Shown: positions 1 to 44,421 of the stretch, one piece after another
Position numbering within the stretch: position 1 is the first letter of the stretch
Layout of the letters: each line of letters begins with the position of its first letter
Assembly (NCBI GenBank): GCA_017934955.1
Contig: JAGBIO010000016.1
Coordinates: 1 to 44,421, forward strand
Direction: 5' to 3'
Length of the DNA: 44,421 nucleotides
Origin: Clostridia bacterium
GTDB lineage: Bacteria > Bacillota > Clostridia > TANB77 > RGIG9151
Translations under genes and position numbers: made by a program
Notes under the pieces: generated by a model
What the model was told of the DNA's origin: nothing
The model's database searches: none
Seen by the model: the letters and a program-made list of their open reading frames with translations, nothing else

Positions 1-124
1 AATTTAATGCTATTCCTTTTATACCTACTTTCCGATTTAATAATGAAAATATCAATACAAACTCAGCAAATACTTCTAAATATCTTAGTATAAACGCAAT
101 TGGTTCCATTATATAATATTCCAT
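1..124 (-). CDS. N-terminal part of a membrane protein, cut by window edge
   Basis: On the minus strand an ATG at 124 follows a strong AGGAGG ribosome binding site (136-141) and opens a frame that runs off the window start without a stop. The 41 visible residues begin MEYYIMEPIAFILRYLEVF and are mostly hydrophobic, as in a first transmembrane helix, followed by the basic NRKVGIKG turn. Nothing here identifies a family. An N-terminal membrane segment of a sensor kinase or a small membrane protein would both fit. It lies directly downstream of the terminator of the FAD oxidoreductase gene, so it is probably transcribed separately. Confidence 0.5.
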   Translation of the reverse strand, partial: MEYYIMEPIAFILRYLEVFAEFVLIFSLLNRKVGIKGIALN

Positions 125-143
125 TTTTCTTTTTTCCTCCTTT

Positions 144-171
144 AAAAAAACCGGTAGCGTAAGCCACCGGT
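144..171 (-). terminator. Rho-independent terminator after the FAD oxidoreductase gene
   Basis: A 9-bp stem (150-158 with 163-171, one G-U pair, 4-nt loop) is followed on the minus strand by seven T residues (complement of 144-150). It sits 13 bases past the stop codon of the upstream minus-strand gene. Confidence 0.85.
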
Positions 172-183
172 ACTGTGTAAAAC

Positions 184-1569
184 CTAAATTCTCTTTAAGA
201 TGTTTCTTGCTACATATACACCGGTTGCAGCGGCTTGTGCTAAGCCTCTGGTTACGCCGGCGCCGTCTCCTATTGCGAACATGTTGGTGTATTTTGTCTC
301 TAATTCGTTTGATAATTCCGGTTTTGCACTGTAGAACTTGACTTCTACGCCATAGAGAAGGGTATCGAAATTTGCGGCGCCCGGAGCGATTTTGTCCAGT
401 GCGTAAATCATTTCGATAATATCGTCTAATTGCCGTTTTGGGATGACTAAGCTTAAATCACCCGGGGTCGCATTTAAGGTCGGCTTTACAAAGCTTTGCG
501 CTAAACGGTGTTCGTTGGTACGATTTCCTTTTACTAAGTCACCAAATCTTTGTACTAAAATTCCTCCGCCGAGTAAGTTTGATAAAGACGCAATTCTCTT
601 GCCATATTGATAAGGATCGTTAAACGGTTGTGTGAAACGATTGCTTACCAAAAGCGCAAAGTTCGTGTTTTCACTGCGCAAAGCAGGATCGGAATAACTA
701 TGACCATTTACTGTCATTAAGCCATCTACGTTTTCCGTTACAACGTGTCCGTAAGGATTCATGCAGAATGTACGAATTTTATCTCCATGACATTTTGTGC
801 GGTAAACGAGTTTGGATTCATAAACCGCATTTGTAATATGTTCAAAAACTCTTGCCGGCATTTCTACTCTAACGCCGATATCTACTTGGTTGTTCAGAAG
901 TGGAATATCTAATTTTTTGCATTGGTTGGAAAACCATTCTGCACCGGCTCTTCCCGGAGCGACGATTAAATATTTACAATTTAAGGTACCCATCGATGAG
1001 GTAACCACTTCAAAAGAACCATCTGAAAGGTGTGTAATGTCGGAAACTTGGCAATCCGACTCAATTTGAATTTTTTCTGCTAAGTAATCGTACATATTTT
1101 TCAAGATTTGCAAGTTATTTTCCGTTCCCAAATGCTTTACTTTCGCGTGGAGAAGGTGCAAATCGTATTCTAAAGCCGCTTTTTCTATTTTTAGTGCCTC
1201 CGGTGTTTGGGTAGAGAAGGTCTCGTCGGTAGCACCGAATTTCATGTTGATTTCATCCACATAATTGATTAAATCCATGACATCTTTGTCCGGAAGGTAT
1301 TCGTTAAACCATCCGCCAAAAGCTGTTGTGAAGTTGTATTTTCCGTCAGAAAAGTTTCCTGCTCCGCCGAATCCTTTCATGATACTGCAAGCCGGACAGT
1401 TGATACAGTCTTTTACTTTTCCTTCAATAATCGGGCAGGATCTTTTGTAAATGTTTTTGCCCTGTTCTAATAATAAAACATTTAATTTGGATTTTTCTGC
1501 AAGTTCATAAGCTGCCATAATTCCTGAAATTCCTGCACCTACAATAATAACATCGTAATGTTTATTCAT
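184..1569 (-). CDS. FAD-dependent oxidoreductase (COG2509-like)
   Basis: A 461-residue flavoprotein. The N-terminus YDVIIVGAGISGIMAAYEL is a Rossmann dinucleotide-binding GxGxxG motif with the acidic residue after the second strand (LLLEQG). The C-terminus has the second FAD motif, AIGDGAGVTRGLAQAAATG. A cysteine cluster near residues 45-62 (CPIIEGKVKDCINCPACSIMKG) followed by GFGGAGNFSDGK is typical of the uncharacterised FAD-dependent dehydrogenases of COG2509, which also resemble the HI0933/YhiN fold. The cysteines could bind iron-sulfur or be redox active; that is inference. The substrate is unknown. The gene starts 21 bases after guaB ends and is probably co-transcribed with it. The family call is firm, the reaction is not known. 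Confidence 0.85.
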   Translation of the reverse strand: MNKHYDVIIVGAGISGIMAAYELAEKSKLNVLLLEQGKNIYKRSCPIIEGKVKDCINCPACSIMKGFGGAGNFSDGKYNFTTAFGGWFNEYLPDKDVMDLINYVDEINMKFGATDETFSTQTPEALKIEKAALEYDLHLLHAKVKHLGTENNLQILKNMYDYLAEKIQIESDCQVSDITHLSDGSFEVVTSSMGTLNCKYLIVAPGRAGAEWFSNQCKKLDIPLLNNQVDIGVRVEMPARVFEHITNAVYESKLVYRTKCHGDKIRTFCMNPYGHVVTENVDGLMTVNGHSYSDPALRSENTNFALLVSNRFTQPFNDPYQYGKRIASLSNLLGGGILVQRFGDLVKGNRTNEHRLAQSFVKPTLNATPGDLSLVIPKRQLDDIIEMIYALDKIAPGAANFDTLLYGVEVKFYSAKPELSNELETKYTNMFAIGDGAGVTRGLAQAAATGVYVARNILKRI

Positions 1570-1590
1570 AATTTCACATCCCTATTTTGA

Positions 1591-3087
1591 TTAATTTTCA
1601 TTCTTTAAAATAACGTCGTGGGCTCCGCCTTCTACAATACTGGTGCTGGAAACGAGGGTAAGTTTTGCGTTTTTATGAAGTTCTGAGATAGAAGTAGAAC
1701 CGCAGTTCGACATGGTCGACTTAATTTTATTCAAGGTAATATCTAAATTTTCCTTTAATGTTCCGGCATAAGGAACATAAGAATCAACGCCTTCTACGAA
1801 GGACATTTTCTTTTTGTTTCCGCCCATATCATAACGTTCCCAGTTCCGTGCTCTTGCAGAACCTTCTCCCCAATATTCCTTTACAAAGTTATTGCCGATT
1901 TTTAATTTTCTGGTTGGGCTTTCGTCAAATCTTGCAAAATATCTTCCCATCATAAGGAAGTCTGCGCCCATGGCTAACGCCAACGTCATGTGGTAGTCGT
2001 GAACGATTCCGCCGTCAGAACAGAGCGGAATATATACGCCGGTACGTTTTAAGTATTCGTCACGTGCTTCGGCTACATCGATTAATGCGCTCGCCTGACC
2101 GCGTCCGATTCCTTTCTGTTCACGCGTGATGCAGATAGAACCGCCGCCGATTCCTATTTTTACGAAGTCGGCACCTGCATCGGCAAGATAGTAAAACGCA
2201 GCTTTATCTACCACATTTCCGGCACCGATTTTTACGGTGTTACCGTACTTTTGGCGAACAAAATCAATGACATTTTTCTGCCATACCGAGTATCCGTCGG
2301 AGGAATCAAGGCATAGGATATCCGCCCCGGCTTCTACTAATGCCGGAATTCTTTCGGTATAGTCTCGTGTATTGACACCGGCACCGACAATGTAACGTTT
2401 GTCAGCGTCATATAGAGATAACGGATTGTCTTTATGATTTTCGTAATCTTTACGGAATACCAAAGAAGAAAGATGTCCGTTTTTATCGACAATCGGAAGA
2501 CAATTGATTTTATATTCCCAAATTCGATCGTTTGCTTCGGAAAGGCTGATTCCTTCTTCTGCAAAGATTAATTTACTGATTGGAGTCATTAAGTCTTTTA
2601 CTTTTGTATCTAAAGCATGACGAGATACTCTATAATCCTTGCTGGTAATTAACCCTAACAATTTCCCGTTATGCGAACCATCATCGGTAATCGGAATCGT
2701 GGAGTGATCTGTTTCTTCGCGGATATTTAAGATATCCTGCAAAGTGTCATCCGGTTTGAGATTCCAATTGCTTTTTACGAAGCCGGATTTAAAGCTTTTT
2801 ACGTTTCGAATCATTTGTGCCTGTTCTTCAATTGGCTGTGAGACATAAATAAAGGATACGCCGCCTTCTTTGGCTAAGGAAATTGCCATTTTTTCTCCGG
2901 ATACCGATTGCATGATTGCCGAAGTAAAAGGAATGTTCGCTTTTAGGCTTGGTTCTTCGCCGATTCTGTATTTTACGAGAGGAGTCGCTAAAGAGATTTT
3001 TTCCGGAATACAGTCTTCGGTCGTTAAATTCGGAACCAACAGATACTCACTAAAGGTTCTTGATGGAGTGTCAAAATAATATGCCAT
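1591..3087 (-). CDS. guaB: IMP dehydrogenase, Tritrichomonas-like type
   Basis: Oxidises IMP to XMP with NAD+, the committed step of GMP synthesis. The 498-residue protein has a TIM barrel interrupted by a CBS pair (about residues 105-225). The catalytic loop [18 protein letters not shown] places the nucleophile at Cys319, and the flap has [15 protein letters not shown] with the Arg418-Tyr419 pair. From memory of the Tritrichomonas foetus enzyme, both positions and much of the surrounding wording match it, rather than the GPGSICTTR version of B. subtilis GuaB. The start is the ATG at 3087, six bases after AGGAGG; an upstream in-frame start at 3105 would place the RBS inside the gene. First gene of a likely two-gene unit with the FAD oxidoreductase. 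Confidence 0.95.
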
Positions 3088-3119
3088 TGAATTACCTCCT
3101 AACAAATAAATTACAATTT

Positions 3120-3148
3120 ATTATAGTAAATTATGTAATTTTTGTCAA
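3120..3148 (-). promoter_or_regulatory. guaB promoter
   Basis: Reading the minus strand: TTGACA (3148-3143), 17-base spacer, TATAAT (3125-3120), a perfect sigma-A consensus. The 7-base inverted halves AAATTAC and GTAATTT flank the -10 region, a possible operator. Confidence 0.85.
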
Positions 3149-3192
3149 TGTTGGAAGAATGGCAGCAGGAAGGAAAATAGCGGTGTTGAAGT

Positions 3193-3270
3193 GGACAGCA
3201 TGAATGCTGTCCGTACGGAAGGATTGAGGCATAAACAATATGGGACTGCCCATACGGGTGAGAGAATTTG
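3193..3270. repeat. Palindromic repeat, 51-bp-array type
   Basis: A core palindrome GGACAGCATGAATGCTGTCC at 3193-3212 is followed by GTACGGA and GAGGCATA, the same spacer wording as the tandem array at 44177-44421. A second, degenerate unit follows (GGACTGCCCATACGGGT). It looks like a decayed two-unit copy of that array. Confidence 0.8.
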
Positions 3271-3289
3271 AAAATGAATCAGGAAATAA

Positions 3290-3318
3290 TTGACAAATTT
3301 TACAAAAAGTAATATACT
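3290..3318 (+). promoter_or_regulatory. Promoter of the VirB3/VirB4-like set
   Basis: TTGACA at 3290-3295, 17-base spacer, TATACT at 3313-3318, 34 bases before the first start codon. Confidence 0.85.
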
Positions 3319-3351
3319 TACATGGTAAAATATGTAATGTGGGAGGCAGAG

Positions 3352-3648
3352 ATGAAACAGTTTATTTTTCCGGCAAACTATAATCGTAAAGAGAAGTTTT
3401 TAGGGATGGTTGAATATAAAACGATTATTGTAATTGCAAGTTGGGGTGCTTTTTTATTTTATTTATTGAAGTTTTTCGGTTGGGCGTGGATTGTGAAGGT
3501 TTATGTATTTCTTATTTTCTTCGGAATACCGTCGATTTTTCTGCTGGTTGGGTTTAACGGAGAAAATATGTTGGATGTTGTGCGGTATCTTGTGAAATAT
3601 TCCGTTTCACCGAAGGAATATGTGTACCGGAAAAAAGAGAGAGGGTGA
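3352..3648 (+). CDS. PrgI/VirB3-like inner membrane protein
   Basis: A 98-residue protein with two adjacent hydrophobic segments (about residues 25-45 and 49-70) after a short basic N-terminus (MKQFIFPANYNRKEKFLG). Size, topology and position directly before a VirB4-type ATPase match the PrgI family, the Gram-positive counterpart of VirB3, which anchors the ATPase to the membrane in type IV secretion machines. The ATG at 3352 is chosen because GGGAGG lies five bases upstream and a promoter lies just before it; the frame also opens at 3322. The next gene starts four bases after its stop. No relaxase, coupling protein or VirB6/VirB8 gene is visible nearby. Confidence 0.7.
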   Translation: MKQFIFPANYNRKEKFLGMVEYKTIIVIASWGAFLFYLLKFFGWAWIVKVYVFLIFFGIPSIFLLVGFNGENMLDVVRYLVKYSVSPKEYVYRKKERG

Positions 3649-3652
3649 GAAG

Positions 3653-4252
3653 ATGAGACAGTCGCTAAAACAATGGTGTCCGATAAAGCGGATTGTGCAG
3701 GGGATGATTGAGTTAAAAAACGGAGATTTCTGCAAGATTCTTGAGGTAGTTCCTATTAATTTTGCCTTAAAGTCTGAAAGGGAACAGGAGCAAATATTGT
3801 ATCAGTATAAGACTTTTTTAAAAACTTGTGATTTTTCCATGCAAATTTTAATTTTCAGCAAGCGGTATGATATTGAAGGGCATATTGCAAATTTGGAGAG
3901 AAGGTACCAACAGGAAGAGAATGAAAAAGTAAGGGGAATGTTAGAAAAATATTTGGAGGAGTTAAGGAAAATAGCGGGGAACAAAGATATTATTTCGCGA
4001 AAGTTTTATTTAGTGATCCGAGAAAGCGGAAAGAGCGAAAGTAAGTATAAGCGGAGTATGGAAGAGATAGAACGGGCTTTTGAGGAAAAAATTCTTAAGG
4101 TAAAAAATTCCTTAAAGAAAACAGGAAATGAAGTAAGGAATTTTGAAAGAGACGACGAGCAAGTGATGAAGATTTTATTTGATATTTTTCATAGAAGGAG
4201 TTTGAAGAATACTATCTACAGAAAGGATTTGTTGAAGTGGTCAAGAATTTAG
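3653..4252 (+). CDS. VirB4 N-terminal-domain-like protein (TraC-like)
   Basis: A 199-residue soluble protein. Its first part (WCPIKRIVQG, ELKNGDFCKILEVVPINF) resembles the N-terminal domain that precedes the ATPase domain in VirB4/TraC/TrbE proteins. The second half (residues about 75-165) is strongly charged and probably helical. The stop at 4252 overlaps the start of the ATPase gene by 16 bases, in a frame shifted by -1. The two products together (about 811 residues) have the length of a complete VirB4. Either this is a natural two-subunit arrangement with translational coupling, or an ancestral single gene was split by a frameshift. I favour coupling because the second gene has its own AAGGA before a GTG. 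Confidence 0.6.
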   Translation: MRQSLKQWCPIKRIVQGMIELKNGDFCKILEVVPINFALKSEREQEQILYQYKTFLKTCDFSMQILIFSKRYDIEGHIANLERRYQQEENEKVRGMLEKYLEELRKIAGNKDIISRKFYLVIRESGKSESKYKRSMEEIERAFEEKILKVKNSLKKTGNEVRNFERDDEQVMKILFDIFHRRSLKNTIYRKDLLKWSRI

Positions 4253-6075
4253 AGAAAAGAAAGAAGCGTTCAATTTGGGATGCTGTTGTTTCAAAAAACG
4301 ATGTATTTTTACCGGATTATATCAACTTGCATAATCCAAAGTATATAGAGATGGATGGCCTGTATTCGGCGGGACTCATGGTAGTGAATTATGCCGGAAA
4401 GCAGGAAATCGGTTGGATGCTGCGATTATTGGAACTGAATTTTGATGCGGATATCAGTATGTTTTATGAGAAGTTGGAGTTTCATCGGGTAATACGGGAT
4501 TTGACCTATTATATCGGAAATATTCATACGGCGATACAGACGGTGAGTCGGAATCAGCAGGACATTGATTTGATGGAAACCTCTTGCGAGGATGCGAAGT
4601 ATATACGGCGTGAGATGCAGGTAAATAAAGAAGATTTGTATCACTTATGTATGTATATCTCGGTTTCGGCGGAGACGGTAGAACTTTTGAACTTTAACTT
4701 GGAGAAGTTAGAGGGAATTTGTGCCGCAATGGGATTGGCGACAAGACGAACGGTGTTTCGGCAAAAGGAACTTTTTGAGACGATGTTGCCGATTGCGGAG
4801 AATCCTGCGGAATTGAAATCGGCTGCAGTGCGGAATGTTCTTACCGAAGGACTTTCTTCTACTTATCCGTTTGTGTCGTCGGAATTGTATGATGAAGATG
4901 GCGTTTTGATTGGGACCAATAACCATAATCACTCGTTGATTGTTGTCGATCGGTTTAACAGTATGCTCTATAAAAATGCGAATATGTGTGTTCTTGGAAC
5001 GAGCGGCGCGGGGAAATCTTTTTTGGTGAAGTTAATGTTACTGCGAAATCGCTATTTAGGGATTCAACAGTTTGTGATTGATCCGGATTCGGAATATAGA
5101 AGTGTATGCGAAAGTCTTGATGGGACGTTTTTGGAAATTTCTCCTTCTTCTCGAACCTATATTAATGTGATGGATATTCGGGAAAGTGAGAAAGTTGATT
5201 CTGAACCAAAGGGGTACTTGATGGAGAAATTAGCTCGTTTGAAGACGTTTTTTTCTTTGATATTAAAGGAGTTGAGTGAAGAAGAAGAGAGAGTTTTAGA
5301 GGAAAATTTGATTGCATGTTATAAGAAGTTTGGAATTACTTTCGAGGATGAGAGTTTGTTTTTGGAATCCGGAGAAACGTTACGCTTGAAGCCGAAATTC
5401 CGGGATTTGAAAGATATGCCTGTTTTAGGAGATTTGTATAACGTATTGTTGGAAGATAAGCGGGCAGAGGGGCTGGCAATACGTTTAAAGCCGTTTATTA
5501 GCGGTGCTTATTCTTATTTTAATCATCATACCAACGTGAATTTCGGAAACAAATTGATTGTGGCGGATATCAGTAAAACAGATACGAACAAGATGGCGGC
5601 GAGTATGTACGCTGTGATTGAGTTATTTTGGGATAAGATTCAGGCAAACAGGGGAGAGAAGAAGATTATTTATTTGGATGAATTGTGGCGGTTGATTGGA
5701 AGTTCCGGAAATCAATATACGGCGGAGTTTGTGTATAAGATTTTTAAGACAATCCGAAAGTATGGCGGTGCGGCGACGGCGATTACGCAGGATGTGTCGG
5801 ATTTCTTTGATTTGGAGAACGGAAAGTATGGAAAGGCGATTATTAATAACTCAGCTTTGAAGTTTGTTTTGCAGTTAGAGGAAGAGGATATCGGGATTTT
5901 GAAAAATGTTTTGAAACTTTCGGAGGAAGAGGAGTTTAAGATTCGGAATTTCGCACGAGGAAATTGTCTGTTTTATGCCGGAAAGAATCATGTGGAGACG
6001 AAAATTCAAGCGTATGATTATGAATACGATTTGATTACAACGGATCGGGCAGATTTAGAGAGGATAGGAAAATAA
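4237..6075 (+). CDS. VirB4-family type IV secretion ATPase
   Basis: A 612-residue P-loop ATPase that in type IV systems powers substrate transfer or assembly at the inner membrane. Walker A is GTSGAGKS at residues 254-261 and Walker B is KIIYLDELWRLIG near residue 475, followed by a glutamine-rich sensor region (AAATAITQDVSDFF) typical of VirB4/TraC. The first 200 residues (DYINLHNPKYIEMDGLY) match the middle domain of VirB4 proteins. Start is GTG at 4237 with AAGGA about ten bases upstream, overlapping the preceding gene. A strong terminator follows the stop. With no other transfer genes around, this may be a remnant of an integrated element or a chromosomal machine whose partners lie elsewhere. 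Confidence 0.85.
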   Translation: MVKNLEKRKKRSIWDAVVSKNDVFLPDYINLHNPKYIEMDGLYSAGLMVVNYAGKQEIGWMLRLLELNFDADISMFYEKLEFHRVIRDLTYYIGNIHTAIQTVSRNQQDIDLMETSCEDAKYIRREMQVNKEDLYHLCMYISVSAETVELLNFNLEKLEGICAAMGLATRRTVFRQKELFETMLPIAENPAELKSAAVRNVLTEGLSSTYPFVSSELYDEDGVLIGTNNHNHSLIVVDRFNSMLYKNANMCVLGTSGAGKSFLVKLMLLRNRYLGIQQFVIDPDSEYRSVCESLDGTFLEISPSSRTYINVMDIRESEKVDSEPKGYLMEKLARLKTFFSLILKELSEEEERVLEENLIACYKKFGITFEDESLFLESGETLRLKPKFRDLKDMPVLGDLYNVLLEDKRAEGLAIRLKPFISGAYSYFNHHTNVNFGNKLIVADISKTDTNKMAASMYAVIELFWDKIQANRGEKKIIYLDELWRLIGSSGNQYTAEFVYKIFKTIRKYGGAATAITQDVSDFFDLENGKYGKAIINNSALKFVLQLEEEDIGILKNVLKLSEEEEFKIRNFARGNCLFYAGKNHVETKIQAYDYEYDLITTDRADLERIGK

Positions 6076-6078
6076 ATG

Positions 6079-6120
6079 AAAAATGACTGATAAACGCGAT
6101 TGCGTATCAGTCATTTTTTA
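6079..6120. terminator. Bidirectional terminator between virB4-like gene and secreted-protein gene
   Basis: Perfect 14-bp stem AAAAATGACTGATA (6079-6092) with 6105-6118; the loop can extend the stem (CGC with GCG). T runs on both strands serve the convergent genes on either side. Confidence 0.9.
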
Positions 6121-6128
6121 ATGAAACT

Positions 6129-6683
6129 TTAAATACCTTCCAATTTTTTCTCGTAACTGCCTTTTATCATTACGGCGCCGGTTATTTCGCAGCGGATTCC
6201 TCTACCGTCGTTTTTCGGAACGATAATTAAGTGGTTTTTTTGAATAATTTCACCGTTCGGAATGTCTTTCCCATCGGTGGTATCGGACAAGCCACCGGCT
6301 TCGGTGGCGATTGCTGCACAACGACCGGAACGGATGATAATTTCGGTTCCGGTTTGACAGATTAATGATTCGTTTTCTGCTAAGGTGATTAGCTCAAAGC
6401 TGCCGGACGTTGTGCTCTTAGCTTGTTCTTTTACGTCTTGGATTGTTTTATCCAGATCCGTTTGCATGGACTCTAATTTTGAAGCAAGCGTTTGCTCAAT
6501 CGCGTTTGTTAATGTTTCCGTAACTTCTGTTTTCAGCTGTTCGATTTTATTTTCAAAATAGCTTAGCGAAATAAGCGGGTCTCCTTCACTTCCCGGCTCG
6601 GCAGCAAAGGCGACAACCAATAATAATGAAAAAACAGCAATTAACAGAAATAAGATTCCTTTGTTTTTTAGCAAGTTCTTCAT
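6129..6683 (-). CDS. Secreted or membrane-anchored coiled-coil protein, function unknown
   Basis: A 184-residue protein with an N-terminal signal or anchor (KNLLKNKGILFLLIAVFSLLLVVAFAAEPG; cleavage after FAAE or AFA plausible). A helical, coiled-coil-like stretch follows (residues about 40-95, FENKIEQLKTEVTETL onward), then a compact C-terminal domain rich in beta-forming residues (SLICQTGTEIIIRSGRCAAIATEAGGLSDTTDGKDI, shown here only as a landmark region of residues about 105-140). ATG at 6683 is preceded by GGAGATAC. It begins 18 bases after mazF ends and is probably in the same transcript. I do not recognise a named family beyond similar clostridial hypothetical proteins. Confidence 0.7.
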   Translation of the reverse strand: MKNLLKNKGILFLLIAVFSLLLVVAFAAEPGSEGDPLISLSYFENKIEQLKTEVTETLTNAIEQTLASKLESMQTDLDKTIQDVKEQAKSTTSGSFELITLAENESLICQTGTEIIIRSGRCAAIATEAGGLSDTTDGKDIPNGEIIQKNHLIIVPKNDGRGIRCEITGAVMIKGSYEKKLEGI

Positions 6684-6701
6684 ATGTATCTCCTTTTTTA
6701 T

Positions 6702-7049
6702 TTATTCTTCTAAACCAAAGCTGATTTCAATGGCTTCATTGACTTTATCCATTAAATTTTCATTCAAATGCCCGATTCTTTCTTTTAATCTCTTTTTATC
6801 AATTGTTCGTACTTGTTCCAATAAGATTACGGAATCTTTGGAAAGACCGTAATCGTTTGCGTCTATCTCAATATGAGTAGGCATTTTTGCTTTGTTTATT
6901 TGTGATGTTATTGCCGCGGCAATAACAGTGGGACTAAATTTGTTTCCCACATTATTTTGCACGATAAGAACCGGTCTAACTCCGCCTTGTTCGGAGCCAA
7001 CTACCGGACTAAGATCTGCATAGTAAATGTCTCCTCGTTTTACAATCAC
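6702..7049 (-). CDS. mazF: MazF/PemK-family endoribonuclease toxin
   Basis: A single-domain, ACA-type mRNA interferase fold of 115 residues. The characteristic opening [32 protein letters not shown] and the later [15 protein letters not shown] and [13 protein letters not shown] blocks match EndoA/NdoA of B. subtilis. Start: GTG at 7049 has GGAG ten bases upstream and gives the family's usual VIVKRGD N-terminus; GTG at 7058 would leave only one base between GGAG and the start. There is no small antitoxin gene in front: the 5' side holds its own promoter and a leader of about 100 bases. Its antitoxin, if any, must lie elsewhere. Confidence 0.92.
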
Positions 7050-7160
7050 AAAATTCACACTCCGTCAAGAATAATTTGTTCAGGCGGTGAGTTTTTCTCA
7101 ATTTCGCCTTAATAAAATTATTTCCTAATCGGAGAAAAAATATACAATTTTCTACGAGTA

Positions 7161-7189
7161 GTTTAACACAAAAATGATATAGGAGTCAA
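7161..7189 (-). promoter_or_regulatory. Probable mazF promoter
   Basis: Minus strand TTGACT (7189-7184), 17-base spacer, TTAAAC (7166-7161). It leaves a leader of about 100 bases before the mazF start. No open frame with an RBS is seen in that leader. Confidence 0.55.
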
Positions 7190-7756
7190 TTAGCAAGACG
7201 AATTTGATACAAACTCACTATATATTATGTTTACTTTTGGCGTTCCGTTCTTGTCGAAGTAAATTAGCGTTTTCGGAAGATTATTTTCGACAGTAAGGGT
7301 GGCATGGTCAATATAATCATTATAATCCGGCATTTTTAAGGTGACGGAAGATTTCGTTCGAGATAAAACAGAGGAATCTTCACAGTTAAAATAACGGTTT
7401 AAAAAATAAGAGAGGAAAAGTGGATTTTGATTTAGTTCTTCGTAGGGGTAGGAAATTTCAATCGGAAAGAGCGGGGAAGAGAGTTGCAGAATGTTATCGG
7501 AATAACGGATTTTTAGTTCATCGGAATCTAAAAATTCCATGTAATAACTTCCGTCCTCGTTGTATTCTTGAATTGCGGTGTAGGTATTGGTGTTTTTATT
7601 GGAGCAAAAAGTAACATCAAAGCGACAAGCATAGTGATGAATGGAAAGAAGAATTTCGTGAATATCTTTTGATGGTCCTTGTTTTTGACAGGAAGTTAGT
7701 CCTAATAATAAGCAGAAGAGTAAAAAAAGTTTTTGAACGGATTTTGGTATATTCAT
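7190..7756 (-). CDS. Lipoprotein, possibly LolA-like fold
   Basis: A 188-residue predicted lipoprotein: basic N-terminus, hydrophobic core KLFLLFCLLLGL and lipobox LTSC with the lipidated cysteine near residue 24. The mature part alternates strands that read like a LolA/germination-lipoprotein type sheet (SYYMEFLDSDELKIRYSD, KTLIYFDKNGTPKVNIIY). That assignment is inference from pattern only. ATG at 7756 sits behind GGGAGGG; the frame is open to 7771 but that would include the RBS. Upstream is the ComM gene, 60 bases away, so it may be co-transcribed. Confidence 0.7.
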   Translation of the reverse strand: MNIPKSVQKLFLLFCLLLGLTSCQKQGPSKDIHEILLSIHHYACRFDVTFCSNKNTNTYTAIQEYNEDGSYYMEFLDSDELKIRYSDNILQLSSPLFPIEISYPYEELNQNPLFLSYFLNRYFNCEDSSVLSRTKSSVTLKMPDYNDYIDHATLTVENNLPKTLIYFDKNGTPKVNIIYSEFVSNSSC

Positions 7757-7816
7757 AGAAAGCCCTCCCATATATTTTCTGATTCAATATATGGGAGAGG
7801 GGTTGTACGTTATGAC

Positions 7817-9358
7817 TTAGTTTTTGCTTCCAAAATAGCATTTATCTAAACTGCGGTATTGGATGGCTTCCAAAATGTGATTTTTTTGAATATTTTGGGA
7901 TTTTTCGAGGTCTGCAATGGTTCTGGCAACTTTTAATACTCGTGAGTATGCACGAGCGGAAAGATTGAGTTTTTCAAAGGCGTTTTGCATGATTTTATCA
8001 CATTCTGAAGAAAGAGTACAGACTTCTTTTAATTTTTTGGCACTTAATTCTGAGTTGGAGTGAATCCCGCTATTTTGGTAGCGTTTGAGCTGAATCTGTC
8101 TTGCTTCGTTTACCCGTTTTCGAATGGAAAGTGAGCTTTCTTCTTGGGAAAAATTGGATAAGTCTGCATACTTTATCGTCTGCACTTCTAATTGAATATC
8201 AATACGGTCTAAGAGGGGGCCGGAGATTTTTGCGATATAATTGTGAATTTGTTTTGGAGTGCAAGTGCAGGATTTTAGCGTACTTCCGTAGTATCCGCAG
8301 GGACAGGGATTCATTGAGGCGACAAACATGAAGTTGGCAGGGAAGGTATAGGAGGCGTTAGCTCGGCTGATGGTAATTTTACGGTCTTCTAACGGTTGTC
8401 GCAGGACTTCAAGGGCGTTTTTTTGAAATTCCGGAAGTTCGTCTAAAAAGAGGACCCCGTTATGGGCGAGACTGATTTCGCCGGGACGGGGATAGCTTCC
8501 TCCACCGACTAAGGAGATGTTGGAGATCGTGTGGTGAGGGCTTCGGAAGGGGCGTTGTGTGATGAGGGAGAGGTTGGAGGAGAGTAATCCTGAAACGCTG
8601 TAGATTTTTGTGACTTCGAGGGCCTCTTCGAAGGTTAAATCGGGGAGAATGGTAGGAATTCGCTGCGCAAGCATGGTTTTTCCGGATCCGGGCGAACCTA
8701 ACATGAGTAAGTTATGATTTCCTGCGGCGGCGATTTCAATAGCGCGTTTCGCTGTGCTTTGTCCTTTTACTTCGGAAAAGTCGATGGCATATTGTTGATT
8801 GGAAGAGAATAAGTTCGTTGTATCAGCCGGTACTTTTTCTAAGAGGGATTGTTGATGAAAGTGTGTTAAAATATCGGATAAGTTTTTGGCGGTATAGATG
8901 TTAATGCCATTTACCACGCTGAGTTCTCCGGCATTTTCCGGTGGTACGATTAAATTTTGAATGTTTTGCTTTTTGACTTCTAAAGCCATCGGGAGAATGC
9001 CGGTGACTTTTTTTAGATCGCCGTTTAGTGAAAGCTCTCCGATAAAAGCGTAGTCTGTAGTTTGTTTTTCTTCTAAGACTTCCATATTAATTAAAAGCGA
9101 AATTGCAATCGGGAGATCAAAGACAGCACCGGCTTTTCTCGTATTGGCCGGGGAAAGATTGACAATAATTTTCCCGTAAGGTAGGGATAACCCGATATTT
9201 TTTATGGCGGATAGAACACGTTCTTTTGCTTCCCGTACTGCGGTATCCGGAAGTCCTACGATTTCACAACCGGTAAGTCCGTTCATAATTGTTGCTTCTA
9301 CATTTACAATATAGCCGTCCAGTCCATTTAAGCCGACGCTTTTTACAGAAGAAAACAT
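7817..9358 (-). CDS. comM: ComM/YifB-family AAA ATPase (Mg chelatase-like)
   Basis: A 513-residue protein of the YifB/ComM family. Members form AAA+ rings, and in naturally transformable species ComM drives branch migration during integration of foreign DNA. The order is standard: N-terminal Lon-S5-like domain (MFSSVKSVGLNGLDGYIVNVEA), Walker A GSPGSGKT near residue 220, Walker B VLFLDELPEF, MNPCPCGYYG with the zinc-type cysteines, and the C-terminal Mg_chelatase_C helix bundle (LSARAYSRVLKVARTIADL). Full length. The plain TTTACACCTC sequence upstream supplies GAGGTG six bases before ATG. Confidence 0.93.
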   Translation of the reverse strand: MFSSVKSVGLNGLDGYIVNVEATIMNGLTGCEIVGLPDTAVREAKERVLSAIKNIGLSLPYGKIIVNLSPANTRKAGAVFDLPIAISLLINMEVLEEKQTTDYAFIGELSLNGDLKKVTGILPMALEVKKQNIQNLIVPPENAGELSVVNGINIYTAKNLSDILTHFHQQSLLEKVPADTTNLFSSNQQYAIDFSEVKGQSTAKRAIEIAAAGNHNLLMLGSPGSGKTMLAQRIPTILPDLTFEEALEVTKIYSVSGLLSSNLSLITQRPFRSPHHTISNISLVGGGSYPRPGEISLAHNGVLFLDELPEFQKNALEVLRQPLEDRKITISRANASYTFPANFMFVASMNPCPCGYYGSTLKSCTCTPKQIHNYIAKISGPLLDRIDIQLEVQTIKYADLSNFSQEESSLSIRKRVNEARQIQLKRYQNSGIHSNSELSAKKLKEVCTLSSECDKIMQNAFEKLNLSARAYSRVLKVARTIADLEKSQNIQKNHILEAIQYRSLDKCYFGSKN

Positions 9359-9661
9359 TTTTACACCTCATTTCAATTTTTTCATTTCCAATATATTACA
9401 TATCTGTGCAAAAATCAACAGAAAATGGAAAAACAATTAAAATTTTCCATAAAGTTCTTTTAAAATAATTTTATTTTTATGGTGTTTTTTGTCTTTTAAT
9501 ATGCGGATTGCGCAAATTTTTAATATAGCCTTGACACTCTTTTTATAGAAGTGTTAAAATAAAAAAGTGAAAATGTAGTTGAAATAACATTTGTTTTCGA
9601 GGATATATTGCCCAAAAGGGCGAAGTGTACTTTGAAAATTGAAGATTGGGAGGGTGAAAAG
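9359..9661. other. Divergent intergenic region comM / rny
   Basis: No gene is seen. It holds an 8-bp inverted repeat (ATGGAAAA at 9425-9432, TTTTCCAT at 9443-9450, 10-base loop) close to the comM side and the rny promoter. The reading frames here are low-complexity artefacts. Confidence 0.6.
9531..9560 (+). promoter_or_regulatory. rny promoter
   Basis: TTGACA at 9531-9536 with TTAAAA at 9554-9559 (17-base spacer) or TAAAAT one base later. Leaves a ~95-base untranslated leader. Confidence 0.7.
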
Positions 9662-11203
9662 ATGGAAACCAGTGTTGTTGTTTCTATCTGCCTTATTGTT
9701 TTTGCAGTTGGAATTGCTATCGGCTTTTTCATCCGCAAAATGATTTCTGAAAAGAAAATCGGTTCTGCGAAGAAGCAAGCGGAGTCGATCATTGAAGAAG
9801 CGAGAAAAAATGTTGAAAATGAGAAACGAGAGATGTTACTTCAAGCTAAAGAGGAAATACACAAAAATAGGGTAGAGTTAGAAAAAGAAATCAAAGAACG
9901 CAGAAATGAAATGCAAAGATTGGAAAGAAGAGTTTTACAGAAAGAAGAAGGACTGGATAAGAAGTCTGAGAGTTTGGAACAGAAAGAAGAACTTTTGAAC
10001 AAGAAAACAAAAGAAACACAGCAGTTGAAAGAAGAATTGGAAGAAAGTATTCAAAAGCAAACCGCGGAGCTTGAGAAAATTGCCGGAATGACGGCTGAAG
10101 AAGCTAAGCAAGCGTTAATTCAAAGTATTGAGCATGAAGTGAAGCTTGAAACCGCGCTAATGATTAAGAATACCGAAATGAATGCAAGAGAAGAAGCAAA
10201 CAAAAAAGCGAGAAATATTATTGCGACTGCAATCCAAAAGTGTGCTGCCGATCAAGTGGCGGAACATACGGTATCGGTAGTTGCGCTTCCGAATGATGAA
10301 ATGAAGGGCAGAATTATCGGAAGAGAAGGAAGAAATATTAAGGCCCTTGAAACGTTAACGGGAATTGATTTGATTATTGATGATACTCCGGAAGCGGTTA
10401 TCTTATCCGGATTTGATCCGGTAAGAAGAGAAGTGGCGAGAATAGCCCTTGAAAAATTGGTGTTGGATGGAAGAATTCATCCGACGAGAATTGAAGAAAT
10501 GGTCGAAAAGGCCAAAGCAGAAGTGGAAGAAACGATGCGTGAAGCGGGAGAAGAAGCTTGTTTCAGCGTAAATATCCACAATCTGCATCCTGATCTCATT
10601 CGATTACTTGGAAAATTAAAATATAGAACGAGTTACGGACAGAATGTATTGATTCATTCGATTGAAGTGGCTCATATTGCCGGATTGATGGCGTCAGAAC
10701 TTGGATTGAATCCGGATATGGCGAAACGTGCCGGATTGTTGCACGATATCGGTAAGGCGATTGACCAAGAGATGGAAGGATCTCATGTGGAAATCGGTGT
10801 AGAGTTATTAAAGAAGTATAAAGAATGTGATGAAGTGTTAAATGCGGTTGAGGCGCATCATGAAGATGTGGAACCTCAGACGATTACAGCAATATTGATA
10901 CAGGCTGCGGATTCTGTTTCTGCGGCAAGACCGGGTGCAAGAAAAGAAACTTTGGAGGCGTATATTAAGAGAATTGAAAAGATTGAAGAAATTACGACAT
11001 CCTTTAAGGGTGTTGATAAGTCTTTTGCAATTCAAGCGGGTCGTGAAGTTAGAATTATTGTTAATCCGGAAGAAATTAGCGATGCGGAAATGACTTTATT
11101 GGCGAGAGATATTGTAAAACGAATCGAAAGTGACGTAAATTATCCGGGCCAAATAAAAGTTAACATCGTTCGAGAGACACGAGCAGTTGACTATGCAAAG
11201 TAG
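9662..11203 (+). CDS. rny: Ribonuclease Y
   Basis: Membrane-anchored endoribonuclease that starts mRNA decay in many Firmicutes. The 513 residues show the family order: one transmembrane helix ([20 protein letters not shown]), long charged coiled coil (about residues 25-190), KH domain around [20 protein letters not shown], and HD domain with HDIGKA and the later AHHEDVEP. Length is as expected (510-520). ATG 9662 is supported by GGGAGGGTG; the frame opens earlier at 9608 but lacks an RBS. A terminator follows, then a tRNA gene. Confidence 0.96.
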
Positions 11204-11211
11204 AAAAAAGT

Positions 11212-11243
11212 GCAGGATGTCTTAAAAGATGTCCTGCTTTTAT
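11212..11243 (+). terminator. Terminator after rny
   Basis: GCAGGA (11212-11217) pairs with TCCTGC (11232-11237); an inner TCT/AGA stem extends it; TTTTAT follows. It ends three bases before the tRNA. Confidence 0.7.
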
Positions 11244-11245
11244 AT

Positions 11246-11320
<75 letters not shown>

Positions 11321-11322
11321 AG

Positions 11323-11354
11323 AGCTCAAATGTGAAAGCATTTGGGCTTTTTTG
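11323..11354 (+). terminator. Terminator after tRNA-Arg
   Basis: AGCTCAAATG (11323-11332) pairs with CATTTGGGCT (11339-11348), one G-U pair, followed by six T residues. Confidence 0.85.
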
Positions 11355-11362
11355 TTTACAAT

Positions 11363-11580
11363 TCATCGGGACGGGAAACCCATCCCCTACAAGTTTCTGC
11401 CTTTGTTTCGTTAGAGCTTAATAGTTCTTTTCTTAACTTAATGACATTGATTCAGACTTAAAATTATAAAAAATGGCACCAATAGTGTAGGGACAGCATT
11501 TATGCTGTCCATGGAAAAAGCAGAAAGGCAGGACAGCATGAATGCTGTCCCTACAATGAGTGTATCGGTATTAGGGGGAT
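11363..11580. repeat. Palindromic MITE-like repeat, truncated right end
   Basis: Starts with a remnant of the GGGATGGG-type palindrome (11368-11388). A left end follows (TTAACTTAATGACATTG then TTCAGACTTAAA, 11432-11462), then two GGACAGCAT-type palindromes at 11491-11510 and 11531-11550, bounded by GTGTAGG and CCTACAATG. This intergenic stretch of about 300 bases holds no gene. Confidence 0.8.
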
Positions 11581-11663
11581 ATAGTCATGGTAGTAATCAA
11601 TCTTAACTTGATTTTATATTGTTTCCTTTTCCTGTTTATGGTACAATAGCATCGGTGATAATT

Positions 11664-11978
11664 ATGTCTATGAGAGATTTTATGAAGGAAGAGCCTTATG
11701 TTTATCGGGATGAATTGGTTTCTGTTTGGGATTATACAAAAGTGTTATTATTAATTGTAATTCCCGTTTTTGGACTTATTTTTTCTTTTTTGTTGGCATT
11801 TAGCAAAAATGATACGGGGAAATTGAAAAATTTGGCGAGATCATCGTTAATTGTGAGAGTTGTTGTTTGGATTGTTTTAATTGCAGCAGTTTCGGTTTGG
11901 TTAACGAAAATATGGCCGTTTTTGCAAACGCAGCTCAATCAATACAGTAAATTGTTACCGATATTTATCGGCAGATAG
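11664..11978 (+). CDS. Small membrane protein, function unknown
   Basis: About 104 residues from the ATG at 11664 (MSMRDFMKEEPYVYRDEL) or 102 from 11670. Two transmembrane segments are clear: KVLLLIVIPVFGLIFSFLLAF and SSLIVRVVVWIVLIAAVSVW. A polar cytoplasmic-type loop (SKNDTGKLKNLARS) separates them. The frame is open to 11619, but a probable -10 element (TACAAT, 11642-11647) lies inside that extension, so the later start is preferred; the RBS (GGTGAT) is weak. It ends 11 bases before pth and may be co-transcribed. No family recognised. Confidence 0.65.
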   Translation: MSMRDFMKEEPYVYRDELVSVWDYTKVLLLIVIPVFGLIFSFLLAFSKNDTGKLKNLARSSLIVRVVVWIVLIAAVSVWLTKIWPFLQTQLNQYSKLLPIFIGR

Positions 11979-11989
11979 GGGTGTGGAGT

Positions 11990-12547
11990 TTGTTTATTAT
12001 TGTGGGACTTGGAAATCCGGGGAGAGAGTATGAAGGAACGCGTCATAATACCGGATTTATGGTGATGGACCGATTGGCGGAAAAATATAAGATTGAAGTG
12101 AAAAAGCAAAAGTGTAAGGCGTTATTGGGACAGGGCGAAATTGAGGGAGAAAAAGTTTTATTGGTGAAGCCGCAGACTTATATGAATTTGAGCGGACAGG
12201 CTGTGGCGGAAGTGGTGAATTTTTATAAAGAGGATTTAGAAAATTTAGTGATTGTGTTTGACGATATTGATTTGCCGGTTGGAAAATTGCGTATAAAGGA
12301 ACGCGGGTCGGCGGGGACGCATAATGGAATGAAGTCGATTGTTTCTTCTCTTGGAACAACAGAGTTTAAGCGTGTAAAAGTAGGAATCGGAAAGCAAATG
12401 CCGGGGGAGGATTTGGCGAATTATGTTTTGGGAACATTTCAAAAAGAGGAAAGAGATCTATTGGCAGATGCAATGGAAAATGCAGTAGGCGCGATAGAAA
12501 CGATGATTCGGGAAGGTGTTTCTGCGGCGATGAATCGATTTAATTAG
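11990..12547 (+). CDS. pth: Peptidyl-tRNA hydrolase
   Basis: Frees tRNA from peptides dropped by stalled ribosomes. The 185-residue product has the family opening FIIVGLGNPGREYEGTRHNTGF, with the catalytic His in TRHNTGF, the KPQTYMNLSGQAV block, and FDDIDLPVGKLRI followed by GSAGTHNGMKSI. Start: TTG at 11990 gives this canonical N-terminus with AGGGG nine bases upstream; an upstream GTG at 11981 would touch the RBS. A repeat palindrome separates it from ung. Confidence 0.96.
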   Translation: MFIIVGLGNPGREYEGTRHNTGFMVMDRLAEKYKIEVKKQKCKALLGQGEIEGEKVLLVKPQTYMNLSGQAVAEVVNFYKEDLENLVIVFDDIDLPVGKLRIKERGSAGTHNGMKSIVSSLGTTEFKRVKVGIGKQMPGEDLANYVLGTFQKEERDLLADAMENAVGAIETMIREGVSAAMNRFN

Positions 12548-12553
12548 ACGAAT

Positions 12554-12573
12554 GGACAGTATGAATGCTGTCC
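12554..12573. repeat. Single palindrome between pth and ung
   Basis: GGACAGTATGAATGCTGTCC, a single copy of the dispersed palindrome with one G-U pair, then GTACAGG. In the pth-ung transcript it would be a hairpin ending six bases before the GGGGG of the ung RBS (12579-12583). Confidence 0.85.
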
Positions 12574-12595
12574 GTACAGGGGGAAGAAAAATAGT

Positions 12596-13261
12596 ATGGT
12601 AAATTTGGGAAATTCATGGGATGAAATTTTGAAGGATGAATTTGAAAAGGAATATTATCAGAAGATTCGGAGTTTTTTGGTGTATGAATACGGGCATTAT
12701 AAGATTTATCCGGAGATGCATGATATCTTTAACAGCTTAAAAATGGCGGATTATGATAAGGTGAAGGTGGTTATTATCGGGCAGGATCCTTATCATGAGG
12801 AGGGACAGGCGCATGGTTTGTCTTTTTCGGTGAAGCCGGGAATTGCAATTCCGCCGTCACTGTTAAATATTTATAAAGAATTGCAGAGTGATTTGGGTTG
12901 CTATATTCCGAATAATGGTTTTTTGGAAAAATGGGCGAAGCAGGGTGTGTTGCTGCTAAATAATGTACTGACGGTAAGAAAAGGACAAGCTAATTCGCAT
13001 CGTACTTGCGGTTGGGAGACCTTTACCGATCGTGTGGTGATGGAATTAAATAACAGGGAGAAACCGGTTATTTTTATGTTTTGGGGTGCTTGTGCGAGAA
13101 ATAAAGAGAAGCTTGTAACGAATCCGCAACATTATATTTTGAAAGCGGCGCATCCGAGTCCGCTTTCGGCGTACAATGGATTTTTCGGATGCAAGCATTT
13201 TTCGAAAGCAAATGAGATTTTGGGTGATGAAGCGATTGATTGGCAGATTGAGAATATATAG
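12596..13261 (+). CDS. ung: Uracil-DNA glycosylase
   Basis: Removes uracil from DNA to start base-excision repair. The family 1 signature is intact: catalytic [18 protein letters not shown] near residues 62-79, the [14 protein letters not shown] block, and the HPSPLSAY leucine-loop motif near the C-terminus. 221 residues is normal length. The RBS GGGGGAAG lies directly after a palindromic repeat, so the repeat has become part of the leader of this gene or of the pth-ung intercistronic region. Confidence 0.97.
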
Positions 13262-13275
13262 AACGGAGTAGAGGT

Positions 13276-13941
13276 ATGGAATTTATTACGAACAGAGACC
13301 AGGGTGTATTGACGAAGATGATAGAGCTTCTTAAGTTGCAAGAGGGGGAAAAGAAGCTTGTTTTTGGAGAAATTGAGGATGCGGTATATCAGAGGTTGAG
13401 CCCTTATATCGGAGAGAAAGAGCAAATTTTTCTTTCGGCAGATCGAAAGTGTACAACAAAATTACTGTTTGAGTCTTTATTGCAAAGAAATTTTGTGTAT
13501 GTGTGCAACAATAATTTGAATCAATATCGGAATCAGAATAATTTGATTTTTGTGAAAAACGGAGAGAATGTGAAAATGCTTCTTTGCGGATTTCCTTTGA
13601 CAGAGAATAACATTGAAAATTCTTCTTCTGTGGCGTTTTATTTCTGCGGAAAGGAAGAGGAAATAGAGAATTTTGGAGTGATGGAAGAATTGTTTTCCGA
13701 GGGGCAAAACGGGTATCGTAAGTTAACGCCGGAGCTTTTAGCGGAGTTTGATGACCAGAAAGCGTTTCGCAATGAAAAAGCAGCGACGATTTCGGATGCG
13801 TTGGATGAAGATGAGATTGTGAAGAGTTTTCGGAATTTGCAAAAGATTTTGGATGAAAGACAGAAGGAGCTTGAAGTGAAGGATTTAGAAAAGAAAAAGC
13901 CGATAGCTTCGGAAATTGAGATTGAGATTAATTTGGATTAG
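13276..13941 (+). CDS. Conserved-looking protein of unknown function
   Basis: A 221-residue soluble protein starting MEFITNRDQGVLTKMIELLK, with AGAGG before the ATG at 13276. The first 150 residues look like a mixed alpha/beta domain. The last 60 are charged and helical (IVKSFRNLQKILDERQKELEV) and end in a lysine- and glutamate-rich tail. It lies 14 bases after ung and 9 before the phosphoesterase gene, so it is very likely part of the pth-ung operon. No catalytic motif seen and no family recognised. Confidence 0.6.
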   Translation: MEFITNRDQGVLTKMIELLKLQEGEKKLVFGEIEDAVYQRLSPYIGEKEQIFLSADRKCTTKLLFESLLQRNFVYVCNNNLNQYRNQNNLIFVKNGENVKMLLCGFPLTENNIENSSSVAFYFCGKEEEIENFGVMEELFSEGQNGYRKLTPELLAEFDDQKAFRNEKAATISDALDEDEIVKSFRNLQKILDERQKELEVKDLEKKKPIASEIEIEINLD

Positions 13942-13950
13942 GGGTAGAAA

Positions 13951-14979
13951 ATGGTTAATATAGCGATAATCAGTGATACGCACGATGATATCAGCCTGGT
14001 GAAGCAAGTGATGGAAAGAGACAAAATTGATTATATGATTCATTTGGGCGACAATGTTGAGGATGTTAGTCGGATTTTGAAGGAATATCCCGATTTGAAG
14101 TTGTTTTATATTAAAGGGAATCATGATGATGAAATGGTGACGCCGGCGGAGGAGCTTTTTGAAATCTGCGGGTTGAAAATTTATGCGACGCATGGGCATT
14201 TGTTTGATTCAAAAAAAGATCACAGCGGGTTGATAGAGCGTGGAAAGCAGTATCAGGCGGATATTGTGCTATTTGGGCACAGTCACATTCAGAAGGTTTT
14301 TGAAAAAGACGGTATATTGGCAATTAATCCGGGAAGTTTGAGTGAGTCGCGGGATAAGAATATTGCGGGAAGTTATGTCTTGCTTCAGATTCTAAATGAC
14401 AGAGTGAATGTGATAGCGAGATGGTTTGAGACGGAAGAGTTACTTGGAGTGGAGATTAATACAGTTGTGTTGCAGGAATACAATCCGAAATATAAAGAGT
14501 TGTTTGAAAAGGAAAAAGCGAATTTGTTGAAGTATTTGGGAGATGAAGTGGTTCAAATTGAGCATATCGGAAGCACTTCCATGCCGGGAATTGTTTCGAA
14601 GCCGATTATTGATATTGTGGTTGCGGTAAAGGATTTGGGAAAAATCGGTGAGATTGAGAAGATTTTAACGGAGAAGGGATATATTTATAAAGGCCCGATT
14701 TCGGCGATTGACGATCGTTATCAGTTTTTGGTGGGAAACAGCATTAAACGGGATTATCATATTTATTTTACCGAGTTAAACAGTGAGGTTTGGTATAAGT
14801 TTGTTTTGTATCGGGACTATATGTTATCGCATCCGGAGGAGTTAAAGCAATATGAGATGCTTAAGATGAAATTGGCGAAACTTTATCCGAATGACCGGCG
14901 AAATTATTTAAAACATAAGCAAGTGTATATCAATGAGATTCATAAAAAGGCGAGAAAATTGTATTTAGGTGCTGAATGA
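13951..14979 (+). CDS. YfcE-type metallophosphoesterase fused to a GrpB domain
   Basis: A 342-residue fusion. Residues 1 to about 165 are a calcineurin-like phosphoesterase of the YfcE/MJ0936 class: ISDTHDD, HLGDNVED, KGNHDDE, ATHGH and GHSH motifs in the standard order supply the two-metal site. Residues about 172-342 are a GrpB (UPF0157) domain: VVLQEYNPKYKELFEKEK, the nucleotidyltransferase-like HIGSTSMPGIVSKPIIDIVV and a C-terminal YPNDRRNYLKHKQVYINEI. YfcE enzymes cleave phosphodiesters; GrpB has a nucleotidyltransferase-like fold of uncertain substrate. The joint is in frame with no sign of a frameshift. The RBS AGGGGT precedes ATG. Confidence 0.88.
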   Translation: MVNIAIISDTHDDISLVKQVMERDKIDYMIHLGDNVEDVSRILKEYPDLKLFYIKGNHDDEMVTPAEELFEICGLKIYATHGHLFDSKKDHSGLIERGKQYQADIVLFGHSHIQKVFEKDGILAINPGSLSESRDKNIAGSYVLLQILNDRVNVIARWFETEELLGVEINTVVLQEYNPKYKELFEKEKANLLKYLGDEVVQIEHIGSTSMPGIVSKPIIDIVVAVKDLGKIGEIEKILTEKGYIYKGPISAIDDRYQFLVGNSIKRDYHIYFTELNSEVWYKFVLYRDYMLSHPEELKQYEMLKMKLAKLYPNDRRNYLKHKQVYINEIHKKARKLYLGAE

Positions 14980-15223
14980 AAAGTGCTTGATAAATTTTTA
15001 TGTTGGAAATTTGTGGAAAAATTTTGCAAAGTTTATGAAGAAAGCTACATACTAAAAATGATTATCAAAATTACTATCTTTATCATTTTCTTTATGATAA
15101 TTTTTCAGAAAAAGCAAATCAGTCGTTCCTTGCCAAGGGAAATGTCTAATCGTGTACTACAATATTTCGTGGATCACACAACTTTATTAACTTGGAACGG
15201 AAGAAAGAGAAATGACTTGATTT

Positions 15224-15268
15224 AGAAGTTTATAAGTTTTTTGCTACTCGTTTTACTTATAAACTTCT
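15224..15268. repeat. 14-bp perfect inverted repeat
   Basis: AGAAGTTTATAAGT (15224-15237) and its exact reverse complement (15255-15268) enclose 17 bases. There is a T run at the start of the loop but none after the stem, so it is a weak terminator at best. It marks the boundary between the house-keeping operon and the AT-rich accessory island. Confidence 0.7.
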
Positions 15269-15404
15269 CTTATCACTCCGTTTGTATAATTGGGGAATAC
15301 AAACAATCATTAAATATATTTAGGTTCTGAAATCATTAATAATCCCGTCAAGAATGATAATACAACAATTGTGAAAATTATTATCTTGATATTTTTCTTT
15401 GACT

Positions 15405-16046
15405 TTATTCTATCAATTTTTTCATCTTTACTTTTTTCAAATACAAATCTGGCCCCACAATAACGTTCATAAAATTAATCAAAACACATATGAAGTATAT
15501 CAAATCTCCCCAATTAATATTATTTTCAAATCCACCTATATTTAAATACAAGAAAAATAATATAAAGAAATACAACATAGAAAAAAATGGTAGTATAATT
15601 GCTAAAATTACTCGCTTTATATTTGATTTTTCGCCTAATAATGCTATTAGTATTATATTGAAAGCTATTATAAAATTACTTATAAAAAAAGTAAGTGTAG
15701 ATTTACCTATAATGTGTTCAGTTGTTATACCACCTATAGAATAATAAAAATATTTATTTTTTATTGCTTGTATTGAAAGAATTATTAATCCAATTATACT
15801 AATTAATACAAGGATTATCATAATTAACGATATAATTTTAAATTTCTTACGCTTATTATTTCTAAAATTCAAATAAATCAAAATTCCTATACATAAAAAT
15901 ATTGTCCAGCCCCAAATATAGCTAATATATAAGTTCTTTGTAGGTAATAACAATGTTTCAACCTCAAAAGGACGAGCAAAAGAAAACTCAAATATACAAA
16001 CATTAAATGTCAATAAAAATACTATCAATTTATTTAATACGTTCAT
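15405..16046 (-). CDS. Multi-pass membrane protein of unknown function
   Basis: About 213 residues with at least five hydrophobic segments (KLIVFLLTFNVCIFEF, YIWGWTIFLCIGILIYL, IISLIMIILVLISIIGLIIL, TFFISNFIIAFNIILIALL, VILAIILPFFSMLYFFILFFLYL) joined by basic loops (NFRNNKRKKFK). Start chosen at 16046 (MNVLNKL), 12 bases after AAAGGA; in-frame starts at 16058 and 16067 are possible. It begins two bases past the stop of the decayed ToxN gene. Near its end another frame continues openly (CGARFVFEKSKDEKIDR, a further membrane segment, stop at 15310-15312), so the gene may carry a late frameshift. Very AT-rich. No family recognised. Confidence 0.6.
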   Translation of the reverse strand: MNVLNKLIVFLLTFNVCIFEFSFARPFEVETLLLPTKNLYISYIWGWTIFLCIGILIYLNFRNNKRKKFKIISLIMIILVLISIIGLIILSIQAIKNKYFYYSIGGITTEHIIGKSTLTFFISNFIIAFNIILIALLGEKSNIKRVILAIILPFFSMLYFFILFFLYLNIGGFENNINWGDLIYFICVLINFMNVIVGPDLYLKKVKMKKLIE

Positions 16047-16047
16047 T

Positions 16048-16460
16048 CTAATGTTCATTCCTTTCATATTCTAACCATTTTCCCTCAAGCAACTTAAAAT
16101 TACAAATTTTACTTTTATATTCTCCGGAAGTTTGTTACTATTGTATAATGCATATAATTTAAGTGATTTATTTTTAACTTGATTAAAATTAACATTTAAC
16201 AAATATAATTATCCTCTTATCAACGCTTGATATTTTAACTTTGCCAAAATCAATATTTTCTTGGTTAAATTTACTAAGGAATAATTATTAGATAATACAG
16301 AAATCATATTGTTAAAATTAATGACTTTTAACTTGTCATTTTTTATCCTAAAGAAATCTACAACATTTTTCATATCCTGATGTTTGCGTTTAGGACTATA
16401 AAGTAGAGAAAAATATTCGAAATTATTTATTTCAAACAGTATTCCTATAAATAATCGCAT
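16048..16460 (-). pseudogene. Decayed ToxN/AbiQ-family type III toxin
   Basis: The open part (16460-16209) reads RLFIGILFEINNFEYFSLLYSPKRKH, then VVDFFRIKNDKLKVINFNNM. This is the conserved middle of ToxN/AbiQ endoribonucleases (family wording: FIGILFEI, F.PLSSPK.KH.KMKN, INFNNMI). A TAA at 16211-16209 stands where the family usually has glutamine. Beyond it the same frame continues family-like (KSLKLYALYNSNKLPENIK), and a one-base deletion near 16107-16114 shifts the last block, FCNFKLLEGKWLEYE, which is the usual ToxN C-terminus. The first ~35 residues are missing; a palindromic repeat remnant (16466-16545) sits there instead. No antitoxin repeats remain upstream. The family call rests on recalled motifs. 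Confidence 0.75.
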
Positions 16461-16465
16461 TTTTT

Positions 16466-16545
16466 TAGTTTTCTGTGGACAGCCTGAATGCAGTTCCTAC
16501 AATGATTGCAGCATTATTGCAGGAGATATAGTATGAACTGTAATC
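16466..16545. repeat. Remnant of a palindromic MITE-like repeat
   Basis: A degenerate core palindrome (16477-16497, GGACAGCCTGAATGCAGTTCC) followed by CTACAATGATTGCAGCATTATTG and a GAACTGTAA right end, the same right flank as the copy at 27433-27500. It replaces the N-terminal codons of the ToxN-like pseudogene. Confidence 0.7.
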
Positions 16546-16595
16546 TAATTTTTAGGGGAAATTACTTAAATTATTGACAGATTCTCTATATGTAC

Positions 16596-17072
16596 TTATA
16601 TTTTCTTGCTCAAGAGTATATTTTTCATTTCAAGAATATTATAAAAAGGAATATTTATACCTTTTTTAGCCAATTTTATAACATTCATCGAAACACTTAT
16701 TATATTTTCTTTCAACGCTTCTGTTATCTCTACATCGCTTTCTTTATTTCTGTACACATTTTCAATATATTCTTCTGTAGTAGGGAATATATTCTGAATT
16801 AAAAAAGCTTTTTCTTTTCCTAAAACTTTTCCAAACACAAAATTATATACCCGCTTTTTATTCCTTATCTTTTTATCGTAGATAGCTTTATATTTATCTA
16901 CTTTACTCGATATCGGAACAAACCATATTATTTCTTCATCTTCTAAATCTTTAAAACAAAAATAGCAGGGTCTTTTATTTCCATTTTCTTTATTTTGCAT
17001 CAAACCATATTCTTTAAACAAATCAAAAAAGCTATCTTTTATAAAATAAAACTTTCCGCTTTCTATATCCAT
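16596..17072 (-). CDS. CptN-like type III toxin endoribonuclease
   Basis: A 158-residue protein beginning MDIESGKFYFIKDSFFDLF. The blocks YGLMQNKENGNKRPCYFCFKD, WFVPISSKVDKYKAIYDKK, NFVFGKVLGKEKAFLIQNIFPTT (residues about 24-110, here as landmarks) and a C-terminal basic helix match the CptIN branch of type III toxins, relatives of ToxN that cut RNA and are held inactive by a processed pseudoknot RNA. ATG 17072 follows GAGGG. Directly upstream are a terminator, two 48-base repeats that can form pseudoknots, and a promoter: the full type III order. Toxin translation probably depends on read-through of the terminator. Very AT-rich, unlike flanking house-keeping genes. Confidence 0.85.
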   Translation of the reverse strand: MDIESGKFYFIKDSFFDLFKEYGLMQNKENGNKRPCYFCFKDLEDEEIIWFVPISSKVDKYKAIYDKKIRNKKRVYNFVFGKVLGKEKAFLIQNIFPTTEEYIENVYRNKESDVEITEALKENIISVSMNVIKLAKKGINIPFYNILEMKNILLSKKI

Positions 17073-17087
17073 ATTTCCCTCATTTCT

Positions 17088-17127
17088 AAAAAAAATCTAC
17101 CTTCGATAAAGAAGGTAGATTTTTTTT
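17088..17127 (-). terminator. Terminator between antitoxin RNA and toxin gene
   Basis: A 17-bp stem: eight A plus TCTACCTTC (17088-17104) pairs with GAAGGTAGA plus eight T (17111-17127), 6-base loop. In type III loci such a terminator sets the excess of antitoxin RNA over toxin mRNA. Confidence 0.92.
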
Positions 17128-17129
17128 AT

Positions 17130-17266
17130 ATTTGTCCACCTACACATTTATTTGTCGCAAGTAGGGTTGCGAGTTACATTTGCTCACCTGTACATTTATT
17201 TGTCGCAAACAGGGTTGCGAGTTACATTTGTGAACAAAGATGTTCTAAAAGAACATCTCTATTATT
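17130..17266 (-). ncRNA. Type III antitoxin RNA (CptI-like), two 48-base repeats
   Basis: Two tandem 48-base repeats (17130-17177 and 17178-17225) plus five bases of a third. In RNA sense each holds UCGCAA-loop-UUGCGA, a 6-bp hairpin; five bases of its loop (CCUGU or CCUAC) pair with a downstream ACAGG or GUAGG. This is an H-type pseudoknot in each repeat. The two repeats differ at exactly the two base pairs that keep the second stem intact (GU/AC against AC/GU), which is compensatory change. The RNA is expected to bind and inhibit the downstream toxin and to be cut by it into repeat units. Probable 5' end near 17266 from the promoter position. Confidence 0.85.
17238..17258. promoter_or_regulatory. 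9-bp palindrome at the 5' end of the antitoxin RNA
   Basis: AGATGTTCT-AAA-AGAACATCT, perfect 9-bp arms, just downstream of the promoter. It could be a 5' protective hairpin of the RNA or a repressor site. Confidence 0.6.
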
Positions 17267-17272
17267 ATATCT

Positions 17273-17301
17273 ATAATACACCTTTTTTATTGCAAGGTCA
17301 A
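17273..17301 (-). promoter_or_regulatory. Promoter of the type III toxin-antitoxin locus
   Basis: Minus strand TTGACC (17301-17296), 17-base spacer, TATTAT (17278-17273). Confidence 0.8.
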
Positions 17302-17339
17302 CTACATTTTTTTAGTAAATTGTAAATTGTTACAAATAT

Positions 17340-17834
17340 ATCGGAACGTCGGGGACGCCGTCCCCCTACAATGATGGCACAAACGCTGTAGGGACACAAT
17401 TCATTGTGTTTTAATTCTAAGCATCTGCCTGTTTCGCGGACACAATAGCAGTCGAAACTTCCCAATCACTTCGTTCTTGGAGTTTCTTTGCACAGGACGT
17501 ACAAGCCATTCACTTCGTTCATGGTGTTATGTCCGTGAATGGTGTCCCTACGATGATTGTACCTTCCTGAATTTGAGTCTGACCCAATGTCATTAAGTTA
17601 AGAACTGAATTATTAAATTCTACCTAAATAAAAGCAGAAACTTGTTGTAGGGACACCATTCATGGTGTCCGTAGAATAGGCACAACAACATTCATTTTTT
17701 CCCCCCAAAAAAAAAATATACATAGATGTGTAGAGTTAGGACAGCATAAATGCTGTCCCTACAAACAAATAGAGATATCCCCAAATACCGTAAGAATGAA
17801 TTAGATAAGTTCTTAACTTAATGACATTGAATCT
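17340..17834. repeat. Cluster of palindromic repeats
   Basis: No gene in this ~500-base stretch. It contains a GGGGACGCCGTCCCC palindrome (17353-17367), disrupted GGACACAAT-type copies (17394 onward), a ~115-base module (17420-17533) whose inverted, diverged copy is at 43285-43400, a GGACACCAT-TC-ATGGTGTCC core near 17652-17671, and a GGACAGCAT core near 17738-17757. Ends with TCAGACT-type and TTAACTTAATGACATTG motifs occur at 17573-17603 and, inverted, at 17808-17834. Confidence 0.75.
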
Positions 17835-17883
17835 AACCACTAACCGCAAAAAATAAAGGATAATATAAGTTGAGATAACAGTA

Positions 17884-18513
17884 TTAATACAGGAAAAAGC
17901 AGATTCCGATGAAGTTGCATACGGTGGCGGCTGTGACAAACAGGTGCCATACCATGTGATGATATCGGAATCCTTTTTTTGCGTAAAAAATGGCACCGAT
18001 AGAGTATAAGATACCACCGACTACGATAAGTCCGAGAAGTATGGGATTAGCGTTTTTTATCAGTAACGGCAAAAAGAATAAGGCGGTCCAACCCATGATT
18101 AAGTAGATGGTGAGGGAAACCTTTGGCATGGATTTTTTAGAGAGGGATTTATAAAGAATTCCGAAGAGTACCATCAACCATTGAATGATAATAATCAGCC
18201 ATGCTTGCCATCCTCCGATGACGGAGAGGGCGACCGGTGTATAAGAGCCGGCGATGGCGACATAGATAAAGATGTGGTCTAAAATGTGCATGACGTCTTT
18301 GTGTGGTGTATCGTGCGGCATTAAATGATATAGTCCCGAGGCGAGAAACATTAAGAAAATCGAGATAGAAAAAATCGTGACGCCGACGACATCGATAACC
18401 GTTCCGTAAGTATAAGCGATAATAGAGACAATCGGCATACAAATTAAGACCGCAATGGCGGAAACCAAGTGGGTAATGGTGTTGGCAACTTCTTCGCCGA
18501 AAGTAAGTTTCAT
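17884..18513 (-). CDS. Hemolysin III / TrhA-family membrane protein
   Basis: A 209-residue seven-helix membrane protein of the PAQR/TrhA (YqfA, Hly-III) family. Signature features are FGEEVANTITHLVSAIAV at the N-terminus, SGLYHLMPHDTPHKDVMHILDHIFIYVAIAGSYTP in the middle (metal-type His and Asp residues; region about 58-93) and the C-terminal YHHMVWHLFV histidines. Members influence membrane lipid homeostasis; despite the name most are not demonstrated haemolysins. ATG 18513 is preceded by AAAAGGAGTTGATAG. It stands alone, convergent with nothing, divergent from lon. Confidence 0.93.
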   Translation of the reverse strand: MKLTFGEEVANTITHLVSAIAVLICMPIVSIIAYTYGTVIDVVGVTIFSISIFLMFLASGLYHLMPHDTPHKDVMHILDHIFIYVAIAGSYTPVALSVIGGWQAWLIIIIQWLMVLFGILYKSLSKKSMPKVSLTIYLIMGWTALFFLPLLIKNANPILLGLIVVGGILYSIGAIFYAKKGFRYHHMVWHLFVTAATVCNFIGICFFLY

Positions 18514-18721
18514 GCTATCAACTCCTTTTAAGTGAGTATATCATTTTAAATAGGATAGTGCAACAGAACCCCTTATGCAAGATGTCAGATTTGCGGGAAG
18601 TTTTTGGGATGATTTCTTGTATTTACTACTAAGGAATTCTGTATTTTTTACGATAAATAGTATAACGGCATTTGATAGAAGATAGGTTCCATTAAGTGTA
18701 CCGATAGCCATAAATAACCGC

Positions 18722-18750
18722 TTGAATCTTGGTAGGATGCGGTTTAAAAT
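18722..18750 (+). promoter_or_regulatory. lon promoter
   Basis: TTGAAT (18722-18727), 17-base spacer, TAAAAT (18745-18750), 33 bases before the chosen start. The rest of the 18514-18782 gap shows no gene and no repeat. Confidence 0.7.
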
Positions 18751-18782
18751 GATATATGTATAAACAAAAAGGGGAGAGGGCT

Positions 18783-21203
18783 ATGCAGGATATAAAAAAG
18801 GTTATAAAGAGGCAGATTTTACCGTTGCTTCCGCTTAGGGGAATAACTGTTTTTCCTTGTATGACAGTGCATTTTGACGTGGGAAGACCAAAGTCTGTGA
18901 AGGCGATTAGTGAGGCGATGAAGAATCATCAGCTTGTTTTTTTGGTGACACAGATAGATGCTGCCAATGAATCCCCGGATGAAAGCGGATTGCACAAGGT
19001 AGGAACAATTGCGATTATTCGGCAGATTTTGAAGTTGCCGGGCGATGCGATTCGTGTATTGGTAGAAGGAATCAGCCGTGCAGAGTTTGCAAGTATGGTG
19101 CAAAGTGAACCGTATTTTGTAGCGGAAGTTTGCGAAAAAGTGTATGTTTATGAAAATCAGAATAAGAGCGAGATTACGGCGTTGATGAGAAAAACAATTT
19201 CAACGTTTGAAGAATATATTTCTTTAAATCAAAAGATGAATCCGGAAATTTTATCGAGAGTTTTGGAAGTGACTGAAATCAGCCAGTTAAGTGATGTAAT
19301 TGCAAGTAACTTAACGGTTTCGGTAGAGGAACGACAGAATATTTTGTCTGAGTTTGATTCGAAAGTGAGATTGGAGAAATTAATTGCTTGCTTGGAAAAA
19401 GAAATCGAGATATTGAAGTTAGAAAAGAATATCAGTATGAAGGTAAAGCAACAAATTGATAAAGTACAGAAAGAGTATTATTTGAAGGAGCAGATGAAGG
19501 CAATTCAAAATGAATTGGGAGATAAGGACGGTGTTGCGGGAGAGGTTGCGGAATATCGGAAGAAGTTTGCAGAGATGAATTTGCCGGAAGAAGTTTTTGC
19601 GAAAACGGAGAAGGAGCTGGATCGCTTATTGAAAATGCAACAAGGTTCAGCAGAGGGCTCTGTTATCCGAAATTATTTAGATTGCATACTCGAACTTCCG
19701 TGGAATTCCGAGACGGAAGATTATATCGATTTGAAGCGTGCGAAAGAAATTTTAGATGAAGATCACTATGGTTTGGATAAGGTAAAGGATAGAATTATTG
19801 AATATTTAGCAGTGAAAAAGATGACAAACTCGTTAACCGGTCCTATTTTGTGCTTATATGGACCTCCGGGGGTTGGTAAAACGTCGATTGCACAATCGAT
19901 TGCAAAGGCCGTAAATCGAAATTATGTGAGATTATCTCTTGGCGGTATTCGAGATGAGGCGGAAATTCGTGGGCACAGAAAAACTTATGTAGGGGCAATG
20001 CCGGGTAGAATTATTACGGCAATGAAACAGGCAAAGAGTAAAAATCCGTTAATTTTGTTGGATGAAATTGATAAAATGAGCTCAGATTGCAAGGGGGATC
20101 CGGCGTCTGCAATGTTGGAAGTGTTAGATGCGGAACAAAATTTTGCGTTCCGGGATCATTTCTTGGAGTTACCGTTTGATTTGTCTGATGTCATGTTTAT
20201 TATGACGGCAAACAGCTTGGATACAATTCCGAAACCATTATTGGATCGTATGGAAATTATCACGTTATCCAGTTATACGGCGGAGGAAAAGTTAAATATT
20301 GCGACCCATCATTTGTTACCGAAACAGTTAAAGAAACATGGTTTAAAGAAGAACAGCGTGTCGATTGGACAATCTGTGATGAAGAGTATTATTGATGGCT
20401 ATACGAGAGAAGCCGGAGTGAGAATGCTAGAGCGTGAAATTGCGACAATTTGCCGAAAATGTGTGAGAGAAATTTTAGAGGAAAACGTTTCGAAGGTGAC
20501 GATTACCAATAAAAATTTAGAGGAATATTTAGGTCCGGTGAAAGTGATTCACGATAAGGCTAATCAGAAGAATGAAATTGGTATTGTGACGGGATTGGCT
20601 TGGACGTCAGTTGGTGGAGAAATCTTAAATATTGAGGTTAATACAATGCCCGGAAGCGGAAGATTGGAATTAACCGGTCAACTTGGTGATGTGATGAAGG
20701 AATCAGCAAAAGCGGGATTCAGCTATTTACGGTCGATTGCAGAAAAATTGGATATTCCGCAGGATTTCTATAAGACAGAGGATATTCACATTCATATTCC
20801 GGAAGGGGCAACGCCGAAGGACGGACCGTCTGCCGGAATTACCATGGCAACGGCTGTGATTTCTGCTTTAACCGGTATTCCGGTTCGAAGAGAAGTGGCG
20901 ATGACAGGAGAAATTACGTTAAGAGGCAGAGTTTTACCGATTGGCGGATTAAAGGAAAAAGTGTTTGCAGCTTATCGTGCAGGAATTAAAACAATTGTGA
21001 TTCCGAAGGATAATGAGAAGGATTTGGAGGATATTCCGGAGAATATTCGAGAAAAAATTAATTTTGTTCCGGCAACTACCATGGAGACGGTTTTAAAGAC
21101 GGCTTTGACAAAAAATCCGTTTGTGAAGAAAGGCGATGAGCCGAGAAGATTAATTGAAATTGCAACTACGACGGCATATCATACCGAAGTAGTGGAACAA
21201 TAA
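18783..21203 (+). CDS. lon: ATP-dependent Lon protease
   Basis: Cytosolic AAA+ protease that degrades misfolded and regulatory proteins. 806 residues in the canonical order: N-terminal LON substrate domain ([24 protein letters not shown]), coiled coil, Walker A GPPGVGKT near residue 365, Walker [11 protein letters not shown], and C-terminal serine-lysine protease domain with [12 protein letters not shown] (catalytic Ser) and the [13 protein letters not shown] lysine region. ATG 18783 follows GGGGAGAGGG; a frame-upstream start at 18756 would put the RBS within the gene. A terminator follows the stop. Confidence 0.97.
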
Positions 21204-21210
21204 CGAAAGA

Positions 21211-21240
21211 GGGAGTTCAGTGATAGAACTCCCTTGTATT
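21211..21240 (+). terminator. Terminator after lon
   Basis: GGGAGTTC (21211-21218) and GAACTCCC (21226-21233), 7-base loop, then TTGTATTTTG. Confidence 0.75.
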
Positions 21241-21273
21241 TTGTAAATTATTTTTAGGGTTTCTTAATCTATT

Positions 21274-21380
21274 GTAGGGACAGCATTCATGCTGTCCACA
21301 AAAAAGGAAGAGAAGCAGGACAGCATAAATGCTGTCCGTACAAATAATCTGAGAAACATTTAAAGTACATATATAAGACA
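21274..21380. repeat. Palindrome-pair repeat, GGACAGCAT type
   Basis: Two GGACAGCAT-type palindromes (21278-21297 and 21318-21337) bounded by TGTAGG and GTACA, with the right flank GAAACATTTAAAGTACATATATAA as in the copy near 43430. Its left terminal repeat is missing. Confidence 0.8.
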
Positions 21381-21549
21381 GTTACAATTCAGACTCAAAC
21401 TTATAGTGAAGCCAGAAATACTGTAGGGACACAATTTATTGTGTCCGCAGAATGGGCAGACAGTAGAATTAGGACACAATGAATTGTGTCCCTACAAAGG
21501 AATACAGAACATTTCGGCCATATAGAAAATATTAAGTCTGACTAGTAAC
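21381..21549. mobile_element. MITE-like element, 169 bp, GGACACAAT type
   Basis: A complete copy with terminal inverted repeats GTTACAATTCAGACTCAAA (left) and TTAAGTCTGACTAGTAAC (right), enclosing two GGACACAAT-type palindromes (21427-21446, 21472-21491) whose outer sides are TGTAG and CTACA. No coding capacity. Non-autonomous mobility is inferred from the ends and copy number; no transposase gene is in the window. Confidence 0.75.
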
Positions 21550-21578
21550 ATAAGACAATAATATTGTAATATATTTTG

Positions 21579-21608
21579 TTGACATAAGCGCGAGTGCTGT
21601 GCTATAAT
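21579..21608 (+). promoter_or_regulatory. Promoter of the 21673 gene
   Basis: TTGACA (21579-21584), 18-base spacer, TATAAT (21603-21608). Confidence 0.85.
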
Positions 21609-21672
21609 GAAACAGTTGTATTTTTTTCAAAATTCGCTTTGGCGAAGGACGTAGAAGAAAGGAAGTCGTAAA

Positions 21673-22320
21673 ATGGAAAAGGATTATAATGCGTATTTTC
21701 TCGAGAGGGAAGCGGAGATGGATCAGAAGCGGAGCGAACTGAAGGTGGAGCTTGAAAAGCAGGTTGAGGCTCAGTTGGCGACGCAGATGGAGTCGGTTTG
21801 TGCTTCTATGAGACCTGATCTGATTGCTTGTTGGGAAAAGGGCGATTTAGGTGAAAAGATTTCCGAAGAGGTTTTTATTCAGATTCCGAAGGCGGTACTT
21901 TCGCAGACGTATCGAGAAGTTCTGAATGAGGTCGTTCGTGAAAAACTTGGAGAATATGGATTTATCGCATATTTCGATTGCGGTAAGGAGAAAAATCCGG
22001 AAATTGCGGAAGTACACTTTAATTTTACGCAAGCGTTTTACGAAGAGAGGGAAAACTGGTGCCATTGTTTGGCACAAAAATATCTTGCGGAAAAGATTCG
22101 CAACACGGCAATGTCTCTGTATCAGGTTATTGACTTGCAACTTCTCTCTATGCAGCCCGGGGCTCCTTATAAGAGCAATGTGAAAGCAACGGTAAAACTT
22201 CCGCCTGCTGCCCGTAAGATTGTGGCAAAAGGAGTTTGTGAGACGATACCTCGAGGAATTACGGGATGGTCGTTGGAAGGAAAAGATCAAATCGTATTTG
22301 ATGTGAGTGTGTCTATGTAA
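21673..22320 (+). CDS. Unknown soluble protein with charged N-terminal helix
   Basis: A 215-residue protein starting MEKDYNAYFLEREAEMDQKR. Residues 5-45 form a charged helix (ELKVELEKQVEAQLATQMES), followed by an alpha/beta region and a C-terminus rich in strands (SNVKATVKLPP, KDQIVFDVSVSM). No signal peptide or membrane segment. GAAAGGAAG precedes the ATG. It has its own consensus promoter and its own terminator, so it is a well-expressed single-gene unit. No catalytic motif and no family recognised. Confidence 0.65.
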   Translation: MEKDYNAYFLEREAEMDQKRSELKVELEKQVEAQLATQMESVCASMRPDLIACWEKGDLGEKISEEVFIQIPKAVLSQTYREVLNEVVREKLGEYGFIAYFDCGKEKNPEIAEVHFNFTQAFYEERENWCHCLAQKYLAEKIRNTAMSLYQVIDLQLLSMQPGAPYKSNVKATVKLPPAARKIVAKGVCETIPRGITGWSLEGKDQIVFDVSVSM

Positions 22321-22322
22321 GG

Positions 22323-22360
22323 AAAACTCTCTTCACTGTAAAAGGTGAAGGGAGTTTTTT
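22323..22360 (+). terminator. Terminator after the 21673 gene
   Basis: AAAACTCTCTTCAC (22323-22336) pairs with GTGAAGGGAGTTTT (22345-22358) with one G-U pair, then more T. Confidence 0.9.
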
Positions 22361-22368
22361 TCTTCTGT

Positions 22369-22560
22369 GGACAGCATAAATGCTGTCCACAGAAAAGGTA
22401 GAACGTCATTTGTAGGGACACAATTTATTGTGTCCTAATTCTATCGTTTGCCTATTCCGCGGACACAATGAATTGTGTCCCTACAGCGATTATGCCGTCA
22501 TTGTAGGGGACGGCGTCCTCGACGTCCCGATATATATTCTGAGCAGTAACGTAGATATTG
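22369..22560. repeat. Cluster of palindromic repeats
   Basis: The 320-base gap before the alarmone synthetase has no gene. It holds one GGACAGCAT core (22369-22388), a pair of GGACACAAT cores (22416-22435, 22461-22480) and a GGGGACGGCGTCC-type palindrome (22507-22527). Confidence 0.8.
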
Positions 22561-22578
22561 AATGTTTTGTGAATTTGA

Positions 22579-22607
22579 TTGACAAGCGGGTTGGAATAAG
22601 ATAAAGA
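22579..22607 (+). promoter_or_regulatory. Promoter of the alarmone synthetase gene
   Basis: TTGACA (22579-22584), 17-base spacer, TAAAGA (22602-22607). Confidence 0.65.
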
Positions 22608-22643
22608 TGTATTGTAAGGTTATGAAAGGAAAGGTGATAAAAA

Positions 22644-23393
22644 ATGGAGCATAATCTTATGATTCCTCTTCCTCAAAAGAATCAACTACCGAAATACGAG
22701 GATTTATCGGGGGAACAGAAGTATTTTTTGAATCAGGCACAGCAGTATCAGGAGTTAATGATGATGTATAATTGTGCGGTGAAGGAAGTCCGTACAAAGT
22801 TGGAGATATTAAATGACGATTTGTCTGCTAAGAATGAGAGAAATCCGATTGAGTTTATTAGTTCACGAATTAAAAAGCCGCTTAGTGTTGCGAAAAAGTT
22901 ACAGAAATACGGACAAGATATTACAGTGGAGTCGGTTGAAAAGTATATCAATGATGTAGCGGGAATTCGGGTAATATGTTCTTTTATTGATGATATTTAT
23001 TTGGTGGCGAATATGCTAATTCAGCAGGATGATATTACTTTGATTAAAGTAAAAGATTATATAAAGGCACCGAAAGAAAACGGTTATCGGAGTTTGCATT
23101 TGATTGTGGAGGTACCGGTGTTTTTTTCAGATAAGAAGAAGCCGATGCGGGTAGAGGTGCAGATTCGAACGATTGCGATGGATTTTTGGGCAAGTTTGGA
23201 GCATGAGTTGAAGTATAAGAAAGATATTTCACAGGAAGCTGAGATTATGGAGGAGCTAAAGGGTTGCGCGGATGTAATTTCGGAAACGGATTTGAAAATG
23301 TTGAACATTCGAAATAAAATTAAGCGGAATCAAACTACGGATTTTAGCAAGATGAATCAACTGACTAAATCGGATTTCAGCATATTAAATTGA
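22644..23393 (+). CDS. Small alarmone synthetase (RelA/SpoT synthetase domain only)
   Basis: Makes (p)ppGpp from ATP and GDP/GTP in the stringent response. 249 residues with only the synthetase domain and no HD hydrolase, TGS or ACT domains, as in YjbM/RelQ and YwaC/RelP. Motifs: SRIKKPLSVAKKL (nucleotide-binding lysines and arginine), NDVAGIRVICSFIDDIY (catalytic Asp), KDYIKAPKENGYRSLHLIV and VEVQIRTIAMDFWASLEHELKYK (region 165-190). The C-terminal helices after residue 200 have the length expected for a tetramerising RelQ type, but I cannot separate RelQ from RelP with certainty. GGAAAGGTGAT precedes the ATG. Confidence 0.92.
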   Translation: MEHNLMIPLPQKNQLPKYEDLSGEQKYFLNQAQQYQELMMMYNCAVKEVRTKLEILNDDLSAKNERNPIEFISSRIKKPLSVAKKLQKYGQDITVESVEKYINDVAGIRVICSFIDDIYLVANMLIQQDDITLIKVKDYIKAPKENGYRSLHLIVEVPVFFSDKKKPMRVEVQIRTIAMDFWASLEHELKYKKDISQEAEIMEELKGCADVISETDLKMLNIRNKIKRNQTTDFSKMNQLTKSDFSILN

Positions 23394-23463
23394 GTTTTGC
23401 TATTGAATCGATATAGTTGGTTATAATATACTGATAGATGACTGGATGAGAGGGGGAGTTTTT

Positions 23464-24705
23464 TTGAAAGGAATACGATATACATTTGTTGAAAACGATA
23501 AGTTTAAAACCGGAATGTTGGGACTCTTTTTTGCGGTTCCGATTCAAAGGGAAACCGCTGCGGTAAATGCACTTGTTCCGGCAGTTTTAAGAAGAGGAAG
23601 TATGGAATATCCGACAATGAAAGATATTTCTAAGAAGTTGGAAAGTTTGTATGGGGCGAAGTTTGATTGTGGTGTTTCGAAAAAAGGGGAATACCAGATT
23701 CTGCGCTTTTACGGTGAAGTTGTGAATCAGCAGTTTGTGCAGGCAGAGGAAAATCCTTTGATAGAGCTTGCAAAGGTGATTCAGTCGATTGTTTTTCATC
23801 CGCTTTTGGAAAATGGTATTTTTAAAAAAGAGTATGTGGAACAGGAAAAGGAAAATCTGAAAGATTTGATTGAGTCGCGAAAGAACGATAAGGTTCAATA
23901 TGCGTTGGAAAGATGTTATGAATTGATGTTTGACGGAGAGCCGATGGGACTTTGTGAGTTTGGGAGCGTAGAAGAGGTAGACGAGATTAGTCCGGAAGCT
24001 TTGACAGCGGCTTATCAGCGAATGGTAAAGGATTATCAAGTGGATATTGTCTTGTCGGGTAAGTTTGAGGAAAGCGAAGTGAAGGCTTTACAAGAGCAGT
24101 TTGCATTTGTGGATCGCGAGAAGTTGAATGCGGAAATTCATTCGTTACCGGCAGTTAATGATGTGAAAACGTTTACTGAGCAGTTTGATATCAATCAGGG
24201 AAAATTATCGCTTGGGTATAATGTGAATATCGATATTAACAGCGACGAGTATTTTCAGATTATGGTGTATAACGGCATTTTGGGTGGCGGTGTGCAGTCA
24301 AAATTATTCCAGAACGTAAGGGAGAAATACAGCTTGGCGTATTATGCGTTTTCTCGTTTCGATAAATTCCAATCCACAATTGGAATCAGTTGCGGAATTG
24401 AAATTGCGAATTACCAAAAGGCGTTGGATACGGTTTTAGAACAGGTGAAGGATATTTCGGAAGGAAAAATCAGCGATTACGAGTATGAGACGACGATAAA
24501 AACCTTGGTAAATAGTTTGAAGTCAATGAAGGACGAACAAGTGCAACTTTTAGATTTCAATTATAGTCAGATTTTATTGGGTACTTCTTTGAAGATTGAT
24601 GAGATTATAGAGAAGATTCAAAAAGTGACGGTAGAAGAGGTTGTGAATATCTCGAAGAGAGTGTCGTTGAATACGATTTATTTTATGACTTCAAGTCAAT
24701 CATAA
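23464..24705 (+). CDS. yfmF: M16-family peptidase-like protein, YfmF type (non-catalytic partner)
   Basis: 413 residues with the two-domain M16 fold: ALVPAVLRRGSMEYPTMKDISKKLESLYGAKF is the position where active members carry HxxEH, but here the zinc motif is absent. The C-terminal half retains GILGGGVQSKLFQNVREKYSLAYYAFS, the typical second-domain block. In Firmicutes this protein is encoded beside an active M16 peptidase, and the pair is annotated as EF-P 5-aminopentanol modification-associated YfmF/YfmH. Start TTG 23464 is supported by GGGGGAG; the frame opens at 23446 without an RBS. A palindrome-pair repeat separates it from the partner gene. Confidence 0.85.
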   Translation: MKGIRYTFVENDKFKTGMLGLFFAVPIQRETAAVNALVPAVLRRGSMEYPTMKDISKKLESLYGAKFDCGVSKKGEYQILRFYGEVVNQQFVQAEENPLIELAKVIQSIVFHPLLENGIFKKEYVEQEKENLKDLIESRKNDKVQYALERCYELMFDGEPMGLCEFGSVEEVDEISPEALTAAYQRMVKDYQVDIVLSGKFEESEVKALQEQFAFVDREKLNAEIHSLPAVNDVKTFTEQFDINQGKLSLGYNVNIDINSDEYFQIMVYNGILGGGVQSKLFQNVREKYSLAYYAFSRFDKFQSTIGISCGIEIANYQKALDTVLEQVKDISEGKISDYEYETTIKTLVNSLKSMKDEQVQLLDFNYSQILLGTSLKIDEIIEKIQKVTVEEVVNISKRVSLNTIYFMTSSQS

Positions 24706-24764
24706 GGAAAAAGTAGAATTACCGGATGGATTGTATCTGCTAAAATAATGGCACAATCTTGTAG

Positions 24765-24823
24765 GGACAGCATTCATGCTGTCCACAGAAAAGGCAGAAA
24801 TCAGGACAGCATGAATGCTGTCC
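24765..24823. repeat. Palindrome-pair repeat between yfmF and yfmH
   Basis: Two GGACAGCAT-type cores (24765-24784, 24804-24823) bounded by TTGTAG and GTACAA; the linker is CACAGAAAAGGCAGAAATCA. It sits inside what would otherwise be a tight two-gene operon. Confidence 0.85.
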
Positions 24824-24884
24824 GTACAAATAAGAGCTGAGATTTCATTAAATGAAAATACAAATATCAAAAGGAGGTTTAGTA

Positions 24885-26150
24885 GTGGAGACGATAAATT
24901 GTGAATTATTGAAAGAGTCTATGGTGCAAAAAGAATATAAATGCGGCTTACGGGCGTTTGTGATTCCGAAAAATGGTTATCAAAAGACGTATGCCATGTT
25001 TGCGACGAATTTTGGGTCGATTGATGATGAGTTTATTTTGCCGGAGACGGGAGAGAAAATAAAAGTGCCGGATGGTGTGGCGCACTTTTTAGAGCATAAG
25101 TTGTTTTCACAGAGAGATGGCAGTGCGATGGATAAGTTTGCGGCGATGGGCTCGAGTTCGAATGCTTATACCAGTTTTACGCATACTTCTTATTTGTTTT
25201 CTTGTACTGACGGATTTAAAGAGAGTTTTGAGCTTTTGCTGAACTTTGTGCAGAATCCGTATATTACAGAAGAAAGCGTGGAGAACGAGAAGGGAATTAT
25301 CGGACAGGAAATTCGGATGTATGAGGATGACCCGGATTGGCAGTTGTATTTTAATTTTATTAATGCGCTATATCAGAATTTTTCGGTGAGAAAGGATATT
25401 GCAGGAACGGTTGATACGATTTCCGTGATTGACAGGGAGCTGTTGTATCGTTGCTTTAAGACATTTTATGATCCGTCTAACATGGTGATTTTGGTGGTTG
25501 GAGGTGTGAACCCGGAGGAGGTTTTCGAAATCATTGAGAAAAATGTGCCGACGGAGAAGGAAAAGTTAGAGATTAAGCGTTTTTATGCGGAGGAGCCGAA
25601 AGAGATTGCCTCGAAGAAGGTTGAGAAGAAATGTGACGTGGCGCAACCGTTGTTTATGTATGGATTTAAGGCGAATCCGAAGGAAATTGACCGTACGAAG
25701 GACGAGATTGCGGTAAATATTGCGTTGGAGATGTTATGCGGAAAAAGTTCGGATTTGTATGAGGAGCTTTATGAGTCGGGCTTGATTACTTCGCCGTTGG
25801 ATTTTGATATTACTTTTGAAAAGGAATATTGTTTCTTTAATATTTCGGGTGAGTCGAGAGATCCGGAAAAAACGGTGCAAAAGATTGAAGGTACGTTAAG
25901 ACAGGCAAAAGAGAGTGGCTTGGATGCGGAAACTTTTGATAGAACAAAGAAGAGATTGATGGGAAATTATATTCGGCAGTTTAATTCGGTAGATAAGATT
26001 GCGCATATGTTTATGGCGGATATTTTCCGTGGTGTGGATATTTTCAAGTATGCGGAAGGATATCGGGATATTACGTTACAGGATGTCGAGAGTTCGTTTG
26101 TAAGACTTTGCGATTTCGATAGGGCTGCGTTGTCGGTTGTGAGAAGTTAG
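24885..26150 (+). CDS. yfmH: M16-family zinc peptidase, YfmH type
   Basis: 421 residues with the inverted zinc motif HFLEH (VAHFLEHKLFSQRDGSAMDKFAAMG; region 60-85) and a downstream conserved glutamate (NEKGIIGQEIRMYEDDP). The second domain keeps the DELYEELYESGLI-like block (SSDLYEELYESGLI). It is the catalytic partner of the preceding YfmF-type protein, with which it probably forms a heterodimer. GTG at 24885 has AGGAGG seven bases upstream; the frame extends to 24852 but that would place the RBS inside the gene. Confidence 0.9.
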   Translation: METINCELLKESMVQKEYKCGLRAFVIPKNGYQKTYAMFATNFGSIDDEFILPETGEKIKVPDGVAHFLEHKLFSQRDGSAMDKFAAMGSSSNAYTSFTHTSYLFSCTDGFKESFELLLNFVQNPYITEESVENEKGIIGQEIRMYEDDPDWQLYFNFINALYQNFSVRKDIAGTVDTISVIDRELLYRCFKTFYDPSNMVILVVGGVNPEEVFEIIEKNVPTEKEKLEIKRFYAEEPKEIASKKVEKKCDVAQPLFMYGFKANPKEIDRTKDEIAVNIALEMLCGKSSDLYEELYESGLITSPLDFDITFEKEYCFFNISGESRDPEKTVQKIEGTLRQAKESGLDAETFDRTKKRLMGNYIRQFNSVDKIAHMFMADIFRGVDIFKYAEGYRDITLQDVESSFVRLCDFDRAALSVVRS

Positions 26151-26218
26151 GTGAAAGTTTAGGTATAAAAGGTGTCAACTTTTGTATAATTTTGTCGAAA
26201 TAAGTCGAGTTGTTTTGA

Positions 26219-26247
26219 TTGACATTGACTTCCATATGTTGGATAAT
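26219..26247 (+). promoter_or_regulatory. Promoter of the DUF6514-like gene
   Basis: TTGACA (26219-26224), 17-base spacer, GATAAT (26242-26247). Confidence 0.8.
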
Positions 26248-26277
26248 TTAGTTATCGTTAACAATGGAGGTGGCGTT

Positions 26278-26544
26278 ATGTCAGAAGTATTAAAAGTAGC
26301 AAAAAACTTAGCAAGAGTTTCCGATGTATTGTTGGAGTACTATTTAGTCGAACCTCAGAAGTCCGTTTCGGAATACGGAGTGAAAATTGTTAAAAAGAAG
26401 AAGGGAGAAGCGGAGAATATCGAAGAATATACGCAGGAGTATGTGAGCGATGATGTGAAGAAAGTAACTCAAATTATTCGTAAACTTGCGAAAAATACGG
26501 TAACTCCAATCTCTGCAAGGTACGTGTTAGAAGATTTATTGTAA
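26278..26544 (+). CDS. DUF6514-like small protein
   Basis: 88 residues: SEVLKVAKNLARVSDVLLEYYLVE, YGVKIVKKKKGEAENIEEY, then VTQIIRKLAKNTVTPISARYVLEDLL. The pattern of a short beta hairpin with YGV.I.KK and a closing helix ending in NTVTP...VLED is what I recall for DUF6514, a clostridial family of unknown function. ATG 26278 follows AATGGAGGTGG. The gene has its own strong promoter and a terminator. The long frame upstream to 26182 has no RBS. Confidence 0.7.
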   Translation: MSEVLKVAKNLARVSDVLLEYYLVEPQKSVSEYGVKIVKKKKGEAENIEEYTQEYVSDDVKKVTQIIRKLAKNTVTPISARYVLEDLL

Positions 26545-26579
26545 TTTACAAAAGGGAAAATAGTGAAAATAAGAGCCCA

Positions 26580-26611
26580 CCCAACAATAACGAGCGAAGC
26601 TCGTTGTTGGG
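26580..26611. repeat. Imperfect GC-rich hairpin
   Basis: CCCAAC and AACGAGC pair with GCTCGTT and GTTGGG around a GAA loop, with a 3-base bulge. No T run follows. Possibly a processing site or a remnant; the real terminator is next. Confidence 0.5.
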
Positions 26612-26635
26612 TCCCGGGAACCTTGTTGTTTTCAC

Positions 26636-26690
26636 AAAAAAAAATAATCATAGTTGCTGTAAGTTTAGCAGATATGATTATTTTTTTTTT
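26636..26690. terminator. Bidirectional terminator between DUF6514-like gene and relB
   Basis: A-run plus TAATCATA (26645-26652) pairs with TATGATTA plus T-run (26673-26690); the loop has an inner TGCT/AGCA stem. Serves the convergent genes on both sides. Confidence 0.88.
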
Positions 26691-26732
26691 GTATAGGCAA
26701 AATCTTTTTTAAACTTGGTAGAAGGAACAAGA

Positions 26733-27011
26733 TTATACATCATCAGTCACGTCCTTTAGTAGTTCTGAAAAGGTGGAATAAGTTTTTTTTGTTGAGTCTT
26801 CTTTTAATTTTTCAATTTCCTGAAGTGCTTCAATTGTTTCTGCATTCGGGGTATCAATTTTTACTTCAAAAGGTAACCCATTTGTGCGAATAACTTGACG
26901 AAGAAAGATATTAATTGCAGTTGTAGTATCCATACCTAGTTCAGCAAATATTTTTTGTGCTTTTTGTTTAATGTCGGAATCCATACGGATATTCATACTT
27001 GTATTAGCCAT
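26733..27011 (-). CDS. Solitary RelB/DinJ-family antitoxin
   Basis: 92 residues. The N-terminus SMNIRMDSDIKQKAQKIFAELGMDTTTAINIFLRQ (region 5-39) is the ribbon-helix-helix DNA-binding fold of RelB/DinJ antitoxins. The C-terminus (ALQEIEKLKEDSTKK) would wrap around a toxin of the RelE/YafQ type. No toxin gene follows: 40 bases downstream comes a terminator. ATG 27011 is preceded by AAAGGAG. An operator-like palindrome overlaps its promoter region. Either the toxin was lost or the protein works as a stand-alone regulator or in trans. Confidence 0.88.
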   Translation of the reverse strand: MANTSMNIRMDSDIKQKAQKIFAELGMDTTTAINIFLRQVIRTNGLPFEVKIDTPNAETIEALQEIEKLKEDSTKKTYSTFSELLKDVTDDV

Positions 27012-27043
27012 TGTGAATACTCCTTTCTGTTAGTAATTCTATC

Positions 27044-27068
27044 ATAGCGTAAAATTTTCTTACGCTAT
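27044..27068. promoter_or_regulatory. Probable RelB operator
   Basis: Perfect inverted repeat ATAGCGTAA (27044-27052) and TTACGCTAT (27060-27068), 7-base centre, 33 bases upstream of the start codon and overlapping -10-like sequences (TATGAT). Typical of ribbon-helix-helix autoregulation. Confidence 0.75.
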
Positions 27069-27133
27069 AAAATTATTATATCAAATAATATGCCTAATGT
27101 AAATACGATGCGCATGCAAAATGTGGAAAATTG

Positions 27134-27297
27134 GTTGCTAATCAGACTCAAATTTATAGAGAAGGCACAAACAATGTAGGGACAGCATTCATACTGTCCA
27201 CAGAAAAGGCAGAAAAGTAGGACAGCATAAATGCTGTCCGTACAATAGACTGAAGAAAATTTAAGGTACATATATAAATTTAAGTCTGACCAGTAAC
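27134..27297. mobile_element. MITE-like element, 164 bp, GGACAGCAT type
   Basis: Best-preserved copy. Left end GTTGCTAATCAGACTCAAA and right end TTTAAGTCTGACCAGTAAC are inverted repeats of about 25 bases (AAATTTATA continues the match inside). Two palindromes (27180-27199, 27220-27239) lie in the middle, bounded by TGTAG and GTACA. No coding capacity. Confidence 0.8.
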
Positions 27298-27304
27298 GGA
27301 AATT

Positions 27305-27510
27305 GTTACCCAAATTGTTACAGTTCAGAACTTTACTGTCTGCCTATTTTGTGGACACAATAAATTGTGTCCGTACAAATGATTTTCTACCGATATTTTT
27401 CGAAAGTTATAAAAATAGCACAGCCACTGTAGGGACAGCATAAATGCTGTCCCTACAACAATGGTTGCAGCATTTATTGAAAGAAGATAATATCTGATCA
27501 GTAAGGAAAT
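27305..27510. repeat. Further palindromic repeat copies
   Basis: A GGACACAAT core (27353-27372) following GTTACAGTTCAGAAC, and a GGACAGCAT core (27433-27452) with TGTAG and CTACA sides followed by a CTGATCAGTAA end. Together with the element before it this fills the 570-base gap before ybeY; no gene is seen. Confidence 0.75.
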
Positions 27511-27586
27511 GGAAACGTTCCCGATGCAAAATCGTTTACATGGGTCTTTTTTTGTGTTAAAATGAGCACAAAAGGCGGTGCTTGGG

Positions 27587-28066
27587 ATGAAAAAGGTGGA
27601 AGTGGATATTTTGTGGGAGATTGAAGAAGAAAAGGAGTTAGAGAAAGCGATTTACCGGGTTGTGGAGACGGCTCTTGCGGTAGAGGATGCGGTTTGTGAT
27701 GTGAATTTGAGTATGGTTGTGACGGATGATGAGCGGATCCGGATTGTGAATCGGGAACAGAGAAAGATTGATAAGGCGACGGATGTGCTTTCTTTTCCGG
27801 GGTATGAAAAGGAAGAATGGGAAGAGTTAAAGACACAGACGGAAGAAATGGTATATATCGGTGATATCGTGATTTCGAAGGAACATGCGGTGGCGCAGGC
27901 GGAGGAGTACGGGCATAGTTTTGAGCGGGAGTTTTGCTATTTGTTGGCGCACGGAATGCTTCATTTGATGGGATACGATCATATGGAAGAAGACGAGAAA
28001 AAGGTTATGCGGGAAAAAGAAGAAGAAATTATGAAAAAATTGAATTTGGAGAGAGAGAATGCTTAG
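27587..28066 (+). CDS. ybeY: Endoribonuclease YbeY (16S rRNA maturation)
   Basis: A 159-residue metal-dependent RNase involved in 16S rRNA 3' processing and ribosome quality control. The signature zinc site HGMLHLMGYDH is intact near the C-terminus, and the family blocks NREQRKIDKATDVLSFP and YIGDIVISKEHA are present. ATG 27587 chosen; the frame opens slightly earlier at a TTG. Its last eight bases overlap the helicase gene, indicating translational coupling. Confidence 0.95.
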   Translation: MKKVEVDILWEIEEEKELEKAIYRVVETALAVEDAVCDVNLSMVVTDDERIRIVNREQRKIDKATDVLSFPGYEKEEWEELKTQTEEMVYIGDIVISKEHAVAQAEEYGHSFEREFCYLLAHGMLHLMGYDHMEEDEKKVMREKEEEIMKKLNLERENA

Positions 28067-30227
28067 AGTTGGTCAAAAAGAATTGGTAGAAACTTATCGA
28101 AGCGGATATTGCGGAGTTCCGGCGATTCCGGGGGGCGGAAAGACGTTTGCGCTTACAAAGTGGGCGATTGAAGTGATTACGGAGGGGTTGCCGAAACCCG
28201 GAAAAATCTTGATTGTGACGTATATGACTTCAGCGGTGAATAATTTTAAACAGCGCATTTCGGCAGAGTTGGAGAAACGTGGCATTACCTCACGGGATTA
28301 TTATGTTTCGACGATTCATAGTTTGTGCTTGCAGATTATTAAGGAGCGCCCTGATTTGGTGGGAATCAATGAAGAGGTTGAGGTTATTGATGGGGCTCAG
28401 AAGAATAATCTGCTAAAGGATGCAATTACGGCTTGGAAACGTGTTGGTGAAAATCAGAGAGTGTATATGTACTTTTTGGATGAGAATACACTGCAGAAGA
28501 CCGGATATGATAAGCTTTCGAAGAAGTGGGATGCGACGTTTTTGCAGTTAATGAGTACGACGATTTCGGATTTTAAGACGAATGGCATTACACCGAAAGA
28601 GGCGTTAAATCAAGTAAAAGGCTTCGGCGCGGTTTCTTTATTGAAAATTGCGGCGCAGATTTATTTTGAATATGAAAAGCGGCTAAGACGAAAAGGCTTG
28701 ATTGATTTTGAAGATATGTTGTTAAAAGCAAAGGAAATCTTGATGAAAGACTCCTTGATTTTAGATAAATATCGAAAAAAATATACTTTTGTTTGTGAGG
28801 ATGAGGCACAGGATTCCAATAAGATACAGACGGAAATTTTGAAATTGATTGCCGGTGCAAACGGAAATTTTTTACGGGTGGGAGATAGTAATCAGGCGAT
28901 TATGACGACTTTTGCCAATAGCGATATGAAACTTTTCAAGGAGTTTTGTGAAGATAAGAATGTAAAAACTTTCGGGATTGTGCAGTCAAGTCGTAATTCT
29001 TTGCAGATTATTCGGACAGCAAATGAGTTTGTGCGGTATGTGCGTGACTTTCATCCAACGTTTGCTTGTCGGGAGAGTTTGCTTCCGCAGTACATACAAC
29101 CGGTTTCGGAGGATGATGAGTTTCCGAATCCTGTGGTGGAAGGGGACGCGGTTTTTGCGAGTGTGTTTAATAAAAAAGAAGATGAATTGCTTGGAATTGC
29201 GGAGAAATGTCAGGCGATTCTTTCGGAATTTCCTGAGAAAACGACGGCGGTACTTTTGCCGGATGCTTTTAAGATCGGAGCATTTATCAATCTTCTAAAG
29301 GAAAAGGAGATTCCGTATGAGTATTTGGACAATTCTTCGGAAGAACGAAATTATACGTTGATTTTGTTGGGACGAATCTTAGATTTTATTGCATCACCGG
29401 ATCGAAATGAAAAGTTGATAGAAGTTATAAAAGTGATGATGAATAATGAGATAGAGGGATTTCAACTTTTGTTAGAGAAATTAAAGTATGTAAATATTGA
29501 GGAATTGTTTTATCCGATGGCGGGAGAGATTAATGAGGAGGAATACGATGAAAGTTTACGTGAAACTCCGGCTTGGGAAGCGTTTTTAACAATTCGTACA
29601 CAGCTAAAAGACTTTTTGGAGTTTCCTTTTACGATTCCGGAAAAGTTAGTGCTGTATATTTCGGAAAAACTTAATTTTAATCGCGAAGAAGTAGCGATTG
29701 CACAAAAGGTGGCGTCGGGGATTAAGTTTTTATTTGCGGATGATCCGCGCTATAAGTTGAGTGATTTAGCGTTTGAGTTATTGAAGCCTAAGAATGCTTT
29801 TAATTATTTTGCGAATTTGGTGTTTGAGTTAAAAGGTTATGAGGCAAAACCCGGTGTTGTAGCGATTTCGACGTATCATAAAGCAAAGGGATTGGAATGG
29901 GATAATGTCTTTTTGGGAAGTATTACGGCAGATGATTTTCCGGCGATGGTAAATGATAAGTTTAAGACGGATATTTACTTTTTGAGACCGACCTTCCGTT
30001 GTCCTTCGGCAGTTTTGAAGAAAGAGTTTCATCAGGTGTTTGGTGACGGTAGCGAGATTGATTTTCAGTTAAACGGGAAATTGGATTTTATCGGAGAAAG
30101 AGTTCGGCTGTTGTATGTGGGCATTACAAGGGCAAAGGAACGTTTATTTCTTTCTACCGTAAATAATCGAATTACAAAAAAATCGGCGTATTTCGATGTG
30201 ATTGCAGGACAAAATGTTTCGGAGTAA
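28059..30227 (+). CDS. UvrD/Rep-family (superfamily 1) DNA helicase
   Basis: 722 residues, 3'-5' helicase type. Walker A is AIPGGGKTFAL near residues 22-32; motif Ia ILIVTYMTSAVNNFKQRI; motif Ic TIHSLCLQII; Walker B CEDEAQDSNKIQ; motif III GDSNQAI; motif V STYHKAKGLEWDNVFL; motif VI RLLYVGITRAKERLFL. There is no nuclease domain at the C-terminus, unlike AddA, but the next gene encodes a separate PD-(D/E)XK nuclease with a cysteine cluster, so the two may act together as a helicase-nuclease for DNA ends. ATG 28059 lies inside the ybeY 3' end with GGAGAGAGA before it. Confidence 0.92.
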   Translation: MLRVGQKELVETYRSGYCGVPAIPGGGKTFALTKWAIEVITEGLPKPGKILIVTYMTSAVNNFKQRISAELEKRGITSRDYYVSTIHSLCLQIIKERPDLVGINEEVEVIDGAQKNNLLKDAITAWKRVGENQRVYMYFLDENTLQKTGYDKLSKKWDATFLQLMSTTISDFKTNGITPKEALNQVKGFGAVSLLKIAAQIYFEYEKRLRRKGLIDFEDMLLKAKEILMKDSLILDKYRKKYTFVCEDEAQDSNKIQTEILKLIAGANGNFLRVGDSNQAIMTTFANSDMKLFKEFCEDKNVKTFGIVQSSRNSLQIIRTANEFVRYVRDFHPTFACRESLLPQYIQPVSEDDEFPNPVVEGDAVFASVFNKKEDELLGIAEKCQAILSEFPEKTTAVLLPDAFKIGAFINLLKEKEIPYEYLDNSSEERNYTLILLGRILDFIASPDRNEKLIEVIKVMMNNEIEGFQLLLEKLKYVNIEELFYPMAGEINEEEYDESLRETPAWEAFLTIRTQLKDFLEFPFTIPEKLVLYISEKLNFNREEVAIAQKVASGIKFLFADDPRYKLSDLAFELLKPKNAFNYFANLVFELKGYEAKPGVVAISTYHKAKGLEWDNVFLGSITADDFPAMVNDKFKTDIYFLRPTFRCPSAVLKKEFHQVFGDGSEIDFQLNGKLDFIGERVRLLYVGITRAKERLFLSTVNNRITKKSAYFDVIAGQNVSE

Positions 30228-30239
30228 AGGTGGGGTTTT

Positions 30240-31019
30240 ATGAATTTGCAGGAGAAGAAGTATTTTTATTTTACACAGAATTCTTTAAATACCTTCCAAA
30301 ACTGTCCCTTTCAGTTTAAGAAAAAATATATTGATAATGTGAAATGGCAGCAGGATGATTCATTAGACGCAGAGGAGAAAATTGAGTTTGGAAATGACTT
30401 TCATGAGACGGCGCAACGATATTTTAACGAGATTCCGGTTTTTGAGGAAGGATTAAAGACAAACGAGAAGCTGTATGATGCGTATTGTCATTTGAAAAAT
30501 TACTTTCCGTTGGATTCGAAAAATCAATATTATCCGGAGTATACAATTCGTTATTCTGACGGATTGGTGCGGCTTGAAGCAAATTTTGATTTGGTGATCG
30601 TGAAGCCGGATTTATCGGTTGAAATTTGGGATTGGAAAACCAATTCTTCGCCGGATAAGGCGAAGCGATACTTGGAGTCGCTGCAGACGAAAGTGTATCG
30701 GTATGTGCTAAAGAAATGTATGAAAGACATTTTCGGGTTTGATACGGATTTTTCTAAAATAAAGATGAGTTACTTTAGCCCGGAGAATGAGTGTGTTATT
30801 GGTGAGATGGTTTATTCGGAAGAGGAATATAAAAAAGATGAAAAAGATATAGTTTTTTTGATGGAAAAGATATATAATTATGATTATGATAAATTCGAAA
30901 GAGAAAAGTATTTGAAACGTTGTAAACTCTGTGAGTTTCAATTGTTTTGCAGTAGTCAACCGGAGAAAAAAGAAGAGAAGAAACATTTTTCGTGGGATGA
31001 AATAGAAGAAATCCGATAA
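30240..31019 (+). CDS. PD-(D/E)XK nuclease with probable Fe-S cluster
   Basis: 259 residues, RecB/Cas4/AddB-like nuclease. FSQ-type opening (SLNTFQNCPFQFKKKYID), FGNDFHETAQRYF with the first metal-binding His, ANFDLVIV and VEIWDWKTNSSPDKA with the catalytic D...(D/E)XK residues (Asp in ANFD, DWK), and QTKVYRYVL. Cysteines at CPFQF near residue 20 and CKLCEFQLFC near the end give the four-cysteine arrangement that holds an iron-sulfur cluster in AddB and Cas4. It follows the helicase by 12 bases with AAAGGTGGGG as RBS. Functional pairing with the helicase is inferred from context. Confidence 0.87.
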   Translation: MNLQEKKYFYFTQNSLNTFQNCPFQFKKKYIDNVKWQQDDSLDAEEKIEFGNDFHETAQRYFNEIPVFEEGLKTNEKLYDAYCHLKNYFPLDSKNQYYPEYTIRYSDGLVRLEANFDLVIVKPDLSVEIWDWKTNSSPDKAKRYLESLQTKVYRYVLKKCMKDIFGFDTDFSKIKMSYFSPENECVIGEMVYSEEEYKKDEKDIVFLMEKIYNYDYDKFEREKYLKRCKLCEFQLFCSSQPEKKEEKKHFSWDEIEEIR

Positions 31020-31031
31020 GGAGTGAAGCAG

Positions 31032-31442
31032 ATGTACACAAGAAAATTGAAGAGTTTGGATAAACTAAAGGCAATGAATCTTTCCAAAGAGGACTTTGTA
31101 ATTTACGGAAGTGCGCCGATGGTGCTTCGTGGCTTAAAAGAGAAGAATCATGATTTGGATGTGCTGGTAAAGGATAGTCTTTGGGAGAAATTGAGTATGA
31201 AGTATCCGGATAAGATGAAAGGCGATTATTTGGATATCGACGGAATCAGCTTTACGCATACCAATAAAGGCTTTTTGGACGATATGGATGAAGTGATGCA
31301 AAACTCGGATTTAATTGACGGATATCATATTTTGAGTCTTGCGGAGACGAAAAAATGGAAAGAGAAAGTCGGCGGAGAGAAGCATTTGAACGATGTGAAG
31401 GTGATTGATGAATATTTCAGCCGTTTGGAGAAAAAATTATAG
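31032..31442 (+). CDS. Nucleotidyltransferase-like protein
   Basis: 136 residues. VIYGSAPMVLRGLKEKNHDLDVLVKD resembles the GS...DxD signature of the nucleotidyltransferase fold (as in MNT/AbiEii-like proteins): GSA at about residue 26 and DLD about 16 residues later. A third acidic residue could be in YLDIDGISF. ATG 31032 has AAGGAG nine bases upstream; a GTG at 31023 touches it. It overlaps nothing but sits 12 bases after the nuclease gene and 18 before asnS, so it is part of that operon. Target unknown. Confidence 0.6.
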   Translation: MYTRKLKSLDKLKAMNLSKEDFVIYGSAPMVLRGLKEKNHDLDVLVKDSLWEKLSMKYPDKMKGDYLDIDGISFTHTNKGFLDDMDEVMQNSDLIDGYHILSLAETKKWKEKVGGEKHLNDVKVIDEYFSRLEKKL

Positions 31443-31460
31443 TAAAAGGGGTTAAAAATT

Positions 31461-32852
31461 ATGAAACGTACAGAAATCAGAGCGATATTTCGCGATACAA
31501 AAGAATACGCCAATAAGGAAATTACGGTAGCCGGTTGGATTCGAAATCTTCGGGATTCTAAGGTTTTTGGATTTATTGAATTAAATGACGGAAGTTTTTT
31601 TAAGAGTCTTCAAGTTGTTTTTGAGGATAAATTACCTAACTTTGCGGATATTGTGAAATTGAATATCGGGGCAAGCATTATTGTAAAGGGAATTTTGGTG
31701 GAAACCCCGACAGCAAAACAACCGTTTGAAATTAAGGCGGAGTCGATTGAAATTGCAGGAGAATCCAGTCCGAGTTATCCGCTTCAAAATAAGAGACATA
31801 CTTTTGAGTATTTAAGAGAAATTGCGCATTTGAGACCCAAAACAAATACTTTCTCTGCAGTATTTCGCGTTCGGTCGTTGGTGGCTTATGCGATTCATAA
31901 GTTTTTTCAAGAACAGGGATTTGTGTATGTGCACACACCGTTAATTACCGGAAGTGACTGCGAAGGAGCAGGAGAGATGTTCCGTGTAACGACGTTAGAT
32001 ATGGAGAATCCGCCAAAGACGAAGGATGGAAAAATAGATTATTCGCAGGACTTTTTCGGAAAATCCACAAACTTAACGGTAAGTGGTCAGTTAAACGGAG
32101 AAACGTTTGCGATGGCGTATGGCAATATTTATACCTTCGGTCCGACGTTCCGTGCAGAGAACTCCAATACAGCACGTCATGCGGCGGAATTTTGGATGAT
32201 TGAGCCGGAGATGGCTTTTGCGGATTTGAATGATTATATGGATACGGCGGAAGCAATGGTGAAGTACATTATTCAGTATTTATTGGATAATGCAAAGGAA
32301 GAAATGGAATTTTTCAACCAGTTTATCGATAAAGGTTTATTGGAACGATTAAAGTTGATTGTCTCGAGCGATTTCGAGAGATTAAGCTATACGAAGGCAG
32401 TGGAGTTGTTACAGCCGTATCAAAGTGAATTTAAGTATCCGGTTTCTTGGGGAATCGACTTACAGACAGAACATGAACGTTTTATTACAGAGAAAATCTT
32501 TAAGAAACCTGTATTCTTGACAGACTATCCGAAGGATATTAAAGCGTTTTATATGCGTCAGAATGACGATGGAAAGACGGTCGCGGCGGCAGATTTATTA
32601 GTTCCCGGCGTTGGAGAAATTATCGGAGGAAGTCAGAGAGAAGAACGTTATGATGTCCTTGTTAACAGAATTAAAGAACTGGGTATGAAGGAAGAGGATT
32701 ACGATTGGTATTTAGATACGAGACGTTACGGAAGTGTAAAGCATGCCGGATACGGTCTTGGCTTTGAGAGAATGATTATGTATGTAACCGGAATGAGTAA
32801 CATCAGAGATGTCATTCCGTTCCCAAGAACAACGGGAAATGCGTTGTTTTAG
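31461..32852 (+). CDS. asnS: Asparagine--tRNA ligase
   Basis: 463-residue class IIb aminoacyl-tRNA synthetase. N-terminal OB-fold anticodon domain ([23 protein letters not shown]), motif 2 region [28 protein letters not shown], and motif 3 [26 protein letters not shown]. The asparagine-type wording ([17 protein letters not shown]) distinguishes it from AspS. Stop lies ten bases before a very long hairpin terminator. Confidence 0.97.
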
Positions 32853-32861
32853 TTGAAAAGA

Positions 32862-32955
32862 AAAAAAGGGCTATAAAAAACTGCCTCAGAAAAATAAAAT
32901 TTTCATTATTTTGAAAATTTTATTTTTCTGAGGCAGTTTTTTATAGCCCTTTTTT
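32862..32955. terminator. 44-bp perfect hairpin, bidirectional terminator
   Basis: Left arm 32862-32905 and right arm 32912-32955 are exact reverse complements over 44 bases, with a 6-base loop. A and T runs at the outer ends allow termination in both directions. The right arm ends at the stop codon of the minus-strand gene. The stem is several times longer than ordinary terminators. Confidence 0.9.
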
Positions 32956-33840
32956 CTACATAATTTCAATGGTTAAGGCAAGCCATTTCCCGTCAATTTT
33001 GATAAATGGGATGTGGTAGTGAGACGGAAAGACAATTTCTTTTCTTCCTTTCTTTTGGATATAGTCGAAGGAAATTTCTCCTTCGAAGGCGTTTTCGGCT
33101 GTTTTTCGGAGGTTTGAATTTGTTATATTTCGAAAGTCGTAAGAGTCGTGGGCGTACCAGTCGTTGAAGAAGTTACGGATTTCTTTGTAGTAGGACGAGT
33201 TTTTATAAAGATGTTCGGAAAGTTCAGAGAATTTCGCGTCGTTTGTGATGTATCTTGCGTAGAGTTTTGCGGTTTCTGTTAATTCTTCCTGTAAGGTAAG
33301 CTGTTCTTCGGAAGAAAGCGGAAGGTTTGCGATAACGTTTTTTCCTTCAGTAGCAATTTCACATGGCGAATTTTCCGGTGTAGTTACCGAAATTTCCGGG
33401 AGAAAAAGATAATTATTGATTTGATAGGTTTCTTGTTTTGGCGCGTATTCGGGGTCGGCTAAGAGGGAATAAGAAGCGGGATATTGTGTGGAAACAAGAG
33501 ATTCCTTTCCCAAAAGTTTTCCTTCGATTTCTACTTTTGAAGCTGTCGGAACGGTGATGGTAATGGGCGGAATTTTATTTTCCGCTAAAGTAATGTTCCA
33601 TTCTTCCTTCCGTTTTTGTGCTTCTACTATCAAAATGCAAGTATTTTCATGATAGATTTCGAATCGGTTTTCTTTATCGGTTTTGACAATTTGAAAGTTA
33701 TCCACATCCGGAACCAAGTTATTCACATATTGAGAAATCGCGGTATTGGGGAAGGAGTCTTCATAATTTGACAAGGAAACCCAAAGAGTTGTCCAAAGTG
33801 CAATCATAAGAACGATCGTAAGTATAAAGAATTTTTTCAA
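32956..33840 (-). CDS. Membrane-anchored extracytoplasmic protein, unknown function
   Basis: 294 residues: one N-terminal transmembrane or signal segment (KKFFILTIVLMIALWTTLWVSL) and a large polar outer region. The second half (KLYARYITNDAKFSELSEHLYKNSSYYKEIRNFFNDWYAHDSYDF onward, landmark residues about 195-240) ends in a strand-rich segment IPFIKIDGKWLALTIE, reminiscent of NTF2-like/SnoaL-shaped C-terminal domains; that is only a pattern impression. The start is TTG 33840 with AAAGGA nine bases upstream. The frame stays open through the 54-bp repeat array to 34221, but those codons are repeat sequence, not protein. Last gene of the murC cluster. Confidence 0.7.
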   Translation of the reverse strand: MKKFFILTIVLMIALWTTLWVSLSNYEDSFPNTAISQYVNNLVPDVDNFQIVKTDKENRFEIYHENTCILIVEAQKRKEEWNITLAENKIPPITITVPTASKVEIEGKLLGKESLVSTQYPASYSLLADPEYAPKQETYQINNYLFLPEISVTTPENSPCEIATEGKNVIANLPLSSEEQLTLQEELTETAKLYARYITNDAKFSELSEHLYKNSSYYKEIRNFFNDWYAHDSYDFRNITNSNLRKTAENAFEGEISFDYIQKKGRKEIVFPSHYHIPFIKIDGKWLALTIEIM

Positions 33841-33895
33841 TGTAATTATTCCTTTCTTTTGGTAGGTTGCTATTTTAATGCTGTCTGCACAAACC

Positions 33896-34165
33896 GCTTT
33901 CTGCCGATACTTTTCAAATGGGACAGCATGAATGCTGTCCGTACAAAGCGTTTTTTGCCGATACTTTTCAAATGGGACAGCATAAATGCTGCCCGTACAA
34001 AGCGTTTTTTGCCGATATTTTTCAAATAGGACAGCATGAATGCTGTCCGTACAAATTGCTTTCTGTTGATATTTTCCTAATAGGACACAATAAATTGTGT
34101 CCGTACAAAGCGCTTTCTGCTGATATTTTTCAAATAGGACAGCATAAATGCTGTCCGTACAAATT
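33896..34165. repeat. Tandem array of five 54-bp palindrome units
   Basis: Units at 33896, 33950, 34004, 34058 and 34112, each TTTCTGCCGATATTTTTCAAAT-like spacer, a 20-base palindrome and GTACAAAGC. Four units carry the GGACAGCAT core and one (34058-34111) the GGACACAAT core, again with both arms changed together. A half palindrome precedes the first unit. The array fills the gap between two genes of one operon and touches the stop codon of the glycosidase gene. Confidence 0.92.
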
Positions 34166-35156
34166 ATTTTGTTACGATAAAGGCGGCAGGCATTCTGCGT
34201 GAGCCGTATAAAGAAGCGCAAGTATTAATGATTTCATCTTGATAAACCATAATAGAGGAAGACCCGCCGTCTAAGTTTGCGGCATTATAGGCCCCATATT
34301 CCATCATAATTTTAATACAATCTTCGTAAGTGGCACCTAAACTTTGTGCCTGTCTTCCGTCAATGACTAATAATAAAACAGCCCCGTCTTTTCTTTGCCC
34401 GATGACGGTACGAGGATTTAGCCCACCGCTGACTCCGGAAAATTTCTGTGCTTTTCCGTTTACAATAAAAACAGGTCCGAATGTTACGGCATCCCGCATT
34501 CCTAATTCTAAGGCTTTTTTTCCGGACATTCTTCCGACAATGAGTTTGTTTTCTTGATTAAAACCGATTAAAGTATCAACACGGTCTTCGGTTCCGTTTA
34601 TGATTTGAGAGTCTTTTATCATCAATCCGAGCGGTTGTCCGCCTTTTCCGACACCGTTTACATCTTCAAAACCACCGGCATTAATTCCGGCAATTGCATT
34701 TTCTTGTTTAACGAATTCTTCTACTTTTTTTCCCATCTTTTCGCTATCAAAAGAAGAGAGTGCCGCTAATTTTATACGGGAAGGATCTTGTATAATCATT
34801 AACTTTCCTTTAAATGTTTTTCCGGAGATGTCGATTATTTCAATATTCTCTTTCTCGGTGGCATTTTCTTCAAAAACAAAGCCGACGTCTGAAACTTCTT
34901 CTGAGTCCATAACTGCATTGTTTTCAAGAATTTGATTGATTTCTTTTTCTGAAAAATACAACTTCGGAATAAATTTTAAGGCACTTGTTTCTAAAAAAGT
35001 AGTGACAAGAATATCCTTCGCGATAGGGGAAGGACCCTTAAAAGTAATGGTAATACATCCGATTAAAAACAGTAAGACTAATAAAAGAAATATTAAAAAA
35101 GCCAAGAAAAATTGCGATAGTTTCGGCAATATTTTCTTTTCTGCTGTTGTTTCCAT
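34164..35156 (-). CDS. Phosphodiester glycosidase (NAGPA) family protein
   Basis: 330 residues: N-terminal membrane anchor (FFLAFLIFLLLVLLFLIGCITITF) then the NAGPA domain found in bacterial exopolysaccharide and phosphodiester glycosidase proteins. Recognisable blocks are IAGINAGGFEDVNGVGKG, MRDAVTFGPVFIVNGKAQ, LNPRTVIGQRKDGAVLLLVIDGRQ and NAANLDGGSSSIMVY, the last holding the conserved Asp-Gly-Gly-Ser. ATG 35156 follows GGAGGGTTTT. It acts outside the membrane, probably on glycan phosphodiesters; the exact substrate is unknown. It starts 18 bases after the GT2-GtrA gene ends. Confidence 0.9.
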   Translation of the reverse strand: METTAEKKILPKLSQFFLAFLIFLLLVLLFLIGCITITFKGPSPIAKDILVTTFLETSALKFIPKLYFSEKEINQILENNAVMDSEEVSDVGFVFEENATEKENIEIIDISGKTFKGKLMIIQDPSRIKLAALSSFDSEKMGKKVEEFVKQENAIAGINAGGFEDVNGVGKGGQPLGLMIKDSQIINGTEDRVDTLIGFNQENKLIVGRMSGKKALELGMRDAVTFGPVFIVNGKAQKFSGVSGGLNPRTVIGQRKDGAVLLLVIDGRQAQSLGATYEDCIKIMMEYGAYNAANLDGGSSSIMVYQDEIINTCASLYGSRRMPAAFIVTK

Positions 35157-35174
35157 AAAACCCTCCAAGCGAAA

Positions 35175-36215
35175 TCAGCCAAACACCCAATTGGATTGGA
35201 TGCGGAAACTGATTAAGAATAACAGAATGTCGATCAGCATTTTTGCAACAACTTCCGGCACCATGACTTGGGTAGATAAAAATAAAATTCCCCAATAGGA
35301 TAAAATAATCAAACAAACGGCTAAGGTATAATATTTTGCAAGAATGACCCTTGTTTTCGATTTGCTTTTAAAGACAAGTTTTCGATTCAGGTTAAAATTT
35401 AAAAACGAAGAAGTCAGTCTTGCTGTAACGGTTGCAATCAAAAGTGACCATGCGGGTGCCAAAAATCCGAATAGCGCATTTAATAATATAAATAAAGCAT
35501 AATCGCAAAGAATGGAGGTAAAGGAAGAACACATGAATTTCGCGATAACTTTATAAATGCTAAAAGAATCAATCAAAGGATTAAAATTCGAGGAAGTATT
35601 TCCGTTAATATAAACGGTTTCGATAGGCACTTCCCGAATCGCTATTTTATATTCCTTTGTTTCTAAAAGCATATTGGTTTCGAATTCAAACCGCTCTCCG
35701 ACGGTATTAATTAATTGTTCCGCAAAATATGTAGGAATAGCCCGTAAACCTGTCTGGGTATCGCTGATGGTAAGACCGCAAAACACCTTAAACGCTAACG
35801 ATGTCAACTTGTTTCCGTAACAACTCTTTTTCGGTACATTTTCCAAATTAAAGTTTCGGACACCCAAAATTAAATCATTCGGATGTTCTTGAAGGGATTT
35901 TACACAATTCAGAACGTCTTTTACTTTATGTTGATTGTCCGCATCTAAAGTAACTACGCCGATATCATCCCGGTAGTGTTTTATGAAATATTTAAATGCT
36001 GTTTTTAAGGCCCTACCTTTCCCGAAATTCTCTTCGTGTTCCAACAGTACGCAATGTTTGTTTTTTCGAACTTTATCAAACAAACTTTTATACTTTTCAT
36101 CTGTTCCGTCATTTACTACAATAATATGATTAAAACCGGCTTGTACCAATCCCTCAATTACCACAAGAAATTTTTTGTCGGGGTTATAAGCAGGGATAAT
36201 CGCAGTTACGTTCAA
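35175..36215 (-). CDS. Family 2 glycosyltransferase fused to GtrA membrane domain
   Basis: 346 residues. The N-terminal ~225 residues are a dolichyl-phosphate-mannose-synthase-like GT2 domain: TAIIPAYNPDKKF, VVNDGT, VTLDADNQHK (DxD-type metal site), then SDTQTGLRAIP. The C-terminal ~120 residues form four membrane helices of the GtrA type (MCSSFTSILCDYALFILL to LISFRIQSNWVFG), which in other systems moves polyprenyl-linked sugars across the membrane. Start TTG 36215 has GGAGG eight bases upstream; GTG at 36224 overlaps the RBS. Likely role: load and flip a lipid-linked sugar for cell-wall or surface glycans, in line with the murC and glycosidase neighbours. Confidence 0.9.
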   Translation of the reverse strand: MNVTAIIPAYNPDKKFLVVIEGLVQAGFNHIIVVNDGTDEKYKSLFDKVRKNKHCVLLEHEENFGKGRALKTAFKYFIKHYRDDIGVVTLDADNQHKVKDVLNCVKSLQEHPNDLILGVRNFNLENVPKKSCYGNKLTSLAFKVFCGLTISDTQTGLRAIPTYFAEQLINTVGERFEFETNMLLETKEYKIAIREVPIETVYINGNTSSNFNPLIDSFSIYKVIAKFMCSSFTSILCDYALFILLNALFGFLAPAWSLLIATVTARLTSSFLNFNLNRKLVFKSKSKTRVILAKYYTLAVCLIILSYWGILFLSTQVMVPEVVAKMLIDILLFLISFRIQSNWVFG

Positions 36216-36261
36216 ATTGCTCACCTCCGTTTATACATTTTATCATAAGACACAATAAAAA

Positions 36262-37635
36262 TCAGTCGCTTATTAAATCTTCTCCGATTTGATAAACATT
36301 TCCTGCACCAATTGTTAAAAATAAATCGCCTTCTGAAAGAGATTTCTTCAAATAATCTTCAATTTCCGAAAAATTCTTCATATAAATCGCGTTTTGCGAA
36401 ACAGAATTGATTTTATCTGCTAAGTCGCTTGCAGAAATCAATCCGGTATCTTTTTCACGAGCAGCATAAATATCGGTTACAATGACTTGGTCTGCGTCTG
36501 CAAAAGCTTGTGAAAATTCTGTAAGAAGCGCTTTGGTACGGGAATAGGTATGCGGTTGGAAAACACAAATAATTCGGTTCAATTTCTTTGCTTTTGCCGC
36601 CGAAAGCGTCGCCTTGATTTCCGCCGGATGATGTGCGTAATCATCATAAATAGCGGCTCCATTTAAGCTTCCTTTTTTCTCAAATCTTCTTTTGGCACCG
36701 GAAAATTCCGAAAGTGCATTTTTTACATTTTTTAAAGGAAGATGGTATAAGTCACAAACCGCAAGACAAGCTAAGGAGTCATAAATATTGTGTTTGCCGA
36801 ATACATGAAGCGTAATGGTATCTTGAAAGGTTCCGTCTTTATAGAAATCGTATTTTACTTCCTCATTTGAAAAAGCAATATTCTTTGCCATATAATTTGC
36901 ATTGTTTTCAATACCGAAGGTAAAGACGGTTGCTTTGGTATTTGAAATTAAATCTTGTGAATTTTTGTCATCTGCATTTAAAACGGCAAAGCCATTTTCC
37001 GGAAGTTTATCCAAGAATTTTTGAAAGGAAGTTTGGATGTGATGAAGATCTTTGTAGTAATCAAGATGATCGGCATCTACGTTTAATACAATCGCTGTTT
37101 TAGGGAAAAACTTTAAAAAGCTTTCTACGTATTCGCAAGCTTCGGTAATCAAAAATTTATCGTTTCCGATTTTATAGTTTCCATGGATTTTCTCCAATTC
37201 CCCGCCAACGGTAACCGTCGGGTCTTTTCCGGCTTCCAAAAAAGCAGAAGCCAACATAGAGGTAGTGGTTGTTTTCCCATGTGTACCGGAAACAGCGATG
37301 GTTTCCGGAAACATTTTTGTAATTTCTCCTAAAAGAACTGAACGTTCAATGAGCGGAATATTTCTTCTTTCCGCCTCCCTATATTCCGGGTTATCCTTTT
37401 TTATTGCTGCCGTAAAGATAATTGCATCAGCATTTCCGATATTTTTAGGATCATGCCCGATGGAGACCGGTATTCCGGATTTGTTTAATTTTTCGGTAAC
37501 CGAACTTTCTGTCATATCAGACCCTTTTACTATGTATCCTTTATTCTTCAAAATTTCAGCAAGCCCACTCATACTGATTCCGCCAATTCCAATCATGTGA
37601 ATCACTGCCGGTGGAAAAATTTTATCAAAAATCAT
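36262..37635 (-). CDS. murC: UDP-N-acetylmuramate--L-alanine ligase
   Basis: Adds L-alanine to UDP-MurNAc in peptidoglycan synthesis. 457 residues: N-terminal nucleotide domain HMIGIGGISMSGLAEIL, ATP-binding GTHGKTTTTSMLASA near residue 113, central HADHLDYY-like VDADHLDYY, and C-terminal IYDDYAHHPAEIKATL and VFQPHTYSRTKAL. ATG 37635 is supported by GGAGGGG seven bases upstream. First gene of the minus-strand cell-envelope cluster. Confidence 0.97.
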   Translation of the reverse strand: MIFDKIFPPAVIHMIGIGGISMSGLAEILKNKGYIVKGSDMTESSVTEKLNKSGIPVSIGHDPKNIGNADAIIFTAAIKKDNPEYREAERRNIPLIERSVLLGEITKMFPETIAVSGTHGKTTTTSMLASAFLEAGKDPTVTVGGELEKIHGNYKIGNDKFLITEACEYVESFLKFFPKTAIVLNVDADHLDYYKDLHHIQTSFQKFLDKLPENGFAVLNADDKNSQDLISNTKATVFTFGIENNANYMAKNIAFSNEEVKYDFYKDGTFQDTITLHVFGKHNIYDSLACLAVCDLYHLPLKNVKNALSEFSGAKRRFEKKGSLNGAAIYDDYAHHPAEIKATLSAAKAKKLNRIICVFQPHTYSRTKALLTEFSQAFADADQVIVTDIYAAREKDTGLISASDLADKINSVSQNAIYMKNFSEIEDYLKKSLSEGDLFLTIGAGNVYQIGEDLISD

Positions 37636-37760
37636 TATAAACCCCTCCATTTACAGAGAATTATAAACTGTTTTCTGCAAAAAAATACATATATATTATA
37701 CTTTTTTTTATATCTTATTCAAGTGTTTTGCGATGTGTTAAAAAATAAGTTGTTATAGTA

Positions 37761-37974
37761 GGGGATGGTTTTCCCATCCTGTTTTTTCTTTTCGCTATTT
37801 GTAACTTATCGGGATGTCGAGGACGCCGTCCCCTACAATGACGGCATAATCGCTGTAGGAACACAATTTATTGTGTCCGCGGAATAGGCAGATGATATAG
37901 AATTAGGACACAATAAATTGTGTCCCTACAGTGTCTGTGCTATTGTTACAAAAAAATATAGTCTGAATTGTAAC
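37761..37974. repeat. Cluster of palindromic repeats with one terminal repeat
   Basis: Four palindromes: GGGGATGG-TTTT-CCCATCC (37761-37779), a GGACGCCGTCC type (37811-37837), and a GGACACAAT pair (37859-37878, 37916-37935) ending in AGTCTGAATTGTAAC (37960-37974), the usual right end. No gene is present in the 450 bases between murC and spoVG. Confidence 0.8.
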
Positions 37975-38004
37975 AAAAATAATAAAATTTTACAAAAAAT
38001 TGGA

Positions 38005-38031
38005 AGGATTTTTTGAATTTGTGTAGAATAC
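38005..38031 (+). promoter_or_regulatory. Sigma-H-like promoter of spoVG
   Basis: AGGATTT (38005-38011), exactly 14 bases, GAATAC (38026-38031). From memory, the classic B. subtilis spoVG sigma-H promoter has AGGATTT, 14 bases, GAATTG. Confidence 0.7.
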
Positions 38032-38091
38032 ATAAGTATTAAGGAAGGGAGTTATGCCCGAATTAAATCTAATTACAAGGTGGTGCACATT

Positions 38092-38406
38092 ATGCAGGTA
38101 ACAGACGTAAAGGTAAAAATCATGCATTCAGAGGGAAATTTGAAGGCTTATGCTACAGTAACCTTTGATGATGAATTTGTAGTAAAGGATATTAAAGTAA
38201 TTGATGGCAAGAACGGCTTGTTTATAGCGATGCCGAGCAAACCGCTAAAGAACAGAAGAAATGAAGAGGTATCGGAGGAAGAGTATTCCGAAGACAGAAG
38301 AAATTTACACAAAGATATTGCACATCCTATTAATGCAACAGCAAGAGAGAAGATTCAAACAGCGATTTTAGCGAAATATGAAGAAGAATTAAAGAATGAG
38401 CAATAA
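38092..38406 (+). CDS. spoVG: SpoVG family regulator
   Basis: 104 residues, nucleic-acid-binding regulator that in Bacillus affects septation and sporulation and in other Firmicutes virulence and wall genes. The family wording is intact: [44 protein letters not shown] (landmark residues 15-47) and [18 protein letters not shown] 38092 follows AAGGTGGTG. Transcribed from a sigma-H-like promoter; a weak hairpin (38419-38436) follows. Presence of spoVG alone does not prove sporulation. Confidence 0.95.
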
Positions 38407-38446
38407 TTTTGATTTTGGCGGATGACTTTAGTTATCCGTTGTTTGT

Positions 38447-38475
38447 TTGACAAATACAGGAAAATATAGTATACT
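38447..38475 (+). promoter_or_regulatory. Promoter of the antisense RNA
   Basis: TTGACA (38447-38452), 17-base spacer, TATACT (38470-38475). No open frame follows; the transcript meets a terminator 90 bases later. Confidence 0.8.
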
Positions 38476-38481
38476 AAAAAT

Positions 38482-38566
38482 AGAAAAGGAAACCGTATGA
38501 ACGGTTAGCCAAAGCATTTTAGTTAAAAATAACCGCTGACTTTGACATGGGAGCGGTTATTTTTTT
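38482..38566 (+). ncRNA. Putative type I antitoxin RNA
   Basis: Short RNA predicted from the consensus promoter at 38447-38475 and the terminator ending near 38566. It begins with AACCGTATGAACGGTT, a self-complementary hairpin whose near-copy occurs at the 5' end of the opposing mRNA, and its 3' end is complementary to the end of the toxin mRNA and stop-codon region. No coding potential. The convergent overlap resembles the RNA I/RNA II layout of the Fst (par) loci. Confidence 0.65.
38525..38565. terminator. Shared bidirectional terminator of toxin mRNA and antisense RNA
   Basis: AAAAATAACCGCT (38525-38537) pairs with AGCGGTTATTTTT (38552-38564), 14-base loop, T-rich on both strands. The toxin stop codon lies within the right arm. 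Confidence 0.82.
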
Positions 38567-38634
38567 ATGTACTTTATTAATTCTTTAATAGCGACTACGA
38601 TAAGCAATAATAATATTAAAGTTAATTGGTCCAT
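38557..38634 (-). CDS. Putative type I toxin, 25-residue hydrophobic peptide
   Basis: Peptide begins MDQLTLILLLLIVVAIKEL and ends in a basic tail with KYIKK: one short membrane helix plus lysines, like Fst/TxpA/holin-like type I toxins. AGGTGG lies five bases before the ATG. Its own promoter is at 38696-38724, giving a leader of about 55 bases in which a hairpin (38646-38658) stands next to the RBS and could limit translation. A convergent RNA covers the 3' end. Toxicity is inferred from design, not shown. Confidence 0.65.
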   Translation of the reverse strand: MDQLTLILLLLIVVAIKELIKYIKK

Positions 38635-38695
38635 AAAAACCACCTCACTTTCGAAGTGGCTAACCGTCCATACCGTTATAGATTTCCTTGAAGAT

Positions 38696-38724
38696 AATAT
38701 ATCGCAGAAAAAAATAATTTTCAA
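38696..38724 (-). promoter_or_regulatory. Promoter of the putative type I toxin
   Basis: Minus strand TTGAAA (38724-38719), 17-base spacer, TATATT (38701-38696). Confidence 0.7.
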
Positions 38725-38807
38725 TATTTTTACAGTAAAATTATTCCATTTGTATAAAATTGATTTTTTGTTTTGTTTAGGGTAGAATAACAGTGGTGAT
38801 TGAAAGA

Positions 38808-40598
38808 ATGTTTGATATAAAGGCAGAATTAAAAAAACTTCCGAATCAGTCGGGAGTTTATATTATGCATGATCAAGAGGATGCAATTTTATATGTAGGA
38901 AAAGCGGTGAATTTAAAAAATCGGGTGAGTCAGTATTTTCAAAAAAGTGCGAAGTCGCCACGAATTGAGAAGATGATTTCGAAGATTTGCCGTTTTGAGT
39001 ATATTGTGACGGATAATGAAGTAGAAGCGTTGATTTTGGAGTGTAATTTGATTAAAAAGTACAGACCTCCCTATAATGTGATGTTAAAAGACGATAAGAC
39101 GTATCCGTATATTAAAGTTACATTAAAGGAACAATTTCCGCGGGTATTTATGACGAGATCTTACGTGAATGATGGTTCGAAATATTACGGTCCGTATACC
39201 GATGTTACAGCTGTGCATAAAATGTTGGATTTTGTAAAGGATTTGTTTCCGCTAAAAATGTGTCGAAAAGAGTTTAAGGAGATTTCGAAGGAAAATCGAC
39301 CTTGCTTGAATTATCATATTAAAAAATGTTTGGCGCCTTGTCGTGGTGAGGTCAGCGTGGTAGAGTATCGGGAGATGATTCGGAAGGTTTGCGATTTCTT
39401 GGACGGGAAAATTGAGGATATTATAAAACAGTTAACGGAGGAGATGCGAGAGGCTTCCGAGAATTTGGAGTATGAAAAGGCGGGAAGCATTCGGGATAAA
39501 ATCTTTGCGTTGAAGAAGATTTCGGAAAAGCAGACGATGAATAATTTGAGTAAGGATGATATCGACGTTATCGGAATCAACAAAATCGGTGATACGGCGA
39601 ATATTGAGGTGTTTACCGTTCGTTCCGGAAAACTTGTGGGACGTGAAAAGTACAGTTTTCAGGAGGTTTCGGATGTGGAGGAAGCGGAGATTGTCGAGAG
39701 TTTTATGAAGCAGTTTTATAGCACGAGATTTTATATACCTAAGAGTATATTGATTCGAAATGAGCTTTCCGACCAAGAAAACATTGAAAAATGGCTGTCA
39801 GAGAAGCGAGGTTCTGCTGTGACAATTTTAGTGCCAAAAAGAGGAGAGAAAAATCGCTTGTTGGAGATGGCGGAGAAAAATGCACATGAGTCTTTTAAGG
39901 CAGAAAGCAAAGAGGTAAATCCTTCTCAGTTATTGGCAAAGTTGATTGGCATTCCGGAAATTATGAAGATAGAGGCGTACGATATATCGAATATTGGAAA
40001 CGAGGATATCGTAGGCGGAATGGTGACGTTTGTAGATAACAAACCGGCGAAGAATTTGTATCGGAAGTTTCGGATAAAGACGGTTGCGATGCAGGACGAT
40101 ATCAGCTGTACCTATGAGGTTGTGAGCCGAAGGCTTCATAATGCGGATTCAAAGGATGAGGCATTTTCGGTGTTACCGGATTTGATTTTGGCGGATGGCG
40201 GAAGTGGGCAAGTTTCTGCGATTCTGCGTGCGGTGGATGAAGCAGGGTATGCGATTCCGGTAGTAGGAATGGTGAAGAACAGCAAGCATCAGACGAAGGC
40301 ACTGTTGGTAAACGGAAAGAATATTGCGTTAGCACATTATTCTGAGATTTTTAAGTTTATTTATGAGATTCAGGAAGAAGTGCATCGTGTGGCGATTGGG
40401 TATCATCGCTTATTGCGAAGTAAAAAGTTAAAGGCGTCGCGTTTGGATGATATTGAAGGAATCGGCGAAGTGCGGAAGGCAGAGTTGCTAAAGAAATTCG
40501 GCGATTTGGAGAAGATAAAAGAGGCAAGTGTGGAGGAGCTTTGTGAGATTGCCGGAATTACAGAGGAGATTGCGAGACGATTGAAGGAAGAGCTGTAA
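38808..40598 (+). CDS. uvrC: UvrABC system protein C
   Basis: Makes the dual incisions in nucleotide excision repair. 596 residues: GIY-YIG nuclease (LPNQSGVYIMHDQEDAILYVGKA, residues about 10-32), cysteine-bearing middle (CLNYHIKKCLAPCRGEVS), UVR motif (AGSIRDKIFALKKISEKQ), RNase H-like endonuclease domain (IEAYDISNIGNEDIVGGMV; LILADGGSGQVSA) and C-terminal helix-hairpin-helix (RLDDIEGIGEVRKAELLKKFG). ATG 38808 gives the usual MFDIKAELKKLP start; in-frame GTGs at 38793 and 38796 are alternatives. Confidence 0.96.
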   Translation: MFDIKAELKKLPNQSGVYIMHDQEDAILYVGKAVNLKNRVSQYFQKSAKSPRIEKMISKICRFEYIVTDNEVEALILECNLIKKYRPPYNVMLKDDKTYPYIKVTLKEQFPRVFMTRSYVNDGSKYYGPYTDVTAVHKMLDFVKDLFPLKMCRKEFKEISKENRPCLNYHIKKCLAPCRGEVSVVEYREMIRKVCDFLDGKIEDIIKQLTEEMREASENLEYEKAGSIRDKIFALKKISEKQTMNNLSKDDIDVIGINKIGDTANIEVFTVRSGKLVGREKYSFQEVSDVEEAEIVESFMKQFYSTRFYIPKSILIRNELSDQENIEKWLSEKRGSAVTILVPKRGEKNRLLEMAEKNAHESFKAESKEVNPSQLLAKLIGIPEIMKIEAYDISNIGNEDIVGGMVTFVDNKPAKNLYRKFRIKTVAMQDDISCTYEVVSRRLHNADSKDEAFSVLPDLILADGGSGQVSAILRAVDEAGYAIPVVGMVKNSKHQTKALLVNGKNIALAHYSEIFKFIYEIQEEVHRVAIGYHRLLRSKKLKASRLDDIEGIGEVRKAELLKKFGDLEKIKEASVEELCEIAGITEEIARRLKEEL

Positions 40599-40635
40599 GA
40601 AAAGGCGGGTGAGAAAGAAAAAAAGTCTAAAAACC

Positions 40636-40724
40636 ATTCGTTTAAATGAATAAAAATATTTTATCTGTCAAGTTTATTCATTGTAATGAACAAATTTTAC
40701 AAAAATCAATAAAAAAGATATACT
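40636..40724 (+). promoter_or_regulatory. Promoter and two palindromic boxes before the AAA/DUF4143 gene
   Basis: TTTACA (40696-40701), 17-base spacer, TATACT (40719-40724). Upstream are ATTCGTTTAAATGAAT (40636-40651) and TTCATTGTAATGAA (40677-40690), two related near-palindromes that could be operators. Confidence 0.6.
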
Positions 40725-40745
40725 TAGATAGTAAAAGGTGATTTT

Positions 40746-41948
40746 ATGATTATTCGGGAGGAATATCTTAATTGGTTAATAAAATTAAAAGATAAGCACA
40801 TTATAAAGGTTGTTTCCGGTGTAAGAAGATGCGGAAAATCTACTTTATTTACTTTATATAAGAATTATTTGTGCGAAAACGGCGTTGAGGAGAAACAAAT
40901 CATTTCTATTAACTTTGAAGATAATAAGTATAATAACTTGTTGGATGCAGATGTTTTGCATGAATATATATTAAATCATATTTGTAAAGATAGTATGAAT
41001 TATATCTTTTTAGATGAAGTTCAGAATGTTAAAAATTTTGAAAAATGCGTAAACAGTTTATTTTTAAATGAAAATTTAGATATTTATATAACGGGTTCAA
41101 ATTCCTATATGTTGTCGGGAGAGCTTGCAACTTTTTTGACCGGAAGATATATGCAAATTAATATGTTACCATTGTCTTTTAAGGAGTTTTTTAGTGTAAG
41201 TAAGGATAAGAATGAGTTAAAAGAATATGAAAGATATGTGGAAGTAGGGGGATTTCCGTATTTAATTTATTTAGATAATGATACGGAGTTGATAAGAAAT
41301 TATTTAGATGGTATTTATAATACGGTATTATTAAAAGATGTCATTTCCAGAAATAAAAAAAAAGATGTTATGATATTATATAGTGTTATTAAGTTTTTGT
41401 TTGATAATATAGGCAGATTAGTTTCTATTAATAAGATTAGCGATACATTAAAATCAAATGGAAGGTCTAATTCTATTAATACGATAGAAAGTTATGTAAG
41501 TGCATTGTTGGATAGTTATATTATTTATCGGGTATCCAGATATGATATAAGAGGAAAAGAATATTTAAAAACCGGCGATAAATATTATTTATGTGATGTC
41601 GGGCTTCGCTATTATTTACTTGGTGGAATTGAGAGAAAAGATGCAGGGCGAGTTTTAGAAAATATCATTTTTTTAGAGTTAAAGAGAAGAGGGTATGAAA
41701 TCTTTATAGGGAAAAATGATGATAAAGAAGTGGATTTTGTGGTAAGAAACAAGGATGGTGTAAAATATATTCAAGTTTGTTTAACGGCAAGAGATGAGAA
41801 GACATTTGAGAGAGAAATTTCTGCGTTAGATACGATAAAAGATCATAATCCGAAATATTTGATCACGCTGGATTATGATAAGGCGACGTATAATGGAATT
41901 AAGCAGATCAGTGCAATTGATTTTTTGTTAGGGAGAGAAAATATATAG
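40746..41948 (+). CDS. AAA-family ATPase with DUF4143 domain
   Basis: 400 residues. The N-terminal AAA_14 domain has Walker A SGVRRCGKSTL near residue 25 and Walker B YIFLDEVQN, with the ITGSNSYMLSGELATFLTGRY sensor region. The C-terminal DUF4143 part has YYLCDVGLRYYLLGG and the nuclease-like FLELKRRGYEIFIGKNDDKEVDFVV, where E, D and a following K in a later strand resemble a PD-(D/E)XK-type core. Function of the family is uncertain; members are frequent, patchily distributed and often duplicated. Markedly AT-rich relative to uvrC, suggesting acquisition. Flanked by its own promoter and terminator. Confidence 0.9.
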   Translation: MIIREEYLNWLIKLKDKHIIKVVSGVRRCGKSTLFTLYKNYLCENGVEEKQIISINFEDNKYNNLLDADVLHEYILNHICKDSMNYIFLDEVQNVKNFEKCVNSLFLNENLDIYITGSNSYMLSGELATFLTGRYMQINMLPLSFKEFFSVSKDKNELKEYERYVEVGGFPYLIYLDNDTELIRNYLDGIYNTVLLKDVISRNKKKDVMILYSVIKFLFDNIGRLVSINKISDTLKSNGRSNSINTIESYVSALLDSYIIYRVSRYDIRGKEYLKTGDKYYLCDVGLRYYLLGGIERKDAGRVLENIIFLELKRRGYEIFIGKNDDKEVDFVVRNKDGVKYIQVCLTARDEKTFEREISALDTIKDHNPKYLITLDYDKATYNGIKQISAIDFLLGRENI

Positions 41949-41981
41949 TTTGGTCAAAAAAGAGGTAAGAGGTTGTTCCAC

Positions 41982-42016
41982 AAAAAAAGTTGCACCGTGA
42001 TGATGCAACTTTTTTT
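41982..42016. terminator. Bidirectional terminator
   Basis: AAAAAAAGTTGCA (41982-41994) pairs perfectly with TGCAACTTTTTTT (42004-42016), 9-base loop; serves the convergent genes on both sides. Confidence 0.92.
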
Positions 42017-42020
42017 GGCA

Positions 42021-42302
42021 TTAGTTCAAGCCACGAAGCCACTCGTTGTAGCTCATATTCCAGACCTCAACCGGCTCGGGATAGAACTTGTGACCCGCTT
42101 CGTCTTCATAGACGTCGATTGCGAAGACGGTTGCGGAGTAGAACTCGCAGTGGTAGTTGTGCTTCGGATACATCTCGCGAACCTTTCTTTCCGCGTCTTC
42201 GAGATGCTCGAGATCGTGGTAGGCCGGAGTTAATTCGTTGTACTCCGAGGTGTCCATGGTCTTCAGCGTGTACTTCGTGCCAACCTGCTTAATCTGCTTC
42301 AT
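42021..42302 (-). CDS. Small GC-rich protein of unknown function
   Basis: 93 residues from ATG 42302 (MKQIKQVGTKYTLKTMDTSEYNEL), with AAGGAGAG upstream. Acidic and tyrosine-rich, soluble, no recognised motif: YHDLEHLEDAERKVREMYPKH, then ATVFAIDVYEDEAGHKFYPEPVEVWNM (landmark region 55-82). Codons end mostly in G or C, in sharp contrast with neighbours, which is a sign of recent transfer from a higher-GC donor. The leader carries three hairpins. The two overlapping plus-strand frames here are shadows of this gene. Confidence 0.75.
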   Translation of the reverse strand: MKQIKQVGTKYTLKTMDTSEYNELTPAYHDLEHLEDAERKVREMYPKHNYHCEFYSATVFAIDVYEDEAGHKFYPEPVEVWNMSYNEWLRGLN

Positions 42303-42341
42303 TTTTTTTGCTCTCCTTTTTCTTTTACTTCTCGATTTGTT

Positions 42342-42410
42342 CTGCCACGTTAAATCGTGGTTTACGACTATTCGGAGCAATGGCTCCGATTTCGTAGAAA
42401 TCTCTACGTA
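42342..42410 (-). promoter_or_regulatory. Leader with three consecutive hairpins
   Basis: In the ~110-base leader: CGTAGA-AATC-TCTACG (42394-42410 region), TCGGAGC-AATG-GCTCCGA (42371-42388 region) and CCACG-TTAAAT-CGTGG (42342-42358 region). The minus-strand promoter is TTGATT, 17 bases, TATAAT (TATAAT complement near 42417-42422). No known riboswitch class recognised. Confidence 0.6.
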
Positions 42411-42451
42411 TAATTAATTATAGCACGAGTTTACATAAAAATCAATAAGCA

Positions 42452-42480
42452 TTGACAAAATTATACACTTATGTTAAACT
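42452..42480 (+). promoter_or_regulatory. Promoter of the 42540 gene
   Basis: TTGACA (42452-42457), 17-base spacer, TAAACT (42475-42480). Divergent from the promoter of the GC-rich gene. Confidence 0.75.
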
Positions 42481-42539
42481 AATAATAGTTGTTGAAATAG
42501 TTAGATCTTAATTAAAACTAAAATTAGGAGGTATTTGTT

Positions 42540-43160
42540 ATGTCTGAGGTGTACAATAAGTTGCAAGATCGTTTTGGTATGGGTAGAGAGTCTTTGGAGA
42601 TTCTTCAAGAAAAAGCGCAAAGAATTGCAGTTTTGTCGGGCTTTGTTGCCGAAAAAGTGGCTGAAAAGCAAGCTCTTATGATGTCGGAAAATGAAATTTC
42701 CGATGCAGCATTGGTGACGAGAACGGTTCATCCTGAAAATGAAGGCATATACAATGGTAAAGAACCTTTTGATCCGGCGAAGAATAAGCAACGTGGTGAT
42801 TACAGTTTGAGAATTGCGGAAGAAAGAGGTGTGGAGCTTACGGAAGCTCAAAAGGCGGTCGTATTGGGAAAAGAAAATTCGATGGAAAGCAGAATCATTA
42901 AATTGGCGGAAACCGTGATTGCTGTGCAGTATCATAGAGTTCAACGGGGCGTTGAAAAGGAAGCGATGACGGAACCGGGCGATATTATGGCGGAACTTTT
43001 GGCGGATGACAGAATTGATGGTGAATTAGTGAGAGATATTTTGGGCGAACAGGAATTGACGACAATTATTGCGTCGGAAAGAAATGCGTTTGCTCCGGAA
43101 AAAGAAAATGCTAAAGATGAAGTGCCGAGGGTAGCAAGAAATTCCGGTATGGATCGTTAG
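42540..43160 (+). CDS. Unknown soluble protein
   Basis: 206 residues starting MSEVYNKLQDRFGMGRESLEILQEKAQ, with TTAGGAGG ten bases before the ATG. Predominantly helical and charged by eye: helices about 15-45, 85-110 and 118-145, then an acidic stretch with paired LLADDRIDGELVRDILGEQEL and a disordered-looking C-terminus rich in E, K and N. No signal peptide, membrane segment or catalytic motif. Codon use matches the house-keeping genes. Own promoter and terminator. No family recognised. Confidence 0.65.
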   Translation: MSEVYNKLQDRFGMGRESLEILQEKAQRIAVLSGFVAEKVAEKQALMMSENEISDAALVTRTVHPENEGIYNGKEPFDPAKNKQRGDYSLRIAEERGVELTEAQKAVVLGKENSMESRIIKLAETVIAVQYHRVQRGVEKEAMTEPGDIMAELLADDRIDGELVRDILGEQELTTIIASERNAFAPEKENAKDEVPRVARNSGMDR

Positions 43161-43181
43161 TTTAACAGCGCAATATTTAAG

Positions 43182-43217
43182 AGTGTTGATAACTTAGTGT
43201 TGTCAGCATTCTTTTTT
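43182..43217 (+). terminator. Terminator after the 42540 gene
   Basis: GAGTGTTGATAAC pairs with GTTGTCAGCATTC through three G-U pairs, then TTTTTT. Confidence 0.75.
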
Positions 43218-43259
43218 GTTGTATAGGAAAAATCAAAGATTTTGCCTATACAACAAAAA
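43213..43259. repeat. Long AT-rich inverted repeat
   Basis: TTTTTGTTGTATAGG and its exact reverse complement CCTATACAACAAAAA enclose AAAAATC-AAA-GATTTTG, itself self-complementary. A related GTATAGGCAAAATCTTTT occurs at 26691-26708 after another terminator. Confidence 0.7.
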
Positions 43260-43284
43260 TGCTCTGCGAGGATGCAACACCATG

Positions 43285-43464
43285 AACGTAGCGAATGGAA
43301 TGCACATCCTGTGCAAAGAAACTTTAGGAACGAAGTGATTGGAAAGTTTCGACTGTCATGGTGTCCGCGAAATAGGCAGATGCTTAGAAATAGGACACAA
43401 TAAATTGTGCCCCTACAATAGATAAAGAAACATTTAAGGTACATATATAATTTTAGGTCTGAAC
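43285..43464. repeat. Repeat module shared with 17420-17533 plus MITE right end
   Basis: On the minus strand 43285-43400 matches 17420-17533 with perhaps 15-20% differences by eye. It is followed by a GGACACAAT core (43393-43412), CCCTACAATAG, CATTTAAGGTACATATATAA and a GGTCTGAACTGTAA right end (43451-43464). The whole 43161-43567 gap has no gene. Confidence 0.75.
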
Positions 43465-43567
43465 TGTAAGCTTTAAAGAACTTTTGTCCGTACTTTTATT
43501 GCAATTCAAGCAATATAATGGTAAATTATAAAGGAAAAGACTTAAGATGAGAGGTTGGGAAAAGGTT

Positions 43568-44158
43568 ATGTTTGCGTACTTAAAAGGAACGTTGGAATAT
43601 AAAAATCATGAGATGGCAATTGTGGATGTGGGAGGAGTCGGTTATAGACTTACGATTCCGTTTTCGACGTATCAGCTTTTACCGGAGTTGGGGACGGTTG
43701 TGAAGTTGAATACTTATATGGCGGTGCGGGAGGATAATGTATCGTTGTTTGGATTTTATTCGGCGGAGGAGCTTCGTATTTTTGAGCTTTTGATTGGCGT
43801 GAGCGGAATCGGACCGAAGTTGGCGGTTGGGGTTTTGTCGGATATTACGCCGGCGGAGTTTAGTTTGGCGGTGATTACCGATGATGTGAATCGATTGACG
43901 AAGATTAGTGGAATTGGGAAAAAGATGGCACAGAGAATGATTATTGAATTAAAGGATAAAATGAAACAGGAAGATGTGGATGATGATAGTGTGGCAGTAG
44001 CGTCGGTTCATGCGTCAAAAGGTGACGTGGAAGAAGCGGCAACAGCGCTTCAAGTGTTGGGTTATTCGAATAAAGAGGCTCTTCAGATGGCGGGAAGTGT
44101 TTATCAGGAGGGCATGAGTGTTGAGGAGATTATTAAGTTGGCGTTGAAATCGAAGTAG
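43568..44158 (+). CDS. ruvA: Holliday junction DNA helicase subunit RuvA
   Basis: Binds four-way junctions and loads RuvB. 196 residues: N-terminal OB fold (MFAYLKGTLEYK, VDVGGVGYRLTIPFSTYQLLP), two helix-hairpin-helix motifs (LLIGVSGIGPKLAVGVLS and LTKISGIGKKMAQRMIIELKDK), acidic linker, and C-terminal domain III (ATALQVLGYSNKEALQMAG) that contacts RuvB. ATG 43568 is the usual MFAY start; the frame opens at 43547, also with an AAGGA upstream. ruvB would be expected downstream, but a tandem repeat array follows and the window ends. Confidence 0.96.
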   Translation: MFAYLKGTLEYKNHEMAIVDVGGVGYRLTIPFSTYQLLPELGTVVKLNTYMAVREDNVSLFGFYSAEELRIFELLIGVSGIGPKLAVGVLSDITPAEFSLAVITDDVNRLTKISGIGKKMAQRMIIELKDKMKQEDVDDDSVAVASVHASKGDVEEAATALQVLGYSNKEALQMAGSVYQEGMSVEEIIKLALKSK

Positions 44159-44176
44159 GAGAAAGAATGGAGGTAT

Positions 44177-44421
44177 GGACACAATAAATTGTGTCCGTAC
44201 GGAGGAAAAGAGGCAGGATAAATATGTGGACAGCATGAATGCTGTCCGTACGGATAGGGAGAGGCATAATGGATATGTGGACAGCATGAATGCTGTCCGT
44301 ACGGAGGAAAAGAGGCAGGATAAATATGTGGACAGCATGAATGCTGTCCGTACGGATAGGGAGAGGCATAATGGATATGTGGACAGCATGAATGCTGTCC
44401 GTACGGATAGAGAGAGGCATA
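44177..44421. repeat. Tandem array of 51-bp palindrome units, cut by window end
   Basis: Units start at 44177, 44228, 44279, 44330 and 44381. Each is a 20-base palindrome plus a 31-base spacer. The first core is the GGACACAAT type, the others GGACAGCAT. Spacers alternate between GTACGGAGGAAAAGAGGCAGG and GTACGGATAGGGAGAGGCATA types (order A, B, A, B, B). Unit length divisible by three keeps reading frames open, which yields false ORFs. Confidence 0.93.

Follow-up and report, generated by a model that had tools for sequence, protein, structure and literature searches.

Why does a broken gene for one kind of type III toxin lie beside an apparently complete toxin-antitoxin (TA) locus of another kind? 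The question was raised at positions 16048-16545 of the window (the whole stretch of 44,421 nt that was analysed, from a Clostridia-like genome), for which the original prediction had proposed a dead ToxN/AbiQ toxin gene next to a live type III locus. The explanation that we favour with high confidence is that a decayed toxIN remnant lies beside an intact CptIN locus.

The identity of the remnant was established by profile searches and by alignment. An 83-aa ORF on the minus strand (16460-16209) matched the Pfam ToxN_toxin profile (PF13958, cut-off 25 bits) with 65.7 bits (E 7e-18) and the PADLOC AbiQ profile with E 1e-10, and its best PDB matches were solved ToxN chains (7D8O, E 8e-4; 2XD0, 1.4e-3; 4ATO, 0.06). 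In a genome-wide profile search the ORFs either side of an in-frame TAA were joined into one ToxN match, which carried on past the stop, spanned profile positions 25-139 with that one TAA, and reached 78.5 bits; both the ToxN/AbiQ core wording and the family-like continuation beyond the stop had been recognised in the original prediction. Frameshift-aware alignment of the raw DNA with three intact ToxN proteins gave a single colinear match, from window 16466 to 16057 against ToxN residues 32-168, scoring 368-400 where shuffled DNA gave 41 at most. The remnant shares 78-80 identities over 133-137 positions with intact Clostridia ToxN, about 58-62% identity. An absence of any relation to ToxN, or a block order inconsistent with one gene, had been named beforehand as grounds for abandoning the prediction; the blocks proved related and colinear. 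Positions 16466-16048 of the minus strand are thereby confirmed, as first read, to be one decayed toxN/abiQ gene that runs from about residue 32 to the C-terminus. Its protein blocks match those of the ToxIN/AbiQ family (PF13958; PDB 2XD0, 4ATO, 7D8O) in the same order, with 65.7-78.5 bits against the family profile, but unlike members of that family it is truncated, carries a nonsense codon and a frameshift, and has neither ToxI repeats nor a promoter.

Exactly two lesions break the frame in the alignment. A TAA at 16209-16211 (minus strand) replaces a codon that specifies Gln in the homologues (KEQL), and a 2-nt codon marks a one-base deletion at approximately 16117-16118, where the frame changes before the CNFKLLE block; the original prediction had called both, the first as a nonsense codon in place of an expected glutamine and the second as a deletion ahead of the C-terminal block. 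The gene ends with TAG at 16048-16050, the coordinate from which the first reading had started. At the other end the N-terminal ∼31 codons are missing and a dispersed palindromic repeat stands in their place, so that a complete ORF is lost through 5′ truncation, nonsense codon and frameshift together. In most intact homologues examined, three 36-nt ToxI units lie directly upstream of the toxin gene. A search of the window with the ToxI core, allowing up to 3 mismatches, gave no match, in agreement with the earlier statement that the antitoxin repeats are gone, and neither tandem ToxI pseudoknot repeats nor their terminator precede the remnant. Directly after the remnant comes a hydrophobic 220-aa ORF on the minus strand (15405-16067, likely start 16046), for which no family was found and which had no relative at the ToxN loci; it is possibly a former co-passenger of toxN.

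Substitutions told a similar story. Of 56 sites whose conservation across 51 intact homologues is 95% or higher, 13 are altered in the remnant, whereas the intact homologues themselves average 0.75 such changes and reach 8 at most; the terminal branch of the remnant in the tree is 0.6 long (median 0.1). The dN/dS of the remnant against intact homologues was 0.13-0.26, with dS near saturation; corresponding values were 0.06-0.10 for the intact toxN that the same genome carries on contig C29 and 0.06-0.28 for intact pairs overall. Since intact pairs give values as high as those of the remnant, dN/dS is no guide here to whether a gene is dead or intact, and either most of the divergence preceded the death of the gene or that death was recent. 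A dN/dS below 1, together with an 83-aa ORF that is still open from an ATG at 16460 and keeps the central ToxN segment with its S-P-K stretch, could also be read as a sign that the remnant functions as a short peptide, for example as a decoy binding ToxI or CptI RNA; we consider this very improbable, as the ORF has no evident ribosome-binding site, its product lacks the N-terminal strand and the C-terminal block, and the conserved sites noted above are broken. An assembly or sequencing error that makes an intact toxN look dead can for practical purposes be dismissed: the genome is indeed a 35-contig draft, but the error would have to account for three independent lesions (5′ loss, nonsense codon and frameshift) as well as the conserved-site substitutions and the loss of the antitoxin. 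The remnant most probably makes no working toxin, although its 83-aa fragment may still be expressed.

The repeat that takes the place of the toxN 5′ end is a decayed, REP-like palindromic element at 16469-16545 (core 16477-16496); its stretch 16477-16543 aligns over 67 nt with a further genomic copy at 78% identity. Its palindrome family, GGACAGCATGAATGCTGTCC, was matched with up to 3 mismatches 653 times on the forward and 641 times on the reverse strand of the 1.57-Mb genome, and since the sequence is a near-palindrome these matches correspond to about 650 sites. The window holds 22 copies (3193, 11491, 11531, 12554, 16477, 17739, 21278, 21318, 22369, 24765, 24804, 27180, 27220, 27433, and within 33921-34156 and 44228-44400), 18 of them outside ORFs of at least 120 aa. 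The composite element, palindrome plus about 50 further bases, has at least about 40 copies, as counted from the part of the candidates that was scored. The palindrome was absent from seven related genomes, including one of the same genus, and we found no paper that prints it. REP/REPIN elements and their RAYT transposases have been described (PMC8049555, PMC3116915), and the palindrome resembles them in being short, extragenic, present in hundreds of copies and often paired about 40 nt apart. A RAYT-like gene at C22:48563 (L179 1384-1878) lies between copies of the palindrome, each about 70 nt away or less, an anatomy like that of REP/REPIN-RAYT systems (PMC8049555); unlike an established RAYT, however, this candidate transposase gene scores 64 bits against the NCBIfam REP-associated tyrosine transposase model, below the cut-off of 80. 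A second RAYT-like gene, on contig C32, has no such palindromes nearby. Because of the flanked RAYT-like gene, the palindrome looks like a REP/REPIN family that has undergone a species-specific expansion.

A further palindrome family, GGACACAATNNATTGTGTCC / GGACACCATTCATGGTGTCC, is related to the first, frequently lies close to its copies and occurs in the window at 17651, 21427, 21472, 22416, 22461, 27353, 34083, 37906 and 44177. Palindrome-based tandem arrays with 54-nt and 51/102-nt units were also seen at 33877-34163, within a predicted ORF (32956-34221), and at 44192-44421.

These findings modify one part of the original prediction, that the first ∼35 codons of toxN had been replaced by a MITE-like repeat. 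The 5′ replacement stands, at ∼31 codons, whereas the repeat belongs to a dispersed, REP-like family and is not specific to the locus. With about 650 dispersed copies in the genome, a palindrome at the truncation says little about how toxN died; its position at the end point of the deletion weakly suggests a repeat-mediated rearrangement.

The live neighbour was identified as CptIN. The intact toxin gene, cptN (16596-17072, minus strand, 158 aa), matched the NCBIfam CptIN model (NF047359, cut-off 90 bits) with 168 bits and PDB 4RMO, the CptN of E. rectale, with E 8e-19; TenpIN and ToxIN were ruled out as its identity by these two matches. Upstream, and likewise on the minus strand, are a sigma-70-type promoter (17273-17301, TTGACC-17-TATTAT), a leader hairpin (17238-17258) that is present in relatives too, the antitoxin cptI (17126-17221) with two 48-nt units (17174-17221 and 17126-17173) that each form an H-type pseudoknot, and a terminator with a perfect 18-bp stem between cptI and cptN (17087-17128). 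Stem 1 is UCGCAA/UUGCGA in both repeats, whereas stem 2 differs between them by a compensatory change within the window, being CCUGU/ACAGG in one repeat and CCUAC/GUAGG in its partner. In an alignment of 15 units from the window and related loci, chosen by eye among similar-looking and non-independent units, 97% of cells were paired and 7 of 11 pairs showed two-sided changes, so that each of the two helices has covariation behind it; slid alignments gave 30-49%, none of 500 shuffles was equally good, and the folding z-score of CptI was -7.4. The layout of promoter, leader, repeats and terminator is common to related CptIN loci.

The repeat topology agrees with the CptI fold described for Eubacterium rectale CptIN (4RMO, PMC4627078). 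CptN of the window is homologous to the E. rectale toxin over residues 7-140, and the two loci share two ∼45-48-nt H-type pseudoknot repeats in tandem, with an A-rich second loop, followed by a terminator and the toxin; they differ in repeat sequence (48 nt with a UCGCAA/UUGCGA stem in the window), as expected for co-varying, cognate-specific antitoxins. This likeness concerns the live neighbour and not the toxN remnant. Every part needed for CptIN function is present, in the order promoter, repeats, terminator, toxin, and by analogy the locus presumably functions. The original prediction that the dead toxN has a live type III neighbour from another family was borne out. Elsewhere in the genome a second, divergent CptN-like gene (C10:479-919, on a 4.4-kb contig) scored 56 bits, below the cut-off.

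The genome-wide profile search also located an intact toxIN on contig C29 (about 68810-69440; L061 6811-7440), whose toxN shares 67% DNA identity with the remnant and which can be taken as its old paralogue. At this identity, and since the tree does not support the two as sisters, the remnant is not a recent duplicate of C29 toxN. Nor do the palindromic repeats at the two loci appear to share an origin: they have opposite orientations relative to toxN and so look like separate insertions. A phage or plasmid source was likewise rejected, the ToxN matches being distant only and CptN having no match in viral contigs. The C29 locus has one recognisable ToxI unit, against three in most homologues, and its toxin is one Asn short in the NFNNMIPV motif.

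The original prediction had further proposed that two type III families at one spot reflect serial replacement or a hotspot; CptIN would in that case have inserted in or beside toxIN and taken over its role. The remnant and CptIN, 130 bp from each other, do share an AT-rich island, whose GC content is 22-28% where that of the flanks is 38-40%. Of 146 related genomes, 49 have ToxN and 38 have CptN. The 99 ToxN-CptN pairs from genomes that have both were compared with a Poisson expectation, from hand-compiled counts and ignoring contig ends and relatedness: 7 pairs lay within 21 kb where 2.44 were expected, and with the window genome left out 6 where 2.33 were expected (P 0.03). Within 10 kb, where 4 pairs were observed and 1.16 expected, the excess is not significant when the window genome is left out (3 against 1.11, P 0.10). 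No CptN was seen in the DNA examined around about 80 ToxN loci from other GTDB genomes, a weak negative because CptN density predicts only about 0.2 there. The nearby pairs in two related genomes (G137 and G124) have other genes in between, and the window genome keeps an intact toxIN elsewhere. Closeness of ToxN and CptN is thus at most a weak tendency, slightly above chance. Serial replacement or a hotspot was not borne out by the 10-kb counts and the ToxN loci of other genomes, and we regard it as unlikely.

The comparison of the same locus in relatives that had been suggested as a check was run on a genome of the same genus (G001) and one of the same family (G002). In neither are the flanking genes syntenic, and an intact allele at the same site was sought there and rejected, both genomes lacking the neighbourhood as well as ToxN; lacking synteny, these genomes do not reveal which event came first. 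That the spot is a true turnover site, where modules of different type III families replace each other with the help of recombination between REP-like palindromes, is more doubtful still.

The history favoured here, a toxIN that decayed beside an intact CptIN, runs as follows. The locus earlier held a toxIN, with ToxI RNA repeats upstream of the phage-defence endoribonuclease toxin ToxN/AbiQ. A rearrangement at the REP-like palindrome would then have taken about 31 codons from the start of toxN, together with the promoter and the ToxI repeats; we infer this deletion rather than see it, since no close relative supplied an intact same-site copy. The remaining toxN, deprived of its own start, carries the nonsense codon, the one-base deletion and the conserved-site substitutions that the alignments display. 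With toxin start and antitoxin lost in one event, and with intact toxIN and CptIN still in the genome, the loss of toxN need have carried no addiction cost. CptIN, by homology to its E. rectale counterpart, would act as a classical type III TA system in which CptN cuts out the CptI pseudoknots, which in turn bind and inactivate CptN.

Such a remnant is ordinary in its surroundings. About a dozen related genomes have ToxN matches with stops or truncations, and several CptN matches show the same; in this order a dead type III toxin is a routine finding, and it is because broken toxN copies are common that the present reading is an ordinary one. Literature searches yielded no description of a toxN pseudogene next to a CptIN locus. 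The remnant may be viewed as a tidy relic of a lost type III TA module, which at a REP-like repeat is missing its antitoxin, its promoter and the start of its toxin, and it illustrates the turnover of defence and TA genes while altering no view on its own. Of more use, perhaps, is a by-product of the analysis, the apparently species-specific expansion in this lineage of a palindrome putatively associated with a RAYT. Elsewhere in the window, a single ORF at 13951-14979 apparently joins a YfcE-type phosphodiesterase to a GrpB-type domain, as read from the sequence.
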